A DNA stretch of 64,000 nt from Bacteroidia bacterium (GTDB taxonomy: Bacteria > Bacteroidota > Bacteroidia > B-17B0 > Aurantibacillaceae), in NCBI GenBank assembly GCA_016787895.1, contig JAEUTN010000005.1:124001-188000 (forward strand), written 5' to 3'. Below are positions 1-64,000 of the stretch, piece after piece. A program made the translations under genes and the position numbers. The notes beneath the pieces are model-generated. The model saw only the letters and a program-made list of their open reading frames with translations. It searched no databases and was not told where the DNA came from. The first letter of the stretch is position 1, and the number at the start of each line of letters is the position of its first letter.

Positions 1-1698
1 GTGCAAAACGGGAAATTGCCGGTAGAAAAAGTATTCGATAACAAAGGTAAACTCGGGCAAATTGCTTCCAACATGGTGCTGGGGGTGAATGAAGACAAAC
101 GGGGCAACATTTGGGTGGCTACGTCTACCGGGCTAAGCAAACTTCTATCCAACAATACGTTTTATAACTTTTATGAAAAAGATGGTCTTGCAAACACGTA
201 TCTGTATTCCATCCTCAAGGACAGTGCCGATTGTTTCTGGATGAGTTCCAATTCCGGCATCATTAAATTTGATCCTAAGTACTCGGAAAAGGAAATCACC
301 TTTAAAAATTACAACATTAAGGATGGACTCATTAACACCGAATACAGCAACGGTGCGGCTTTTGCGTCCAAAACCGGCATGATGTATTTTGGCGGGGCCA
401 AAGGGTTTAACGCGTTCAGGCCGAGTGCCATCAAAGATAATTTACACGTGCCGGAATCCTACGTTATCGGCTACCAAAGAGGGGGCAATGATGTGGAAAT
501 GGACTCGCTCATCACCTATAAAAAACAACTGGTTTTAAGCTGGAGTGAAAACTATTTTCAGTTTGAGCTGGCTGCTCTGGACTTTACGGATCCTGAAAAA
601 AACAAATTCAGGTACAAACTGGAGGGTTATGATAAGGACTGGTCGGCGCCAACCAGCGTGCGCTACGTTTCCTATACCTCCTTACCCGGCGGTGATTATG
701 TGTTTAAAGTAAAATCAAGCAACAACGATGGCATCTGGAACGAAAAACCATTTGAAATCCGCATCACGGTGGTGCCTCCGTTCTGGAGAACCAAAACCTT
801 TTACGTGATTGTGTTTCTGGCCGGACTGGCGCTGGTTTACGGTTACACCCAGTACCGCACCCGTGCCATGAAAAAGGAAAATAAAATACTGGAAAGTAAG
901 GTGGCTCTCAGAACCAAACAGCTCGAAGAAAAAAACAAGGACATCACCAGCAGTATTGAATATGCCAGACGTATACAGGAGGCTATTCTCCCTTCCAAAG
1001 AACACATTTATAACAAACTCAAAAAAGTATTCATTCTTTACCAGCCCAAGGACATTGTTAGTGGTGATTTTTATTGGTTCGCGGAGGAAAATGGGTACAA
1101 AATTTTTGCTGTGGTGGATTGCACAGGGCATGGTGTACCCGGTGCTTTCATGAGTATGATCGGACATAACCTTCTGCACCAGATTGTACTGGAAAAAGGC
1201 ATTACCGACCCGGGGGAGATCCTGAATAACCTGCACAAAGGGGTACAGGAAGCCCTGAGGCAGGGTACCAATGAAATAAACACCAACGATGGTATGGATG
1301 TTTCGATTATTTCCATTAAAAACGACAATTCAGACATTCGTTGGGCCGGCGCTAACCGTCCTTTAGTAGTAGTCACCAAATCCAACGAGCTTGAAAAATA
1401 CGATGGCAATAAATTTCCGGTGGGGGGCGCGCAACTCGATAACAACAGGGTATTTGTTACCCAGCGCATCAAAACACCCGGTTCTTCCATGGCGTATATG
1501 TTTTCCGACGGGTATGCCGACCAGTTCGGGGGGGAGAGGGGCAAAAAGTTTATGGTTAAACGTTTTCACGATTTGTTAATGACCATACACCATTTACCGG
1601 CGGAGGAACAAAGAGCCGCCCTGAAACGCAGTTTTGACGAGTGGAAAGCTAATCACGAGCAGGTGGATGATGTGTTGATTGTTGGAATAGAAGTATAG
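1..1698 (+). CDS. Receptor-type PP2C (SpoIIE) phosphatase, SiaA-like; 5' end outside the window
   Basis: This is the C-terminal 565 residues of a membrane sensor phosphatase. The reading frame is open at base 1, so the real start lies upstream. Visible parts are the end of a two-component-regulator beta-propeller (about 1-180), a Y_Y_Y-like domain (about 190-258), one membrane helix (261-285), a short coiled coil and a SpoIIE/PP2C domain (330-565). The PP2C metal-site motifs are present: DIVSGDFYWF, VDCTGHGVPGAF, DGMDVSI and FSDGYADQFGG. The family dephosphorylates a Ser/Thr phosphoprotein in response to an outside signal. The SiaB- and SiaC-type genes follow 113 bases downstream, so SiaC is the likely substrate (inference). 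A full-length relative in this window is the 1174-residue gene at 21872-25396. Confidence 0.88.
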   Translation: MQNGKLPVEKVFDNKGKLGQIASNMVLGVNEDKRGNIWVATSTGLSKLLSNNTFYNFYEKDGLANTYLYSILKDSADCFWMSSNSGIIKFDPKYSEKEITFKNYNIKDGLINTEYSNGAAFASKTGMMYFGGAKGFNAFRPSAIKDNLHVPESYVIGYQRGGNDVEMDSLITYKKQLVLSWSENYFQFELAALDFTDPEKNKFRYKLEGYDKDWSAPTSVRYVSYTSLPGGDYVFKVKSSNNDGIWNEKPFEIRITVVPPFWRTKTFYVIVFLAGLALVYGYTQYRTRAMKKENKILESKVALRTKQLEEKNKDITSSIEYARRIQEAILPSKEHIYNKLKKVFILYQPKDIVSGDFYWFAEENGYKIFAVVDCTGHGVPGAFMSMIGHNLLHQIVLEKGITDPGEILNNLHKGVQEALRQGTNEINTNDGMDVSIISIKNDNSDIRWAGANRPLVVVTKSNELEKYDGNKFPVGGAQLDNNRVFVTQRIKTPGSSMAYMFSDGYADQFGGERGKKFMVKRFHDLLMTIHHLPAEEQRAALKRSFDEWKANHEQVDDVLIVGIEV

Positions 1699-1776
1699 GT
1701 GTATACGGAAAAGGCCCGGAACAAGTTAGACGGTTAAAAAGAAAAGACCCGGGATTGCAACTCAATTAAAATACTA

Positions 1777-1784
1777 TATATTTA
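1777..1784 (+). promoter_or_regulatory. Candidate -7 element (TATATTTA) for the siaB-siaC pair
   Basis: TATATTTA fits the Bacteroidota -7 pattern TAnnTTTG/A. It sits 28 bases before the TTG start at 1812, in an AT-rich gap. No clear -33 TTG is seen at the ideal distance. It would give the pair transcription independent of the upstream phosphatase gene. Confidence 0.4.
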
Positions 1785-1811
1785 CCTCAAAATTTCAGGC
1801 TCATAAAACTG

Positions 1812-2363
1812 TTGGACATATACGATATATACGATAAAATGGAGCGGAATAATATTCTGCTGTCATTTAAAGGAGAGATCACTTCTGAACTTCTGACTTC
1901 CATTTTGCAGATCATGGAAAACAAAATGGACAACCTCCAGGAAGAGCCTAAAATGAAAAAAAAGGTGTACAATGTGCTGGTGGAATGTTTGCAAAACCTC
2001 TACCATCATATGGACGAAGTGGCTGAAAAAGAAGAGAACGAAAAAGCGCGTTCCGCCATCTTTACCATTGGAAAAACCGGTGAAAAGTACAACATCATTA
2101 CAGGCAATTATATACTGAATGAAAACATCAGCGGTTTGAAGCGGAGGCTGGACGAAGTCAATTCCCTGGATAAGGAACAGTTAAAGGAATATTATAAAAA
2201 AGTTCTCAATAACGGTGAAATGTCGTTGAAGGGTGGAGGAGGACTTGGAATGATTGACATTGCCCGAAAAACTGGTGAAAAATTAGAGTATAATTTTTTG
2301 GAAATTGATAATAAAGTTTCTTTCTTTACGCTTAATATTAAAGTCAGCAATCAACAAAACTAA
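1812..2363 (+). CDS. siaB: SiaB-family protein kinase
   Basis: A 183-residue protein of the SiaB family, the GHKL-fold kinase that phosphorylates SiaC in the Pseudomonas SiaABCD system. The N-box-like stretch VECLQNLYHH (about residues 55-64) and the glycine-rich lid GGGGLGMIDIARKTG (about 141-155) are visible. The start is TTG at 1812; the next in-frame ATG (1839) would remove nine residues, and no ATG occurs between the upstream in-frame stop and 1812. The siaC homologue starts 12 bases after its stop, so the two form one transcription unit. The protein lacks a membrane segment and should be cytoplasmic. The gene symbol is by homology only; whether the role matches Pseudomonas is inferred. 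Confidence 0.85.
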   Translation: MDIYDIYDKMERNNILLSFKGEITSELLTSILQIMENKMDNLQEEPKMKKKVYNVLVECLQNLYHHMDEVAEKEENEKARSAIFTIGKTGEKYNIITGNYILNENISGLKRRLDEVNSLDKEQLKEYYKKVLNNGEMSLKGGGGLGMIDIARKTGEKLEYNFLEIDNKVSFFTLNIKVSNQQN

Positions 2364-2374
2364 AACACATCACT

Positions 2375-2755
2375 ATGGAAAAATATTCTATTGAAGGCAC
2401 ACCCAAAACTCCAAGCATTAGTTTTGATCTTGAGAGTGGAGTATTGGAAGTAAAAGGTCGTTCAATTCCCGAAAATTCCATTGAATTTTACAAACCACTG
2501 GTAGATGCTCTTGACAAATACGCCAGCAGTGCAAAACCAGTTACAACCGTTAATGTTCAACTTGAGTATTTCAATACCTCCTCCTCAAAATGTATTCTCG
2601 ACGTTTTCAAAAAACTGGAAGGCATCAATAAAGGCGGTTCGGCAGTAACCATCAACTGGCATTACGAAGAGGACGATGAGGATATGCTTGAAGCCGGTGA
2701 AGATTACCAGGCCATTATCAATGTGCCGTTTAAAATGATTATGATTAACGAATAA
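2375..2755 (+). CDS. siaC: SiaC-family regulatory phosphoprotein (DUF1987)
   Basis: A 126-residue DUF1987 protein. In Pseudomonas aeruginosa SiaC is phosphorylated by SiaB and dephosphorylated by SiaA, and the unphosphorylated form activates the diguanylate cyclase SiaD. The expected phosphosite motif YFNTSSSK is present and the threonine falls at residue 68, the number I recall for the Pseudomonas site. The acidic stretch [13 protein letters not shown] (about 98-110) is also typical. It follows the kinase gene by 12 bases and is closed by a strong terminator. No GGDEF gene is visible in the window, so the downstream target is unknown here. Confidence 0.88.
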
Positions 2756-2773
2756 ACTTCTTTATTCAACATA

Positions 2774-2798
2774 AACCCCGCTTCAGGCGGGGTTTTTT
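2774..2798 (+). terminator. Rho-independent terminator after siaC
   Basis: AACCCCGC and GCGGGGTT form an 8-bp stem around the loop TTCAG, followed directly by a T run. It closes the siaB-siaC unit just before the promoter of the aldolase gene. Confidence 0.9.
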
Positions 2799-2801
2799 AG
2801 T

Positions 2802-2809
2802 TATATTTG
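2802..2809 (+). promoter_or_regulatory. -7 promoter element (TATATTTG) of the aldolase gene
   Basis: TATATTTG is an exact TAnnTTTG match, placed 24 bases before the aldolase ATG and immediately after the terminator. The upstream -33 region overlaps the terminator stem and shows no clear TTTG. Confidence 0.5.
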
Positions 2810-2832
2810 TCTCCCTTTTTAAACACAGCAAC

Positions 2833-3888
2833 ATGTCCGTGAAGATCAAAGACCTCCTAGGAAAACAATCCGAATACCTACTGAATCACACCTGTAAAAC
2901 CATCTCAAAAGAAAACCTGCACCTGCCGGGTGGCGATTTTGTGGACCGAATTTTTCTTCAAACCAACCGTAACCCGCAGGTTTTAAGAAGTTTAGGGCAA
3001 TTATACAACTCCGGCCGATTATCCGGCACCGGATACATGAGCATTTTGCCGGTCGATCAGGGCATTGAACACAGTGCCGGAGCCAGTTTTGCGCCAAATC
3101 CCGTGTATTTCGACAGCGAGAACATTGTAAAACTTGCCATCGAAGGCGGCTGCAACGCGGTAGCCTCTACCTATGGGGTACTTGCTTCCGTTTCCCGCAA
3201 ATATGCACATAAAATACCTTTCATTGTTAAGATCAACCACAACGAATTTCTGACTTACCCGAATAAATTCGATCAAATTATGTTCGGAACTGTGGAGGAA
3301 GCCTGGAACATGGGCGCTGTAGCTGTTGGAGCCACCATTTACTTTGGTTCACCCGAATCTTCACGCCAGATTGTGGAAGTGGCTCAGGCTTTTGAAAGAG
3401 CCCATGAATTGGGAATGGCAACCGTACTTTGGTGTTATACCCGCAATTCGGGTTTCAAAAAAGACGGGGTAGATTACCACACCGCCGCCGACCTTTCTTC
3501 TCAGGCCAATCACCTTGGTGTTACCATACAGGCCGATATCATCAAACAAAAATTATCCGATAAAAACGGTGGATATACCGCCATTAATTTCGGAAAAACG
3601 CATCCAAAGGTTTACTCCGAGCTCAGCAGCGATCATCCCATCGACCTTTGCCGCTATCAGGTGGCCAATTGTTACATGGGCCGCATGGGTTTAATTAACA
3701 GCGGCGGAGAAAGCAAAGGTGAGAGCGATCTTGCCGAAGCCATCACTACAGCCGTAATCAATAAACGCGCCGGCGGACAAGGCCTCATTAGCGGACGCAA
3801 AGCCTTTCAAAAACCTATGAAGGACGGCATTGCGCTGCTGAACGCGATTCAGGACGTGTATCTTGATTCATCCATCACTTTAGCCTGA
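2833..3888 (+). CDS. Class I fructose-bisphosphate aldolase (FbaB/DhnA type)
   Basis: A 351-residue cytoplasmic enzyme that reversibly cleaves fructose 1,6-bisphosphate to glyceraldehyde 3-phosphate and dihydroxyacetone phosphate in glycolysis and gluconeogenesis. The FbaB/DhnA-type signatures are visible: [13 protein letters not shown] (about 76-88), the Schiff-base strand region [11 protein letters not shown] (about 130-140), and the phosphate-binding region [10 protein letters not shown] near residues 292-301. Length matches the family. It stands alone behind its own promoter, with accD 40 bases downstream. Neither neighbour points to a specialised role. Confidence 0.9.
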
Positions 3889-3928
3889 GCCGGCATTTTC
3901 TGATTCAATAATCTGTAAAACAAACAAC

Positions 3929-4774
3929 ATGGGTTGGTTTAAACGATTAAAAGAAGGCATTACCACTTCCACGAGTGAAAAAAAGGAAACCCCTGAAGGT
4001 CTCTGGTATAAGTGCCCGAGCTGTAAAAAAATTCACACCGTTCAGGATCACTCCAACAACAAATACGTGTGTTCAGATTGCGGTTACCACGAGCGCATCG
4101 GCAGTAAGGAGTACTTTGAAATTTTGTTTGACAATGGCACGTTTACCGAACTCCACGAAAATTTGGTAAGCGGCGATCCACTCGATTTCAGTGATACCAA
4201 AAAATACACCGACCGTTTGAAAGAAACCATTCGTAAAACCGGTATGAAAGATGCTTTAAGAAGCGCTTACGGCAAGGTAAACGACAACGAACTGGTGGTG
4301 TGTTGCATGGATTTTACCTTTATCGGAGGCAGCATGGGCTCGGTAGTAGGTGAAAAAATCGCAAGATCCATCGACTTCTGTATAAAAACCAAAAGCCCTT
4401 TGCTCATCATCTCAAAAAGCGGAGGCGCCCGCATGATGGAAGCCGCGTTTTCATTGATGCAAATGGCCAAAACCTCTGCGAAACTGAGTCAGCTGGCACA
4501 GCACCGCTTGCCATATATTTCTTTATTAACCGACCCAACAACAGGTGGAGTTACCGCCAGTTACGCCATGCTGGGCGATTTAAACATAGCCGAACCCGGT
4601 TCTTTAATAGGATTCGCCGGACCCCGGGTAGTTAAAGAAACCATTGGAAAGGACCTCCCCAAGGGATTTCAAACCGCTGAATTTGTGCTGGAACATGGGT
4701 TTTTAGATAAAATTATCCCCCGCACAGAGCTAAAGGACAGGCTCGCACAGCTGCTTCAATTCTATAAAAATTGA
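3929..4774 (+). CDS. accD: Acetyl-CoA carboxylase carboxyltransferase subunit beta
   Basis: A 281-residue subunit that, with AccA, transfers the carboxyl group from biotin to acetyl-CoA in the first committed step of fatty-acid synthesis. The N-terminal four-cysteine zinc ribbon is intact (CPSCKK near residue 28 and CSDCGY near residue 47), followed by the crotonase-like carboxyltransferase core with [13 protein letters not shown] and [12 protein letters not shown]. Length is normal for AccD. The start ATG at 3929 has no competing upstream codon. accA is not in the window, which is usual for Bacteroidota. Confidence 0.95.
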
Positions 4775-4876
4775 GGTTTTTGTTCAATTCTCTGTAAATC
4801 AAAAGAATAGTACTTTTAATTTACCCAACTTTTCATTACCTTTAATCGTAGAAGTCAATAAGACTTTACGCTTATT

Positions 4877-5434
4877 ATGGAGGTTCACCCCAAACTTATT
4901 GCATTGTGCATAAGGCAGGACCGAAAGGCTGAATATGAATTGTACCGCATTTCATATAGCTACCTGATGAGCATTTGTATGCGATATTCGAGAGACCGCG
5001 ATAGCGCCAGTGAATCCCTGAACATGGGTTACATGAAAATTCTTTCCAACTTAAAGTCCTACAAACCCGAAATCCCATTTAAAGCCTGGATCCGTCGTAT
5101 TATGATTAATACCTTAATCGACGAGTACAGGAAAAACAGGCGGGAAAGTGAAAGGGTAAAATACGTTGATCAGTATTTTGACACAAGTACCTATTCTGAT
5201 GTGAATGAAGCACTGGGAAGAATAGATGTTCAGCAGATTTATGAACAGATCAACAAATTGCCGGAAGCCACAAAAAACGTGTTTAATTTATTTGTGATTG
5301 ATGGGTTTTCACATAAAGAAATTGCTGAAATGCTCGACATCAGCGAGGGCACATCCAAATGGCACCTGAATGCGGCCCGTCAGAAATTAAAAGAAGAAAT
5401 TGAGAATACAGTATTTAGTCGTGTGCAAAGATGA
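4877..5434 (+). CDS. ECF-type RNA polymerase sigma factor
   Basis: A 185-residue sigma-70 family protein of the extracytoplasmic-function group. Region 2 spans about residues 22-92 (YSRDRDSASE, then FKAWIRRIMINTLIDEYRK) and region 4 about 125-178, with the helix-turn-helix IDGFSHKEIAEMLDISEGTSKWHL. A possible -7 element TACCTTTA lies at 4837-4844. Its last codons overlap the start of the next gene by 4 bases, so translation of the two is coupled, which is typical of a sigma factor and its membrane partner. It probably directs its own three-gene operon (inference). Confidence 0.9.
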   Translation: MEVHPKLIALCIRQDRKAEYELYRISYSYLMSICMRYSRDRDSASESLNMGYMKILSNLKSYKPEIPFKAWIRRIMINTLIDEYRKNRRESERVKYVDQYFDTSTYSDVNEALGRIDVQQIYEQINKLPEATKNVFNLFVIDGFSHKEIAEMLDISEGTSKWHLNAARQKLKEEIENTVFSRVQR

Positions 5435-6741
5435 GTTTCGAAGAAGAATTTGACGACATAGTTAAACGCAAAGCCGAAGAAGCTAAATTCAGTTTCCGTG
5501 AATCGGATTGGGAGAAGGCCAGGAAAATGATCGATCAGGAAAGAATGGCCGCCTTTAATTCCGCTTCAAGGGTCAACTACTGGTATGTTTCTGCCTTTGT
5601 TCTGCTGAGTTCCATGGCGGTATTGTATTTTGCCCTGCCCGAAACCGTTCAACTTGCACAGGCTGACGAGGTGGTGTACACTTCCGATGCTGCCACAAAA
5701 GGTTCCAATGCAGGTGTGGCGCATACAAGGAGCACCTTACCGAATGGAGTTTTAAACCCAGTTGTAAGTAAAGAAGTAATTGCAGCCAAAGTGGAAGTAG
5801 CCAAAACGGAATTTGCTAAAAACTCAGGCCTGAAATCAGCACCTCCCTCTTCACACAACTCTCAATCGTTTGGCACGGGCACCGTTCTTGAAATGGAAGT
5901 GAACCTTGTTCCGGCAACTGAAGAACACGTCAGCGATCCGGAATCCTTTATCAACGAAGGCAAGCAAGAGGAGACTTTTGTGTCATCAAACGATCTTCAA
6001 AAATTCAGCCTGAACAAAAGGGAAATCCGGCTGAATCAAATCGCTTTCGATGAGGATTTACAAGTGCGTACCGTGTTTCTGAAACGGTATGAAGAAGAGG
6101 ATTATGTGCCAAAATCAAAATCTACCTGCCATGCCCTGGATGTGGTATTAGGACTGAATTATTTTGGAGGCTGGGATAACAAGGGCAGTGTAACCGCAAA
6201 AGGATTAAATGGGTATGCCGGTGTCAGCTACATGTATTTCCTGAACAAAAAATTGAACTTAAATCTTGGTGCCGAATTGTATAACATTTCGAACATGAAT
6301 CAGGAGTTTTACTCTGCCACATCAAAAAATTATGGATTCGGTTCTTCACAAACACAAACTGTTTTAACCTGCCAGTCCATGTTGTTTTTGTCTTTCCCGC
6401 TGCGTGTGTATTACGCAGCTGACGACAGGCATTTGATTGGTGTGGGTGTGCACGCGGGTACACTGCTCATGGCCTCTAATGCCATCGAAACAAGTGATTT
6501 ATCCGACGGTGTAAAACAAAATGTGAATACCGTTTCAAGCAAAGGTGTTTATCAGGGAATGAACACCACGAACATCCTGTTAAGTGCTTCCATACACAAA
6601 ACCATAGGCGATCGGATTGCCCTGCAACTGGAATTGTATTATGGATTGAGCGATTTATTCACTGACACACCTTCAAACGGATACCAACAAAACTCTAACG
6701 GCATACGTGTAGGGATGAATTACAGAATATTTAGGAACTGA
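5431..6741 (+). CDS. Putative anti-sigma-like membrane protein with C-terminal outer-membrane-type beta-barrel
   Basis: A 436-residue protein with an unusual layout. Residues 1-48 are charged, likely cytosolic, and hold no cleavable signal. Residues about 50-68 are a hydrophobic helix. About 70-230 is a low-complexity linker with no cysteine pairs. From about 235 the sequence alternates aromatic/hydrophobic and polar residues as in a small porin-type barrel (LNYFGGWD, INLNLGAELYN-like strands, ending GMNYRIFRN, a typical C-terminal barrel strand). By position after an ECF sigma gene the N-terminus may hold the sigma factor at the inner membrane (inference). Whether one chain really spans both membranes is unknown. 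No conserved anti-sigma ZAS or FecR motif is seen. Confidence 0.6.
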   Translation: MSFEEEFDDIVKRKAEEAKFSFRESDWEKARKMIDQERMAAFNSASRVNYWYVSAFVLLSSMAVLYFALPETVQLAQADEVVYTSDAATKGSNAGVAHTRSTLPNGVLNPVVSKEVIAAKVEVAKTEFAKNSGLKSAPPSSHNSQSFGTGTVLEMEVNLVPATEEHVSDPESFINEGKQEETFVSSNDLQKFSLNKREIRLNQIAFDEDLQVRTVFLKRYEEEDYVPKSKSTCHALDVVLGLNYFGGWDNKGSVTAKGLNGYAGVSYMYFLNKKLNLNLGAELYNISNMNQEFYSATSKNYGFGSSQTQTVLTCQSMLFLSFPLRVYYAADDRHLIGVGVHAGTLLMASNAIETSDLSDGVKQNVNTVSSKGVYQGMNTTNILLSASIHKTIGDRIALQLELYYGLSDLFTDTPSNGYQQNSNGIRVGMNYRIFRN

Positions 6742-7865
6742 TGAGTATGAGAAAGCTGAGAATTGGAGTTTTAATGACACTACTTGGGCTGGTTTACGCT
6801 TGCGAAAAAAAGCCATTGCCGGAAGCAGAGAACACTGCTCCCGATTTTTACCTCGATGCAACGGTGAATGGAGAGCACCTTTATTTCGGTGCAGGTGAAA
6901 ACGACTATTATATGAACTCCTCCCACTTTCTGGATACCAATCATGTGTTTGTATTAAAGGCGGATCTCAGCCAAACCACTTGCACGGCCAGTTGTGGTTA
7001 CGCGCTTAGCATACTAATCAACGATAAAAAAACGAGCTTAGCTTCTGAGCCCTTCGACATTGATAGGGCCTTACATACCGGCAATTACATTTACAACGAT
7101 CAATCACTTCCTCCCTTGTATTATCAGGCTTTTCTTAAGCCACTGCACAGCCAATCCACTTCCGAAATCTATCGCTGGCAACTGAATGGAGTGGAAATTC
7201 AATCCTATACCGCATCTGCTATTGTGGAAAGTGGAAGCAAATTTTCTCCTGCCTTATACTTTGAGGACGCTGAGGGACTTTGCAGCGCGAACCTGATCAA
7301 ACAATACAGAATAGGCAATGTTTTGCAGAGCGAAATAGAAGTACAGAAAGAAGGCCCGACGGATGTGCTGATGTATTCTTTTTCAGCAAATCCTAGTGGC
7401 AAGGCACCATTTAGATACACCTGGGATTTCGGGGATGGAACAACGGAGAGCAGTTCTACGCAGCCATTTCATACGTACACTTCTCAGGGATTTTATAATG
7501 TTAAACTCACACTCACAGATGCTTTACAAGATACCTGTATCAATTTTTATCAGATCCCTGCGTTCATTGACCCCAGATGTGAGGCTAATTTTACAAGTGT
7601 GTTTACACCTATACCCAATACCAAAGGGTATTCTGCTATAACCGTACTTTTAAAACACCCCGATGGGCGTGTGTTTAGCTCCAAACCACTTTCACAATCC
7701 GGATTAAGCGCATTTGAAATATTGGAAGTGTCTGATTATAAGCTAAATAACAACAACGAACCCACGAAAAAAATTAAAATTCGTTTCAATTGTTCGGTTC
7801 AGAACGGAATGGATCAAATCAAAATCGAAAACGCTGAGGCTGTTTTAGCAGTTTCATATGAGTAA
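6741..7865 (+). CDS. PKD-domain lipoprotein
   Basis: A 374-residue predicted lipoprotein with lipobox LVYAC (cysteine about residue 21). A PKD domain lies at about 212-267, recognised by FRYTWDFGDGTTES and FHTYTSQGFYNVKLTLTD. The remaining N- and C-terminal regions are not recognised. The start overlaps the previous stop by one base; an in-frame ATG two codons later is an alternative. As the third gene of the sigma operon it is probably the exported product whose state or assembly the sigma system monitors (inference). PKD domains usually mediate protein-protein or protein-sugar contact on the surface. Confidence 0.75.
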   Translation: MSMRKLRIGVLMTLLGLVYACEKKPLPEAENTAPDFYLDATVNGEHLYFGAGENDYYMNSSHFLDTNHVFVLKADLSQTTCTASCGYALSILINDKKTSLASEPFDIDRALHTGNYIYNDQSLPPLYYQAFLKPLHSQSTSEIYRWQLNGVEIQSYTASAIVESGSKFSPALYFEDAEGLCSANLIKQYRIGNVLQSEIEVQKEGPTDVLMYSFSANPSGKAPFRYTWDFGDGTTESSSTQPFHTYTSQGFYNVKLTLTDALQDTCINFYQIPAFIDPRCEANFTSVFTPIPNTKGYSAITVLLKHPDGRVFSSKPLSQSGLSAFEILEVSDYKLNNNNEPTKKIKIRFNCSVQNGMDQIKIENAEAVLAVSYE

Positions 7866-7951
7866 TTTTGCAACCTGGGACCATTTTTAGCGTAAAACAA
7901 TTCAGTTAGTTGGCTTTTGAACTTCGTGTGTCTTTAGTCATAGTGTTTGGC

Positions 7952-7983
7952 AAAAACCCTCTGGATTCGTTTGGAGGGTTCTT
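7952..7983. terminator. Bidirectional terminator between convergent genes
   Basis: AACCCTC (7955-7961) and GAGGGTT (7974-7980) form a 7-bp stem with a 12-base loop, flanked by an A run on the left and T-rich sequence on the right. It lies between the PKD lipoprotein gene and the converging thioredoxin-like gene and can serve both strands. Confidence 0.6.
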
Positions 7984-7986
7984 TGT

Positions 7987-8469
7987 TTAGTCCCGCTTCA
8001 GGTCGTTCAGCTGCTTTTCCATTTCTTTCAGCTGTAGTTTTTTCTCTATCAGCATGTTTTTGGAACCATACTTAAAATAAGTGACCGGAATGGCGCCTGA
8101 CCAGTCCGTTGAAATTTTATTGATGTAATCGTTGCCGTTCACTTCATCGAGCAGCACACATTCGCTTTGTATGTTTTTTTTCTTCAGAAAAGGAATCACC
8201 TTGGTGTTGAGCTCTTCACTAAAATCAAGACAAACCAAAAGTACCTTGATAGCGGTGTTTTGAGTCTGTGTGTTTAAACTATCCAGTGCAGGTAATTCCT
8301 GAACACAGGGCTTGCACCAACTCGCCCAGAAATTCACCACGTATAATGTGTCTTCAGGACTTATGCGTTTGAGCAAATCCTGAATTTTGTAGGTAGCGCT
8401 CACAGTTTGTGAAAAGGTAAAGCCGCTCCAAAAAAGCAAACTAATGCTTAGAAATTTCGTTAAACTCAT
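7987..8469 (-). CDS. Secreted TlpA/thioredoxin-like protein
   Basis: A 160-residue exported protein with a signal peptide (about 1-20, ending TFSQT) and a thioredoxin fold bearing the redox motif NFWASWCKPCVQE (WCKPC near residues 51-55) and the cis-proline region IPVTYF. Proteins of this type reduce disulfides in the periplasm, often during cytochrome or copper-site maturation. The gene overlaps the SCO gene upstream by 29 bases in another frame, so the two are translated together; SCO proteins are thioredoxin-fold copper chaperones for cytochrome oxidase. A joint role in CuA-site assembly is plausible. Confidence 0.85.
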   Translation of the reverse strand: MSLTKFLSISLLFWSGFTFSQTVSATYKIQDLLKRISPEDTLYVVNFWASWCKPCVQELPALDSLNTQTQNTAIKVLLVCLDFSEELNTKVIPFLKKKNIQSECVLLDEVNGNDYINKISTDWSGAIPVTYFKYGSKNMLIEKKLQLKEMEKQLNDLKRD

Positions 8470-9109
8470 CTTCTTGAATCAATAAGCGCAGGTCAGTGAT
8501 CAGTCGGTTTATTTCTACACTGTCAGTCCCGTCGTAATATCCCCTGATGTGTTTGTTTTTATCAATCAGGGCAAAGTTTTGTGTGTGAATAAAATCCTCG
8601 TCCCCCCCATCACCTTCTTCAGCGTTTAACAAATACGATTTCCGGGCTGCTTCGTAAAGTTCTTTTTTCGGACCGGTAACAAATTGCCATCGCCTGTCGC
8701 GAACACCCTGCAAACCCGCGTAAACTTTCAGCACTGGAACAGAGTCCTGTTCAGGATCAACCGTATGTGAAAGAATCAGCACATCCTTTCGATCAGCGAA
8801 TGTTTTGTATACTTTTTGTAAATTGGAATTCATTATCGGACAAATGCTTTGGCAGGTAGTAAAAAAAAACTCCGTAACAACAATTTTGTGGTTTAAACTG
8901 TCGAGGGTAATGATTTCATTGTATTGATTGACAAAGCGGAAGGATTTAATCTCATGGTAAGTGCTGTCGTTTTTCGCATCCACAAACTTAGGTCCATAAT
9001 AGGGTAGGTGACGAAGAGGAACATCTTGATTCGCTGTGTAAAAATACCAGATCAAAAAAATAAGGGGAATTGGCACTAAGAACCAATATACTTGTACTTT
9101 AGATTTCAT
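8441..9109 (-). CDS. SCO-family copper chaperone/redox protein
   Basis: A 222-residue SCO1/SenC-type protein, anchored by an N-terminal hydrophobic helix (about 8-25). The copper-binding cysteines lie in TTCQSICPIMNS (CxxxC) and the distal histidine in DFIHTQNFALID. The family delivers copper to, or reduces, the CuA site of cytochrome c oxidase. A perfect -7 element (TATTTTG-like TAATTTTG on the minus strand, 9115-9122) lies six bases before the ATG, implying a very short leader. The thioredoxin-like gene follows with a 29-base overlap. The divergent potassium channel gene starts 30 bases away and appears unrelated. Confidence 0.9.
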   Translation of the reverse strand: MKSKVQVYWFLVPIPLIFLIWYFYTANQDVPLRHLPYYGPKFVDAKNDSTYHEIKSFRFVNQYNEIITLDSLNHKIVVTEFFFTTCQSICPIMNSNLQKVYKTFADRKDVLILSHTVDPEQDSVPVLKVYAGLQGVRDRRWQFVTGPKKELYEAARKSYLLNAEEGDGGDEDFIHTQNFALIDKNKHIRGYYDGTDSVEINRLITDLRLLIQEDEFNEISKH

Positions 9110-9139
9110 AATTGCAAAATTACATACAATTTTATTCTC

Positions 9140-10081
9140 ATGGCCTTTTTTAAAAACAAGGAAATTCTTCAGGAACTTGGATTTGGTACAAAAAACTATT
9201 CAACTAAAGTTCGTTTTCTGAACACCGATGGTTCCGTTAATGTGAAACGCAGGGGGCTGGGGCTACTCAGAAATCTGGACATATTTCACTGGTTGATTTC
9301 CACCAGTGCACTTACATTAAACTTCGTCATACTGATTTGGTATGTGTTGATTAATTCAGTTTTTGCGGGAATTTACTATTGGATCGGACCGGAACACTTT
9401 GGTGGTCTTGATGTTCCGGCGGGCGACACCATCAAAGAGTTCAGCGCCTTATTTTTTTTCAGCGCGCAAACCATTACCACCTTGGGCTATGGCCATGTGT
9501 ACCCTATTGGTGAGTTGGCGAGTACAGCGGCTTCAGTTGAATCCCTTCTGGGGCTTTTGAGTTTTGCCGTGGCCACCGGTATATTGTACGGTCGGTTTTC
9601 ACGTCCTAAGGCACACATTCTTTACAGCAACAACCTCCTGATTTCCCCTTACCGCGAGGGCAAAGCCATCATGTTCAGGCTGGTGAATAAAAAGCAAAGC
9701 GAATTGATTGAAACGGAAGTGAAGGTGAGTGTTACATTTATTAACGCAACAAGCAACAAGCGTGAATTTTACAATCTGAAACTCGAAATCGAAAAAATAA
9801 ATTTTCTGCCTTTCAGCTGGACCGTGGTTCATCCCTTAAATGAAGAAAGCCCGATTGCGATGTACAATTTAAGCGACTACGAAAGCATGGATTTTGAGTT
9901 TCTGGTGCTGTTTAAAGCCATCAACGATACGGTGTCGCAAAACGTTTATTCACGCTATTCATACAAACACGAACGAATACTTGAGAATGCGAGGTTTTTG
10001 CCCCTGGAACAAAGTGTTGACAAAAAAGGGCGTGTAATGATTGCAGTAAATGAAGTGAGCCGCTTTGAAACTTTAAATTGA
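9140..10081 (+). CDS. Inward-rectifier (KirBac-type) potassium channel
   Basis: A 313-residue channel from the ATG at 9140; the open frame extends to 9092, but that would overlap the divergent SCO gene and its promoter. After an N-terminal slide-helix region come TM1 (about 50-80), the pore helix and the selectivity filter TITTLGYGHVYP (filter near residues 113-118), then TM2 (about 135-155). The rest is the cytosolic immunoglobulin-like Kir domain (from about 157). The channel passes potassium through the inner membrane. Its 3' end overlaps the converging lysA gene by 9 bases. The ligand or gating signal cannot be read from the sequence. Confidence 0.92.
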   Translation: MAFFKNKEILQELGFGTKNYSTKVRFLNTDGSVNVKRRGLGLLRNLDIFHWLISTSALTLNFVILIWYVLINSVFAGIYYWIGPEHFGGLDVPAGDTIKEFSALFFFSAQTITTLGYGHVYPIGELASTAASVESLLGLLSFAVATGILYGRFSRPKAHILYSNNLLISPYREGKAIMFRLVNKKQSELIETEVKVSVTFINATSNKREFYNLKLEIEKINFLPFSWTVVHPLNEESPIAMYNLSDYESMDFEFLVLFKAINDTVSQNVYSRYSYKHERILENARFLPLEQSVDKKGRVMIAVNEVSRFETLN

Positions 10082-11227
10082 ATAAACCGCTTTAGCGGAT
10101 TCTCTGAGGTTGTAATGGTTGCTCATAACCTCCCCGTAAGCTCCTGCACTGCGGATGGCAAACAGGTCGCCACGCCTGGTTTCGGGCAGTTCTACCGATT
10201 TACCAAAACAATCGCTGCTTTCGCAAATAGGACCAACCACATCGTATTTAAAGGTGTTAGCCTGACCTGAACGGCTGATGTTTTCAATTTTATGGTAGGC
10301 CTGGTACAAAGCGGGTCGTATCAATTCCGTCATGCCGGCATCCAAAATAACAAAATGGGTGTTAATGCCTTTTTTAATGTACAAGGCCCTGCTGATTAAA
10401 CTGCCGCATTGCGCTACAATGCACCTTCCCAGTTCAAAATGCACTTTTTGTTGCGGGTGCAATTCCAACAGATCCTTGAAAACCTTAAAATACTGCGCAA
10501 AATCCACGATGTTGTTTTTATCCGGTTCACGGTAATCGATTCCCAGTCCCCCACCCAAATTGATGTGTTCAGGGAACAATCCTCTTTTTATAAACCACTG
10601 ATTGATTTCGTTCACCTTTAAACACAGATTTTTAAAAGCGCTGAGGTCCTGAATTTGAGAGCCGATATGAAAATGAAGCCCGCTGAACTTTAAATTAGCC
10701 GAACCTTGCAGCAGCTGTGCAACATGTTCAAATTCGTGCTGGTTAATGCCAAACTTGTTTTCCTCTAAACCTGTGGTGATGTACTTGTGCGTATAAGCGT
10801 CAACGTTAGGGTTGATACGAAGTGCCACGGGGGCTATTTTGTTTTTTTTCTTTGCCAGATCATTCAGAATTTCAAGTTCATGAGTGCTTTCTGAATTAAA
10901 ACTGAATATACCAATGTCCAATGCTTCGTTAATTTCTTTGTCGCTTTTACCCACACCGGCAAACACAATGTCTCCGGCTTTAAAACCCGTTTCGTAAGCA
11001 CGTTTGACTTCATTGCCGCTGACGCAATCTGCACCCAATCCGGCTTCACGAATGATGCGAAGAATTTCAGGGTTTGCGTTGGCTTTAAGGGCATAGTGCA
11101 CATGGTACTCCGGTGGAGCAGCCTGTTTCAGTGCAACAAGTGTTTTTTTCAAGAGATCAAGATTGTAGTAGTAGAACGGTGTTTCTAGTGTCTCGAATTT
11201 TTTTATGGTATCGGTTCCAAACATCAT
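10073..11227 (-). CDS. lysA: Diaminopimelate decarboxylase
   Basis: A 384-residue PLP enzyme that decarboxylates meso-diaminopimelate to lysine, the last step of the pathway. The PLP lysine lies in HVHYALKANANP (about residues 42-53), the glycine-rich phosphate site in INLGGGLGIDY, and the catalytic cysteine region in GPICESSDCFGK near residues 333-344. Length is slightly short but normal for Bacteroidota. It starts two bases after the stop of the aspartokinase gene, forming a lysine-biosynthesis operon. Confidence 0.95.
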   Translation of the reverse strand: MMFGTDTIKKFETLETPFYYYNLDLLKKTLVALKQAAPPEYHVHYALKANANPEILRIIREAGLGADCVSGNEVKRAYETGFKAGDIVFAGVGKSDKEINEALDIGIFSFNSESTHELEILNDLAKKKNKIAPVALRINPNVDAYTHKYITTGLEENKFGINQHEFEHVAQLLQGSANLKFSGLHFHIGSQIQDLSAFKNLCLKVNEINQWFIKRGLFPEHINLGGGLGIDYREPDKNNIVDFAQYFKVFKDLLELHPQQKVHFELGRCIVAQCGSLISRALYIKKGINTHFVILDAGMTELIRPALYQAYHKIENISRSGQANTFKYDVVGPICESSDCFGKSVELPETRRGDLFAIRSAGAYGEVMSNHYNLRESAKAVYSI

Positions 11228-11229
11228 GC

Positions 11230-12555
11230 TCAGTTGTAGTTAAATAATCCCTTGTTGAGGGCCTTCAGGGCTGCGGTTTTAAACTCACTGCTCACCAGCA
11301 CGGAAATGTTATTCGCACTGCCTCCATACGAAACCATTCGAACGGGAATGTCCTTCATGGACTCAAGCACTTTAAAGCCAATACCGGATTTGTTCTTGGG
11401 CAATTGACCCACCACACAAATGATGGTTTGATTTTCATCTACTTCCACGTGCGCAATTTCTTTTATTTCATCGAGTATACCTTTCAACTGGCTGGCATTG
11501 TCAATGGTTAACGATACCGCTACTTCACTGGTGGTAATCATATCAATGGAGGTTTTGTGGCGCTCAAAAATCTCAAAAATGGCTCTCAAAAAACCGTGCG
11601 CCAAAAGCATACGGTCGCTTCGTATGGTAATGGCGGTAATCCCGTCCTTGGCAGCCACCGCTTTCACGCCTTCAGACGTTTGGATGTTGGCAATAAGCGT
11701 GCCTGCAGCCTTTGGATCCATGGTGTTTTTTAAACGAACCGGTATGTTGGCCTTTTGTGCTGGCAGAATACAGGTAGGGTGCAGAATTTTGGCGCCAAAA
11801 TAGGCCAGCTCCGCGGCTTCATCAAAACTCAATTCCTGTATCGGATGGGTTTGTGATACAACTCTGGGATCGTTGTTGTGCATACCATCAATATCCGTCC
11901 AGATTTGTATTTCTTTACTCTGAATCGCCGCTCCGATAATGGAAGCCGTATAATCGCTGCCCCCGCGTTTTAAATTGTCAATTTCACCATAGGCATTGCG
12001 GCAAATGTATCCCTGCGTAATAAAGAGGATGTTGTTTTTATGCGGTTCAAGTTCCTGCCTCAGGTGTTTGCTGATGTATTCCATATCAGGCTCTTCTCTC
12101 GCATCGAGGCGCATGAAGTTGAGTGCCGGTAAAAGAACAGAAGGGATTCCGCATTCCTCAAGGTAATAATGAAACAAAGCGGTGCTTAACAATTCGCCTT
12201 GCGCCAGTATGGCTTTCTCTTCATTCACTGTAAACATATCCAGCGTGAAGGATTGAAGGTGATTGAAGTGATTGGAAATGAGCTGTTCGCCTTTGGTTAA
12301 AAATTCAGGTTTGGAAAACAATTCGGCAATGACGTTTGAGTAGGTGGCATGCAAAGCATCAATCAGATGTTTGGCGGCATCCATGTTGCGCTTGTACAAT
12401 TGCTCGCATATGCCCACCAGGGCGTTTGTTGTTCCACTCATGGCGCTAAGCACCACAATTTTAGCTTCAGGATTTACAGTTAATTGAACCAGATCTTTTA
12501 TCCTTTGCGCGCTGCCCACGCTAGTGCCCCCAAACTTTTGTACCAGGTAATTCAT
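11230..12555 (-). CDS. lysC: Aspartokinase, lysine-sensitive type
   Basis: A 441-residue monofunctional aspartokinase, which phosphorylates aspartate in the first step toward lysine, methionine and threonine. The N-terminal KFGGTSVGSAQRI and the GGSDYTASIIGAAI substrate/ATP region (about 195-208) are intact. Two C-terminal ACT domains follow from about residue 295. The length and lack of a homoserine-dehydrogenase domain, together with the lysA gene two bases downstream, support a lysine-regulated form (inference for the effector). Confidence 0.92.
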   Translation of the reverse strand: MNYLVQKFGGTSVGSAQRIKDLVQLTVNPEAKIVVLSAMSGTTNALVGICEQLYKRNMDAAKHLIDALHATYSNVIAELFSKPEFLTKGEQLISNHFNHLQSFTLDMFTVNEEKAILAQGELLSTALFHYYLEECGIPSVLLPALNFMRLDAREEPDMEYISKHLRQELEPHKNNILFITQGYICRNAYGEIDNLKRGGSDYTASIIGAAIQSKEIQIWTDIDGMHNNDPRVVSQTHPIQELSFDEAAELAYFGAKILHPTCILPAQKANIPVRLKNTMDPKAAGTLIANIQTSEGVKAVAAKDGITAITIRSDRMLLAHGFLRAIFEIFERHKTSIDMITTSEVAVSLTIDNASQLKGILDEIKEIAHVEVDENQTIICVVGQLPKNKSGIGFKVLESMKDIPVRMVSYGGSANNISVLVSSEFKTAALKALNKGLFNYN

Positions 12556-12692
12556 GAAAACGGTTGATTTAAAAAAATGAAATGAAATGAATTGAAACTT
12601 TTTGGTGCAACCGATTAAAGCCGTTTACACTTATGTTTTATGATCTTACAACGTTTCATTCCGGTGCACAAAGAAATAAAAAATATCCTGCT

Positions 12693-13529
12693 TCAGAAAA
12701 TCGTTTCTGCAGGCTCCTGAAGGTGGGTTTGAAATGGTTGAAACACATCAGTATCCGGTTTCGATGAAAACAAACCATATACCGTACTCCCGCTGCCGCT
12801 CATCGAGGCGTATAAGGCGCCCATCTCATACAATTGTTGTTTAAGGTTTCCAATTACCGGAAATTTTTCAAACACACTTTTTTCAAAATCATTCACCAAC
12901 TCCTTTTTCCAAATGGAAAGGTCATTTTGCTCAACAATGCTTTGAATCGACTTTCGCCCCGCCTGAGGTTGAACGGTTTTATAAGCCAGGGCGGTATCAC
13001 AATGGATGTTCGGATAAACCAGCAATACATAATACGCACTGAGATTCACTTTGCAGGGAGATAAAAGTTCACCCCGGCCTTTGGCCACCTGAGCTGTGTT
13101 TTCAATAAAAAAGGCGCAATCGCTTCCCAAATTGGAAGCCATCGACCGTTTCTCGTTCACCGTGAGGCCCAGGTTAAACTTGCGGTCAAGCAGTTGAATC
13201 ATATTGGCGGCGTCGGAACTGCCTCCGCCTAGCCCTGCGCCCAATGGAATGGCTTTCAGAAAATGAACCGAAACAGGGGGTATTTTTCGAATAACACTCA
13301 GCTGTTTCCAGGCTTTGTAAAGCAATTGGTTCTCCAGCGGAATTTCCACATTTTGGTTGGGCCAGCTCAATTCAAAGGCAGGAGCTCCGGGACTTTTATT
13401 TTCGAGTACTTCAAGGGCGTCCGTCCAGTTTACAGGATAAAACACGGTTTCGATGTTGTGAAAGCCATCCAGCCGCTTTTCGGTAACATAAAGTCCCAGA
13501 TTTATTTTACAATTCGGAAAAAAAAGCAT
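12693..13529 (-). CDS. ispE: 4-diphosphocytidyl-2-C-methyl-D-erythritol kinase
   Basis: A 278-residue GHMP kinase of the MEP isoprenoid pathway, phosphorylating CDP-methylerythritol. The N-terminal PNCKINLGLYV motif, the GHMP ATP loop PLGAGLGGGSSDAANM (about 91-106) and the C-terminal SMSGSGSTVYGLF region are all present. Length is typical. It stands alone between lysC and the divergent lipoprotein gene; the 137-base gap to lysC has only A/T-rich sequence with GAAAT repeats and no gene. Confidence 0.95.
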   Translation of the reverse strand: MLFFPNCKINLGLYVTEKRLDGFHNIETVFYPVNWTDALEVLENKSPGAPAFELSWPNQNVEIPLENQLLYKAWKQLSVIRKIPPVSVHFLKAIPLGAGLGGGSSDAANMIQLLDRKFNLGLTVNEKRSMASNLGSDCAFFIENTAQVAKGRGELLSPCKVNLSAYYVLLVYPNIHCDTALAYKTVQPQAGRKSIQSIVEQNDLSIWKKELVNDFEKSVFEKFPVIGNLKQQLYEMGALYASMSGSGSTVYGLFSSKPDTDVFQPFQTHLQEPAETIF

Positions 13530-13601
13530 TTAAATATCTCAAATCGGTTGCACATGAACGAAATTTCACTAACTTGAACAAATAAACGTAAAACCAAACA
13601 C

Positions 13602-14651
13602 ATGAAAAAACATTCTTCACTTATTTGCACCCTGCTTGCAGCAGGCTGGGTGCTTTTTTCCTGTACCAAAAAGCCCAATGTGCCACCTGTATCGGATACA
13701 GAGGTGAAAACAAGCATTGATGCAGCGTTTGCAACGCAGCTGGTATCAGACGTTGAAATGATTTGCAGTTTTATGGGTGAAGACCATTCCCCGGGATACC
13801 AAAAGTTTTATGGTCCGGTGCCGGCTTCTTTATCAAGTTTTTCAATCATCAGGTCCGGGAATCGCATTAGTATCAATTACAATAACACCCTGTGCCACGA
13901 CGGCAAAGTTCGCGACGGATCCATCTGGCTTTATTTTAAAGAAGCCGAGTACGCTACGCATCCTATCACAGGAAACGAAAACTACATTCGCGATTACAAT
14001 TTTACCGGACGCATTACCCTTGAAGAATACAAGGTGGATGGTTGGCTGATTGATAACAAGGATTACGAAAATCCCAATTCAGGCACAAACAACACAACCG
14101 TATTGCTAACCAATTTACGACCCGACGGGAAAACGCCGGTTTCCGGAAATCTGCAATGGACCCTGAGCGGAGGATTTACCATGAGAAAAGATCTGGATTC
14201 TATGGCCTGGAAAGGAACCATTACCAAAACACTGGATAATACCAAGGATACGAAGGTGTTTGCGGCCAATGCCCAGAATCCTATCGACTGGAGTTTGGCA
14301 AAAATTTCTTACCAGGGTGAAGCCAAAGGATATACACCTGGCAATGTTCCGTATACGATCCGTTACAGTGATAAAGCCCCGCTGAGGCGCGATTTCACCT
14401 GTTTTCCCGACAAGGTAAAAGACGTGAGCAACGGCACTACACTTAGCCCAAATTTTCGTGAATTCCACCCCATTACTTCCGGAATTGCCTATTTTACCAC
14501 TGGCAATGCTTACCCGCGGGAAATATATTTTGACAATACCCAGATCTCTTATGGAAGTGACCTGAGTCCTGTTGATTTGCCCGCTCAGTGCGATAACAAA
14601 GCAGCTGTGCAGATAAAGGGTATTTTTTATCCGATCGACCTGAAATATTGA
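13602..14651 (+). CDS. Lipoprotein of unknown family, paralogue 1
   Basis: A 349-residue predicted lipoprotein (lipobox VLFSC, cysteine about residue 21). I do not recognise the family. It is closely related to the next gene over its whole length: shared stretches include LTGNENYIRD-type (ITGNENYIRDYNF), TGRITxEEYKVDGW, MAWKGT, TKTLDNT, KVFAANAQ, GEAKGYTPGNVP and the C-terminal QIKGIFYPIDLK. Cysteines in NTLCHDG, RDFTCFPD and PAQCDNK are conserved in both copies. The extracellular side of a membrane is the likely location. A role cannot be given. Confidence 0.75.
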   Translation: MKKHSSLICTLLAAGWVLFSCTKKPNVPPVSDTEVKTSIDAAFATQLVSDVEMICSFMGEDHSPGYQKFYGPVPASLSSFSIIRSGNRISINYNNTLCHDGKVRDGSIWLYFKEAEYATHPITGNENYIRDYNFTGRITLEEYKVDGWLIDNKDYENPNSGTNNTTVLLTNLRPDGKTPVSGNLQWTLSGGFTMRKDLDSMAWKGTITKTLDNTKDTKVFAANAQNPIDWSLAKISYQGEAKGYTPGNVPYTIRYSDKAPLRRDFTCFPDKVKDVSNGTTLSPNFREFHPITSGIAYFTTGNAYPREIYFDNTQISYGSDLSPVDLPAQCDNKAAVQIKGIFYPIDLKY

Positions 14652-14806
14652 GAATGGAGTAGAGAAGGCCTGTAAGCCTGAACAATTGGTTTTTTTTCTC
14701 TGACCTTTGGCCGGAGGGGGCGGATATTTTCAAAAAACCCGCATTTTTTTGCCGAATTATTAATTTTTGCTAAATTGCAACACGATAAAACAAAACCTGA
14801 TCAAAA

Positions 14807-15871
14807 ATGAAAAAACTGAACATCGGTATTTTTGCCGCTCTTGTTAGCTCAATGGTGTTTTTTGCTTGTAAAAAGGAAGCGAATGTACCCCCAACAGAAG
14901 ATAAGGAAGTTCAAACTTCCATAGATGCCTCTTACGCCACGTTTTTGGTTTCTGACATTGAAATGATAGCCAGTTGGATGGGTGAGGATGCCTCTTTCGG
15001 AGCGCAAAAGTTCTATGCTCCTTCTCCTGTTTCTCAGGGAACGGTAACTGTGGTGAGAAATACCCAAACCAACCGTTTAAGTTTTAACTTTAACAATACT
15101 ACCTGTATGGATGGAAGGCATCGCGATGGCTCCATCTTTATGTTTTTTAAGGAACAAGCTTATTCCACTTATAGCCTCACCGGAAATGAGAACTATATCC
15201 GCGATTTTAATTTCACCGGTCGCATTACCTGCGAAGAGTACAAGGTGGATGGCTGGTTAGTGGACAATAAAGACATCGATAGTGTTGACCCCAACGCAAC
15301 CAATTATCCTATTTTAATCAAAAACCTGAGGCCGAATAACAATACGCCAATCCCGGGTGGTTTGCTGAAATGGTCATTCCAGGGTTCCTTCACCATGAAA
15401 AAGAATCAGGATTCCATGGCCTGGAAAGGTACCTGGACCAAAACACTGGATAACACCAGCAACACAAAAGTATTTGCAGCCAATGCCCAGTCTGCCATTA
15501 ATTGGAGCTTAGCCGTTATCTCTTATGTTGGTGAGGCCAAAGGTTACACTCCGGGAAATGTACCTTTCTCTATGAAATATTATGAGAAATACCCTCTGCG
15601 TCGTGATTTTACTTGTTTCCCTGATAAGGTAGCCGGCGTTGGTCTTTCTCCAACCTCCACCTTAACTCCAGTGATTTCCGAATCACATCCTTTCACCTCG
15701 GGTGTGGCTTCTTTTACAACAGGTACGGCCTATCCAAGAGAGATTTATTACGATAACACCCAGATTACTTTTGGAAGCGAAGAAAGTCCTGTACCATTGC
15801 CATCGCAATGCGATAACAAGGCATCCGTTCAAATCAAAGGCATATTTTATCCGATTGATCTGAAGAAATAA
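14807..15871 (+). CDS. Lipoprotein of unknown family, paralogue 2
   Basis: A 354-residue predicted lipoprotein (lipobox VFFAC, cysteine about residue 21), a tandem duplicate of the gene 155 bases upstream. Both share the same order of blocks and matching cysteines (NTTCMDG, RDFTCFPD, PSQCDNK). The two differ most in the first third and by small insertions such as LSPTSTLTP. The intergenic region carries AT-rich sequence that could hold a separate promoter, and a strong terminator follows this copy but not the first. Function unknown. Confidence 0.75.
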   Translation: MKKLNIGIFAALVSSMVFFACKKEANVPPTEDKEVQTSIDASYATFLVSDIEMIASWMGEDASFGAQKFYAPSPVSQGTVTVVRNTQTNRLSFNFNNTTCMDGRHRDGSIFMFFKEQAYSTYSLTGNENYIRDFNFTGRITCEEYKVDGWLVDNKDIDSVDPNATNYPILIKNLRPNNNTPIPGGLLKWSFQGSFTMKKNQDSMAWKGTWTKTLDNTSNTKVFAANAQSAINWSLAVISYVGEAKGYTPGNVPFSMKYYEKYPLRRDFTCFPDKVAGVGLSPTSTLTPVISESHPFTSGVASFTTGTAYPREIYYDNTQITFGSEESPVPLPSQCDNKASVQIKGIFYPIDLKK

Positions 15872-15888
15872 ACCGGGTATTTAGCACT

Positions 15889-15921
15889 AAAAGCCGTTTC
15901 TGAATGGGAACGGCTTTTTTT
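15889..15921 (+). terminator. Terminator after the tandem lipoprotein genes
   Basis: AAAAGCCGTT and AACGGCTTTT form a 10-bp stem around a 10-base loop, ending in a run of seven T. Confidence 0.9.
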
Positions 15922-16011
15922 ATGATAGGCTTCAAATGATTTCAACACTGCTCTATTCGAAATTAAATAGCGGATTGTGCTGAGAATTGGGGACTTTGGT
16001 ATAATATTGTT

Positions 16012-17697
16012 ATGCAAATCAAGTGCCTTCACGTTTTGAAAACACCCTATACCCTACCCGAAATCAAGAAAATCTACCCTCCGTTTTTTCTTATTTTATT
16101 GTCCATTCTTTCTTTTCGTCTGAGTGCTCAGATTACGATGGAGTGCAACCTTCCGGATTCTTTGCCCACCAATACCGAAAAGGTATTTGAGGTGAAAATA
16201 ACGAAAGGAGAACTGAACAATTTTGCCAAGTACCAGATTGAGCTTCCCGAAGGCGCTGTGGCAGAGGAAGGCGAGAGCAGGGGAGGAACCTTTTCGTATG
16301 AGAACAAAAGGGCAAAAATTGTTTGGGTTATCGCCCCGCCTGATTCGGTATTTACCATCAGCATGAAACTTATCACCGGCCCGCTTACGGGTCCCGCCAA
16401 CATTGAACAAAAGTTCAGTTATATAGTGGATGGCAATCGCAAAGAGGTCGATGCAGCATCCAGAAAGATTTACATTGTAAAGGTACTGAAGCCCGAACGC
16501 AAAATGATCTCCGGCCCAAAAACCACCGACCTTCCGGTTTTACCAAACTCTGGCAATCAGGCCCCTCCTTCTGAACAAGCGATTGCTTCTAATCAGAATC
16601 TCGCTAACCAGGGCAGTTATGCACAGCAACTCATTGCTATGAGACAGCAAGCGAATCAGTTTCGCCTCGACTCCAAAAAGGCGTATGAGCTTGGCAGCAA
16701 AGAAAAAACAGAAGCTGAAAAAAATGCGGCCGATGCTGAGGGTGCCTTGACCAAAGCCCAAAGTATACAAAATGAAACAGAACGAAATGCGGCAATTGAA
16801 AATGCAAAAAAACTGAAGGAAAGGGCAGCCTCCAACAATTCTGCAGCTGACAAGATTCTCGCCCTGTCGCGCACCCTCGAAAACGAGGCCATTGACCTGG
16901 AAACGGCTATTGAAGAACGCACAACACAATTAAGTTCCGCCGATTCTATCACTTATTTTTCGTCACCCGAAGCCAGAGGGGAGATCAGTGTAAATTCTCA
17001 GGCACAAAGCGCCCTTTTGCCCGGGTATGAAAACAAAAAAATCGATCGTCTTTCGGATCAGGAGATTGCAGAGCTGAAACAACAAGCCGCCCAGTTCAGA
17101 AAAGACGCGGCAGAAGCTATGGAAGTGGGATTAAAAGAGAAGGAAATGGCCGGAAAAAAATTGCAGGAAGCCGAGGAAACCATCAGAAACGCGGAAGACA
17201 TTAAAAACAAAAATGAACGGAAAAAGGTGCTTACAAAAGCCGAGGCAGCCAGACAAAAAGCCGAGACGGACCTTCAAACCTCTGAGAAGATCATTATTTT
17301 ATCGCGAACCCTGAATGAAAATGCCGATGAAATTGAACGACTCATTGAATACATTCAGCCGAGTCAGCTAACTTCCACCCTCCCGGCAGTGCCTGAAAAC
17401 ACAATTTCTCCTGAGACTGCAAAAACCAAGGAAGAGCCTTTGGAGCCTGAGAACCTGAAACCTGTTGATGCCCAAAACACGGTTTACATGCTGCAGGTGG
17501 GAGCTTTTATAAACAAACCGGACAAAACCATCTTAAAGAAGCTTGGAAAATACAAAGTGGTGAATGAGGACAACAAATACAAGGTGCTCGTTGGCCCGTT
17601 TTCAAGCCGTGAAGACGCCTTAAAAAAGCGGGAAGAGCTCATCACAAAAGGTTTCGACGGATTTGTGGTTATCTACGAAAAGGGCAAGCGCAAATAG
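16012..17697 (+). CDS. SPOR-domain exported protein with duplicated helical module
   Basis: A 561-residue exported protein. The hydrophobic signal PPFFLILLSILSF (about 24-36) is preceded by an unusually long N-region, so the ATG at 16012 may not be the true start. Residues about 40-150 look like a beta-rich domain. Two related helical modules of about 100 residues follow (about 203-310 and 345-450), each with (A/R)QQANQFR- or QQAAQFRKDA-like starts, an AxxLxxAxxIxNxxER core and an IxxLSRTLxE(N)A end. A C-terminal SPOR domain spans about 486-561 (YMLQVGAF, YKVLVGPFSSREDA). SPOR domains bind denuded septal peptidoglycan. A role in the cell wall is likely; the partner is unknown. Confidence 0.85.
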   Translation: MQIKCLHVLKTPYTLPEIKKIYPPFFLILLSILSFRLSAQITMECNLPDSLPTNTEKVFEVKITKGELNNFAKYQIELPEGAVAEEGESRGGTFSYENKRAKIVWVIAPPDSVFTISMKLITGPLTGPANIEQKFSYIVDGNRKEVDAASRKIYIVKVLKPERKMISGPKTTDLPVLPNSGNQAPPSEQAIASNQNLANQGSYAQQLIAMRQQANQFRLDSKKAYELGSKEKTEAEKNAADAEGALTKAQSIQNETERNAAIENAKKLKERAASNNSAADKILALSRTLENEAIDLETAIEERTTQLSSADSITYFSSPEARGEISVNSQAQSALLPGYENKKIDRLSDQEIAELKQQAAQFRKDAAEAMEVGLKEKEMAGKKLQEAEETIRNAEDIKNKNERKKVLTKAEAARQKAETDLQTSEKIIILSRTLNENADEIERLIEYIQPSQLTSTLPAVPENTISPETAKTKEEPLEPENLKPVDAQNTVYMLQVGAFINKPDKTILKKLGKYKVVNEDNKYKVLVGPFSSREDALKKREELITKGFDGFVVIYEKGKRK

Positions 17698-17713
17698 ACC
17701 CTCAAAAATTCCG

Positions 17714-17726
17714 TGTCAGCCTGTCA
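17714..17726 (+). promoter_or_regulatory. Tandem TGTCA repeat upstream of groES
   Basis: Two TGTCA pentamers spaced 8 bases apart (17714-17718 and 17722-17726) lie about 125 bases before the groES start. This may be a heat-shock control element, but I base that only on position. No CIRCE inverted repeat is seen. Confidence 0.25.
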
Positions 17727-17848
17727 CTTAAGTCTGCCAAATTCTTCAGAAAGCAGGGTTTGAATGTGAAAATTTGACCACAGCGCCGGCTAATCCTTAC
17801 ATGGCACAATTTGTGAGGATGAGGGTCAAACTAAAACACCAAACCGAT

Positions 17849-19794
<1,946 letters not shown>

Positions 19795-19820
19795 TCTCAC
19801 AGATAAATTGCTTAAAACAA

Positions 19821-19847
19821 AAAGCCCGGATGTGTCCGGGCTTTTTT
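19821..19847. terminator. Terminator between groEL and the converging phosphatase gene
   Basis: AAAGCCCGGA and TCCGGGCTTT form a 10-bp stem with a four-base loop (TGTG), with A and T runs on either side, so it can work on both strands. Confidence 0.9.
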
Positions 19848-19887
19848 ATTGGCATTGCTTCACGGGGTGGAAAATAACTGAGTGGGT

Positions 19888-21663
19888 TTACACTCTTACA
19901 CCAATCACCAGCACGTCGTCAATTTGTTCGATGTTGCCCTTCCAGCTTTCAAATTTTTCATTGAGTATGGTTCTTTGTTCGGGCATTGGCTTTTCAGAAA
20001 TATGGAGGAGGAGCTCTTTTAATTGCACCGACTTAAACCGTTTGCGGTTTGGGCCTCCGAACTGATCGGAATACCCATCGGAGAAGGTGTAAATGCAATC
20101 GCCTTTTTGAAGATCCATCTCATAATAGGTAAACAATCCGGTGGCATTAAAAGCCTTGCCCACGTGCATTTTATCCGCTTTACACACAATTACTTCTTTG
20201 TTGCGTATCACGTAAAAAGAATTGTTTGCGGCAGCGTATTGCAACTTCATGCCTCTGAGATCGAGCTTACACAATACAGCATCCATTCCATCTTTACTGT
20301 CTTCGGTGCTGTCTTCAGGATTTAAGGCGCGGGTAATCTCATTACGAATATCGTTAAACACCAGGTCAGGACGCGTAATATTTTTCTGATTAATGGTTTC
20401 GTTCAGTTTACTGATGTTCAGCAGGCTCATGAAAGCGCCCGGCACACCATGGCCCGTGCAGTCACCGGTAACATACATAAACCCGCCGGGTGTTGAAGTG
20501 GCCCAGTAAAAGTCTCCTGCAACAATGTCTTTTGGCCTGAACAACACAAAGTGCTCGGGCAAGTGTTTGCTGAGCAATTTATCGTGAGCCATTAAAGCCG
20601 TTTGTATACGGCGCGCATAATTGATACTGTCAACAATTTCTTTTTGTTTTTCATCCACCAGTTGTTTCTGGTTTTCCACCTCTTTTTTCTGTTCAAAAAG
20701 CAATTGATTGGCTTTTTTACGCTGAATGTTACTTCGAATGGCAAAAAGCAGGAAAACCAGTGAGATAAATCCGAGCGAGAAGATGATGATGATAACCTGG
20801 GTTTGTTGTCCAATCTTGATGGTTTGTCTTGAAATTTCGCTCTTTTGGTTTTCCATCAACCTTTCCTGCTCCTTAATTCTCTTTTTGTTCTCCTCAATTT
20901 TGTCTTCAATCTTACGGTACTCCACCATTTTGGCGTTGAACATCTGAATTCTTCGTTGCAGGCTGTCTTCAATCTGTTTGATGGTGGAATCCTTCCTGCG
21001 TTTCTCAAGTTCCAGATCACTGTAAGCCCCTAACATTTTCTGAAGGTCGGCTTTACTCACTTTCACTTCCTTGGTGTTGGAGTTTTTGGTAAGGTAAGCC
21101 ACCTTATCGATAATGTTGTTCCAGTCGGCTTCTTTTGTAATGGAAAGATCGTAAAGTACGCTACTGGCGATGAGGCCGGCCTCGCTCATTTTTTGTTTGT
21201 TCACAATAAATTTCATGTGACCATCCACTTCCACAAACGACACAATGGACTGTCTGTAATCCAGCAAATTTTCAGTAACCATTAAAGTGGGTTTGCCTTT
21301 GATTTTATTGTAAATGGATTTTAAATCGCTTTCGCTGTTTGAATTAACCAGGAGAATCTGGCAGGATACAATTTCGGACTTGCTGCGGGCGTGTATCACC
21401 TGAAAAGGGGCTCCGTTCCGGAATTTATTATTGGCAACAATGGCCTTAAGCCGTGATACCAAATCCTCGTTATTGAGCACACAAATTTTAAAGTTGCTGA
21501 TGTTTGCCTCGTTGGGCCATTTTATGGATTTGGTGAAACTGTAGATAAAGGAGGCCTTTATTTTGGAAGCACTTTGTGTTTCTTTGATTTTAGGGGTTTG
21601 TGAAAACCCGCAAATGCAAATCAGGGAAAGAAAAAAACCAATAAATAGTGCGCCTAACTTCAT
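19888..21663 (-). CDS. YfiR-domain receptor fused to a PP2C (SpoIIE) phosphatase
   Basis: A 591-residue membrane phosphatase. It has a signal peptide (about 1-21), a YfiR/DUF4154 domain (about 30-175; IKASFIYSFTKSIKWP, AGLIASSVLYDLS), a long periplasmic coiled coil (about 200-285), one membrane helix (289-310), a second coiled coil, and a SpoIIE/PP2C domain (about 350-591) with DIVAGDFYWAT, GDCTGHGVPGAFMS, DGMDAVL and FSDGYSDQFGG. YfiR proteins elsewhere are periplasmic redox-responsive repressors of the cyclase YfiN; here the domain sits in the same chain as a phosphatase. The likely substrate is a SiaC- or anti-anti-sigma-type protein. A 208-base gap separates it from the next gene and holds only a short AGGCCT inverted repeat. 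Confidence 0.85.
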   Translation of the reverse strand: MKLGALFIGFFLSLICICGFSQTPKIKETQSASKIKASFIYSFTKSIKWPNEANISNFKICVLNNEDLVSRLKAIVANNKFRNGAPFQVIHARSKSEIVSCQILLVNSNSESDLKSIYNKIKGKPTLMVTENLLDYRQSIVSFVEVDGHMKFIVNKQKMSEAGLIASSVLYDLSITKEADWNNIIDKVAYLTKNSNTKEVKVSKADLQKMLGAYSDLELEKRRKDSTIKQIEDSLQRRIQMFNAKMVEYRKIEDKIEENKKRIKEQERLMENQKSEISRQTIKIGQQTQVIIIIFSLGFISLVFLLFAIRSNIQRKKANQLLFEQKKEVENQKQLVDEKQKEIVDSINYARRIQTALMAHDKLLSKHLPEHFVLFRPKDIVAGDFYWATSTPGGFMYVTGDCTGHGVPGAFMSLLNISKLNETINQKNITRPDLVFNDIRNEITRALNPEDSTEDSKDGMDAVLCKLDLRGMKLQYAAANNSFYVIRNKEVIVCKADKMHVGKAFNATGLFTYYEMDLQKGDCIYTFSDGYSDQFGGPNRKRFKSVQLKELLLHISEKPMPEQRTILNEKFESWKGNIEQIDDVLVIGVRV

Positions 21664-21871
21664 CAGAGAAAACGAGTGTCAATTAGCGGTAAATATACAT
21701 TAATACCCGGTTAATTAGGTGTTGTGAGTATGAATTTCTCGACAATTTAGATGTTACAAACAAGGCGGGAGGCCTTTGTTAACAGGCCTTCTGAAAAATT
21801 GTTTCGACAAAAGGGCGTTTTTGTTCGACGAAAACAGGAGCTTGTGAATCTTTTTTGATTTCCAGTCCGCT

Positions 21872-24800
21872 TTACAGTTTAAAACCAATCACCAGGATAT
21901 CGTCTACCTGCTCATGACGGCCTTTCCATTCGAGGTGTTCGTTTCGGATTTGCTCTTGCTGCTGTTTCATTGGAAGAGCATGGTGTTTCAATAAGAGTTC
22001 CTTGAACTTTCCGGTGCTGTATTTTTTTTCTTTAGGGCCACCAAATTGATCGGCGTACCCATCGGTAAAAATATAAAAACAGCTTTGTCCATTCAGTTGA
22101 ATGGTATGTGTGGTGTACACAATGGTTTCAATACGGTCTTTTTGTTTGGTGCCAATGGGAATTTTATCGGCTTTTATTTCTCTGAGCTCATTGTTTTCCA
22201 CCAGCCATAAAGGACGCATAGCCCCTGCGTATTCCAAAGTATTAAAACGGTGATTGATTTTACATATGGCAATGTCCATACCGTCTTTCGATTCGGATTC
22301 GTTTTTATACAGGGCGTCCAGCACCCCCTGATTGAGGGCCAGTAATATTTCTCCGGGGTTCGTGATTTTTTCTTCGTTCACAATTTTGTTCAACAGGTTA
22401 TACCCGATTAAACTCATAAAGGCACCTGGAACCCCATGCCCGGTACAATCCACAGCAGCAATGATGCTTGTGTTATCAAAATGCGTGAACCAGTAAAAAT
22501 CGCCACTCACAATGTCTTTGGTGAGGTAGATTAGAAAAAAATCGGACAGATGTTGTTCTATCAATGCATTGGGAGGCAGAATGGAGTATTGGATTTTTCT
22601 CGCATAGGAAATGCTGTCGGTGATGTCTTTGTTTTTTTGAATGATGACCTGTTCCTGTATTTTTCGTTCTGTTACATCGGTATCGATAATGATGATTTTT
22701 TTGAGTGCACCCTGATTGTCGAAAATAGGTGTTAGCGTGGAGGACTGCCAAACCGCTGAATCCTGATTGGTTTTGGTGTTCAGGGTTTCATAATTCACCG
22801 ATTTTTTATGTTGAACCGCATCGTTTATAATTTCTTTAATACCGGGGTGGTTGCTGAGTTGGTAAATGGTAGCCCCGTATTTTAAAACCAGTTCTTCCTT
22901 ATTCAGCCCATGTAGTTTGATAAAACTCTCGTTGATGTATTCAAGTTGCCCCGAAGCGTCAAGAATTAGAACCACATTGTCTGTTTTACTTGCAACCAAC
23001 GACAACTGTTCGAGTTCAATGTTTTTGTGTTCAATAATTCGCGATTGTTTTTCAATCTCAGCCGTTCGCTCTTTTACTTTGCTTTCAAGAATCAGGTTTT
23101 CTTTTTGAAGCGCCCGCAAACGGTACCTTACAAAGGTATAGATGGCGGCAGAAACAGTGCCTAAACTCAATACCCAGAACCACCAGCGTTTCCAGAAAGG
23201 CGTTTCTATCATGAAAGAATAGGTCACCGGCTCGCTCCAGATTTCTTCCTCGTTTTGGGCCTGAGCAATAAACGTATAATAACCCGGATCCAGTTTGTTG
23301 TACATCACCCGTTTCCCTTCATCACTCAACACCCAGTCCTGGTCAAAACCGTGTAACTTATGTCTATACTTCAGCTTACCCGGATTTTTCATCCAAATAC
23401 CATCATAGGTGAAACCAAAGGTGTTTTGATTATGCCCGAAGGTATTCACCGAATCGTAATTCAGCGGCTTATAATTGAGCTCAACTGACTTTAAATTAAT
23501 TTTAGGGGCAATGGAATCCGATCTTTCCATGCCGGTTCTCAGCAAAAGAATTCCGCTCCCGGTGCCTGAGAAAAGGGTGTTTTTATGCAATACAATGGCA
23601 TTGAGATTCGGATCGAGGTCCTCGGTGTTGATATCGAAATAACTTATTCCGCTACCCTTTATGGATAAACGATCGATGCCTTTGCTGTGAACGCAATAAA
23701 TAAAAGCATCGGCACAAATGATTTGCTGAGGCTGATCGTCTCTTAAACCTTCTTTCCGTCCGAATTTCTGTATGTTTTTTCCATCGTACCGAAGCAATCC
23801 ATCCGCATTGGAAATGGCCCAAATGGAATTATTCGAATCACGGCATAACGAAAAAACGGTATTTGAATTCAGATTAAATTTTTTTGTCAGGCTGACGAAT
23901 TTTCCGTTTTCAAATTTCTCCAAACCTCCTCCATCCGTTGCCGCATACAAAACGCCATTTTTATCAGTTATGGCAGAATACACATAATTGCTACCGAAGC
24001 CGTTCTCTTCGGTATACACCGCTTCTATGTTAAATAGTTTGTATTCGCCTTCGAGGTCCACCTGCGCTTTTATTAAACCCCCGCCAAGAGTTGAAATGTA
24101 AAGGGTGTTGTTATCTTCAAAATACAAATGAGAAATGTTGTTATCCGAAATTTTGTCTTCGGCCGTGTTTAAAATAACACTGTTGTCGGTTTTGGTGTTC
24201 AGCACGATAATCCCCTGTCCGTAGGTTCCGAACCAGATGTCTCCATCCGGTGCTTTCACTGCACATGAAATACTGTATTTATCCAGCGATTTTTGGCTCA
24301 GGATATTGAGTTCGCCCTTTTCGTTTTTCAGGATTTTTGTTATACCTGAGGTGCCCCCAACCCAAATGGATTGATCATTATCAATGGCCAGGGCCAGCAC
24401 CTTATCATTCTTCAGGCCTGTGTTCTGATTAATCAGTTGATGCCGCTTTTCCGTAAACTGGCTGATGCCTTTTTTACTTGCAATCCAAATCTGTTGCTCC
24501 CGATCGAGAAAGGCTTGATTAATTTCCTTGCATTGCAATTGCGTTTCGTAATCGAATACATTTAAATTGGAATTCCTGAAGATTAACAAACCCTGTTTTT
24601 CAGTAGCGAGCAGGGTTTTTCCTGAGGCATCCATAAAAGCATTCACTACCGGACCTAAACTCCACTCGCTAAAGAATGTTTTGCGCTCTATTTTTTTTGA
24701 TCTCAGGTTGTAATAACACACACCAGAATCCTGCATGGCGATACACAAACGATTTTCACGCAAAGAGAGATCTCTGACGATATTATCAGGCAGACCATTT

Positions 24801-25396
24801 TTATTGGAGAGGATGCTGATGGTTGGTTTGGTGGAAGCAAACTCAAATTCACTGATGCCCGCATCTGTGGCGCACCAGAGTTTACTGGTTTTGTCGCTGA
24901 TGATACGGTAAATCACATCGTCGCTCAAACCATTGCCGCTGGTGTAGTGTGTGAGGACGTTGTTTTCAAAACAAAAAAGCCCGTTTCCGTAAGTACCAAT
25001 AAACAAACGATTGCCCAGTTCAGAGAAGGAAGTGATTCTTGAGCTGTTGCCTTCTTTTCCGAAATTAAGCGAATCGAGACGATTCTTGTGAAAAAAATAC
25101 ACCTTGCCTGATTTCATGCCCAGCCAAAGCCGGTCCTTGTTGTCGATTAACAAAGCATTAATTTCTGCTTGTAAGGGTTTGTATTCCTTGAGAAGATTTT
25201 CAGCTGTTTTCCCGTCGAAACGAAATACGCCTTCTTTGGTGCCCAACCATAGATAGCCATTGTAATCCTGAGCGATTACATTTACCGGCACATCTTTTTT
25301 ACCGGTTAGTGAATAAAAATTACGGATTTGGTATTGTGAAAAAAGGGAAAGGCAAAAAACGGTAAGAATGAATGATATGTAGTGTTTTTGCTTCAC
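21872..25396 (-). CDS. Two-component-regulator propeller / Y_Y_Y / PAS / PP2C (SpoIIE) sensor phosphatase
   Basis: A 1174-residue receptor phosphatase. A signal peptide is followed by a long periplasmic two-component-regulator beta-propeller (about 20-650, repeated DxxGxxWxGT-type blades such as QDYNGYLWLGTKEG), a Y_Y_Y domain (about 665-730), one membrane helix (737-760), a coiled coil, a PAS domain (about 800-925; LILDASGQLEYINESF) and a SpoIIE/PP2C domain (about 935-1174; DIVSGDFYWF, VDCTGHGVPGAFMS, DGMDIAI, FTDGYADQFGG). It has the architecture of hybrid two-component sensors but a phosphatase output. The YceI gene ends seven bases before its start, so the two may be cotranscribed. Confidence 0.88.
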   Translation of the reverse strand: MKQKHYISFILTVFCLSLFSQYQIRNFYSLTGKKDVPVNVIAQDYNGYLWLGTKEGVFRFDGKTAENLLKEYKPLQAEINALLIDNKDRLWLGMKSGKVYFFHKNRLDSLNFGKEGNSSRITSFSELGNRLFIGTYGNGLFCFENNVLTHYTSGNGLSDDVIYRIISDKTSKLWCATDAGISEFEFASTKPTISILSNKNGLPDNIVRDLSLRENRLCIAMQDSGVCYYNLRSKKIERKTFFSEWSLGPVVNAFMDASGKTLLATEKQGLLIFRNSNLNVFDYETQLQCKEINQAFLDREQQIWIASKKGISQFTEKRHQLINQNTGLKNDKVLALAIDNDQSIWVGGTSGITKILKNEKGELNILSQKSLDKYSISCAVKAPDGDIWFGTYGQGIIVLNTKTDNSVILNTAEDKISDNNISHLYFEDNNTLYISTLGGGLIKAQVDLEGEYKLFNIEAVYTEENGFGSNYVYSAITDKNGVLYAATDGGGLEKFENGKFVSLTKKFNLNSNTVFSLCRDSNNSIWAISNADGLLRYDGKNIQKFGRKEGLRDDQPQQIICADAFIYCVHSKGIDRLSIKGSGISYFDINTEDLDPNLNAIVLHKNTLFSGTGSGILLLRTGMERSDSIAPKINLKSVELNYKPLNYDSVNTFGHNQNTFGFTYDGIWMKNPGKLKYRHKLHGFDQDWVLSDEGKRVMYNKLDPGYYTFIAQAQNEEEIWSEPVTYSFMIETPFWKRWWFWVLSLGTVSAAIYTFVRYRLRALQKENLILESKVKERTAEIEKQSRIIEHKNIELEQLSLVASKTDNVVLILDASGQLEYINESFIKLHGLNKEELVLKYGATIYQLSNHPGIKEIINDAVQHKKSVNYETLNTKTNQDSAVWQSSTLTPIFDNQGALKKIIIIDTDVTERKIQEQVIIQKNKDITDSISYARKIQYSILPPNALIEQHLSDFFLIYLTKDIVSGDFYWFTHFDNTSIIAAVDCTGHGVPGAFMSLIGYNLLNKIVNEEKITNPGEILLALNQGVLDALYKNESESKDGMDIAICKINHRFNTLEYAGAMRPLWLVENNELREIKADKIPIGTKQKDRIETIVYTTHTIQLNGQSCFYIFTDGYADQFGGPKEKKYSTGKFKELLLKHHALPMKQQQEQIRNEHLEWKGRHEQVDDILVIGFKL

Positions 25397-25403
25397 ACCC
25401 CGC

Positions 25404-25946
25404 CTAGGATTTTGGTTTCAGGGCTGCTTTCAACTCCACCATAATCATGGAGGCGATTTTTTGGTTCACCACTTTTGGAATGTTGATGTTGTGGTCCTCT
25501 AAAGCCACTTCAAAGGAGGTTTCAACCTCAATGGTTTTTTCTTTAACTACTACTTTCACCTTTACAATCTTTTCTTTTTCTACACCGTGTATGGTAAAGA
25601 TGCCTTTTGCCCTGACGTTATAGGTGCCGCTTTTGCTAAAATCAACATCCTCTATAATTTTTCCTTTGAAGGTAGCGGTGGGGAATTTGGTAGTTTCCAT
25701 GTAATTTTCCCTGAAGTGTTCTTTTTGCAAACTGCTGTTGAAACCGTCGAATGACTCAATGCTAATCATAAACAGCACGTTTTTGTTGGAACAGTCCAGA
25801 GCGCCGGATGCTTTCGACGATTGGGCTTTAATTAGTTCAAGCGGAGCTTCGGACGTGAATTTGATGAGCCCGTCCTTACACACAAATACCTGAGCATGGC
25901 AGGTAACTGCAATTAAAAAAAGGGACAATACAAGTTTAAATTTCAT
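25404..25946 (-). CDS. Secreted YceI-family protein
   Basis: A 180-residue exported protein with a signal peptide (about 1-18, ending CHAQ) and a YceI-like lipocalin fold, which in relatives binds polyisoprenoid lipids. Typical segments are REN-YMETTKFPTATFKG and AKGIFTIHGVEKEK. The 79-base upstream gap contains a minus-strand TATATTTA that could be its -7 element. Substrate unknown; close genes give little help. Confidence 0.85.
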   Translation of the reverse strand: MKFKLVLSLFLIAVTCHAQVFVCKDGLIKFTSEAPLELIKAQSSKASGALDCSNKNVLFMISIESFDGFNSSLQKEHFRENYMETTKFPTATFKGKIIEDVDFSKSGTYNVRAKGIFTIHGVEKEKIVKVKVVVKEKTIEVETSFEVALEDHNINIPKVVNQKIASMIMVELKAALKPKS

Positions 25947-26025
25947 AATCCGGAAGGTGGCTAAAGGTAAATATAAGAAATTACTTTAGTTTCTTTAAAA
26001 AAGCAGGGTTCTATAACCGGGGGTT

Positions 26026-27180
26026 TTACCCCAAGGCTTGTTTCAAATCACTCAGCAGGTCTTCAATGTCTTCAACCCCCACACTCAATCTCAAAAGATT
26101 ATCCACCACACCTGCTTTTTCTCTTTCCGCTTTTGGAATGGATGCGTGGGTCATGGTAGCGGGGTGATTCACCAGCGACTCAACACCGCCGAGACTTTCG
26201 GCAAGAGAAAAGACCTTGAATGAAGATGCCAGTTTAAAGGTGTTCTCAACACTTTTGTCCTTGAGAACAATGGAAATCATACCGCCAAAATCGCGCATTT
26301 GTTTTTTTGCAATGGCATGATTGGGATGAGAAGGGAACCCAGGCCAATACACTTTTTCAATTTTAGGATGAGAGACCAGGTATTCGGCTACTTTCCTTCC
26401 ATTAAAACAATGTCTTTCCATTCTCAAATGCAGGGTTTTTATTCCCCGCATCACCAGAAAACTATCCATTGGCCCTGGTGTTGCTCCACAACTGTTGTGT
26501 ATAAAAGCCAGTTGTTCGTACAAATTGTCGGAGTTGGTCACCAAAGCGCCCATGACCACATCGCTGTGGCCTCCCAAATACTTGGTTACGCTATGCATCA
26601 CAATGTCTGCCCCTAGGTCCAGAGGATTTTGGAGGTAGGGGGAAGCAAAGGTGTTGTCAACCGCGGAAATCACCTTGTGTTCACGCGCAATTTTTACCAC
26701 CGCTTCAATGTCGATGATCTGCATGGTAGGGTTGGTAGGTGTTTCTATCCAAATCAGTTTGGTTTTTGAATTGATGAAGTTGCGAATGTTCTCAGCATTG
26801 CTCATGTCAACAAAGTGAAACGTAATGCCGTAATTGGCGAACACTTTGGTGAACATGCGATAGCTTCCTCCATACAGGTCGTCTCCGGTAACCACTTCAT
26901 CTCCCGGCCGCAGCAGTTTAATAACCGCGTCAATAGCTCCCATGCCACTACTGAAACACAAGGCGAATTTGCCATTTTCGAGTGCTGCTATGTTTTTTTG
27001 AAGGGCTTCACGGGTTGGGTTTTTACCCCTGGCGTACGCGTAGCCTTTGTGTTTACCAGGATACTCCTGAACAAAAGTGCTGGTTTGGAAGATAGGGGTC
27101 ATGATGGCGCCAGTGGTTGGATCGGGTTCGGCGCCCGCGTGTATGGCTTTGGTTCCGAATTTGTATGATGTGTTATCCAT
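26026..27180 (-). CDS. PLP-dependent cystathionine gamma-synthase/gamma-lyase family enzyme
   Basis: A 384-residue Cys/Met-metabolism PLP enzyme. The PLP lysine motif SVTKYLGGHSDVVMG (about 203-217) is present, as are TRIGYARGKNPTR-like YAYARGKNPTREALQ and AVDNTFASPYLQNP (about 178-191). Reactions in the family include cystathionine synthesis, cystathionine cleavage and homocysteine or methionine elimination; the sequence alone does not decide which. Its start overlaps the YfhO gene stop by 8 bases, but the two appear functionally unrelated. Confidence 0.88.
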   Translation of the reverse strand: MDNTSYKFGTKAIHAGAEPDPTTGAIMTPIFQTSTFVQEYPGKHKGYAYARGKNPTREALQKNIAALENGKFALCFSSGMGAIDAVIKLLRPGDEVVTGDDLYGGSYRMFTKVFANYGITFHFVDMSNAENIRNFINSKTKLIWIETPTNPTMQIIDIEAVVKIAREHKVISAVDNTFASPYLQNPLDLGADIVMHSVTKYLGGHSDVVMGALVTNSDNLYEQLAFIHNSCGATPGPMDSFLVMRGIKTLHLRMERHCFNGRKVAEYLVSHPKIEKVYWPGFPSHPNHAIAKKQMRDFGGMISIVLKDKSVENTFKLASSFKVFSLAESLGGVESLVNHPATMTHASIPKAEREKAGVVDNLLRLSVGVEDIEDLLSDLKQALG

Positions 27181-29641
27181 GTGTGCTCGCTTTTAATTGT
27201 TTTTTTCTGTTGAAGAAATACAGTCCACCACCAAGCGCAAGGCCCAGTGCAAAAAGGATCCAGCCTTTGCCATAAAAACGCAGGTGATAAACCAATTCGA
27301 TGCTGTGTTCACCTGCCGGTATAACAAGTCCGGTCATACCACAACTCACCAATAGTTTTTCCGTTTCTTTTCCGTCGATATACGCTTTCCACCCTTTATC
27401 ATAAGGGAAACTGAAATAGGCAAGTTTTTCTTTGCTGAGTTTTATTTTTCCTTCAATGCGGTCCTGTTCAAACACCGACAATTGCAGGGATTCCTGTTTT
27501 AAGTCCTGAATTTTATTGGGAAGGTAATCCCAGGTAAAGGTTCTGAAATCAATACTATCATTCAGTCCTATTCTTTTTAAAGTGCCGGTTTTCTGTAAAT
27601 CCTCATCTTCAATTATCACGGCTTTGTAACTCATCAGGTCTTTTTGTGTTGGAGAAAGCCGGTCGAACTCACTACGGGGCATAAAGGCCTCATAGGTATA
27701 ACCGATGGGCAGTTCAAACTTGTGTTTTAACACTACTACGTCACCAAATTTTGCAACCGAATCGTGAGTGTTTTTCCAAAGGGGATTGATGGATGCGTTT
27801 TTTGTCAAAACATATTTCACATGATTGAGAGGTTCCAGGAAGGGGCGGTTTCTGAGTCCGTCGACCCAACGGCTGGCATACTCGCTGTATTTATCAATTA
27901 CATCATACCCCCTCATGTATTTCACAAAATTGATCTGAGCAAAGGAGTTGTAACTGCTGGTGCCATAATAGTCCTGCACTTTGTGGTCGTTTAAACTGCC
28001 ATGCATGGCTCCACCTGAAAAGTACATTTTGTCCACTCTGAAGAATCCTTTTTCCCGCGATTTCATGTATTTCACGGCCTCCATGGAATAATCGTTGTAA
28101 CCTGTTTTTTCTTTGAGTTCGCGACCGCTAACAATGTCCCTTTTGCTTACAGAAATAGACGAGAGGTAAATTAATTCAATGCCCACCAGTACCAATAAGA
28201 GCGTTTTTACCAGCACCTGATTTTTGGATTTAACCAGAAAATAAATAACAAGTGCATAAAACAGTAAAAAGCTGCGTACAAAAAAGGTGATGGTTTCATC
28301 CCTTATCAGTTCTTTAACCATCGCCTGTGAGCCGGGGTAGGTGATTGGCGATTTGTAATGGATAGAAGTCAGCAATAACCAAAACCCGAGTGTACCAATC
28401 AAGGCAATCAGGTTGACCTTTTTAGATTTTAAAATGAGGTCGAGGGCCTGAACCGAGAAGAGAATGAGCACCAGGGCCAGGAAAAAGGAATAGATCCTGT
28501 AATAATCTCCTGAAAATAACCAGAAAGCGTACCTGAAATAAGGGAAAAGAGTAGGGATGAGCCACAGCACAAAAAGCCCTATGTAAACGCGTCTTTTGCT
28601 TTTTTCCAGTTGCGTAAACACCTGGGTGAACAACATCAAACTAATGAGCCCGCAATAACCGAGTGGCGACTCCAGGTAATTTTGGAATCCGCTAAAGCTG
28701 TTGCCACTGCCAAGAATGTCGCTGCTGAACATACGCATAACAGAGGAGCCAAATTCATATTTGCTCACCAAAGCAAATTTGGGTGAGGAAGAAAGCAGGG
28801 CAAAATAGGAATCGGTACCGCTTCCGCGGGGCGACTCCAGAACCTGGAAAATATTTTCGAGTAAGAAGGGTCCGGATAACAAAACGCCGATAATGCCTGC
28901 CAGTACCAATTGAGTCAGCAGGTTGAGAAACCGGCCGCCATTGAATTTCTGATCCTGAAGAAAGCGGAAGAGAGAATAAAATAGGATAAATAAACCAAAA
29001 GGGAAAAGGTTCACGGGAAAAGAAATTCCCGTGATAAATACAGCCAGTATAAAAATACCCCATTGTTTTTTCTGGTAAATTTTCTCAAAACCCAGTAACA
29101 ATAAAGCCAGGTTGAAAGCTTCAAAGGTGAACAGGTACCAGCAGGCTCCAATAATCATAAAACCCGAGAAGGAAAACAACAGCGCCCCCAAAGTGGCAGA
29201 ATAGTTGGATACCTTAAGCGATTTTAGAAAGAAATAAAACACCGAACCGCCCAGTATGATTTTAAAAACCTCAACGTAGATAAAGATTTTAGGCATACTT
29301 TCAGGGCCTGCAAGTATGGCGGGCAATTGAAAGGGGTCTCTTAAAAAACCGGCCATGATGGATTGTCCCATGCCTTCGGCGAATGACCAGGTGGGCATGC
29401 CGTGTTCTTTGAAATAGCTGGCCAGATGCCTGAAATAAGGATAAACACCATTCAGGGTATCACTGCCAATATCTTTGTAAAGGAATACGTTTTTGAAGAG
29501 AAGAAAATCCTGAAACACAAAAAAGGCAACGGCCATTAAAAGTGTAAGAGTAAACAGGTAAGCTCTGTTGCCAAGATTCTCAAAGAAATCGGGTCCTGAA
29601 TTCGCCGGCAGAGGAGCGGGCTTTTGTTTTGTTTGATTCAT
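27173..29641 (-). CDS. YfhO-family polytopic membrane protein
   Basis: An 822-residue protein with a dozen or so hydrophobic segments in its first 500 residues (for example FFVFQDFLLFKN, LLLLGFEKIY) and one near the C-terminus (ILFALGLALGGGLYFF), and a large outside domain between about 510 and 790. The C-terminal YDKGWKAYIDG and GEHSIELVYHLRFYGKGW motifs are typical of YfhO/DUF6044-type proteins, which resemble GT-C glycosyltransferases and are linked to decoration of surface polymers. It precedes the LpxL-type acyltransferase gene by 79 bases, so an envelope role fits. Confidence 0.85.
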   Translation of the reverse strand: MNQTKQKPAPLPANSGPDFFENLGNRAYLFTLTLLMAVAFFVFQDFLLFKNVFLYKDIGSDTLNGVYPYFRHLASYFKEHGMPTWSFAEGMGQSIMAGFLRDPFQLPAILAGPESMPKIFIYVEVFKIILGGSVFYFFLKSLKVSNYSATLGALLFSFSGFMIIGACWYLFTFEAFNLALLLLGFEKIYQKKQWGIFILAVFITGISFPVNLFPFGLFILFYSLFRFLQDQKFNGGRFLNLLTQLVLAGIIGVLLSGPFLLENIFQVLESPRGSGTDSYFALLSSSPKFALVSKYEFGSSVMRMFSSDILGSGNSFSGFQNYLESPLGYCGLISLMLFTQVFTQLEKSKRRVYIGLFVLWLIPTLFPYFRYAFWLFSGDYYRIYSFFLALVLILFSVQALDLILKSKKVNLIALIGTLGFWLLLTSIHYKSPITYPGSQAMVKELIRDETITFFVRSFLLFYALVIYFLVKSKNQVLVKTLLLVLVGIELIYLSSISVSKRDIVSGRELKEKTGYNDYSMEAVKYMKSREKGFFRVDKMYFSGGAMHGSLNDHKVQDYYGTSSYNSFAQINFVKYMRGYDVIDKYSEYASRWVDGLRNRPFLEPLNHVKYVLTKNASINPLWKNTHDSVAKFGDVVVLKHKFELPIGYTYEAFMPRSEFDRLSPTQKDLMSYKAVIIEDEDLQKTGTLKRIGLNDSIDFRTFTWDYLPNKIQDLKQESLQLSVFEQDRIEGKIKLSKEKLAYFSFPYDKGWKAYIDGKETEKLLVSCGMTGLVIPAGEHSIELVYHLRFYGKGWILFALGLALGGGLYFFNRKKQLKASTHG

Positions 29642-29720
29642 AAAAATTTCTCCGGTAAAAATGGGAATTTTTTGTGGGCTTTGCTTATGGTCCTGAGGAA
29701 ATGCGCCAGATTCTTTTAGA

Positions 29721-30605
29721 TCAGGCCGGTTTCTTGTGTTTCCAGCGCCTGTGGCTCCAAAGCCAGTTAAAAGGTTGTTCCCGAAGGTCTTTTTCCAGCT
29801 CGTTCACGTACAATTGGGTAATTTCTCCCGCTTGCGTGGTGTTGGGGTGTTCAGTCAGCACCTTTACCCTCATTTCATAATAACCCCGTTTGATTTTTTT
29901 CACTCCAAGATACAGCACCGGAAAGTCAAATTTTTTGGCAATTTTTTCAGGACCACAAAAAAATCCGGAATCCTGGTTCATAAATCGGGTCCAGTAAGCA
30001 CTTTCCGGTGGAGGCGCCTGGTCAGCAATTAATCCAAGCGTAGTGTCGAGCTGTTGTTCCCTGAGAGTAAGCAATTCTTTGTACACCAAACTCATCGGAA
30101 TGATGTGCCCGCCTTTGCGACCGCGAAGCTGAAGCATGAACTCATCGAAACTTTTGTTGCTGAGCGGATGATATACGCCGGTAATTAAGCGTTTGAAATA
30201 GAATTGGTGCGCAATGGCAGCCCATTCCCAGTTACCGCAATGCCCCATAATGCCAACCAGACTTTGATTTTTTTTGAAAAAAGATTCAAAAGTGTGCAAA
30301 GCTTCCTCATTAAAATGGCAACGATTTTTGAAACTCTTGTCAGAGATGGTCATTAATTTAATGGTTTCAAAAATTACATCCACAAAATGAATGTAAAATT
30401 GCCGGCTGATCTTACGAATTTCGGAATCAGAACGATCGGGAAAAGATTTTCTCAGGTTGTCAAATACCACCTGTTTTCTGTAACCAATTAAGTAATAAAG
30501 TATAAAAGAAAATACATTACTGATGGGGTACAAAATAAAAAAAGGAACAAGTGATACCAGGTAAAAGAAGGGAACAACAAATATTTTAAACATCCAGTAG
30601 ACCAA
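29721..30605 (-). CDS. LpxL/HtrB-type lysophospholipid/lipid A acyltransferase
   Basis: A 294-residue acyltransferase with an N-terminal membrane anchor (about 8-38). The catalytic HX4E motif is present in GHCGNWEWA (about residues 120-128) and the substrate-binding ADQAPPPES segment near 205. Enzymes of this family add secondary acyl chains to lipid A at the inner membrane. It begins directly after the LOG-family gene stop (one base apart), so they are cotranscribed. Exact acyl chain and target are unknown. Confidence 0.9.
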   Translation of the reverse strand: MVYWMFKIFVVPFFYLVSLVPFFILYPISNVFSFILYYLIGYRKQVVFDNLRKSFPDRSDSEIRKISRQFYIHFVDVIFETIKLMTISDKSFKNRCHFNEEALHTFESFFKKNQSLVGIMGHCGNWEWAAIAHQFYFKRLITGVYHPLSNKSFDEFMLQLRGRKGGHIIPMSLVYKELLTLREQQLDTTLGLIADQAPPPESAYWTRFMNQDSGFFCGPEKIAKKFDFPVLYLGVKKIKRGYYEMRVKVLTEHPNTTQAGEITQLYVNELEKDLREQPFNWLWSHRRWKHKKPA

Positions 30606-31319
30606 TCAGAAATTTGGTTTTAGCAGGTATTTGCTGTAAAAATCAACAATGTATTTTACTGCTTCATCGGCTGTGTCAACCAGTTTGAAAAGTTCGAGGT
30701 CAGGCGCGTTGATGTTTTTTTCCTTTTGAAGCATGGTGCCGGTCAACCAATCAATAAGGCCTGTCCAGTATTCTTTACCCACCAGCACAACCGGGAATTG
30801 CGCGATTTTATTGGTTTGCACAAGTGTGAGGGATTCAAACAATTCATCCATGGTGCCAAATCCACCCGGCATACCAATAAAACCCTGAGAATATCTCAAA
30901 AAAATGGTTTTACGCACAAAAAAGTAATCAAATTGTATGTTTTTGTCCTTATCGATATAGTCATTATGAGTTTGTTCGAAAGGCAAGGCGATGTTTAAAC
31001 CTACCGATTTGCCTCCGCCCCTCTGAGCTCCTTTGTTGGCAGCTTCCATAATTCCGGGTCCTCCGCCGGTAATGATGCCATAACCTTCTTTCACCAGTTT
31101 AAAGGCAATTTCCTCCGCTATTTTATAGTAGGTGTTGTCAGGTTTGGTTCTGGCACTGCCGAAAATTGAAACGCAGGGCCCGATTTTGGACATTTTTTCA
31201 AACCCTTCTACAAACTCGCTCATGATCTTAAAGATCTGCCAGCTGTTTTGCGCTTTGATGTCGCTCCAGTCCTTCGCGGCAAAAGCGTCCCGTATTTTAT
31301 CTTCTTCTTTGGAAGTCAT
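30606..31319 (-). CDS. LOG-family (TIGR00730) Rossmann-fold protein
   Basis: A 237-residue lysine-decarboxylase-like protein. The two diagnostic motifs are intact: GGGPGIMEAANKGA (about 82-95) and MPGGFGTMDELFE (about 151-163, the PGGxGTxxE motif). Characterised members are cytokinin-activating ribotide phosphoribohydrolases or nucleotide pyrophosphorylases; true lysine decarboxylase activity is not expected. It lies between prfA (10-base gap) and the acyltransferase gene in a run of same-strand genes. Confidence 0.9.
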   Translation of the reverse strand: MTSKEEDKIRDAFAAKDWSDIKAQNSWQIFKIMSEFVEGFEKMSKIGPCVSIFGSARTKPDNTYYKIAEEIAFKLVKEGYGIITGGGPGIMEAANKGAQRGGGKSVGLNIALPFEQTHNDYIDKDKNIQFDYFFVRKTIFLRYSQGFIGMPGGFGTMDELFESLTLVQTNKIAQFPVVLVGKEYWTGLIDWLTGTMLQKEKNINAPDLELFKLVDTADEAVKYIVDFYSKYLLKPNF

Positions 31320-31329
31320 GTGTTGTGTA

Positions 31330-32400
31330 TTAAATTCCGCCTTCTTTCAAACGCTCTGCGTTCTCGGCGAATTGCAATTTGTCAATCATTTCCTGTATGT
31401 CTCCGTTCACAAAATTGTCGAGGTCGTATAAGGTCAGGTTGATGCGGTGATCAGTTATCCGGTTTTGCGGGTAATTATAGGTTCTGATTTTTGCGCTTCG
31501 GTCTCCGGTACTTACCATGGTTTTACGGCGTTTACTCACCGCTTCCAGTCGTTTTTGGTATTCGATATCGTATAATTTGGAGCGGAGCATGTGCATGGCT
31601 TTTTCGCGGTTACCCAATTGGTTCCTTTCGGTTTGACAAGTTACCACAATTCCGCTGGGTTTGTGAGTCAGTATCACCTTTGACTCCACTTTGTTTACAT
31701 TTTGTCCTCCCGCGCCTCCGCTTCGGGCGGTGGCCAATTCAATATCCGAATCTTTTACCTCAACATCCAGGTCCTCGGCTTCAGGAAGTACCACTACCGA
31801 TGCGGCTGAAGTATGCACCCTACCCTGGGTTTCGGTGGCCGGTACACGCTGCACGCGATGCACACCGCTCTCAAATTTCAGAATGCCATAAGCTCCTGGG
31901 CCAGTTACATTAAACACAATCTCTTTGTAACCGCCCATGGTGCCGGGATTAGAATCCACCACTTCAATTTTAAAGTTCTTTTTTTCGCAGTAGCGGGAAT
32001 ACATCTCAAAAAGGTTGCCGGCAAAAATCGAAGCCTCATCACCACCCGTACCTGCACGCAACTCCATCACACAGTTTTTTTCATCTTCAGGATCCTTGGG
32101 CACCAGCATCATCCTGATTTCTTCTTCCAGCTGCAGTTCCCTGGCCCTGTTTTCTTCCAGCTCGGCCTTGGCCATGTCCAGAAAATCCTTGTCTTTTTCA
32201 TGGGCCAGCACTTCTTTGGCACTCTCAATATTAGCCAATACTTTTTTATAAGTATTCAGGTGTTCAACCACATAGCTCAATTCTTTGTATTCAATGTTCA
32301 GTTTTTTGAACAGTTTCATATCCGCTATTACTTTAGGATCTGAAAGTTTTGCTTCCACATCTTCGTAACGGCGTTTTATCTCTTCCAGTTTCTCGAGCAT
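31330..32400 (-). CDS. prfA: Peptide chain release factor 1
   Basis: A 356-residue RF1 that ends translation at UAA and UAG. The PxT-type stop-recognition motif ([12 protein letters not shown]) and the catalytic GGQ in [14 protein letters not shown] (about residues 224-237) are present. The frame is open to 32442, but homology starts at one of two adjacent ATG codons (32403 or 32400); the second gives the usual family length. A minus-strand TACCTTTA at 32420-32427 is a good -7 element just before this start. Confidence 0.95.
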
Positions 32401-32556
32401 CATTTTTTTTAAAGACCGGTAAAGGTAAGAAATTAGCGCCAACCCATTACCTCAATTAGGGAATTAGCCTCTCATACTTATAAAAAACTTGTTAAAGGAA
32501 CAGCAAAACATTTATCGGGGGATTTAAAATTCTGATGAATTATTCGGGTTCCTGAA

Positions 32557-32564
32557 TACATTTG
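32557..32564 (+). promoter_or_regulatory. -7 element (TACATTTG) of the M1-type aminopeptidase gene
   Basis: TACATTTG fits TAnnTTTG exactly and lies 25 bases before the ATG at 32590. A TTG at the -33 position is not clear. Confidence 0.45.
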
Positions 32565-32589
32565 CAGAGAGTAAAGAAAATAAGGGTGT

Positions 32590-34230
32590 ATGTTTTATCC
32601 ATTCTATCGTAAATTCATTGGTTTGTTACTGATGCTGGTTTTTACCGGGGGTTTGTATTCTCAAAAACTCCGCTATACACATGCCGATTCGTTAAGGGGT
32701 GGCATCGGGAAATCAAGAATCTGGTGGGACCTTAAACACTACGATCTTCATGTGGCCTTTAATTATGCCGACAGCAGTATTTCCGGTAAAAATTCCATCC
32801 GATACAAAGTGCTTGAGGCGGACCAGATTATGCAAATCGATTTGATGGAACCCATGCGGCTCGATTCGGTTGTTCAGGATGGAAAAACCTGCACCTTCAG
32901 CAAAGATGGCAATGCCTACTTTGTTCAATTGTCCAACGCACAACATAAGGAGGCCATCAAAACCCTGATTACTTATTTTCACGGTAAACCGCACGTGGCT
33001 AAACAGCCGCCCTGGGATGGAGGTTTGATCTGGACCAAAGACGCGAGGCAACGTCCCTGGATTTCCATTGCTTGTCAGGGTATGGCTTCCAGTGTTTGGT
33101 TTCCGAGCAAGGACCACCAATACGATGAAGTAGACAGCTGCAGTTTGCATTTTACAGTGCCTTCCGATTTGGTAGCGGTTTCTAACGGGCGAATGCGTGG
33201 AATCGACCAGATTTCAAATGGCAAAGCGGTTTACCATTGGGAAGTAAAAAACCCCATCAACAATTACAACATCATTCCATACATAGGGTACTATGCTAAT
33301 TTTAAGGATACCGTTCAGGGTGAAGGCGGCGTTCTTCAACTCGATTATTGGGTGCTTCAGGAAAATGTAGAGCTTGCCAAAAAACAATTTGCGCAGGTAA
33401 AACCCATGCTCCGCTGTTTTGAATATTGGTTTGGTAAATATCCTTTTTACGAAGACGGATATAAACTCGTGGAAGCCCCGTATTTAGGCATGGAACACCA
33501 AAGCGCAATTGCTTATGGCAATAAATTTAAAAATGGGTATCTGGGAACTGACCTTTCCTTAACAGGTTGGGGCTTAAAGTGGGATTTTATTATTGTACAC
33601 GAATCAGGCCACGAATGGTTCGGGAACAACATCACCGTAAAAGATGTGGCGGATAACTGGGTGCACGAAGGTTTTACCGCTTACTCCGAATGTTTATTCA
33701 CGCAGTATTTGTTTGGCAAAAAAGCGGCGTCTGATTACGTGATCGGCACCCGAATAGGTGTACAGAATGATGAGCCCATTATTGCCGATTACAATGTGAA
33801 CCGCGATGGTTCAAGCGACATGTATTATAAAGCGGCTAACATGTTGCATGGCATCCGGCAGATTGTTAACAACGATAGTTTATGGAGGGTCATGCTTAGG
33901 GGACTGAACTCCGATTTTTGGCATCAAACGGTAAGTTCAAGGCAGGTGGAAGACTACATGATGAAATTTCTTAAACTCGATCTACAAAAGGTGTTCGATC
34001 AATACCTGCGCACCAAACAAATTCCCGTTCTTGAATATAAACTCAAGGAAAACACCTTTAGTTTTAGATGGACCAATTGTGTAAAACACTTCGACATGCC
34101 TTTGAAGCTGGAGTTTGCTGATAGAGATTACTGGATCAATCCTACTGAAAAATGGCAGAAAGTGGAATTAACAAGTGCCGATTTTAAAATTGATCCCGAT
34201 TTTTTTGTTAGAACAAAAAAGGTGAACTAA
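32590..34230 (+). CDS. Exported M1-family (gluzincin) metallopeptidase, short form
   Basis: A 546-residue exported peptidase with a signal peptide (about 1-24). The zinc site HESGHEWFGNNI (HExxH near residues 337-341) and the third ligand glutamate in HEGFTAYSE are intact. The usual substrate-binding GxMEN motif is replaced by LGMEHQS (near residue 300), a variant that may affect recognition of the free N-terminus. The protein is shorter than full M1 enzymes and lacks the C-terminal helical domain. It probably degrades peptides in the periplasm. A second, longer M1 gene is at 55468-57891. Confidence 0.9.
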   Translation: MFYPFYRKFIGLLLMLVFTGGLYSQKLRYTHADSLRGGIGKSRIWWDLKHYDLHVAFNYADSSISGKNSIRYKVLEADQIMQIDLMEPMRLDSVVQDGKTCTFSKDGNAYFVQLSNAQHKEAIKTLITYFHGKPHVAKQPPWDGGLIWTKDARQRPWISIACQGMASSVWFPSKDHQYDEVDSCSLHFTVPSDLVAVSNGRMRGIDQISNGKAVYHWEVKNPINNYNIIPYIGYYANFKDTVQGEGGVLQLDYWVLQENVELAKKQFAQVKPMLRCFEYWFGKYPFYEDGYKLVEAPYLGMEHQSAIAYGNKFKNGYLGTDLSLTGWGLKWDFIIVHESGHEWFGNNITVKDVADNWVHEGFTAYSECLFTQYLFGKKAASDYVIGTRIGVQNDEPIIADYNVNRDGSSDMYYKAANMLHGIRQIVNNDSLWRVMLRGLNSDFWHQTVSSRQVEDYMMKFLKLDLQKVFDQYLRTKQIPVLEYKLKENTFSFRWTNCVKHFDMPLKLEFADRDYWINPTEKWQKVELTSADFKIDPDFFVRTKKVN

Positions 34231-34323
34231 AATTTGCCGTAATTGTTTGATTGAGGCTGTAAAGCGGATGGGCAGGCAGTTTTCACCTTGCCCTAACAAA
34301 TCCCCAACACAAAGTTGACACAG

Positions 34324-34343
34324 AATACCCCTTTCAGGGTATT
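34324..34343 (+). promoter_or_regulatory. Inverted repeat AATACCC/GGGTATT before the iron-locus genes
   Basis: AATACCC and GGGTATT form a perfect 7-bp inverted repeat with a 6-base spacer, 50 bases ahead of the DUF4856 start. It may be an operator or an RNA hairpin in the leader; I cannot tell which. Confidence 0.35.
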
Positions 34344-34392
34344 GTTTGTAATGATTCTAAATAAGAGTTTTGCTGGCATAAAAATCAAACGT

Positions 34393-35526
34393 ATGACCCT
34401 AGCATTCAAAACTCTCAGTTTAGCTTCAATAGCCTTATTGTTCAGCCTTAGTTCCTGTAAAAAAGACACCAAAGAACCGGAGCCAAGTCCTGCTCCCAAC
34501 CCTACACCATCTTATACGGTTCCAACTACCTATACTTTCAGCAATGCCGATTTTTCGAGTTCCAGCCAGCGCATAGCCATGTTAGGTGAGATAACAACAT
34601 ACCTCAGAAGTACACACACCACCACAGCTGCAACTCAGCCCACCCTTAGCGCTCAAAAACTAAAAAACATGTATGCCAATGCTGCCTCCGCATTTAACGA
34701 TGCAGCGCTTAATGCAAGCGGTTTGCAGTTAAAAGACAAAACCGGCAATGCCTTTTCTTTTATAACAGAACTGGAAGCCGCTTTTGATGAGGCTGAACCG
34801 GCTAGTTTATTTTCAGCTGCCAACCCTACAACAACCACAGCTTCAAACGGGGTGAAGGGCAAACTGGTGTCGCCTTCGAGGGCCATACTGGTGAATGCCC
34901 AGGGCTTTGAGTACAAGGAACTGGCTGAAAAAGGAATAATGGGTGCGGTGTTTTATTTTCAGGCTATGAGTTTGCTGAACAATATTTCGGGATTTGATAA
35001 TTCAACAGCGGTGAATAACATTACCGCTCAGGAGAAAGCATGGGACGAGGCCTTTGGGTATTTCGGTGTACCTGTAAGTTTCCCGACTTCAACTGTAGGG
35101 CTAAAAAATTGGGGCAGTTATTGCAATTCTGTGAATTCTGCCATTGGCTCGAACACCTTAATCATGAATGCCTTTCTGAAAGGCCGTGCGGCCATCAGCA
35201 ATAAGGACAATACGGCGAGAGACGAAGCCAAAGCTGTTGTAGTGGCTACCTGGGAAAAAGTAGCCGCCGCCAAATGTATTTCTTACCTGAAGGGCGCAAA
35301 AAATAATTTAAGCGACGCAGCTACCTTACACCACAACCTTTCTGAAGCCTACGGATTTGTGACCGGATTCAGGTACAACGCGCAAAAAACCATTTCGGAT
35401 GCTGATATCATGACTTTGCTGAATTATTTAGGAACTAACCTGTACCAGTTAAATTCTGCGAATCTCGATTTGGCGATTTCCAAACTGGAAACTGTATTTG
35501 CATTGAACGCGGCGCTTATTCCTTAG
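34393..35526 (+). CDS. DUF4856 lipoprotein of an iron-uptake locus
   Basis: A 377-residue lipoprotein. The frame is open to 34315, but the natural start is the ATG at 34393 (MTLAFKTLSLAS), which places the lipobox LSSC correctly. After a Pro-rich linker (PEPSPAPNPTP) comes a DUF4856 domain with the typical start YTFSNADFSSSSQRIAML. The following genes encode imelysin, HTTM and a TonB receptor. This four-gene order recurs in Bacteroidota and is tied to iron acquisition (established by context, not by chemistry). Molecular role unknown. Confidence 0.85.
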   Translation: MTLAFKTLSLASIALLFSLSSCKKDTKEPEPSPAPNPTPSYTVPTTYTFSNADFSSSSQRIAMLGEITTYLRSTHTTTAATQPTLSAQKLKNMYANAASAFNDAALNASGLQLKDKTGNAFSFITELEAAFDEAEPASLFSAANPTTTTASNGVKGKLVSPSRAILVNAQGFEYKELAEKGIMGAVFYFQAMSLLNNISGFDNSTAVNNITAQEKAWDEAFGYFGVPVSFPTSTVGLKNWGSYCNSVNSAIGSNTLIMNAFLKGRAAISNKDNTARDEAKAVVVATWEKVAAAKCISYLKGAKNNLSDAATLHHNLSEAYGFVTGFRYNAQKTISDADIMTLLNYLGTNLYQLNSANLDLAISKLETVFALNAALIP

Positions 35527-35554
35527 TGAAAAGCGCTGCAACCTAGAAATACAG

Positions 35555-35619
35555 GAGGTATTCCGGTTTTGGCATACCTCATTTAGGGTATTTAAAGTTG
35601 GGTCTGTATTTAGGATATT
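35555..35619 (+). promoter_or_regulatory. Inverted and direct repeats upstream of the imelysin gene
   Basis: The 108-base gap contains GAGGTAT and ATACCTC (35555-35561 and 35574-35580, spacer 12) and two near-identical 12-mers, ATTTAGGGTATT (35581-35592) and ATTTAGGATATT (35608-35619), 27 bases apart. They end 15 bases before the imelysin ATG. A metal-regulator site is possible, since the half-sites AGGTAT/ATACCT also occur in the operator at 41195. Confidence 0.35.
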
Positions 35620-35634
35620 CGCGAACGGATTCAG

Positions 35635-36744
35635 ATGAAGTTTAAACTGAGCATAAGCCTTATTGCACTTGCATTTCTGCTGATTTTTGCCTGCAAAAAA
35701 AAGGAAAATCCAGGCCCCGAAGAGCCAATGGGCAGTTTCGATAAACAGGCCATGTTGGTTCAAATGGCGGATGCCCTGATTATTCCGGCCTATGAATCCT
35801 TTAAAGTGGCACTGGATAGTTTGATTAGTATTTACGACACGTTCAAACTTAATCCGGATCAGAATGGACTTCAGCTTGTAAAAGCCCGATACCAGAAGGC
35901 GTATTCCACTTACCAGCGCTGTGGTTTATTTGAATTAGGTCCTGCTGAGTCGGCCCTTGTGCGTTCCAGCTTCAACGTATTTCCAACAGATACATTACAA
36001 ATCAGGAACAATATCAGTACAGGGGTATACGACCTGAACCTGATTGCGAATCTGGATGCCAAAGGATTACCGGCTCTGGATTATTTATTCTACGGCCTTT
36101 CATCCAACGAACAGACGATCGTAAATGCGTTCAGCACTTCTGCAGAGCGCCGCAATTATGTGAGTCAACTTTTGAACGACATGTCTTCACGGATCAATTC
36201 TGTACTCACTGCCTGGAAAGGATCTTACCGAAACACGTTTATCAATTCCCTGGGTACAGATATCGGCAGCTCCATTGGTTTGCTGATCAACCAGCTCAAC
36301 TTTGAACTCGATTACCTTAAAAACGCCAAAATTGGAATTCCCTTAGGAAAAAAAACACTGGGTATTGTTCAGCCCGCTCAGGCGGAGGCGTTTTATTCCG
36401 GCAAATCAAAAGAGTATGCCATTGAAACCTTAACAGCCATTGAAAGCCTGTATCTCGGTCGGGGGCTTACAGGGAGCAATGGCAAAGGATTTGACGATTA
36501 CCTCGATCATCTGAAAGTAATTTACGGTAATGTGACCTTAAACGCGGCCATCAACCAACAGTTTGCCCTGGCCTTTTCTAAATTGAACAGTATTCCGGGA
36601 ACTATTTCTCAGCAAGTGTCAACAAATCCGGCTACAGTTGACGCGGCTTATGTTGAACTGGTAAAACTTCTGGTGCTTTTAAAAACCGACTTGCCTTCAA
36701 GTTTAGGAGTGGTCATCACGTATCAGGATGGCGATGGGGATTGA
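35635..36744 (+). CDS. Imelysin-family lipoprotein
   Basis: A 369-residue lipoprotein (lipobox LIFAC, about residue 20) with an imelysin/M75-type helical domain. Imelysins such as IrpA and EfeO take part in iron uptake. The family GxHxxE motif is not present in classic form; the equivalent region reads LDAKGLPALDYLFYG (about 142-156). The C-terminal SSLGVVITYQDGDGD is a typical imelysin end. It is cotranscribed with the HTTM gene, whose start lies 17 bases inside this gene's 3' end. Confidence 0.88.
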   Translation: MKFKLSISLIALAFLLIFACKKKENPGPEEPMGSFDKQAMLVQMADALIIPAYESFKVALDSLISIYDTFKLNPDQNGLQLVKARYQKAYSTYQRCGLFELGPAESALVRSSFNVFPTDTLQIRNNISTGVYDLNLIANLDAKGLPALDYLFYGLSSNEQTIVNAFSTSAERRNYVSQLLNDMSSRINSVLTAWKGSYRNTFINSLGTDIGSSIGLLINQLNFELDYLKNAKIGIPLGKKTLGIVQPAQAEAFYSGKSKEYAIETLTAIESLYLGRGLTGSNGKGFDDYLDHLKVIYGNVTLNAAINQQFALAFSKLNSIPGTISQQVSTNPATVDAAYVELVKLLVLLKTDLPSSLGVVITYQDGDGD

Positions 36745-38077
36745 TCGGTTTCAGCGCTTTTTAAACAAAGAGGTCAGTATTGCGCCTTTGGTGATATTCA
36801 GGATCGCCTTCGGTCTCCTCATGTTTGTTTCTGTTTCCAGGTTCATTCTTAAGGGCTGGGTGCAAACCATGTATGTGATGCCCAAACTATTTTTTCCGTA
36901 TTACGGTTTCGAATGGGTGAAAGCCTTGCCTGAAACAGGCATGTATCTGGTGTTCGCCTTGCTTCTTTTGTCCAGCCTGGGAATTCTGCTGGGTGCGTTT
37001 TACCGCTTGAGTGCCATTTTGTTTTTTGTGTTGTTTACTTATGTAGAACTGATTGATAAAACCAATTACCTCAACCATTATTATTTTATCAGCCTTATTT
37101 CTTTCTTACTCATCTTTCTTCCTGCCGACCAAAATTTTTCCCTTCACAACAAATGGTTTAATCGTCGTGAACTGCAAATGGTGCCCCGTATGTACTTATG
37201 GATGCCTCAATTGCAAATGTTTGTGGTGTATTTTTTTGCCGGAGTGGCCAAAATCAATACCGATTGGTTGTTCGAGGCCCAACCTTTAAAAATCTGGCTG
37301 CCCGCTTTTTCGCACTTTCCACTTATTGGTGAATGGATGGAAAAAGAATCATTGGCCTTTGTGTTCTGCTGGTTTGCCTGTATTTACGATTTGTTGATTG
37401 GTTTTTTCCTGTTTAGCCGGCGCTGGGTGTATGTGGCTTACGTGTTTGTGATTGTTTTTCATCTGGCCACTTCAATGTTTTTCAACATCGGTATGTTTCC
37501 CTACATCATGATAACCATAACTATCATTTTTTTTAGGGAAGACCTTCATCGTTCGGTTTTAAATCGATTAAAAAGGATGGTGAACTATAAAGGTGCCGCG
37601 AATCACAAAGCCACTTATCTCCATAAAATTACATCCATAGGGGCTGCGGCCTTTGTGATTTATTTTACCATTCAGTTTTTGCTGCCCTTCAGGTATTTGC
37701 TGTATAAGGGCAACCTGTTCTGGACCGAACAGGGGTACCGGTTTTCATGGCGGGTGATGCTGATGGAAAAGGCAGGAACCGCTTTTTTTTATGTGAAGGA
37801 CAGGAAGAGTGGTCGGGAAGTGGAAGTGGACAACAAAGAGCACCTTAGTTATATGCAGGAAAAAATGATGGCCACACAACCTGATATGATGGTGGATTAT
37901 GCCCGTTATCTGAAGCTGCACTATCTTAATGAAGGTTTCAGCGATCCTGAGGTCAGGGTAAAAAGTTATGTCACCCTGAATGGCAGCGGCACAAAACCAT
38001 TCATTGATGCTGATATTGACTTAAGTAAGGAGTCGAATTCATTTTTGAAAAATAAAACCTGGGTGCGATCGTATTAA
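36728..38077 (+). CDS. HTTM-domain (gamma-carboxylase-like) membrane protein
   Basis: A 449-residue polytopic membrane protein of the HTTM family, related to vitamin-K-dependent gamma-glutamyl carboxylase. Typical segments include APLVIFRIAFGLLMF (about 17-31), LIDKTNYLNHYYFISL (about 97-112) and the hydrophilic C-terminal domain from about 330. The ATG at 36728 overlaps the imelysin gene; an ATG two codons later is possible. The TonB receptor gene starts directly after its stop. In this locus the protein may modify or process the iron-locus lipoproteins, but no reaction is shown. Confidence 0.85.
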   Translation: MAMGIDRFQRFLNKEVSIAPLVIFRIAFGLLMFVSVSRFILKGWVQTMYVMPKLFFPYYGFEWVKALPETGMYLVFALLLLSSLGILLGAFYRLSAILFFVLFTYVELIDKTNYLNHYYFISLISFLLIFLPADQNFSLHNKWFNRRELQMVPRMYLWMPQLQMFVVYFFAGVAKINTDWLFEAQPLKIWLPAFSHFPLIGEWMEKESLAFVFCWFACIYDLLIGFFLFSRRWVYVAYVFVIVFHLATSMFFNIGMFPYIMITITIIFFREDLHRSVLNRLKRMVNYKGAANHKATYLHKITSIGAAAFVIYFTIQFLLPFRYLLYKGNLFWTEQGYRFSWRVMLMEKAGTAFFYVKDRKSGREVEVDNKEHLSYMQEKMMATQPDMMVDYARYLKLHYLNEGFSDPEVRVKSYVTLNGSGTKPFIDADIDLSKESNSFLKNKTWVRSY

Positions 38078-40480
38078 ATGAGAAATCTGTTGTGCTTAAT
38101 ATTAGTTGTTTCAATTGGTTTCGTCAGGGCCCAGGAAGTGCATCTCGAAATACAGGTGATTTCAGCACTCACTTCTTTTCCGATTAAAGAAGCGCAGGTA
38201 AAACTGGATGCGCTGAATCGGATGACCGACACCCTGGGAAAAGTGCAATTTGTAGTTAAAGCCAATCGGGTAGTTCAGATACGAATAAAACACATGGCGT
38301 TCAAACCATATGTTTCTCAAATCAGTGGTTTGAAGGATACCAGCCTTTTGGTGTTGCTCGAGCCTGAAATTGTGGTGCTGAATGAAGTGGAGGTACTGGT
38401 GGAAAAGGACAATTCCTTTGGTATTTCGCGTATGAACAATGTAGAAGGAACAGCGATTTACGCCGGCAAAAAATCGGAATCCATATTCATCAAAGACCTC
38501 AATGCTAACCTCGCGGCTAACAACAGCCGGCAGATTTTTTCAAAGGTGCCCGGTATAAACGTATTTGAGAACGAAGGATCGGGTTCAAGCATTGGGGTAG
38601 GCGGAAGAGGCTTAAACCCCAACCGCATTTCTAATTTTAACACACGCCAGAATGGCTACGATATATCAGCCGATGCCTTGGGTTATCCCGAAAGTTATTA
38701 TACACCGCCAGCCGAGGCGATAGAACGCATTGATATACTCCGTGGCGCTTCAGGACTGCAATATGGTACACAGTTCGGAGGGCTTATTAACTACAAACTA
38801 AGGGAAGCTGAGAAAAAGAAAGTAGCGGGTAATTTTCGTCAAACCATTGGGTCCTTCGGCTTTTTTAATTCCTTCAATCAAGTTTCAGGCACAGTAAAAA
38901 AAATATCCTATAATACGTTTTATCAATACAAACAGTATACGGGATGGCGGGCCCGTTCAGAATCAGACAATCATACGGCCTTTTTAGCCTTGGGCTATCA
39001 GGTGAATGAAAAATTAAAAGTATGCGGAGAATACACCTTCATGAATTACCTGGCACAACAACCGGGAGGTATGACCGATCAGCAATTTAAGAAGGATGTA
39101 ACGAACGTGAATCGTTTCAGAAATTGGTTCAAGGTCAACTGGAATTTATTTTCCTTGAAGGCGGATTTCAAACTTACTGACCAAACTCAAATTAACCTGA
39201 CCACATTTGGATTAATTGCGGGCAGAGATGCTTTAGGTTATTTGGGCCGACCCGACAGAATGGACGATACCAGCGCCAACCGGAATTTAATGCGCGACCG
39301 TTACCGGAATTTTGGCGCTGAGGCCCGTTTGCTTCACCGTTATGTGATAAAAGAGCGCAACCATCATTTTTTAATTGGCGCCAGATATTACAATGGTCAA
39401 ACCAATCGCGAACAGGGTGATGCTGATAAGACTGCGGAGCCTAATTTTAGTTTTTTGCACCCTGATAATCTTGAAAATTCCTCTTATACCTTTCCATCCT
39501 TGAACTATGCGGTGTTTGCAGAGAATATTTTTCAGGTGACTTCAAAATGGAGTGTGGTTCCCGGAGTTCGTTTTGAATACATCAGCACCGCATCCGAGGG
39601 ATACTACCGACTTATCAATAAAAACCTCGCGGGCAATGTGCTTCTCGATATGAAAATAGAAGATCAGCGCTCCAACAGCAGAAGTTTTGTATTGCTTGGT
39701 TTGGGAAATCAGTATAAACTCAATCAAACCCTTGAATTGTACGCCAATATCAGCCAAAATTACCGGTCTATTAATTTTAACGACATGCGTGTGGCCAATC
39801 CTAATTTTGAAGTGGACCCCAACCTGATGGATGAAAGCGGGTTTACCGCGGATGGGGGTATACGCGGCGTGATAAAAAACCTCTTGTATTTTGATGTGAG
39901 TTTGTTTTACCTTCAGTACAACAACCGAATCGGAACCACATTAAAAGTAGATTCTTTCACGTATCAGATAATCAGGTACCGCACCAACATCGGCAACAGC
40001 AGCAATCAGGGGATTGAGGCTTTCGCGGAATTGGATTGGATTCGGTTGGTTAATAAAACATCACCTCATAAGCTTTCCACCTTTCTTAATTTTTCCCTTA
40101 TCAATGCCTATTACAAAAGCGCGCAATCGGCCTACAACGGGAAACGCGTGGAATACGTGCCGAAAACTATACTTCGCTGCGGCTTAACCTATGCTTATAA
40201 AAACATTGGATTTACGTTGCAGTATTCACAAACCTCCGAACAGTATTCTGAAGCCACCAATGCTGAAAGTTCCTCTTCGGGACTTTATGGTATCATTCCC
40301 GCATATTCCATTCTTGATTTTTCAATGCACTGGAATTGGAAAAAGTGGAGTGTTAATACGGGTCTTAACAACGCGCTAAACGCCACCTATTTCACCCGCA
40401 GAACCGAGGGATATCCAGGTCCGGGCATTATTCCGGCCGACCCAATCAATGCCTATGTAACACTGGGCTTTAAATTTTAG
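38078..40480 (+). CDS. TonB-dependent receptor (iron-complex type)
   Basis: An 800-residue outer-membrane receptor with signal peptide (about 1-18), a carboxypeptidase-regulatory-like domain (about 20-100), a plug (about 120-240; SGSSIGVGGRGLNPNRIS, ERIDILRGASGLQYG) and a C-terminal barrel ending in NAYVTLGFKF. It has the FecA-type plug sequence. As the last gene of the DUF4856-imelysin-HTTM locus it probably takes up an iron complex, powered by TonB-ExbBD. It starts immediately after the stop of the HTTM gene. No SusD-type partner is present. Confidence 0.9.
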   Translation: MRNLLCLILVVSIGFVRAQEVHLEIQVISALTSFPIKEAQVKLDALNRMTDTLGKVQFVVKANRVVQIRIKHMAFKPYVSQISGLKDTSLLVLLEPEIVVLNEVEVLVEKDNSFGISRMNNVEGTAIYAGKKSESIFIKDLNANLAANNSRQIFSKVPGINVFENEGSGSSIGVGGRGLNPNRISNFNTRQNGYDISADALGYPESYYTPPAEAIERIDILRGASGLQYGTQFGGLINYKLREAEKKKVAGNFRQTIGSFGFFNSFNQVSGTVKKISYNTFYQYKQYTGWRARSESDNHTAFLALGYQVNEKLKVCGEYTFMNYLAQQPGGMTDQQFKKDVTNVNRFRNWFKVNWNLFSLKADFKLTDQTQINLTTFGLIAGRDALGYLGRPDRMDDTSANRNLMRDRYRNFGAEARLLHRYVIKERNHHFLIGARYYNGQTNREQGDADKTAEPNFSFLHPDNLENSSYTFPSLNYAVFAENIFQVTSKWSVVPGVRFEYISTASEGYYRLINKNLAGNVLLDMKIEDQRSNSRSFVLLGLGNQYKLNQTLELYANISQNYRSINFNDMRVANPNFEVDPNLMDESGFTADGGIRGVIKNLLYFDVSLFYLQYNNRIGTTLKVDSFTYQIIRYRTNIGNSSNQGIEAFAELDWIRLVNKTSPHKLSTFLNFSLINAYYKSAQSAYNGKRVEYVPKTILRCGLTYAYKNIGFTLQYSQTSEQYSEATNAESSSSGLYGIIPAYSILDFSMHWNWKKWSVNTGLNNALNATYFTRRTEGYPGPGIIPADPINAYVTLGFKF

Positions 40481-40488
40481 AGTGTCGC

Positions 40489-41175
40489 CTATTTACCACA
40501 CAAACACCCGGGCTTGGTGCAGCTTACCATTATTTTTTCGGCTACTTTTGACGACAATAGAGCGGTTTCGGCATTTTTGAATCGCACCTTTAAGGTGCCG
40601 TCAAAAGCAAATATTTTTTCTACCACGAGTTTTTCGTTCAAGCCAATTTTTAATTCGCTGAGGTAATTCAAAAATTCGGCACTGTCTTCGTTTACGCCTA
40701 ATACGGTGCATCGGCATCCTTCAATACTGTTGAGAAGCGGTCTTCGTTCACTCGCCGGCAACGTTCCGCTTTTGTCAGGAATGGGATCCCCATGAGGATC
40801 AAATTTTGGTTCCCCGCTTAACATAAAGATCCGGTCAATCAATTTTTCGGAGTTTACAGTTTGTAATTGTTCAGCCAGTTCGTGCACTTCACTCCAACTG
40901 AATTTACATACTTTGTGTAAGAACGTTTCCCAAATGCGGTGTTTCCTTACCACATTCAGGGCCTGCTTTTGGCCGGAACGGGTGAGGTGGATACCGTCGG
41001 TTTTAGTATAGGTGATGTATTTTTCCTGTTCAAGAATCTTTAAGCGCTCCAAAACGGTAGGAGGCTTTAATTCCAGGTAATAGGCCAATTCACTGATGGT
41101 GGATTTGCCTGTATTTTCGGACTGACTAATTTGATAAATCGCCCTCAGGTACTTCTCGTCAGATGGTTTAAGCAT
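40489..41175 (-). CDS. DtxR/MntR-family metal-dependent repressor
   Basis: A 228-residue iron- or manganese-sensing repressor. The frame is open to 41190, but the natural start is the ATG at 41175 (MLKPSDEKYLRAIYQ). It has the N-terminal winged helix (about 1-65; GKSTISELAYYLELKPPTVLERL), a dimerisation/metal region (about 66-135; the metal ligands E and H in WETFLHKVCKFSWSEVHELAE and CxxPxxxP-like FDPHGDPIP) and a C-terminal FeoA/SH3-like domain (about 145-220). The C-terminal CTKPGCLCGK is cysteine rich. A perfect palindrome lies over its promoter, so it is probably autoregulated and controls the divergent TonB receptor. Confidence 0.9.
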   Translation of the reverse strand: MLKPSDEKYLRAIYQISQSENTGKSTISELAYYLELKPPTVLERLKILEQEKYITYTKTDGIHLTRSGQKQALNVVRKHRIWETFLHKVCKFSWSEVHELAEQLQTVNSEKLIDRIFMLSGEPKFDPHGDPIPDKSGTLPASERRPLLNSIEGCRCTVLGVNEDSAEFLNYLSELKIGLNEKLVVEKIFAFDGTLKVRFKNAETALLSSKVAEKIMVSCTKPGCLCGK

Positions 41176-41179
41176 ACAA

Positions 41180-41187
41180 CAAAAATA
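41180..41187 (-). promoter_or_regulatory. -7 element (TATTTTTG, minus strand) of the DtxR-family gene
   Basis: On the minus strand TATTTTTG is an exact TAnnTTTG match, only four bases before the ATG at 41175. Transcription would begin at or near the start codon, giving a leaderless or nearly leaderless mRNA. The palindromic operator lies just upstream, between the -7 and -33 positions. Confidence 0.5.
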
Positions 41188-41194
41188 CAAAAAG

Positions 41195-41208
41195 TTAGGT
41201 ATACCTAA
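41195..41208. promoter_or_regulatory. DtxR/MntR-type operator (TTAGGTATACCTAA)
   Basis: TTAGGTATACCTAA is a perfect 14-bp palindrome that resembles known DtxR/MntR operators (TTAGG half-sites). It lies between the divergent DtxR-family gene and the TonB receptor gene, next to both predicted -7 elements (41180-41187 minus, 41229-41236 plus). A metal-bound repressor here would block both promoters. Confidence 0.75.
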
Positions 41209-41228
41209 TATATTTATTTAGGGTGTTG

Positions 41229-41236
41229 TAATTTTA
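41229..41236 (+). promoter_or_regulatory. Candidate -7 element (TAATTTTA) of the TonB receptor gene
   Basis: TAATTTTA fits TAnnTTTA and lies 7 bases before the ATG at 41244, with the operator 20 bases further upstream at the -33 zone. Confidence 0.4.
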
Positions 41237-41243
41237 TGGGGCC

Positions 41244-43508
41244 ATGAGGCGATTTTATTTATTCTTTATACTATCGGTTAGTTTACTTAAAGCCCAGCAA
41301 ACATCCTTTGATGTTAAGGGCAAAGTTGTTTCAGGCTCAAATCAAAGCCTTGAGATGACAGTTCTGGTATTAAAAAACACGGCATTTCAAACCCACAGCG
41401 ATGCCAATGGCAACTTTGTATTTCAGCAGGTTCCAAAAGGCACATACACTTTGGTGGCTCTTATGCTGGGTTTTAAAACTCAGGAACTGGTGTTAAGTGT
41501 GCCGCTTAAACGTCCGATTAACATCATCCTTTCATCGCAAAATCTTGAACTCGATGAAGTAGTTGTTACCGGAACGATGAAAGAAATCAGCAAATCCGAA
41601 AGTCCGGTGAACATCGATATCATTACTCCCAAACTCATGCAAAAAACGGCAGTTCCCAATTTGTTTGAGGCCACTTCACTGGTTAACGGGGTGAAACCTC
41701 AAATCAATTGCAATGTGTGTAACACCGGCGACATTCACATCAATGGCATGGAAGGGCCTTACACGCTTATTTTAATTGATGGAATGCCCATAGTGAGCGG
41801 TTTGTCTTCTGTTTATGGATTAATGGGAATTCCAACCGGCATGATGGAGCGCCTGGAGATTGCAAAAGGTCCGGCTGCCGCTCTTTATGGCTCTGAGGCC
41901 ATGGGAGGCACCATTAACCTGATTACAAAATACCCGGGTAACGCTCCCCGTTTATTCGCCGATTATTATGCAACGAGCTACGGTGAAAATAATCTGGACC
42001 TGAGCGCGAGGATCAGACTCTCAAAAAAAACAAATTGGTTGATGGGAGCCAATGGTTTTTATTACAACCGTATTGTTGATCACAACAAGGATGGATTTAC
42101 CGATGTGACCCTGCAAAAGCGTGTTTCATTGTTCAATAAATTTAATTTTGAACGCAAAGAACAAAGGGAATTCAGCATCGCAGCCCGTTATGTATACGAG
42201 GACCGCTGGGGGGGAGAAACCAATTGGAGCAAATCGTTCAGGGGAGGAGACAGCATTTATGGAGAAAGTGTTTACGTTCGCCGTACCGAACTGATTTCAA
42301 AATACCAGTGGCCAACGCGGGAAAAAATTTATACGCAGCTGTCCTACAACTTCCACGATCAAAATTCAGTGTATGGTGTTCATCCTTTCCTGGCCAAACA
42401 ATCTACGGCATTTGCGCAAACCTATTGGACCAAAACCTTCAATTCCGGAAACGACTTTCTGCTCGGCATGAGTTATAAAAATCTGTGGTTCGATGACAAC
42501 ACTGTCGTCACCTCTGATAAAACCGGGTTAATCAATCAACCTGACTTAAGCAACACCTTTGGTTTGTTTGTTCAGAACGAAAGTACGCTGGACAGCTTAT
42601 CCAAACACAAGGTATTGCTGGGTTTACGACTGGATTATCAGAAATTGTATCAACTCATAACTTCTCCCCGAATAGCCTATAAATGGACGCCGCATTACCG
42701 CTTCATTTTCAGAGCCAATTTTGGCACCGGATTCCGGGTGGTGAATGTTTTCACCGAAGACCATGCCGCGCTCACCGGGGCCAGGGAAGTGGTGTTTGTG
42801 AATGATATCAATCCTGAGCAATCCTATAACGGCAACCTAAATGTTGTTTATAAAATGAAACTCAATCCGGCTTCCCTGATCATATGGGATGCAAGTTTGT
42901 TTTATTATCACTTCACCAATAAAATTATTGCGAACTACGATGCCGACCCTAATAAAGTGATTTACGATAATTTGAATGGTTATGCTTATTCCAGGGGAAT
43001 GGCTCTGAATGCAAATTTGGCCGGAACCGGAAATGTGAAATTTAACCTTGGTATTACCTACGCCGATGTTCAGAATGTAAACAAGGACAGTGCCGGTCAT
43101 ACACATCGCTCCTGGCAGCTGCAATCACCAAAATGGTCGGGCAATTTTATGGTTTCGTATTCCATTCCGCGTTACCATTTTACCATCGACCTTAGCGGCA
43201 ACTGGTATGGTACACAACGTTTACCGGTGCTTCCAAAGGATTACAGGCCGGAGTACTCTCCTGCTTACAGCCTGATCAATCTTCAATTCTCAAAATTTTT
43301 TCAAAGAGGAATAGAAACCTATGCAGGGGTAAAAAACCTTTTGAATTTTATGCCTGAACATCCCCTGATGCGCCCTCAGGACCCCTTTGACAAAAATGTC
43401 AATGATCCCGTAAATAATCCGAATGGTTATACTTTCGATACCGCCTACAATTACGCTCCTTTACAAGGCATACGGTTTTACATGGGCTTTCGATTAAACA
43501 TACCTTAG
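41244..43508 (+). CDS. TonB-dependent receptor controlled by the DtxR-type operator
   Basis: A 754-residue outer-membrane receptor. It has a signal peptide (about 1-18), a carboxypeptidase-regulatory-like domain (about 22-105; DANGNFVFQQVPKGTYTL), a plug (about 115-230; ILIDGMPIVSGLSSVYG, ALYGSEAMGGTINLIT) and a barrel ending YMGFRLNIP. The plug contains a cysteine pair in NCNVCNTGDIHING (about 153-166). By its divergent DtxR-family gene and shared operator it is likely repressed by iron or manganese, so it should import a metal or metal complex. The substrate is not known. Confidence 0.9.
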   Translation: MRRFYLFFILSVSLLKAQQTSFDVKGKVVSGSNQSLEMTVLVLKNTAFQTHSDANGNFVFQQVPKGTYTLVALMLGFKTQELVLSVPLKRPINIILSSQNLELDEVVVTGTMKEISKSESPVNIDIITPKLMQKTAVPNLFEATSLVNGVKPQINCNVCNTGDIHINGMEGPYTLILIDGMPIVSGLSSVYGLMGIPTGMMERLEIAKGPAAALYGSEAMGGTINLITKYPGNAPRLFADYYATSYGENNLDLSARIRLSKKTNWLMGANGFYYNRIVDHNKDGFTDVTLQKRVSLFNKFNFERKEQREFSIAARYVYEDRWGGETNWSKSFRGGDSIYGESVYVRRTELISKYQWPTREKIYTQLSYNFHDQNSVYGVHPFLAKQSTAFAQTYWTKTFNSGNDFLLGMSYKNLWFDDNTVVTSDKTGLINQPDLSNTFGLFVQNESTLDSLSKHKVLLGLRLDYQKLYQLITSPRIAYKWTPHYRFIFRANFGTGFRVVNVFTEDHAALTGAREVVFVNDINPEQSYNGNLNVVYKMKLNPASLIIWDASLFYYHFTNKIIANYDADPNKVIYDNLNGYAYSRGMALNANLAGTGNVKFNLGITYADVQNVNKDSAGHTHRSWQLQSPKWSGNFMVSYSIPRYHFTIDLSGNWYGTQRLPVLPKDYRPEYSPAYSLINLQFSKFFQRGIETYAGVKNLLNFMPEHPLMRPQDPFDKNVNDPVNNPNGYTFDTAYNYAPLQGIRFYMGFRLNIP

Positions 43509-43565
43509 ATTCCTCATCAAAAACCATGAGGCTTCAAATAGATTGGTTTCCTTTTGAAGAAATAA

Positions 43566-43598
43566 AAAAAAAGGTCTGATAATTTCAGACCTTTTTTC
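43566..43598. terminator. Bidirectional terminator between TonB receptor and metalloprotease genes
   Basis: AAAAAAGGTCTGA and TCAGACCTTTTTT make a 13-bp stem around the loop TAATT, with A and T runs suitable for both strands. Confidence 0.92.
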
Positions 43599-43613
43599 TT
43601 TTTACGAATCGAA

Positions 43614-46223
43614 TTAGTGCAGTTCTCTTAAGGTGTTTGTGATTAAAGTGCTGAGGTAGTCCTTATGGGCCTGTGTGGAAAGGTCTCCACCGGGCGCAGC
43701 ACACATTTTTTTGATCTCTTTTAACTGATAAACCGCATTGGCCTTTACTGTATGCATGTATTGTGCACTTTGTGGTCCGTTGATCATGTTGATGAGCGAA
43801 CGGGTGTATTCAGTTTGAAGGTTCTGGCGGAAACTGTTCACAGTGCCCGCAATATCGGCTTTAAAAATGGCGCCGGTGAGGTCACTCATCATCTGTTCTA
43901 TCCCGTATCCATTGCCGTAAAGTTTACTATCCACCAGACGTTGAGTGGTTGTTGGATGCAGGAGATGCTCTAATACGTCACGTTGGTAAAACAACACCCG
44001 GCGGTGCAGTTTAGGGTCTTCTGTTAGTCCGAAGAAATTGAATCCCCTGCGTTGTATTTGAAGGTAATTCAGCGTTTTTTGATCCAATTGAAAGGCATCG
44101 GGTGCGAAAATGTATTTTGCAAGCGCATCCATGGCTTGTTTTTGTTTTTCGGCTTCAACAGGTTGCAAAGGTTTGGTGGCTCCGGCCTGGCCCACCATGG
44201 CCCTGTCTACGTACACTCCGCCCACATAACGCGAAATCGTGGCTCCACAACCTCCCTGAGCATTGGTGAGTATGGCGTAGGCGATGGCATGCTCCTGATA
44301 GGATTTCCCTTCGTCGCCAAATTTTTTCATTACCTCTCCTGATACCTTTTTACACAACTCAATTCGGCCAACAGAATACGCGATGGCTTCGCTGCTCAGG
44401 TCGTTTACATTTACTCTTGGGTCAATCGCCTTACCCGGCCAGCGCATGTCGTCGGCATCATTACCAAACATCAATTGTGGTTCTGTGGAACGGTCCAATA
44501 GTTTTTTCCTTTCGGCATCTCCCATTCCGGGGGTATAGGCCCACTGTATGGCCCACATATCATAGGTGCCCGGAACCTTGGTAAAATAATGGCCCTGTTT
44601 GCTGCGATCGTTGGAGAAATTCACCATGGGATAATCCATAACCGATCCTGTAAGTCCCATTTTTCCTGTAATATCCATGTTCTGAATGTCTTTAATCGGA
44701 TGCAATTGACTCGACTTCATATTGTGGTTCAATCCAAGCGTGTGACCCATTTCATGCAGGATGAGGAAATGCAAAAACTCTTCTACCATTTTGCTTTCAT
44801 CGAGTTTATTTCCTCCCATGGCTTTTAAAGCCAGGTTGGCAAACAACTGGTTTTCGTGGGCGTATTCGGCGGCCTCGCAATAGGTAAACGATTTATGACG
44901 CTGCGGAAGCTCAGCAAAACGGGGATAAACAGAGGATTCTGTACCCATTAATTTTTCGGAACGCAGGCTGTTGGAAAGGGTAAAATACTCCAGCATAATA
45001 TCGGCTCCAAGAATCTGACCGGTTCTGGGATTAACAAAGCTTGGGCCATAACCTCCGAAGGGAAGGAAAGGAGAAGAGGTCCAGCGCAAAACGTTATACC
45101 GGATATCACCGGCATCCCAATCGGCATCATCCGGTTGTTCCTTGATGACCACAGCGTTTTTGAAACCTGCTTTTTCAAAAGCCAGGTTCCATTGTTCGCC
45201 TGCTCTTTTAATAATCGGACGAATCTCAGGTGGCGTGGTGTTCTCCATCCACCAGGTGATGGGCTCAACCGGCTCTGAAAGGGCGGCATTGGGATCTTTC
45301 TTTTTCAGGTGCCAGCGATGAACAAGGTCACGGTAATTAATGGTATTTAAAGTGGTCATGTCCGAAACCTCTTCGGTAAAATATCCGATTCTGGGATCAT
45401 CGTAAAGTGGTTGGTAATCGTTTTGTGGCATTTCAATCAGGCTGTGGTATACCTTTACGCTAACATAACGACCGTCGGCAATGGCACGTGAACCCCAAAC
45501 CAATGTGTTGTTTTTGGAATAGGAATACTCTACTTCCAAATCGCTGTTGGCGGGATAAGAACGGATGTTCAGAATTTTGGTTTTGTCCTTATCCAATTCA
45601 CCCAGTGTAAAATCCTCAGGACTTTGACCCGGAAACATAGGGGGTTTTACTTGCAGGAACAATTCTCTCAGAAATAGTTGATCGGCATCCACCAGAAATT
45701 CGGTTTTACCATCGTTTTGCGCGGTAATTTTAAGGCTGGCAAGAGTGCTGTTGCACATGTTGGCATCGGCTGCGCGTGATAAAGGATTTTTTGGATCGAA
45801 ATAAGACGTGGTGTTTTGAAACACAAACTCTATTTTATTGTAATGTTTTTGAATCTTAAAAACCATGGTGCTGGCATAGGCGCCGCGAAACGACCAGGCT
45901 TCGAGCACACCATTGGAGAATTGACTGAAATAGATGTACTCCTTATTGAGTTGAGCCTCTTTTATCAGCAAGTGGGTTACTCCGCTTGTTGAATCACGGT
46001 AAAACGTAAACAAACCTTCCGTTTTAGAGCAGGTTTTAACCAGGTCGCTGATTTTTTTAGGGGCATCTTTTGCCGCCCCGTTCTCTTTGGGTTTTTCAGC
46101 TTCTTTTTTATCCTTGTCTTTGTCTTTCTTTTTCTGGGCTTGCAGGTTCTGAACCGAGAGCAGACCAAAGGAAAGACAGCAAATCAGGGCCACTTTGCCG
46201 AAGGTAAAACGTTTTGTTTTCAT
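43614..46223 (-). CDS. Exported zinc-dependent metalloprotease, metzincin-type (DUF5117/DUF4953 family)
   Basis: An 869-residue exported protease. The frame is open to 46289, but the natural start is the ATG at 46223 (MKTKRFTFGKVAL), which gives a signal peptide ending NLQAQ, followed by a Lys/Asp/Glu-rich stretch (about 30-55). The zinc site LHEMGHTLGLNHN (near 489-501) matches the metzincin motif HExxHxxGxxH, and SVMDYPMVNF is the expected Met-turn. Upstream domains match the DUF5117/DUF5118-type region. The likely site of action is the periplasm or surface. No T9SS sorting domain is visible at the C-terminus. Substrate unknown. Confidence 0.88.
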   Translation of the reverse strand: MKTKRFTFGKVALICCLSFGLLSVQNLQAQKKKDKDKDKKEAEKPKENGAAKDAPKKISDLVKTCSKTEGLFTFYRDSTSGVTHLLIKEAQLNKEYIYFSQFSNGVLEAWSFRGAYASTMVFKIQKHYNKIEFVFQNTTSYFDPKNPLSRAADANMCNSTLASLKITAQNDGKTEFLVDADQLFLRELFLQVKPPMFPGQSPEDFTLGELDKDKTKILNIRSYPANSDLEVEYSYSKNNTLVWGSRAIADGRYVSVKVYHSLIEMPQNDYQPLYDDPRIGYFTEEVSDMTTLNTINYRDLVHRWHLKKKDPNAALSEPVEPITWWMENTTPPEIRPIIKRAGEQWNLAFEKAGFKNAVVIKEQPDDADWDAGDIRYNVLRWTSSPFLPFGGYGPSFVNPRTGQILGADIMLEYFTLSNSLRSEKLMGTESSVYPRFAELPQRHKSFTYCEAAEYAHENQLFANLALKAMGGNKLDESKMVEEFLHFLILHEMGHTLGLNHNMKSSQLHPIKDIQNMDITGKMGLTGSVMDYPMVNFSNDRSKQGHYFTKVPGTYDMWAIQWAYTPGMGDAERKKLLDRSTEPQLMFGNDADDMRWPGKAIDPRVNVNDLSSEAIAYSVGRIELCKKVSGEVMKKFGDEGKSYQEHAIAYAILTNAQGGCGATISRYVGGVYVDRAMVGQAGATKPLQPVEAEKQKQAMDALAKYIFAPDAFQLDQKTLNYLQIQRRGFNFFGLTEDPKLHRRVLFYQRDVLEHLLHPTTTQRLVDSKLYGNGYGIEQMMSDLTGAIFKADIAGTVNSFRQNLQTEYTRSLINMINGPQSAQYMHTVKANAVYQLKEIKKMCAAPGGDLSTQAHKDYLSTLITNTLRELH

Positions 46224-46427
46224 GGTTTGGGGATTAAAATTCAGATTAAATGTAATGAAATTATCAGGCTGAATTTTCCTTTTATACAAGTGGTCGTGTA
46301 GGCTGATTTTCGGTAAATCCCCGTTCAGGATTTAAATGCCTAAGAAGAGTACACAGTCGGAAAGCAAACACCTGCACAAGCTCACATTCAAAAATAGGCG
46401 CCAAATGTTTACCTTTATCCTTGCCTC

Positions 46428-46640
46428 ATGTTTAAACGAATCGCTTTACTCCTTATTAAGTTTTATCAATACAGCATCCGGCCATTGTTGCCAAATGCCT
46501 GCCGGTACACGCCTTCCTGCAGCCAGTATGCAACAGAAGCAGTAAGTAAATACGGGGCTTTCAAAGGCGGATGGCTCGCCATTAAACGTTTGTCGCGTTG
46601 TCACCCCTGGGGTGGGCATGGGTATGACCCGGTGCCTTAA
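46428..46640 (+). CDS. yidD: Membrane protein insertion efficiency factor YidD
   Basis: A 70-residue YidD, which aids YidC-dependent insertion at the inner membrane. The family core [15 protein letters not shown] and the C-terminal [13 protein letters not shown] are intact, and the N-terminus carries an amphipathic helix. Length is normal. A TACCTTTA about 20 bases before the ATG is a good -7 element. It is separated from its usual rpmH-rnpA neighbours, as is common in Bacteroidota. The lipoprotein gene begins 26 bases downstream. Confidence 0.93.
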
Positions 46641-46654
46641 GGGCATAATTTTCG

Positions 46655-46662
46655 TATCTTTG
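46655..46662 (+). promoter_or_regulatory. Candidate -7 element (TATCTTTG) of the MbnP-like gene
   Basis: TATCTTTG matches TAnnTTTG and ends four bases before the ATG at 46667, which again would give a leaderless or nearly leaderless transcript. Confidence 0.4.
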
Positions 46663-46666
46663 AGCC

Positions 46667-47425
46667 ATGTTTCGATGGAGGTTTATTTCTTTTGTCTTTT
46701 TAAGTGTCGGGATATTGGTTTCCTGTAAAAAGGATGAGCCGGTAGAGACACAAAGCGATCCCGCACTCACTATTGTATTTGAACCAAGTGTTAATTCAGA
46801 ACCTTTTGTTGCCGATACCAAATGGTACACGAATTTCAGTAACGATAGTTTTACGGTGACAAAATTCAATTATTACATTTCTAACATCAAACTTAAAAAA
46901 TCAGACGGAAGCACCTATTCTGTACCAGAAAGCTACCACCTCCTCCAACACGTGGAAGGCATCAATAAAATTTCATTGACTAAGTTACCGGAAGGGGATT
47001 ATACAGGTATTCAGTTTTTAATTGGTGTGGATAGTTTAAGAAATGTGAGTGGCAGCCAAAGCGGCGATTTAGATCCCTCTAAGAACATGTTCTGGGATTG
47101 GAATACCGGGTATATTTTTTATAAACTGGAAGGTCGCTTCAACACACTCACCAAGCCTGTTAAAGGTGATTACGCCATACACATCGGAGGATATAAAGGA
47201 AAAGACAATTGTATACAATCCTGTTCCTTTTCTTTGAGTAACGCATTACAATTAAGAAAAAACAAACAGTCCAAAGTGTATTTTAAAGTAAAACTGGAAG
47301 AGGTTTTCCAAAATCCGCTCTTCATTGATTTTGATTATTACTATGCTACACTGCCCAATAATAATTCGAAAGAAATCTCTGAAAATTACCGCGACATGTT
47401 TCTTCCATACAAAGTAGAGAATTGA
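46667..47425 (+). CDS. MbnP-like lipoprotein
   Basis: A 252-residue lipoprotein (lipobox LVSC, about residue 20) of the MbnP family. Recognisable blocks are VTKFNYYISNIKLKK (about 65-79), GIQFLIGVDSLRNVSG (about 118-133) and FWDWNTGYIFYKLEG (about 145-159). MbnP was named in methanobactin operons, where with the di-heme enzyme MbnH it is linked to copper handling. No MbnH-type gene is next to it here, so a copper role is uncertain. The next gene begins at or just after its stop. Confidence 0.82.
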   Translation: MFRWRFISFVFLSVGILVSCKKDEPVETQSDPALTIVFEPSVNSEPFVADTKWYTNFSNDSFTVTKFNYYISNIKLKKSDGSTYSVPESYHLLQHVEGINKISLTKLPEGDYTGIQFLIGVDSLRNVSGSQSGDLDPSKNMFWDWNTGYIFYKLEGRFNTLTKPVKGDYAIHIGGYKGKDNCIQSCSFSLSNALQLRKNKQSKVYFKVKLEEVFQNPLFIDFDYYYATLPNNNSKEISENYRDMFLPYKVEN

Positions 47426-47498
47426 TGGATTCTCAAAACACGTACCGTATATAAAACCTCTTTTTACATACCTCTTTATTAGTCTGCTTCAGTGTGGG

Positions 47499-48875
47499 TT
47501 GGCACAAACCGTAACCATTCAGGGTTTGGCGCATCAATCGTATGCCGGAAAAATCATTCAGGTTTTTTCTGAACGGGATCAGATCACCCACCTGGAGCAA
47601 AAGGAAGCCATTGACACCATTGCCCCTGATGGTTATTTCGAAGTACATTTGATTAGCAACCACATACAACGTCTGAAATTGAAAATTGAACAGGCTACCT
47701 TTTATCTTTATACCCAGCCTGATTTTGTATATGGCATTACAGTTCCGGAACTGGACCCAGCGCTGAAATACGACAATGATGCCGAACTGCTTTTGGATAT
47801 CGGAATTTTAGGACACGACACCACGGAGTTAAACGTTCTGGTTATGGATTTTGAACAACTCTACAATGGGTTTTTTGCAGGAGAGGAGGAACGGTTTTTA
47901 TCGCGGCAAAGGATGTTCAAACGAGCCGACTCCCTGCAAAAAGTGTGCGACCTCCGTTACCGGGCAATTCAAAGCAGTTATTTCAGAAACCATGTGAATT
48001 ATAGCATCGCCTCTATTAACGCCAGTGTTTCCCGTGGTGAAAATTACCTGATCAATGGATATATCCTGAACAAACCGATTTTGTATACCAACAAAGCCTA
48101 CATGGATTTTTTCTCCTCCTGTTTCACCGGCTATCTCAAAGCGGCTTCCACAGGAAAATCAGCTCAGTCGCTTCAAAACCTGATTAATTCAGAAGCAAAC
48201 TACCAGCGGCTTTCTGTTTATTTTAAAGACGATAAGTTTTTAAAGAACGATACCTTGAGGGAATTGGTTATACTTCACAACTTGTGGCATTTTTCCTTTG
48301 AGGAGGAATACGATCAAAACGCTGTAAAAAAACTTATTTCACAAATCGCTTCCGAAACCAGGGTAGAGGAACACCGCCGCATGGCCAACAACATGCTCAG
48401 CTTTATGAATAAATTGCTGGTGGGATCCGATGCTCCGCTTTTCTCAGCCAGGGCAGCTAATGGAAAGATGGGCAGTTTGCAGCAATTTAAAGGCAAATGG
48501 GTGTACCTGAATTTTTTCTCCACCGGTAATGCACAAAGCTTGAGAGAAATGCCGAAAATCGCTTCACTTAAAAAGAAGTTTGGCGATAAGGTGGTGTTTT
48601 TAAGTGTTTGTCTCGACGATAGTGTAAAATCTTACCTGAATTATTTACGCTCCAATCCACGATATGATTGGCCCATCTGGTTCAGCAACGAAAAAGGCCT
48701 CAGCAAAACAGCCAAGGAGGCTTATTTTGTGAGCGGTACCGAAGCCTATTTTTTAATCAGTAATTTCGGAGCTCTGGCCTTAGCTCCGGCGCCATCTCCT
48801 TCCGAAGGAATTGAGTACAGGTTCAACCTCATGTTTAAACCCAAACGTAAAAACACCAAAACCGGAATTCGCTGA
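47499..48875 (+). CDS. DUF4369/thioredoxin-fold exported protein without CxxC; true start unclear
   Basis: A protein of at least 458 residues. A DUF4369-like beta domain (about 1-110) is followed by a helical middle and a TlpA-like thioredoxin fold (about 310-440; GKWVYLNFFSTGNAQSLREMP). The redox WCxxC is replaced by STGNA, so it cannot act as a disulfide reductase. TTG at 47499 is the first conventional start, but the frame is open back to 47418 and encodes a clear signal peptide there (hydrophobic FTYLFISLL, then LAQ), with no ATG. An ATG at 47425, overlapping the stop of the MbnP-like gene, is in another frame and stops after nine codons. A one-base indel between 47427 and 47455 would repair it. 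Confidence 0.75.
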   Translation: MAQTVTIQGLAHQSYAGKIIQVFSERDQITHLEQKEAIDTIAPDGYFEVHLISNHIQRLKLKIEQATFYLYTQPDFVYGITVPELDPALKYDNDAELLLDIGILGHDTTELNVLVMDFEQLYNGFFAGEEERFLSRQRMFKRADSLQKVCDLRYRAIQSSYFRNHVNYSIASINASVSRGENYLINGYILNKPILYTNKAYMDFFSSCFTGYLKAASTGKSAQSLQNLINSEANYQRLSVYFKDDKFLKNDTLRELVILHNLWHFSFEEEYDQNAVKKLISQIASETRVEEHRRMANNMLSFMNKLLVGSDAPLFSARAANGKMGSLQQFKGKWVYLNFFSTGNAQSLREMPKIASLKKKFGDKVVFLSVCLDDSVKSYLNYLRSNPRYDWPIWFSNEKGLSKTAKEAYFVSGTEAYFLISNFGALALAPAPSPSEGIEYRFNLMFKPKRKNTKTGIR

Positions 48876-48877
48876 AT

Positions 48878-49597
48878 ATGGCATTAAGCATCAACAAAGA
48901 TTCCATTTGGGAAGAACAGATCGTTTACGAGGACAATCACATCCTCATCATCAATAAAATGCCTTCTGAATTGGTGCAGGGTGATAAAACCGGGGACATG
49001 CCCCTAAGCGAAAAGATCAAAAATTACCTCAAAATTAGAGAGAACAAACCCGGCAATGTGTTTTGCGGGGTCATTCACCGACTTGATCGGCCGGTGAGTG
49101 GTTTGGTTATTTTTGCAAAAACCAGCAAGGCCCTTTCCCGCTTTAATGAGTTGTTTCGTGAAAAAGACATTCAGAAATCCTATCTCGCCGTAGTGAAAAA
49201 CAGGCCACCAAAAGAGAAGGATACCCTTGTACATTATTTGCTGAAGAATGAAAAAACCAACACCTCCAAAGCTTTTGTGAAACCGGTGACGCATGCTTTG
49301 AAAGCCAGTTTAGATTACGAACTCATGGCCTCTTCAGATAATTACCATTTATTGAAAATCAATTTGCATACCGGTCGCCACCACCAAATCAGGGCGCAAC
49401 TTTCAGCCATTGCATGTCCCATCAAAGGGGATTTGAAATACGGGTTTCCCCGAACCAATGAGGGTGGTTTTATTCATTTGCACAGTTTTGGTATTGCCTT
49501 TGTACATCCCATAAAAAAAGAAGCATTATACATTACGGCCTGGCCACTAAGCGCTGATCCGGTGTGGAATTATTTTAAGAATCAGCTTTCAGAATAA
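48878..49597 (+). CDS. RluA-family pseudouridine synthase
   Basis: A 239-residue RNA pseudouridine synthase of the RluA/RluC/RluD superfamily without an S4 domain. The catalytic aspartate lies in GVIHRLDRPVSGLV (near residue 69), and the C-terminal LHTGRHHQIRAQL is also typical. Substrate RNA and position are unknown. It starts two bases after the previous stop and is followed 11 bases later by the arginase-fold gene, so it sits inside a plus-strand run. Confidence 0.9.
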   Translation: MALSINKDSIWEEQIVYEDNHILIINKMPSELVQGDKTGDMPLSEKIKNYLKIRENKPGNVFCGVIHRLDRPVSGLVIFAKTSKALSRFNELFREKDIQKSYLAVVKNRPPKEKDTLVHYLLKNEKTNTSKAFVKPVTHALKASLDYELMASSDNYHLLKINLHTGRHHQIRAQLSAIACPIKGDLKYGFPRTNEGGFIHLHSFGIAFVHPIKKEALYITAWPLSADPVWNYFKNQLSE

Positions 49598-49608
49598 GCA
49601 CAACATTC

Positions 49609-50649
49609 ATGGATCAAGTTTTAAAAGTATACAGCGAGTCAGACCTTCAACTCTTCACCCGAAAACGGGAAGGGGAGCTGAAGTTGGGCGAGAAAGTAGA
49701 AAGCTGCGGTACTGACTGGAAACAAAGTTTGAAAAAAAGCAAAGCTCAATTCGTTTTGCTCGGTATACCGGAAGATATTGGCGTAAGGGCCAATCAGGGC
49801 AGAGGTGGCGCACACACCGCCTGGAAACCGGCACTGGAGAGTTTTTTAAATCAGCAAAACAATGTGTATTTATCCGGAGAGGACTTTTTAATACTGGGCG
49901 AAATTCAGGTGGAGGATTTGATGTTGGCTGCGGAAGGTAAAACCGGAAAAGAAAAGAACGATCTCAAAAATCTCAGGGAACTGGTTAAGGAACTCGACTC
50001 AAGGGTGAGTGAAGTGATAAAGTCCATCATACTTCAGGGCAAAGTTCCTATCGTTATTGGAGGAGGACACAACAATGCCTACGGAAACCTGAAGGGTGCT
50101 TCTCTGGCCTTAAAACAAAAAGTGAATTGTGTGAACTGCGATCCACACCTTGATTTCAGGGCTTTGGAAGGTCGTCACAGTGGCAATGGCTTCTCGTATG
50201 CATTTGAAGAAGGCATATTGAATAAATACGCGGTGTTGTGCATGCACGAACAATATAACAACAAGGCCGGTATTGAAAAATTTCGCACCGAAGCTCAGCG
50301 TTTGTACTACACCACTTACGAAGAGGTGTTTGTGCAGGAGACCATCACTTATAAACAGGCCATGGATCAGTGCTTGGCTTTTCTGGGCGAAGGCCCCTGT
50401 GGTTTGGAAATCGACCTTGACTCTATTATCAATGTGCCAAGTTCAGCGAAAACCAGCAGTGGTTTAAGTCCTCTTGAAGCCCGACAGTATATTCACCGTG
50501 CCGCCCAACACAACAAAGTGCTGTATCTGCATCTGGCTGAAGCCGCTCCGGTTTTGTCTCACATCAAAGCCGACAATAAAACGGGAAAATTGATCGCCTA
50601 TCTGATCAGTGATTTTGTAAAAGGTTATCAAAAGAGTAAAGAACAATAA
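49609..50649 (+). CDS. Arginase/formimidoylglutamase-family hydrolase
   Basis: A 346-residue ureohydrolase-fold enzyme with a two-manganese site. The metal-ligand motifs are variant: IGGGHNNAYG (GGDHS-type, about residues 144-153), NCDPHLDFRALEG (DxHxD-type) and LEIDLDSIINVP (DxDxxD-type). The specific product could be formimidoylglutamase (histidine breakdown) or another amidinohydrolase; no hut or arginine genes are near. The gene lies 11 bases behind the pseudouridine synthase gene. Confidence 0.85.
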   Translation: MDQVLKVYSESDLQLFTRKREGELKLGEKVESCGTDWKQSLKKSKAQFVLLGIPEDIGVRANQGRGGAHTAWKPALESFLNQQNNVYLSGEDFLILGEIQVEDLMLAAEGKTGKEKNDLKNLRELVKELDSRVSEVIKSIILQGKVPIVIGGGHNNAYGNLKGASLALKQKVNCVNCDPHLDFRALEGRHSGNGFSYAFEEGILNKYAVLCMHEQYNNKAGIEKFRTEAQRLYYTTYEEVFVQETITYKQAMDQCLAFLGEGPCGLEIDLDSIINVPSSAKTSSGLSPLEARQYIHRAAQHNKVLYLHLAEAAPVLSHIKADNKTGKLIAYLISDFVKGYQKSKEQ

Positions 50650-50694
50650 AAAGAGAGACTGTTTTAAATAATCAATTCAATCAACACTCAGCGC

Positions 50695-52020
50695 ATGGAA
50701 AACAGCTTTCAACACATGAACCTCAGTAAACCGCTTTTAAGGGCTCTGGAGGATCTTCAGCTTTCGGCACCCACACCCATTCAGGAGAAAGCGTTTCCGG
50801 TTATCATGTCCGGCAGAGATGCGGTGGGAATTTCCCAAACCGGCACAGGTAAAACCCTGGCCTATTTGTTACCAATTCTCAGGCAACTCGAGTATTCCGA
50901 ACAAAGGCACCCACGCGTGTTAATTCTGGCTCCAACACGGGAGTTAGTGGCGCAAATTCTGGATAATCTTCAAAAACTTTCCAAGTATATGTCCATTCGT
51001 TCGTTTGGTGTATACGGTGAATCCAACATCAATACGCAGAAACAACACATACACGCGGGCCTTGATATTCTGATTGCCACGCCGGGTCGTTTGATTGATT
51101 TAATCATTAGCCGTTCTGTTCTGCTTACTTCCATCAAAAAACTGGTGGTGGACGAAGTGGACGAAATGTTTGCTTTGGGCTTCCGAACACAAATCACTCA
51201 AATTTTAGATGCACTTCCCCTTAAGCGCCAGAACATTTCATTTTCTGCTACTCTGAGTGAAGAAACGGAAAGTTTGATACAATTGTATTTTAAAGATCCT
51301 GTGTTTGTGGAGTTGGTATCGCGGGGAAGTCCTATTGAAAAAATTAAACAGGCTTATTACCTGGCTCCGAACATGAACACGCGTTTGAATTTGTTGAAGT
51401 ACCTGATACAACACCAAAAAGATTTTTCGAAAGTATTGGTGTTCGTAAAAAACAAAGATCTGGCCAATGAGCTGGAAGAAGCACTCAGCGAATTTGGTGA
51501 ACAGGTGGGGATTATTCATTCGAACAAAAGCCAGGCCAACCGCTTTAAAAGCATAGAATTGTTTGAAAACGGCACCCACCGTATTTTGATTGCAACGGAT
51601 GTAGTAGCCCGGGGATTGGACTTTAAAAACCTGAGCCATGTGGTGAATTTCGATTTTCCAAAACAAGCGGCCACCTACATACACCGTATTGGCAGAACGG
51701 GGAGGGCCGATAAAAGCGGAAATGCACTGAGTTTACTTACCGAACCGGAACTGCCCCAACTCAAGGCTGTTGAAAAATACATGGGAGTGAAGATCAAAAA
51801 AGAAATGCTACCCAAAACCCTGGAAATTTCGGATGAATTACGTACGGAAGAAATGCCCAAAACCCGGATAAAAAAAATAAAAGTATCCAAGTTTGATGTT
51901 CCTACAGGTGCTTTTCATGAAAAGAAGGGAAAAAACAAAAAGATTCAATTAGGTGGCAAGCGACGTCAGGAAAAACAACGAAGGGCTTTAGAAAAAAGCA
52001 GAAGCAAACGAAAGCGATAG
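50695..52020 (+). CDS. DEAD-box-type RNA helicase (DEVD variant)
   Basis: A 441-residue ATP-dependent RNA helicase. Visible motifs are Q-motif region LSAPTPIQEKAFP, motif I ISQTGTGKT (about 46-54), Ia APTREL, II VDEVDEMF (DEVD in place of DEAD), III SFSATLS, V ATDVVARGLDF and VI HRIGRTGRA. The basic C-terminal tail (about 390-441, many KK/KR) probably binds RNA. The DEAD-to-DEVD change is seen in some relatives and keeps the catalytic Asp-Glu pair. No clear ribosome- or cold-shock-related neighbour. Confidence 0.93.
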   Translation: MENSFQHMNLSKPLLRALEDLQLSAPTPIQEKAFPVIMSGRDAVGISQTGTGKTLAYLLPILRQLEYSEQRHPRVLILAPTRELVAQILDNLQKLSKYMSIRSFGVYGESNINTQKQHIHAGLDILIATPGRLIDLIISRSVLLTSIKKLVVDEVDEMFALGFRTQITQILDALPLKRQNISFSATLSEETESLIQLYFKDPVFVELVSRGSPIEKIKQAYYLAPNMNTRLNLLKYLIQHQKDFSKVLVFVKNKDLANELEEALSEFGEQVGIIHSNKSQANRFKSIELFENGTHRILIATDVVARGLDFKNLSHVVNFDFPKQAATYIHRIGRTGRADKSGNALSLLTEPELPQLKAVEKYMGVKIKKEMLPKTLEISDELRTEEMPKTRIKKIKVSKFDVPTGAFHEKKGKNKKIQLGGKRRQEKQRRALEKSRSKRKR

Positions 52021-52029
52021 GAATTGTTA

Positions 52030-52716
52030 TCAGTTGTTCGGACAACCGGCATCCACCCAGGATTTTATTTTCGAGATGTCGCAGCTTGGCAGCTTGGTGG
52101 AAGGAGCCGGCGGCATGGCTTGTGCCTGACCATTTTGAGCAACTGCATTGTATAGTTTTCCGTTATCACCAACCGTTTTAACACCTGCGTGATTGGAAAG
52201 GTTGATGCCTCCGCTTGGTGAAGTTCCGCTGTGGCAGGACTGGCAATTGCTCAGTATATCAGTAATGTCTTTTGAATAAGAAACTGTTCCGGTAGTGCAG
52301 GCCCCCGTGTCGGCAAGGCAATAGTTGTTGAGCGCCCCCTGTGATATCCATTTACTGATTTTATCTATTTGTTCCTGACTTAAAGCGGGTGCTGGTGCAG
52401 GAGGCATCCTTTTGTTAGGATCAGAATCAGTTATTACCTCCATAATTTCGCTGTCACCGGGATTACCGGGTTTTACTATTTCCATAATTCCCTCGTAATT
52501 ACTCAGGTTTAATCCTTCCACTTTCGAAGTGGCATCGTGACAACCGCTTTTCGCGCAGCCAGAGCTGACAATTGGAAGTACATCGTTTTGGAAGTACACT
52601 TTGTTAGGATCACAGGGTTCAGGGGGAACCGGTGTTTTGTCCTTAGTACATTGGGTCAGGCCCAGTAGTCCGAAACAGCTGATCACTGTCAAAAAAATAA
52701 TAGACGCCTTTTTCAT
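52030..52716 (-). CDS. c-type cytochrome-like lipoprotein
   Basis: A 228-residue lipoprotein (lipobox LTQC, about residue 23). Two heme-binding motifs are seen: CAKSGCHD (near residue 54, CxxxxCH) and CQSCHSGTS (near residue 158, CxxCH), giving two cytochrome c-like (PSCyt1-type) domains. Methionine-bearing segments RMPPAPAP and AMPPAPST, one per domain, could supply the distal heme ligands. The protein likely carries electrons at the envelope. It follows the DUF5777 barrel gene by 4 bases in one operon, an association common in Bacteroidota. Confidence 0.85.
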   Translation of the reverse strand: MKKASIIFLTVISCFGLLGLTQCTKDKTPVPPEPCDPNKVYFQNDVLPIVSSGCAKSGCHDATSKVEGLNLSNYEGIMEIVKPGNPGDSEIMEVITDSDPNKRMPPAPAPALSQEQIDKISKWISQGALNNYCLADTGACTTGTVSYSKDITDILSNCQSCHSGTSPSGGINLSNHAGVKTVGDNGKLYNAVAQNGQAQAMPPAPSTKLPSCDISKIKSWVDAGCPNN

Positions 52717-52720
52717 ACAA

Positions 52721-53638
52721 TCAATTCACAATATTAAAAATCCTCGAAATATTAAATCCAAAACGGAACTGTCCCACCAGCCAGTTTTCCTGGCATTCGG
52801 TCAGGTACTGGCTTTCCAGCAAACCTTTGTTGTTGCTGAACAAAAGGTGAAACACGTGTCCCCCGGTTTCAATTTCAATGCCTACACCCAGGGGAGCGTA
52901 ATACCCTAAATCGCTTGTTTTGGTTTTATCAAAGTTGTAATAATAATCAAATATCACTCCAATGCGTTTGGTGAATTTGTAGCGCAAACCCAGACCTAGA
53001 GAAAAGCTGGTGTTGTTTTCATTGTAGTTCACCAGATTTCGATGAACCAAAGTAGGGGCAAGTTGAATGGAAAGATTATTGCCAAACTTGCGCGCCAGCA
53101 AAACCTGCGAAACATAATTCAAACGGTGCGCACCATTATCGCTGAAATAGATAGTGGATGTGCTATCACTGGAGGAGGCCATGGTGCAAAGTTCAGCAGA
53201 GAGAAAGAGGGAGGCGCTAAAGGGCATGGAATTATCGTCCTTTTGTTTAAGCAATTTAATTTTGGTATTAAAATCCAGAATTTGCCGGCGCAAATAAGCG
53301 CCCTTGCTTCTTCCAAAACCTACGGCCCAGTTGTCGTTGATGCCATAATCGAAAGCAATGCGGATGTCGGTAACATTGTCAAAGCCATACAAGGTGCTGA
53401 TGCCTCCTGCATCTCCGGCAATATCGTCGAAGCGGTGAGAGATTCTGAAATCCAATTCCCCGCGTTTAACTTGTTCGATGGTGACCATGTTTACCAAACG
53501 TGTGGTTTTAAAGGTGGCCGTTACCGGTTTGGCTTTGGCCGGACCCTCCATGGCCATCATCAGGCTGTCGAGATTTTGGGAATAAATGGCTTCAATGCCG
53601 AGAAACAGGCCGGAAAATAAAATGGTTTTGAGTGTCAT
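52721..53638 (-). CDS. DUF5777-family outer-membrane beta-barrel protein
   Basis: A 305-residue exported barrel. The frame is open to 53653 but the better start is the ATG at 53638 (MTLKTILFSGLFLG), giving a signal peptide ending YSQ. Family features include TIEQVKRGELDFRISHRF and GISTLYGFDNVTDIRIAFDYG (in part), followed by alternating beta strands to the end. It forms an operon with the cytochrome-like lipoprotein. The function of DUF5777 is unknown; the pairing suggests surface electron transfer or porin activity (inference). Confidence 0.82.
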   Translation of the reverse strand: MTLKTILFSGLFLGIEAIYSQNLDSLMMAMEGPAKAKPVTATFKTTRLVNMVTIEQVKRGELDFRISHRFDDIAGDAGGISTLYGFDNVTDIRIAFDYGINDNWAVGFGRSKGAYLRRQILDFNTKIKLLKQKDDNSMPFSASLFLSAELCTMASSSDSTSTIYFSDNGAHRLNYVSQVLLARKFGNNLSIQLAPTLVHRNLVNYNENNTSFSLGLGLRYKFTKRIGVIFDYYYNFDKTKTSDLGYYAPLGVGIEIETGGHVFHLLFSNNKGLLESQYLTECQENWLVGQFRFGFNISRIFNIVN

Positions 53639-53726
53639 TTTTTGCTGAAACATCCTCTGAAAATTTATTCAAGATAAGAAAAATGTTACAACATCTATCT
53701 GATTTTTATCAGAAAATTGAAACTAG

Positions 53727-53891
53727 TTTGAATTCGCAGGATTTTTGGGGTTTTGTGTGGTATTGAATTTGATTGACACAAATAATTCTAATATAATTAC
53801 ACTTACCAATGGCCAGAATAACCTCACCGCGTTAACTCTGCTCCGAATTGCTGAAGCTTTGGAGGTGGAACCAAAAGGGCTTTTGAGGTGA
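53727..53891 (+). pseudogene. Remnant of an XRE-family helix-turn-helix regulator
   Basis: An open stretch with no start codon encodes the last part of an XRE-type DNA-binding domain ending NNLTALTLLRIAEALEVEP and GLLR-stop. It fits the usual NP(S/T)LxTLLxIAxALEVxPxELL helix 4-5 pattern. The N-terminal half (helices 1-3) is missing or degraded and a stop codon precedes it at 53724. It lies in AT-rich DNA before the unrecognised lipoprotein gene and supports decay of a mobile element. Confidence 0.5.
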
Positions 53892-53936
53892 ATTGCAACA
53901 GGCCAAATTAATTGAAAGTAAACAGATACCATCTAC

Positions 53937-54866
53937 ATGACATTAATAAAGCTAGGATTTCTTGTGATATTGTTTGCGATGTTTGGATGTGGGGATCCAA
54001 CATCAGACAAAGAACTTAATGAAAGACCAAGCGTTATTTCATTTGATGTTTTTGAAGATGACTCAACGATTGCAGTCCTTACCTGTAAGCGGGGAACTTA
54101 CACTGTTGCTGTTCATCATATAAATAGCAGGAGTAAAAGAGTAGTTTACGAGTCCGCGGAGGATGAAATGATTCTTAATATCGATATTTCACCTGATGAA
54201 GAGCGTATTCTGCTTACAACCACCAAAGAAAGTAACTATACCAGCTCCACTTTAAAAGTAATCAACCTTAAAAAACCATCAGTCATCTCCTTACCAATCA
54301 AAGACTATATATTAATCAAAGCTGAATTTGTCGCATTTCAGAATCAAATTGTTATGTTAATGGCTAAGGAAATTAATCACTACTCTCCCATTGCCTCTGA
54401 TTTACCGCATAATTATGATTTTTATCTTATTAACTTATCAGATTCATCCATAAATAGAATATCAAATTTAAAAGCATATAATATTACGGATATATGTTTC
54501 TATAGTGGGGCACTTTACTTTAACCGGGACTTTGAAGGGCCTTATAAGATAAATTATGACGGTACTACTTCAAGTTTTACGAATAATGGAAGGTGTTCAG
54601 TTTTAAAATCAACAATGGATTGCGGGAGTTTTTATATAAGACACAACGAGTTATATTATACCAATAGTGGTGGGTATACAATCTTCAGATATGACATGAA
54701 AACACGTACTAACGAGAAAGTCCTACAAGTCAATTTTCAGATCAGTAATTTGAGACCCGCGCTGAATCCAAATGAGATTTTATTTCTTAAATACGATAAG
54801 AGAGCTATACACAAACTCTATATAAATGAAGGGAAGATAAAGAGGCTTGATCTTGATTATTTTTGA
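53937..54866 (+). CDS. AT-rich lipoprotein of unknown family, propeller-like
   Basis: A 309-residue predicted lipoprotein (lipobox FGCG, about residue 18). I do not recognise the family. Beta-rich repeats such as TIAVLTCKRG, NIDISPDEERILLTTT and LRPALNPNEILFLKYD suggest a WD40/TolB-like propeller. Base and codon use is visibly more A/T-rich than neighbours (many ATA, AAT, TTA codons), and it sits between a broken XRE gene and the tRNA-Asp repeats, so it was probably acquired. The gene itself appears intact. Confidence 0.65.
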   Translation: MTLIKLGFLVILFAMFGCGDPTSDKELNERPSVISFDVFEDDSTIAVLTCKRGTYTVAVHHINSRSKRVVYESAEDEMILNIDISPDEERILLTTTKESNYTSSTLKVINLKKPSVISLPIKDYILIKAEFVAFQNQIVMLMAKEINHYSPIASDLPHNYDFYLINLSDSSINRISNLKAYNITDICFYSGALYFNRDFEGPYKINYDGTTSSFTNNGRCSVLKSTMDCGSFYIRHNELYYTNSGGYTIFRYDMKTRTNEKVLQVNFQISNLRPALNPNEILFLKYDKRAIHKLYINEGKIKRLDLDYF

Positions 54867-54969
54867 CAGCTGTATGCTACCTTCTCCTCTTACTTAAACT
54901 TAGTTAAACACCTACGCCGATAATCAAAGTTTTGAACAGTTTTCGGAAAGGTAAACAAAGATAAAGTGC

Positions 54970-55014
54970 CGGTACCCCCAGCGGTACCCCCAGCGGTACC
55001 CCCAGCGGTACCCC
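54970..55014. repeat. 12-bp tandem repeat (CGGTACCCCCAG)
   Basis: Three full copies of CGGTACCCCCAG and a nine-base partial copy follow one another without interruption. In one frame they would encode a Pro-Pro-Ala-Val repeat. The copies are identical, so the array is recent or actively maintained. Function unknown. Confidence 0.9.
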
Positions 55015-55059
55015 AAAAATCAAAAAAACCTGATTTTACAAGAGTTTTAAGGGGGTTTT

Positions 55060-55075
55060 TGCGGACTGGACGGGA
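55060..55075. repeat. Partial copy of the tRNA-Asp 3' end (direct repeat, possible att site)
   Basis: TGCGGACTGGACGGGA is identical to bases 55241-55256, which cover the 3' end of the tRNA-Asp gene. The rest of the tRNA is absent here. Duplicated tRNA 3' ends are the usual trace of integration by a tyrosine recombinase. No integrase gene remains between the copies. Confidence 0.6.
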
Positions 55076-55145
55076 TTGCTGCCCTTGGCAGCTGGTCCTT
55101 CAGGCCCAGAGTCACAATGCAAAAAGCAGCCTGCTTCGCAGTTCG

Positions 55146-55206
55146 CTTTTATTTTTCCTTCATGCCTGTAAAAGCAAGCTTTTACCGCATTCCGGAAAAA
55201 TAAAAG
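55146..55206. repeat. Nested palindromes beside tRNA-Asp
   Basis: An outer 13-bp perfect inverted repeat (CTTTTATTTTTCC at 55146-55158 and GGAAAAATAAAAG at 55194-55206) encloses an inner palindrome, GTAAAAGC-AA-GCTTTTAC (55168-55185). The right arm overlaps the tRNA terminator by five bases. It could be a recombination site, a REP-like element or a structured RNA. Confidence 0.7.
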
Positions 55207-55231
55207 AGCCACGCATTGCGTGGCTCTTTTT
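55202..55231 (-). terminator. Terminator of the tRNA-Asp gene
   Basis: AAAAGAGCCACGC and GCGTGGCTCTTTT form a 13-bp stem with a three-base loop. Read on the minus strand it lies 12 bases after the tRNA 3' end and finishes in a short T run. Confidence 0.85.
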
Positions 55232-55242
55232 GTATTTATCTG

Positions 55243-55316
55243 CGGACTGGACGGGACTCGAACCCGCGACCTCCGCCGTGACAGGGCGGCATTCTAACCA
55301 GCTGAACTACCAATCC
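55243..55316 (-). tRNA. tRNA-Asp (anticodon GTC)
   Basis: Read on the minus strand, a 74-base cloverleaf: acceptor arms GGATTGG and CCAGTCC with discriminator G, D-arm TAGTTCAGCTGGTTAGA, anticodon loop CTGTCAC with GTC (55280-55282), and T-arm GGGTTCGAGTCCC. CCA is not encoded. A terminator follows. A 16-bp copy of its 3' end is found 180 bases away. Confidence 0.97.
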
Positions 55317-55467
55317 GTGTTTTAAGAACCTTTCGATTCTGTCAAACGAGGTGCAAAAATACAAAAAGGGCAGCTCTTTGCAAGAACTTTTTTAAAAAGT
55401 TGATTCCACCCTGTCTGAACCTGAATTCCGCCATTCTGCGGTTTTGCCTATTTTCGCAATTCCATTC

Positions 55468-57891
55468 ATGAAAAAATACCTGATTCTGCTTGCCATTTGT
55501 GCCTCCCCTTCCCTGCGGGCCCAAAACCAGGACATCGTATCCTACTTCAAAGACCCTGGCGCCCATGAAAGGGACCGTAACATTGATGTAACCCATATGA
55601 AGCTGGAAGTGAGTTTTGTACCAGTAGAAGGCCTTGTGAATGGTACAGTCACCCATACCTTCCGCTGCCTTCAGGACAATGTGGATACAGTTTATCTCGA
55701 CGGCCCCGGCATCCAGGTGTTAAGCGCCACCCTCGATGGCAAAGGAATTCAAACCCGCAAGACTGAAACCGGCATTGTATGCCTCACAGGACTGAAAAAC
55801 AGCTACAACAGCACCCACAACCTGCAATTGGTCTACAATGCCCATCCCAAAAAAGGCCTCTACTTCATCGGATGGAAACTGCCCGCCATTTCAGACCCTG
55901 CCACCATGAGCCGCAGACAAATTTGGACCCAGGGTCAGGGTACCGACAACCGCTATTGGATTCCCATGGTGGATGACCGCAGTGACAAGTACATCACAGA
56001 GACAATCATTACTTTTGATAAAGACTACAATGTGCTGAGCAACGGCAAACTCATCGCCAACAAAGAACAGCCCTACAATACCCGCACCTGGCATTACCGC
56101 ATGCTGAACCAGCACAGTGGTTACCTCCTGATGCTGGCCATTGACAAATATGCGGTAAAGAAATCAACCACCAAAAGAGGTACACCCATTCAGTTCTGGT
56201 ACTACCCGGAACAACCACAGAATGTGGAGCCTACCAGCAGGTATACTGAGAGAATCATTGAATTTCTGGAGGATGAAATCGGAGTAAACTACCAGTGGGG
56301 CAGCTATAGCAATGTAATGGTGCAGGACTTTATGTATGGCGCAATGGAAAACACCAGCGCCACCGTGTTCGGAGATTTCTTCTGGGTGGATGCCCGCGGT
56401 TATCTTGAACGCAATTATATAGGCGTAAACGCCCATGAAGCCACCCACCAGTGGTTTGGCGATCTGGTTACGGCAAGAGATGACGGCAACCATTGGCTGC
56501 AGGAAAGCTTTGCCACGTTTTATCCGGGTTTGTTTAACGGTTCGTTGTATGGCCCGGATGAAACCGCCTGGTATTTCCGCGGGAGCATGAACGGGGCCCT
56601 CGCTGCAGGCGAGAAAAACAGCCTGCCGGTGCGCAATTCCGAGGCAGGGAGTGGAAGACATTACCCTAAAGGCGCATCGGTACTATATATGCTCTACAAT
56701 ACCATGGGGCGCGAGAACTTCCGCAGGGGCATCAAGCTGTACCTCGAAAGACATGCCTTCCAGAATGTAGAAACCTGGGACCTGCAAAAAGCCATGATGG
56801 ATGCCACGGGCATGAATATGGACTGGTTCTTTGACCAATGGATACACCGCGGTGGCGAACCCCATTACAAAGTGCAATGGCAATCAGTGTCTGCCGGCAC
56901 TGAATTTACGGTAGAGCAAATCCACAGAATGGAACCTACCGTGAGCCATTTTCGCATGCCGGTAAACTTCGGCGTTTACTATGAAGATGGCACTGAAGAT
57001 CACAAAACCATTTGGGTTGACAAAGCTTTTCAAAAAGTATTGATTCCTGCGCAGGGGAAGAAAGTAGCCTTTGCGCTGTTCGATGAAGGCAGCTTTATTC
57101 TGAAAAAGATAACCTTTGAAAAATCACAACAGGAATGGAAAGCCCAGTTGGAACGCGCAAAATACCCGCTTGATCGGTACGATGCACTGCTGGCTATGGC
57201 AAAATGGCCTGCTGAGGATAAAAAAGAGGCTCTTATGGCCGCATGGAAGCGGGAATCCCTGAAATGGATGAAAGCTGAAATCGCCAGACAATTGGTTCAA
57301 AATCCCGCTGTAGAGGCGAATGTTGCCGCCGAAATTGCAGGCAGCCCGATGACCGAAGTACGTCGTGCATTTGTTGATCACGCTTCTGTAAACGAAACAA
57401 CGGCTCCGCTTTTTGAAAAAGCTTTGTCTGACAGCAGTTACCTCATCATCGAAACTGCCCTGCTGAAACTGTGGGACTACTATCCCTTCAACAATAAGCG
57501 TGCAGCCATGCTGGAAAAAATCAAAGATCTGGATGGGTACATCATGAATTTGAAAATCCGGTATCTGGAATTGGGCACAGAAGTTTTCCCGGATATGAAA
57601 GGGGCCTTCATCAGCAATCTGGGCGACTATACCTCGGATTTTTACGGGTTCAGGGTGCGCAACAACGCAATGGCCGCGCTGCAAAGATTAAATGCCTGCA
57701 ATGAAAAAGTGGTGATGAACCTTTTCAGTTGTCTGCTCAGTTTCAATGGCCGTCTGAGCAATACCGCCAAAGATGTTCTGAACTATTTCAAACAACAATC
57801 CCAATACCTGCAAATGATGCGCACCCAACTGGAAAAGGGCAACTATCAGCCCGAGCAAAAACAGGTCATAAAATCTGCGTTGGGCATTTAA
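55468..57891 (+). CDS. Exported M1-family aminopeptidase, long form
   Basis: An 807-residue exported metallopeptidase from the ATG at 55468 (the frame is open to 55444, but the signal peptide begins with MKKYLILLAI and ends LRAQ). The exopeptidase motif GAMENTSATVF (near 290) and the zinc site NAHEATHQWFGDLV (HExxH near 322-326) with the downstream ligand in HWLQESFATFY are all intact. A C-terminal helical, HEAT-like region spans about 540-807. The enzyme removes N-terminal residues from peptides outside the cytoplasm. A short relative is at 32590-34230. Confidence 0.93.
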   Translation: MKKYLILLAICASPSLRAQNQDIVSYFKDPGAHERDRNIDVTHMKLEVSFVPVEGLVNGTVTHTFRCLQDNVDTVYLDGPGIQVLSATLDGKGIQTRKTETGIVCLTGLKNSYNSTHNLQLVYNAHPKKGLYFIGWKLPAISDPATMSRRQIWTQGQGTDNRYWIPMVDDRSDKYITETIITFDKDYNVLSNGKLIANKEQPYNTRTWHYRMLNQHSGYLLMLAIDKYAVKKSTTKRGTPIQFWYYPEQPQNVEPTSRYTERIIEFLEDEIGVNYQWGSYSNVMVQDFMYGAMENTSATVFGDFFWVDARGYLERNYIGVNAHEATHQWFGDLVTARDDGNHWLQESFATFYPGLFNGSLYGPDETAWYFRGSMNGALAAGEKNSLPVRNSEAGSGRHYPKGASVLYMLYNTMGRENFRRGIKLYLERHAFQNVETWDLQKAMMDATGMNMDWFFDQWIHRGGEPHYKVQWQSVSAGTEFTVEQIHRMEPTVSHFRMPVNFGVYYEDGTEDHKTIWVDKAFQKVLIPAQGKKVAFALFDEGSFILKKITFEKSQQEWKAQLERAKYPLDRYDALLAMAKWPAEDKKEALMAAWKRESLKWMKAEIARQLVQNPAVEANVAAEIAGSPMTEVRRAFVDHASVNETTAPLFEKALSDSSYLIIETALLKLWDYYPFNNKRAAMLEKIKDLDGYIMNLKIRYLELGTEVFPDMKGAFISNLGDYTSDFYGFRVRNNAMAALQRLNACNEKVVMNLFSCLLSFNGRLSNTAKDVLNYFKQQSQYLQMMRTQLEKGNYQPEQKQVIKSALGI

Positions 57892-58051
57892 AAAGTACTC
57901 TCATTTTCTGGTACCAGCCTGCGATACGGGCATGTCCGTTCCGGCCATCACGAAGGGCATCGCCTTGCCCAGGATGTTTGAAATGGACTGGTAAATCGCT
58001 TTTACGACATGTTTGGGCAGGTTATGGCATACCCTTTGATAGATTCTTGGT

Positions 58052-58369
58052 ATGAAACGAGTGATAACCCTGCTTTTTGCGATACTGCTGACAGTTCAGG
58101 CTGTCCGCGCGGGGGAAATCCGGTTTGAAATTGTTCCAAACCCTGCTTCCTCTTCCGTACGCATACACCTGAACCAAAACTCTGCTGAAAATACCCGGGT
58201 GGAAGTGTTTACCATGCTGGGAACCAGAGTTTCTACAGCCACACCACAGATACTGGGAAACGGAGATCTACTGCTGAATGTCTCCGCCCTGCCGGAAGGC
58301 GTTTATCTGATTCGGGTAACCGAAAGTGGCAACAGCGCTGTAAAAAGATTACGGGTTCAGCACACCTGA
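58052..58369 (+). CDS. Small secreted protein consisting of a T9SS type A sorting domain
   Basis: A 105-residue protein with a signal peptide (about 1-20, ending VRAG) and, from about residue 27 to the end, a type A C-terminal sorting domain (VPNPASSSVRIHL, FTMLGTRVS, LLLNVSALPEGVYLIRV, KRLRV). Such domains direct passengers through T9SS and are normally cut off. Here almost no passenger remains between signal and sorting domain. It could be a surface peptide, a decoy or the remnant of a larger gene; nothing upstream in frame suggests a lost passenger. Gaps on both sides hold no other gene. Confidence 0.8.
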   Translation: MKRVITLLFAILLTVQAVRAGEIRFEIVPNPASSSVRIHLNQNSAENTRVEVFTMLGTRVSTATPQILGNGDLLLNVSALPEGVYLIRVTESGNSAVKRLRVQHT

Positions 58370-58475
58370 TTCCCGTGACAGGGATGCGCCTTTTTCGCAG
58401 GCTTTTTTGCCAATTCTTTTTTTGTTTGAAACAGAAAGGCTTATTTAGCGTTTTATTTCGGAAAACACAGCAAAA

Positions 58476-61160
58476 ATGACGTCTAACCCTACTCTGTTGA
58501 GAAAAGCCAGTTCTGAACGCACACTGATTTTCACTCTGCTATCTGCCATCGCTGTCGTTATCAGCTCCTGTGGCGGCCCTAAAATGGATGAAGCCCTGAA
58601 GTTGTATCGTCAGGGGTATTACGGGCAGGCAGCCTATGTGTTTGAAGCCGTTTCAAAAAAGGCCAAAAACAAGGAGGACAAGCAGAAAGCCATTTTCTAT
58701 GCCGCGGAATCCTACCGTCTGAACAACGATTACGAAAAAGCCAAACGCCTTTACGAAAAGACGCTGCGCACGGATCCCAAAAATACACGCGCCCTGCTTA
58801 TGCATGCCAACATGCTGAAAAAGCAGGAAAAATACCGTGAAGCCATGGATGCCTATGACAAGTACCTGCAGGAGGTACCAGGTGATACTTTGGCCATGAA
58901 CAAAAAGAAAGGCTGTGAATATGCCCTTCGCTGGACTCCGGACAGTTCCCGCTACGTGGTGGAAAATTTCAAACCCGCCAATACAAAGAGCAACGACTGG
59001 GCTCCCATGATTGCTTCCAAAAAAGACAATTTGCTGTTCTTTGCCTCAGACCGCGAAGGGGGTAAGGGCAAAAAAGTGTACGCAGGTACCATGGAAATGT
59101 GGAGTGATATCTGGTACATAGAAAAAACAGGAAAAAAGAACAAGGAGAAATGGGGCAAACCTGTTTTTCTGGAAAAAGGAAGTACCAAATTCAACGAAGG
59201 TGGTCAGACATTCGATTCCCGTTTCTCTACCATGTACCTTACCCAGTGCGGTGGTACCGATGGCAAAGCCGAAAAATGCGCCATCTACGAATACAAAAAG
59301 ATGGGTCCCGACTGGGTGATGGGTGACCCTCTGGAGTTTTGCAAAACCGATACAGGTCACAGCTACGGACACCCGGCACTCAGCCAGGATGGCACCAAAC
59401 TGTACTTCGCCAGCGACCGTCCCGGCGGATATGGCGGTTACGATATCTATGTTGTCAACTACTCCAAACGCAGCAAAAGCTGGGGCGATCCGGTCAATCT
59501 GGGTCCGAATATCAATACCGGAGGAAATGAATATTTCCCCTATCTGAACCAACATGATGGCAAATTGTACTTCAGCTCAGACGGGTTGCCTGGTATCGGC
59601 GGTCTTGATATTTTCATGGCCAAACCCACAGCTGACGTGGCTGTATGGTCTGAAGTAGAAAACCTGAAAGAACCCCTCAACTCCGGTGGTGATGACTTTG
59701 GGATCACCTTTCTCGAAAACAAGGATTATGAAGGTTTTTTCACCAGCAACCGCGGCGACCGCAAAAACAACGACGACATTTACAGCTTCACCATTAAGCC
59801 GCTGGTGATTACAATTACCGGTATTGTTACCGATTGCAATACAAAGAAACCTCTGGTAGGCGCAACTGTAATCATGACCAATGACCAGGATACCGTGAAA
59901 CAAATTGCCAAAACGGATGCCCTGGGCAGCTACCGCTTCACTCTGAAGCCCGAAACAAGGTACGAACTGCAGGCTAAATTCCCCGAAGAGTACTACTTTG
60001 AATCTGACCCGGTAAGCCGCAATACACTGGGCATTAAATTCAGCACTGAACTGGTGCAGGATTTCTGTCTGGAAAATCCGCTGGACAAAATCATCGTCCT
60101 GCCTATATTCTACGATTTAGACAAAGCCTATATCCGTCCGGACGCGGCCAAGGTGTTGGACACTTTTGCCAGAAACGTTTTGTTGCGCTATCCGAAACTC
60201 GTTGCAGAACTGGGTTCACATACCGATTGCCGTGCAACAAAAGAATACAACGAAGATCTTGCCCGTCGCCGTGCAGACAGTGCCGTAAATTACCTTGTGA
60301 AGGTGCATAAAATCGACCCCAAACGCATTGAAGCCAAAGGATATGGTGAAACCCAGCTGATCAATGATTGTAAGTGCGAAGGCTCTGAAATTGAAGGTTT
60401 CACAGAATATATTGAAGGAGTAACCCGCAAAGCCGTAGTGCTCAAAGACGAAGCAGGAAATGTAATTCGTAGCTATTATGAGAATTACAAACCGGGTGAA
60501 ATTCAAACTGTAAAGGGCAAAAAAGTGGTACCCTGCGACGAATACCAGCACCAGCAAAACCGCCGCACCACCGTACGATTCTCCCGCGATGGTCTGAGCA
60601 GCCGCGTGAAAGTGGATGAGAAACAAGACCCCAACAACACCAACAATGGTAAAACAGGAACTACTCCCACACCCACTCCGGGTGCACCCGGCACCCCGGC
60701 TCCAGGTGAAACCAAACCCCGTGTTGATGACCCCAATGCTATCAAAGTAAGGATTTTCAAAAACGGAACGACCGATATGGTTGCCGCCATGGTGGGTGAA
60801 TCTGAGAGTACTCAGTTTGCCTTTGATTTACTCGGCAAATACACTGCGGTTACTCCCGAAGTAGCCGCTGAATGGTACAAAAATAAACTGATCAACAAAG
60901 GCTCATTCCTGGAAGGAGAAAAAGTTAAAGTAGGCGATGTAAAACTGCCCAGCAACAAATTCATCATTGACAAAATGAGCATTGGCGGAGCCAGTGTTGA
61001 GAACATCACCTTTACAGTTACAGACAAAGTAGAAAAACCCACACTGGGTAAAACATTCTTCAAATCCTTTAAACCGGAATCATACAAAACAGACACAGAA
61101 CTGGTGCTGATTCCGAAAAAAGCTCCCAAAAAGGAAAAAGAAGAAAAACCCAAAGAATAA
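58476..61160 (+). CDS. PorE-like OmpA lipoprotein with extra C-terminal retropepsin-like domain
   Basis: An 894-residue lipoprotein (lipobox ISSC, about residue 32). In order: TPR repeats (about 38-150), a PD40/WD40-like propeller (about 180-440; KLYFASDRPGGYGGYDIY), a carboxypeptidase-regulatory-like domain (about 447-535) and an OmpA peptidoglycan-binding domain (about 545-700; ELGSHTDCRATKEYNEDLA, NRRTTVRF). This is the order of PorE, a T9SS component. An insert of about 55 residues splits the OmpA domain after GYGETQL. Beyond a Pro/Thr-rich linker, about 750-880 looks like a retropepsin fold: FAFDLLGKYTAV (Asp784) where active enzymes have DTGA, and PTLGKTFFKSFK near the end. It is probably not catalytic. 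Confidence 0.8.
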   Translation: MTSNPTLLRKASSERTLIFTLLSAIAVVISSCGGPKMDEALKLYRQGYYGQAAYVFEAVSKKAKNKEDKQKAIFYAAESYRLNNDYEKAKRLYEKTLRTDPKNTRALLMHANMLKKQEKYREAMDAYDKYLQEVPGDTLAMNKKKGCEYALRWTPDSSRYVVENFKPANTKSNDWAPMIASKKDNLLFFASDREGGKGKKVYAGTMEMWSDIWYIEKTGKKNKEKWGKPVFLEKGSTKFNEGGQTFDSRFSTMYLTQCGGTDGKAEKCAIYEYKKMGPDWVMGDPLEFCKTDTGHSYGHPALSQDGTKLYFASDRPGGYGGYDIYVVNYSKRSKSWGDPVNLGPNINTGGNEYFPYLNQHDGKLYFSSDGLPGIGGLDIFMAKPTADVAVWSEVENLKEPLNSGGDDFGITFLENKDYEGFFTSNRGDRKNNDDIYSFTIKPLVITITGIVTDCNTKKPLVGATVIMTNDQDTVKQIAKTDALGSYRFTLKPETRYELQAKFPEEYYFESDPVSRNTLGIKFSTELVQDFCLENPLDKIIVLPIFYDLDKAYIRPDAAKVLDTFARNVLLRYPKLVAELGSHTDCRATKEYNEDLARRRADSAVNYLVKVHKIDPKRIEAKGYGETQLINDCKCEGSEIEGFTEYIEGVTRKAVVLKDEAGNVIRSYYENYKPGEIQTVKGKKVVPCDEYQHQQNRRTTVRFSRDGLSSRVKVDEKQDPNNTNNGKTGTTPTPTPGAPGTPAPGETKPRVDDPNAIKVRIFKNGTTDMVAAMVGESESTQFAFDLLGKYTAVTPEVAAEWYKNKLINKGSFLEGEKVKVGDVKLPSNKFIIDKMSIGGASVENITFTVTDKVEKPTLGKTFFKSFKPESYKTDTELVLIPKKAPKKEKEEKPKE

Positions 61161-61181
61161 TTGTATTCCTGAGTGATTGAC

Positions 61182-61212
61182 AAAAAAGGACGGCCATGCG
61201 CTGTCCTTTTTT
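61182..61212 (+). terminator. Terminator after the PorE-like gene
   Basis: AAAAAAGGAC and GTCCTTTTTT pair, with three more inner base pairs including one G-T, to make a stem of about 13 bp ending in six T. The remaining bases up to 61393 contain no gene. Confidence 0.88.
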
Positions 61213-61393
61213 CGTTGCAATAGATGGGGCTACCGCCGGCAGGTTATTCTCCGCAAGTTCAAACCATCATTGAGGGTTTAACGGTTAAAAATCAGGATGA
61301 ATTTGGCTTCAGACATATTAAATCACCGCAAAGGGACAACATGGAAGCAGCAATCCGCCGGAAATGCTGAAACTTACATATAGTGAGGCTGAT

Positions 61394-63085
61394 TTAATGG
61401 CCGGGATTCTGTTCTTCCGGTTTGAGCCAGATTTCCACCCTTGCCTCATGCTGCCATTCGGAAATACCCGGCCACCCGCCCTGAGAGCAAGCACCGGCGC
61501 CTATGGTTTCTGCATGAATCCCGAATTCAGCCAGATACTTTGCTACTTCTTTGGCCCGCGCCAGCGAAGCTTCCTGTGATTGTTTTCCGTAACCGGCTTC
61601 AGTGGGTGAGTAACCCAGCAAAAAGACCGTTTTGCCCACACAAGGCTCAGTGCCGAGAAAACGTGCGATGCGCCGGATTTTTGCAATTTGTGCCGGCTCC
61701 AGTACAATCCCGGTTGCATCAAAATAAACAGGCAGATTTACTTTTTCACCCCGGTTTACAACCTTCATTACCCTTTCCATGGTCTTCCTGGGCAAACTGT
61801 CCACGCCTCCGGGTTTCATCCCTTTTGAAACTGCAAACGGCAACTCGGGTACGAAACCTGCAGCAATTGCGCTGTCTCCTGCATTTGTCTGGCAATATTC
61901 CAAGAACTGACGGGCAGCAAGCGTTAAGCTATCTGCCCCTGAATATAAATTTACCTCGTATGAAAGAGGATAATCTCCCGATGAAACGGTAAAAACAGAA
62001 GGCTGAACAGAGCCGTTCTGGCCCTGCAATGCCAGAGGTACCGTTTTGCCAGACGCAGAATGGGATATCAGAGCTATGGCATCCTTGTCGGCCAATACTG
62101 CTGAGACCAGACTGTCGTGATTGACATTTCTTTCAGCAATTGCAGAGATTCTCCTGCCGGTAGATGGCAATAGTTCATTCCCGATGATATACCAGGCAGA
62201 CGAAGCGGTATCTGGCAAGATCAACCGCACTTTCCCGCCGTCCTTTACCCCCAGCATTTCCCATTGGGTTATTTCTCCACCCAGCAACTGCATTGCCTGC
62301 TCACGGCTCAGTTCCCGCAAGGGGTTGGACTCATTTACCACAAAGACCCAGGCATCTCTTCCCAGCACCATGCGATTCGAAGGCTGCTGCAATGCTTGAA
62401 AAAATGACTTGTTCCGGCAATATTCCGGCCGCACCCGGCCAGCTGAAACCACCAGATCTGTCTTGTGAACTTCCAACGCCCGAAAACCAGCCACAGTGCC
62501 GGCAGCCTGCAAGAGCACATGCACTTCTTTTTTTGTACCACTCGCACTATCCGTTTTCCAGCCGGTGATGATTTGGTTCCCCTGCGCTGCATTTCGGATC
62601 TGAACTTCCTCACACTTCAGTTGCCTTCTCAGATAACCGTCTACCAGCAAGGGCATCCATTTTGAAACCGCCGGTTGCGATCCGGAAATCCTGAATAAAA
62701 ACTCTTTGGGAACCTCTGAAGCAGATGTGATCCAGGGCTTTTTCCATAGCAACAGCCCAGCAGTCAAAATTGCTGTTAAAACCGCGGCCGAAATCCAAAT
62801 CCATTTCATTCTGAATCCGGATTTAGGGATTTGCAACGGTGCAATTTCCTTGGCAGGTTCTACCGTCTCAGCGAATTGATTTTCGATAGATACAGAAGAA
62901 GCTTCAGGAGCAGTAACTGGCACCGAAACCACAGTCGGTTCTATCCGGATTTCCTCTTTGGGTGGTTCTTCCCGTTTCGGTTCTGTTTCTGCCGTGTTTT
63001 CGGGAAGTGCCTTGCCGCAATAGGTGCAAAACCCAAAGTCAGCCGGATTGATTGTGCCACAATGTTCGCAGGTTCTCCAGTTCAT
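61394..63085 (-). CDS. Zinc-ribbon / membrane / PstS-like / OmpA-domain protein
   Basis: A 563-residue protein with an unusual layout. A four-cysteine zinc ribbon (C6, C9, C20, C23; TCEHCGTINPADFGFCTYC) is followed by an acidic/proline-rich linker, one membrane helix (about 94-114; WIWISAAVLTAILTAGLLLW), a phosphate-binding-protein-like domain (about 125-405; SNPLRELSREQAMQLLGGEI, typical of PstS-type folds) and a C-terminal OmpA domain (about 445-563; LLGYSPTEAG, SLARAKEVAKYLAEFGI, HEARVEIWL). The ribbon would be cytosolic and the rest periplasmic, so the protein could link an inside partner to peptidoglycan. It overlaps the pseudokinase gene by 4 bases. The ligand is unknown. Confidence 0.82.
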   Translation of the reverse strand: MNWRTCEHCGTINPADFGFCTYCGKALPENTAETEPKREEPPKEEIRIEPTVVSVPVTAPEASSVSIENQFAETVEPAKEIAPLQIPKSGFRMKWIWISAAVLTAILTAGLLLWKKPWITSASEVPKEFLFRISGSQPAVSKWMPLLVDGYLRRQLKCEEVQIRNAAQGNQIITGWKTDSASGTKKEVHVLLQAAGTVAGFRALEVHKTDLVVSAGRVRPEYCRNKSFFQALQQPSNRMVLGRDAWVFVVNESNPLRELSREQAMQLLGGEITQWEMLGVKDGGKVRLILPDTASSAWYIIGNELLPSTGRRISAIAERNVNHDSLVSAVLADKDAIALISHSASGKTVPLALQGQNGSVQPSVFTVSSGDYPLSYEVNLYSGADSLTLAARQFLEYCQTNAGDSAIAAGFVPELPFAVSKGMKPGGVDSLPRKTMERVMKVVNRGEKVNLPVYFDATGIVLEPAQIAKIRRIARFLGTEPCVGKTVFLLGYSPTEAGYGKQSQEASLARAKEVAKYLAEFGIHAETIGAGACSQGGWPGISEWQHEARVEIWLKPEEQNPGH

Positions 63086-64000
63086 ACCTTAGGGGTTTTA
63101 CAATACGGACAAGCCTGCAGACTTTGAGGATACCTGTGCCTGCAATGTCTGCACACATAACCGGGGCTTTCAACAATAGGCTGACCACATTTTCCGCAAA
63201 ACTGCGCACTGTATGGCATGATGGCCCCGCATCCGGGATTGGCACAAATTTTATCTTCTGATTCTATCGCTTCCGGTTCAATTGCATTTGGCTCAATCTC
63301 ATTCATTTCAGGCTCCCTCAATGATTCAATGGCTGAAGAATCTTCTGCTTCCACTGTGTCGTTTTCCACCTCTTCCGCCATAGACATGATTAAAGGATTT
63401 TCCGTCCTGTTTTCAAACGGAGAATTGTATTCCGGACCAAGAAATCCTTTCAAAGCCTCGGTGGTATTTGAATAACGTATTTCCTCCTTTTGTGAAAGGA
63501 GTTTCTGCAATCTCGGGGCTAAATAACTGCTGATTTTTATCGTCGGTAATTTCATGGCCATCATCTGACTGAAAATCTCAGACAAGGGCTGCTCAGCAGG
63601 ATTAAAAGGCGCTTTTCCCGATATCATGGTGAAAAGGAGCATTCCAGCAGCATACAAATCGGAATGTATATCCGGTGCAGAATCATCAGAGAGCAACTGC
63701 GGACTGCGAAATGATATGTTTTCGACCCCATAGGAACTCAGACTCGTGGCAAAGCCCAACACTTCTGCCGCATCCCTTGCATAGTCCTGTATGAGCAGCG
63801 ATCCATCGGGTTGTAACCATGTGTTTTCATAATTGATGTTGCCAGCCACTTTTTCCCGGCTGTGCAAATACTCCAGCGTGTGAAGCAAGGTTACAACCGC
63901 CGAAATGGCTGTACTTTCATCCATTCCGCCTTTTTGCCGCAGCTCATCTTTTACACTGCGTCCGCCTGGCATTTCATATACAATTCCCATTAACTCCGGG
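63082..64000 (-). CDS. Zinc-ribbon pseudokinase (Ser/Thr kinase fold); 5' end outside the window
   Basis: The C-terminal 306 residues or so of a Hanks-type kinase-fold protein; the frame is open to base 64000. The MPGGRSVKDEL region, the APE-equivalent ISFRSPQLL, the subdomain IX motif DIHSDLYAAGMLLFTMISGKAPF and later helices are clear. The catalytic HRDxKxxN is changed to AGNINYEN and DFG to DYA, so the chain should not transfer phosphate. After an acidic linker come two C-terminal four-cysteine ribbons (CANPGCGAIMPYSAQFCGKC and CRHCRHRYPQSLQACPYC). The next gene overlaps by 4 bases and also begins with a zinc ribbon, which suggests they work as a pair. Confidence 0.82.
   Translation of the reverse strand, partial: PELMGIVYEMPGGRSVKDELRQKGGMDESTAISAVVTLLHTLEYLHSREKVAGNINYENTWLQPDGSLLIQDYARDAAEVLGFATSLSSYGVENISFRSPQLLSDDSAPDIHSDLYAAGMLLFTMISGKAPFNPAEQPLSEIFSQMMAMKLPTIKISSYLAPRLQKLLSQKEEIRYSNTTEALKGFLGPEYNSPFENRTENPLIMSMAEEVENDTVEAEDSSAIESLREPEMNEIEPNAIEPEAIESEDKICANPGCGAIMPYSAQFCGKCGQPIVESPGYVCRHCRHRYPQSLQACPYCKTPKV

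Follow-up and report, generated by a model that had tools for sequence, protein, structure and literature searches.

At the right end of the window, the whole 64,000-nucleotide stretch of contig C4 analysed here, a gene for a kinase-fold protein (pseudokinase A) and a gene for a protein composed of a zinc ribbon, a transmembrane (TM) segment, a PstS-like domain and an OmpA-like domain (membrane protein A) overlap by 4 bp (ATGA); together we call them pair A. Open reading frames and Pfam matches bear out the overlap and the zinc ribbons on both proteins, which had been noticed in an earlier reading of the letters alone (below, the sequence-only reading), and its claim that the second protein crosses the membrane agrees with a single hydrophobic segment, residues 96-114, lying between the zinc ribbon and the PstS-like domain. 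The pseudokinase gene runs on beyond the window: Pfam recognises Pkinase (7.4e-13) and DZR (2.4e-6) in its in-window part, and on the contig extended past the window the complete protein scores 5.4e-17 for Pkinase and 1.2e-5 for DZR, the latter slightly below cut-off. The order TM, PBP, OmpA in the membrane protein is that of the PBP-OmpA architecture. An AlphaFold2 model made from the single sequence had a pLDDT of 37 and was set aside as unusable.

Table 1. Features of pair A and of the apparent joint in the contig (window positions).
Feature	Position	Strand	Basis or remark
tRNA-Asp, apparent joint of two genomes	55242..55316	-	composition shifts
Membrane protein A, 563 aa: zinc ribbon, TM, PstS-like, OmpA-like	61394..63085	-	ORF and Pfam
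OmpA-like domain, membrane protein A, without the peptidoglycan-contacting Asp	61421..61738	-	OmpA 1.3e-6; motif alignment
PstS-like domain, membrane protein A, phosphate-loop motifs lost	61847..62698	-	PBP_like_2 3.1e-11; TIGR02136 1.1e-12, under cut-off
TM segment, membrane protein A, residues 96-114	62744..62800	-	hydropathy maximum 2.08
N-terminal zinc ribbon, membrane protein A (CEHCG...CTYCG)	63014..63070	-	Zn_Ribbon_1 9.4e-5, under gathering cut-off, CxxC...CxxC pattern clean; kept in paralogue B
Pseudokinase A, C-terminal double zinc ribbon	63082..64000, on to window-equivalent 64233 (C4:187082-188233)	-	383 aa
Double zinc ribbon, pseudokinase A	63100..63246	-	Pfam DZR; cysteines kept in paralogue B
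DFG position of pseudokinase A, DYA, then a two-residue RD insertion	63778..63786	-	aligned with active kinases
HRD position of pseudokinase A, AGN	63838..63846	-	aligned with active kinases

Fetching the contig past base 64000, a check proposed in the sequence-only reading, revealed kdsA, htrA and a second pair (pair B) upstream, on the same strand as pair A; these occupy the place of the active kinase or phosphatase that might have explained the genes as a known system, neither of which is found upstream. In order of transcription the run consists of pseudokinase B, membrane protein B, htrA, kdsA, pseudokinase A and membrane protein A, neighbouring genes being separated by short gaps or overlapping, and a divergent YeeE-like gene lies upstream of it. 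KdsA and the HtrA/Do protease were assigned by curated models; HtrA has an N-terminal membrane anchor, and its sequence shows the catalytic His, Asp and Ser motifs. Because the six genes share one strand and are separated by short gaps, they look like a single operon in a locus related to the envelope. This is less than certain, since htrA may have a promoter of its own in the TAnnTTTG match that immediately precedes it.

Pair B encodes a membrane protein of 518 aa with the same zinc ribbon-TM-PstS-OmpA arrangement and a pseudokinase of 347 aa with a double zinc ribbon (Pkinase 8.6e-22). Both pairs are intact, identical in gene order and tightly spaced (4-bp overlap, 9-bp gap). Identity between the copies is 39% for the pseudokinases and 28% for the membrane proteins; in both comparisons divergence is much greater at the third codon position than at the first two (0.31 v 0.52/0.58; 0.33 v 0.41/0.53), and the proteins have therefore been under constraint since duplication. 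The full set of zinc cysteines is present in all four proteins, and the two copies have in common the kinase Lys38, the alphaC Glu and the stretch EVLGFAT..SSYG.E.ISF.SP.

Alignment with active kinases upheld the description of a kinase fold in which HRD has become AGN and DFG has become DYA, and extended it to copy B. In both copies the glycine-rich loop pattern is gone and the HRD Asp is replaced by Asn; the DFG position reads DYA in A and EFA in B, where the Asp has become Glu. The beta-3 Lys, the alphaC Glu and the Asn that follows HRD are retained. The published definition of a pseudokinase (PMC12599244) joins a kinase fold and loss of the beta-3 Lys, the HRD Asp or the DFG Asp to a lack of phosphotransfer in vitro; by fold and residues the proteins are putative pseudokinases, through the HRD Asp in both copies and the DFG Asp in copy B, the Lys being kept. 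The other two domains have fared similarly. The phosphate-loop motifs of PstS proteins (GSxTxG, GSNTIG in the alignment, and RDxxSGT) are lost in both copies, and the OmpA domain has Pro or Ala in place of its conserved Asp, the Arg being retained; three PBP-OmpA homologues used for comparison, two of them encoded in Bacteroidia genomes and one on a Pseudoalteromonas plasmid, keep the phosphate-loop residues and the OmpA Asp alike. The TIGR02136 score of 47.7 bits lies far below the cut-off of 206.6, a threshold that an intact homologue (P0001) also misses, at 172. In A. baumannii OmpA the same Asp matters for association with peptidoglycan (PMC6572160); conserved Asp and Arg together served here as the mark of a peptidoglycan-binding OmpA domain. 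The domains had been described as solute-binding and peptidoglycan-binding: the folds are indeed there, but with the OmpA Asp and the PstS loop residues lost from both copies the residues give no support to phosphate binding or to peptidoglycan binding of the standard kind.

The origin of this DNA bears on any comparison with relatives. The G+C fraction climbs from about 0.43 to 0.47-0.48 near 55.5 kb of the window; a Markov log-likelihood ratio computed in 1.5-kb bins flips sign from the bin that starts at 54.0 kb to the one that starts at 55.5 kb, two bins that between them enclose the tRNA-Asp gene, and a second Markov model, trained on other genomes alone, jumps at the same place. Tetranucleotide profiles correlate at r = 0.87 within the left part and at 0.64-0.83 between blocks of the right part, against 0.39-0.57 between left and right. 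The left part is collinear with a member of the assembly's genus (G013) and carries the sole GroEL of the genome, 94-99% identical to that of most genus members searched and 88-92% to that of the rest. The right part holds a second RecA, 91% identical to that of G196 and 87% to that of G165, both of another Bacteroidia family (f60), and about 75% to those of the genome's own family; two RecA matches occur in just one further genome among those listed. It also contains second copies of the KdsA and HtrA genes, and most of a stretch of about 90 kb runs collinear with G196; the contamination reported for the assembly is 4.84%. The contig is thus probably chimeric, with its joint at the tRNA-Asp, by far the simplest reading: the right 119 kb (C4 ~179.3-298.4 kb) would come from family f60 and the left part from the assembly's genus. 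A horizontally acquired island of 119 kb is unlikely, since the stretch has recA, glyA, purM, gcvP, lpxB and tRNAs and much of it is collinear with G196. Roughly 8.7 kb at the right end of the window would then belong to a different organism from the genome under which it is filed, so that inferences based on relatives of that genome would be misleading.

Immediately to the left of the tRNA-Asp gene, at 54970-55075, lies a short imperfect tandem repeat (ggtacccccagc), together with a partial copy (gcggactggacggga) of the end of the tRNA gene, as would be left by an integration event or by assembly. Within the right part, C4 ~197.5-205 kb is a 38%-GC stretch unlike either side of the joint, probably a mobile segment. 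CusA/CzcA-type RND efflux genes of 38% GC are seen in the right part at L002:13823-19530; their DNA is 72-76% identical to that of members of the assembly's genus, and they too are probably mobile.

Searches for the pair elsewhere returned no orthologue of the membrane protein among 60 relatives, none of the pseudokinase among 40 genus members and 87 members of the order, and no orthologous pair among 395 genomes of the class, in which both proteins were sought. The four genomes that represent f60 (G165, G196, G300, G415) gave neither a membrane-protein match at 1e-10 nor a kinase match at 1e-30; throughout, scoring covered the top three or four candidates of each genome, under strict thresholds. 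No relatives came from scanning 84,980 species genomes with narrow patterns (short exact peptides), and plasmid and phage searches yielded just PBP-OmpA proteins lacking a zinc ribbon, along with generic kinases and PstS proteins. Absence of the pair from relatives had been named as evidence against a coupled system, and it is indeed absent from every genome searched; the objection is weakened by the apparent origin of the DNA in another, thinly sampled family, and absence from the genus and order says little because the contig is probably chimeric.

The closest known proteins are those annotated as phosphate ABC transporter substrate-binding/OmpA family protein, such as WP_152441739.1 of Pseudoalteromonas sp. 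THAF3 and examples in Bacteroidia genomes G151 and G420. Like membrane protein A, to which they align over the full length, they have an N-terminal TM segment, a PstS-like domain and a C-terminal OmpA domain; unlike both our membrane proteins they lack a zinc ribbon and keep the ligand and peptidoglycan motifs, and in the stretches read no kinase lies beside them. PBPB+OmpA proteins sharing the solute-binding and OmpA domains occur in PspA/Snf7-AAA membrane-stress operons (e.g. OGG56892.1), where a link between membrane stress and the cell wall has been proposed (Ravi et al. 2024, PMC11237479); those systems go with PspA/Snf7, an AAA+ ATPase and an ABC transporter, whereas no PspA/Snf7, AAA+ or ABC transporter gene was seen among the neighbours of our pair that were read. 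In B. subtilis, YdjG/H/I, a system in which zinc ribbons occur (PMC11237479), brings cytosolic PspA to the membrane in a stress-induced complex (PMC8581546), a resemblance to the pseudokinase pair in logic, by analogy, rather than in membership. The best solved relatives of the pseudokinase are the Ser/Thr kinases PknA/PknB, which share its fold; by comparison it has lost HRD, DFG and the glycine loop, has neither TM nor PASTA segments and ends in a double zinc ribbon. Among bacterial pseudokinases, ActPs2 shows the same change of the HRD Asp to Asn, but it is mostly actinobacterial and has Arg for the beta-3 Lys, which copies A and B retain; ActPs3 (MviN) is linked to cell-wall synthesis (PMC12599244). 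The text of that paper has no mention of zinc, ribbon, OmpA or Bacteroid-, and we found no description of the pair in the literature searched. The sequence-only reading knew of no such link from the literature: PBP-OmpA proteins and bacterial pseudokinases are known, while the pair of both is undescribed in the papers searched and comes from a single, chimeric source.

Topology prediction places the proteins on both sides of the inner membrane, beside envelope genes. We tentatively favour, as a reading somewhat short of probable, a non-enzymatic inside-to-outside envelope scaffold or sensor in which the two proteins of each copy work together. The periplasmic PstS-OmpA part, unfit for phosphate or peptidoglycan through the usual residues, would recognise a protein or envelope component; the single TM helix would relay the state of that part to the zinc ribbon in the cytosol and to the pseudokinase, which together would form a docking and switching surface, the ribbons serving as contacts through which the two proteins interact. 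The likely theme is envelope homeostasis, with HtrA in quality control and KdsA in lipopolysaccharide core synthesis. Of the link from cytosol to cell wall put forward earlier, a coupled, non-catalytic pair remains the natural reading and is strengthened by the duplication, but its wall end is undercut by loss of the OmpA peptidoglycan and PstS ligand residues. It is doubtful that this amounts to a new two-protein module controlling envelope quality, duplicated around htrA/kdsA and built from a kinase, a solute-binding protein and an OmpA domain that have all become pure protein-binding parts joined by zinc ribbons; if true, it would be a cytosol-envelope signalling unit made wholly of parts stripped of enzymatic and ligand-binding function, and would widen the view of what bacterial pseudokinases do.

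The PstS-like domain could instead bind a different ligand, so that the membrane protein would sense small molecules on behalf of the cytosolic pseudokinase. The fold is retained at full length and the Asp of the LDGLAVIV stretch survives in copy A, but the former ligand loops (GSQPAV v GTALAG and LPDTASSA v VPDSNTWL in A and B) have no new polar residue set in common, and we consider this unlikely. Control of HtrA by the module, its periplasmic part acting as adaptor or inhibitor and the pseudokinase tying the protease to the cytosolic state, is suggested by the position of htrA between the pairs and by its anchored and seemingly catalytic product; kdsA adjoins equally, adjacency being the whole of the argument, and htrA may be transcribed separately, so that this reading is improbable as well. 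That the pseudokinases bind nucleotide with an unusual activity, as SelO does, instead of purely scaffolding, would suit the retained Lys, Glu and Asn, and bacterial pseudokinases with other activities have been reviewed (PMC12599244); loss of the glycine-rich loop and the DFG Gly, with the HRD Asp changed to Asn and the DFG Asp of copy B to Glu, makes it distinctly unlikely. Decay into functionless remnants, to which motif loss in all three domain types and the lack of orthologues might point, is very improbable for four intact, tightly spaced reading frames with protein-level constraint between copies and conserved cysteines and activation segment. PADLOC matches were rejected as a sign of a defence role, being generic matches to the kinase fold.

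The other Pkinase reading frame of the assembly was dismissed as a relative, being unrelated and on a different contig (C24). It is a 1382-residue open frame (L057) whose N-terminal region is NERD-like; of its two kinase domains the second has HRD and DFN intact, and the frame as a whole resembles kinase-type phage-defence proteins. Elsewhere in the window, at 13602-15871, two adjoining and similar lipoprotein-like reading frames (349 and 354 aa) form an apparent tandem duplication.
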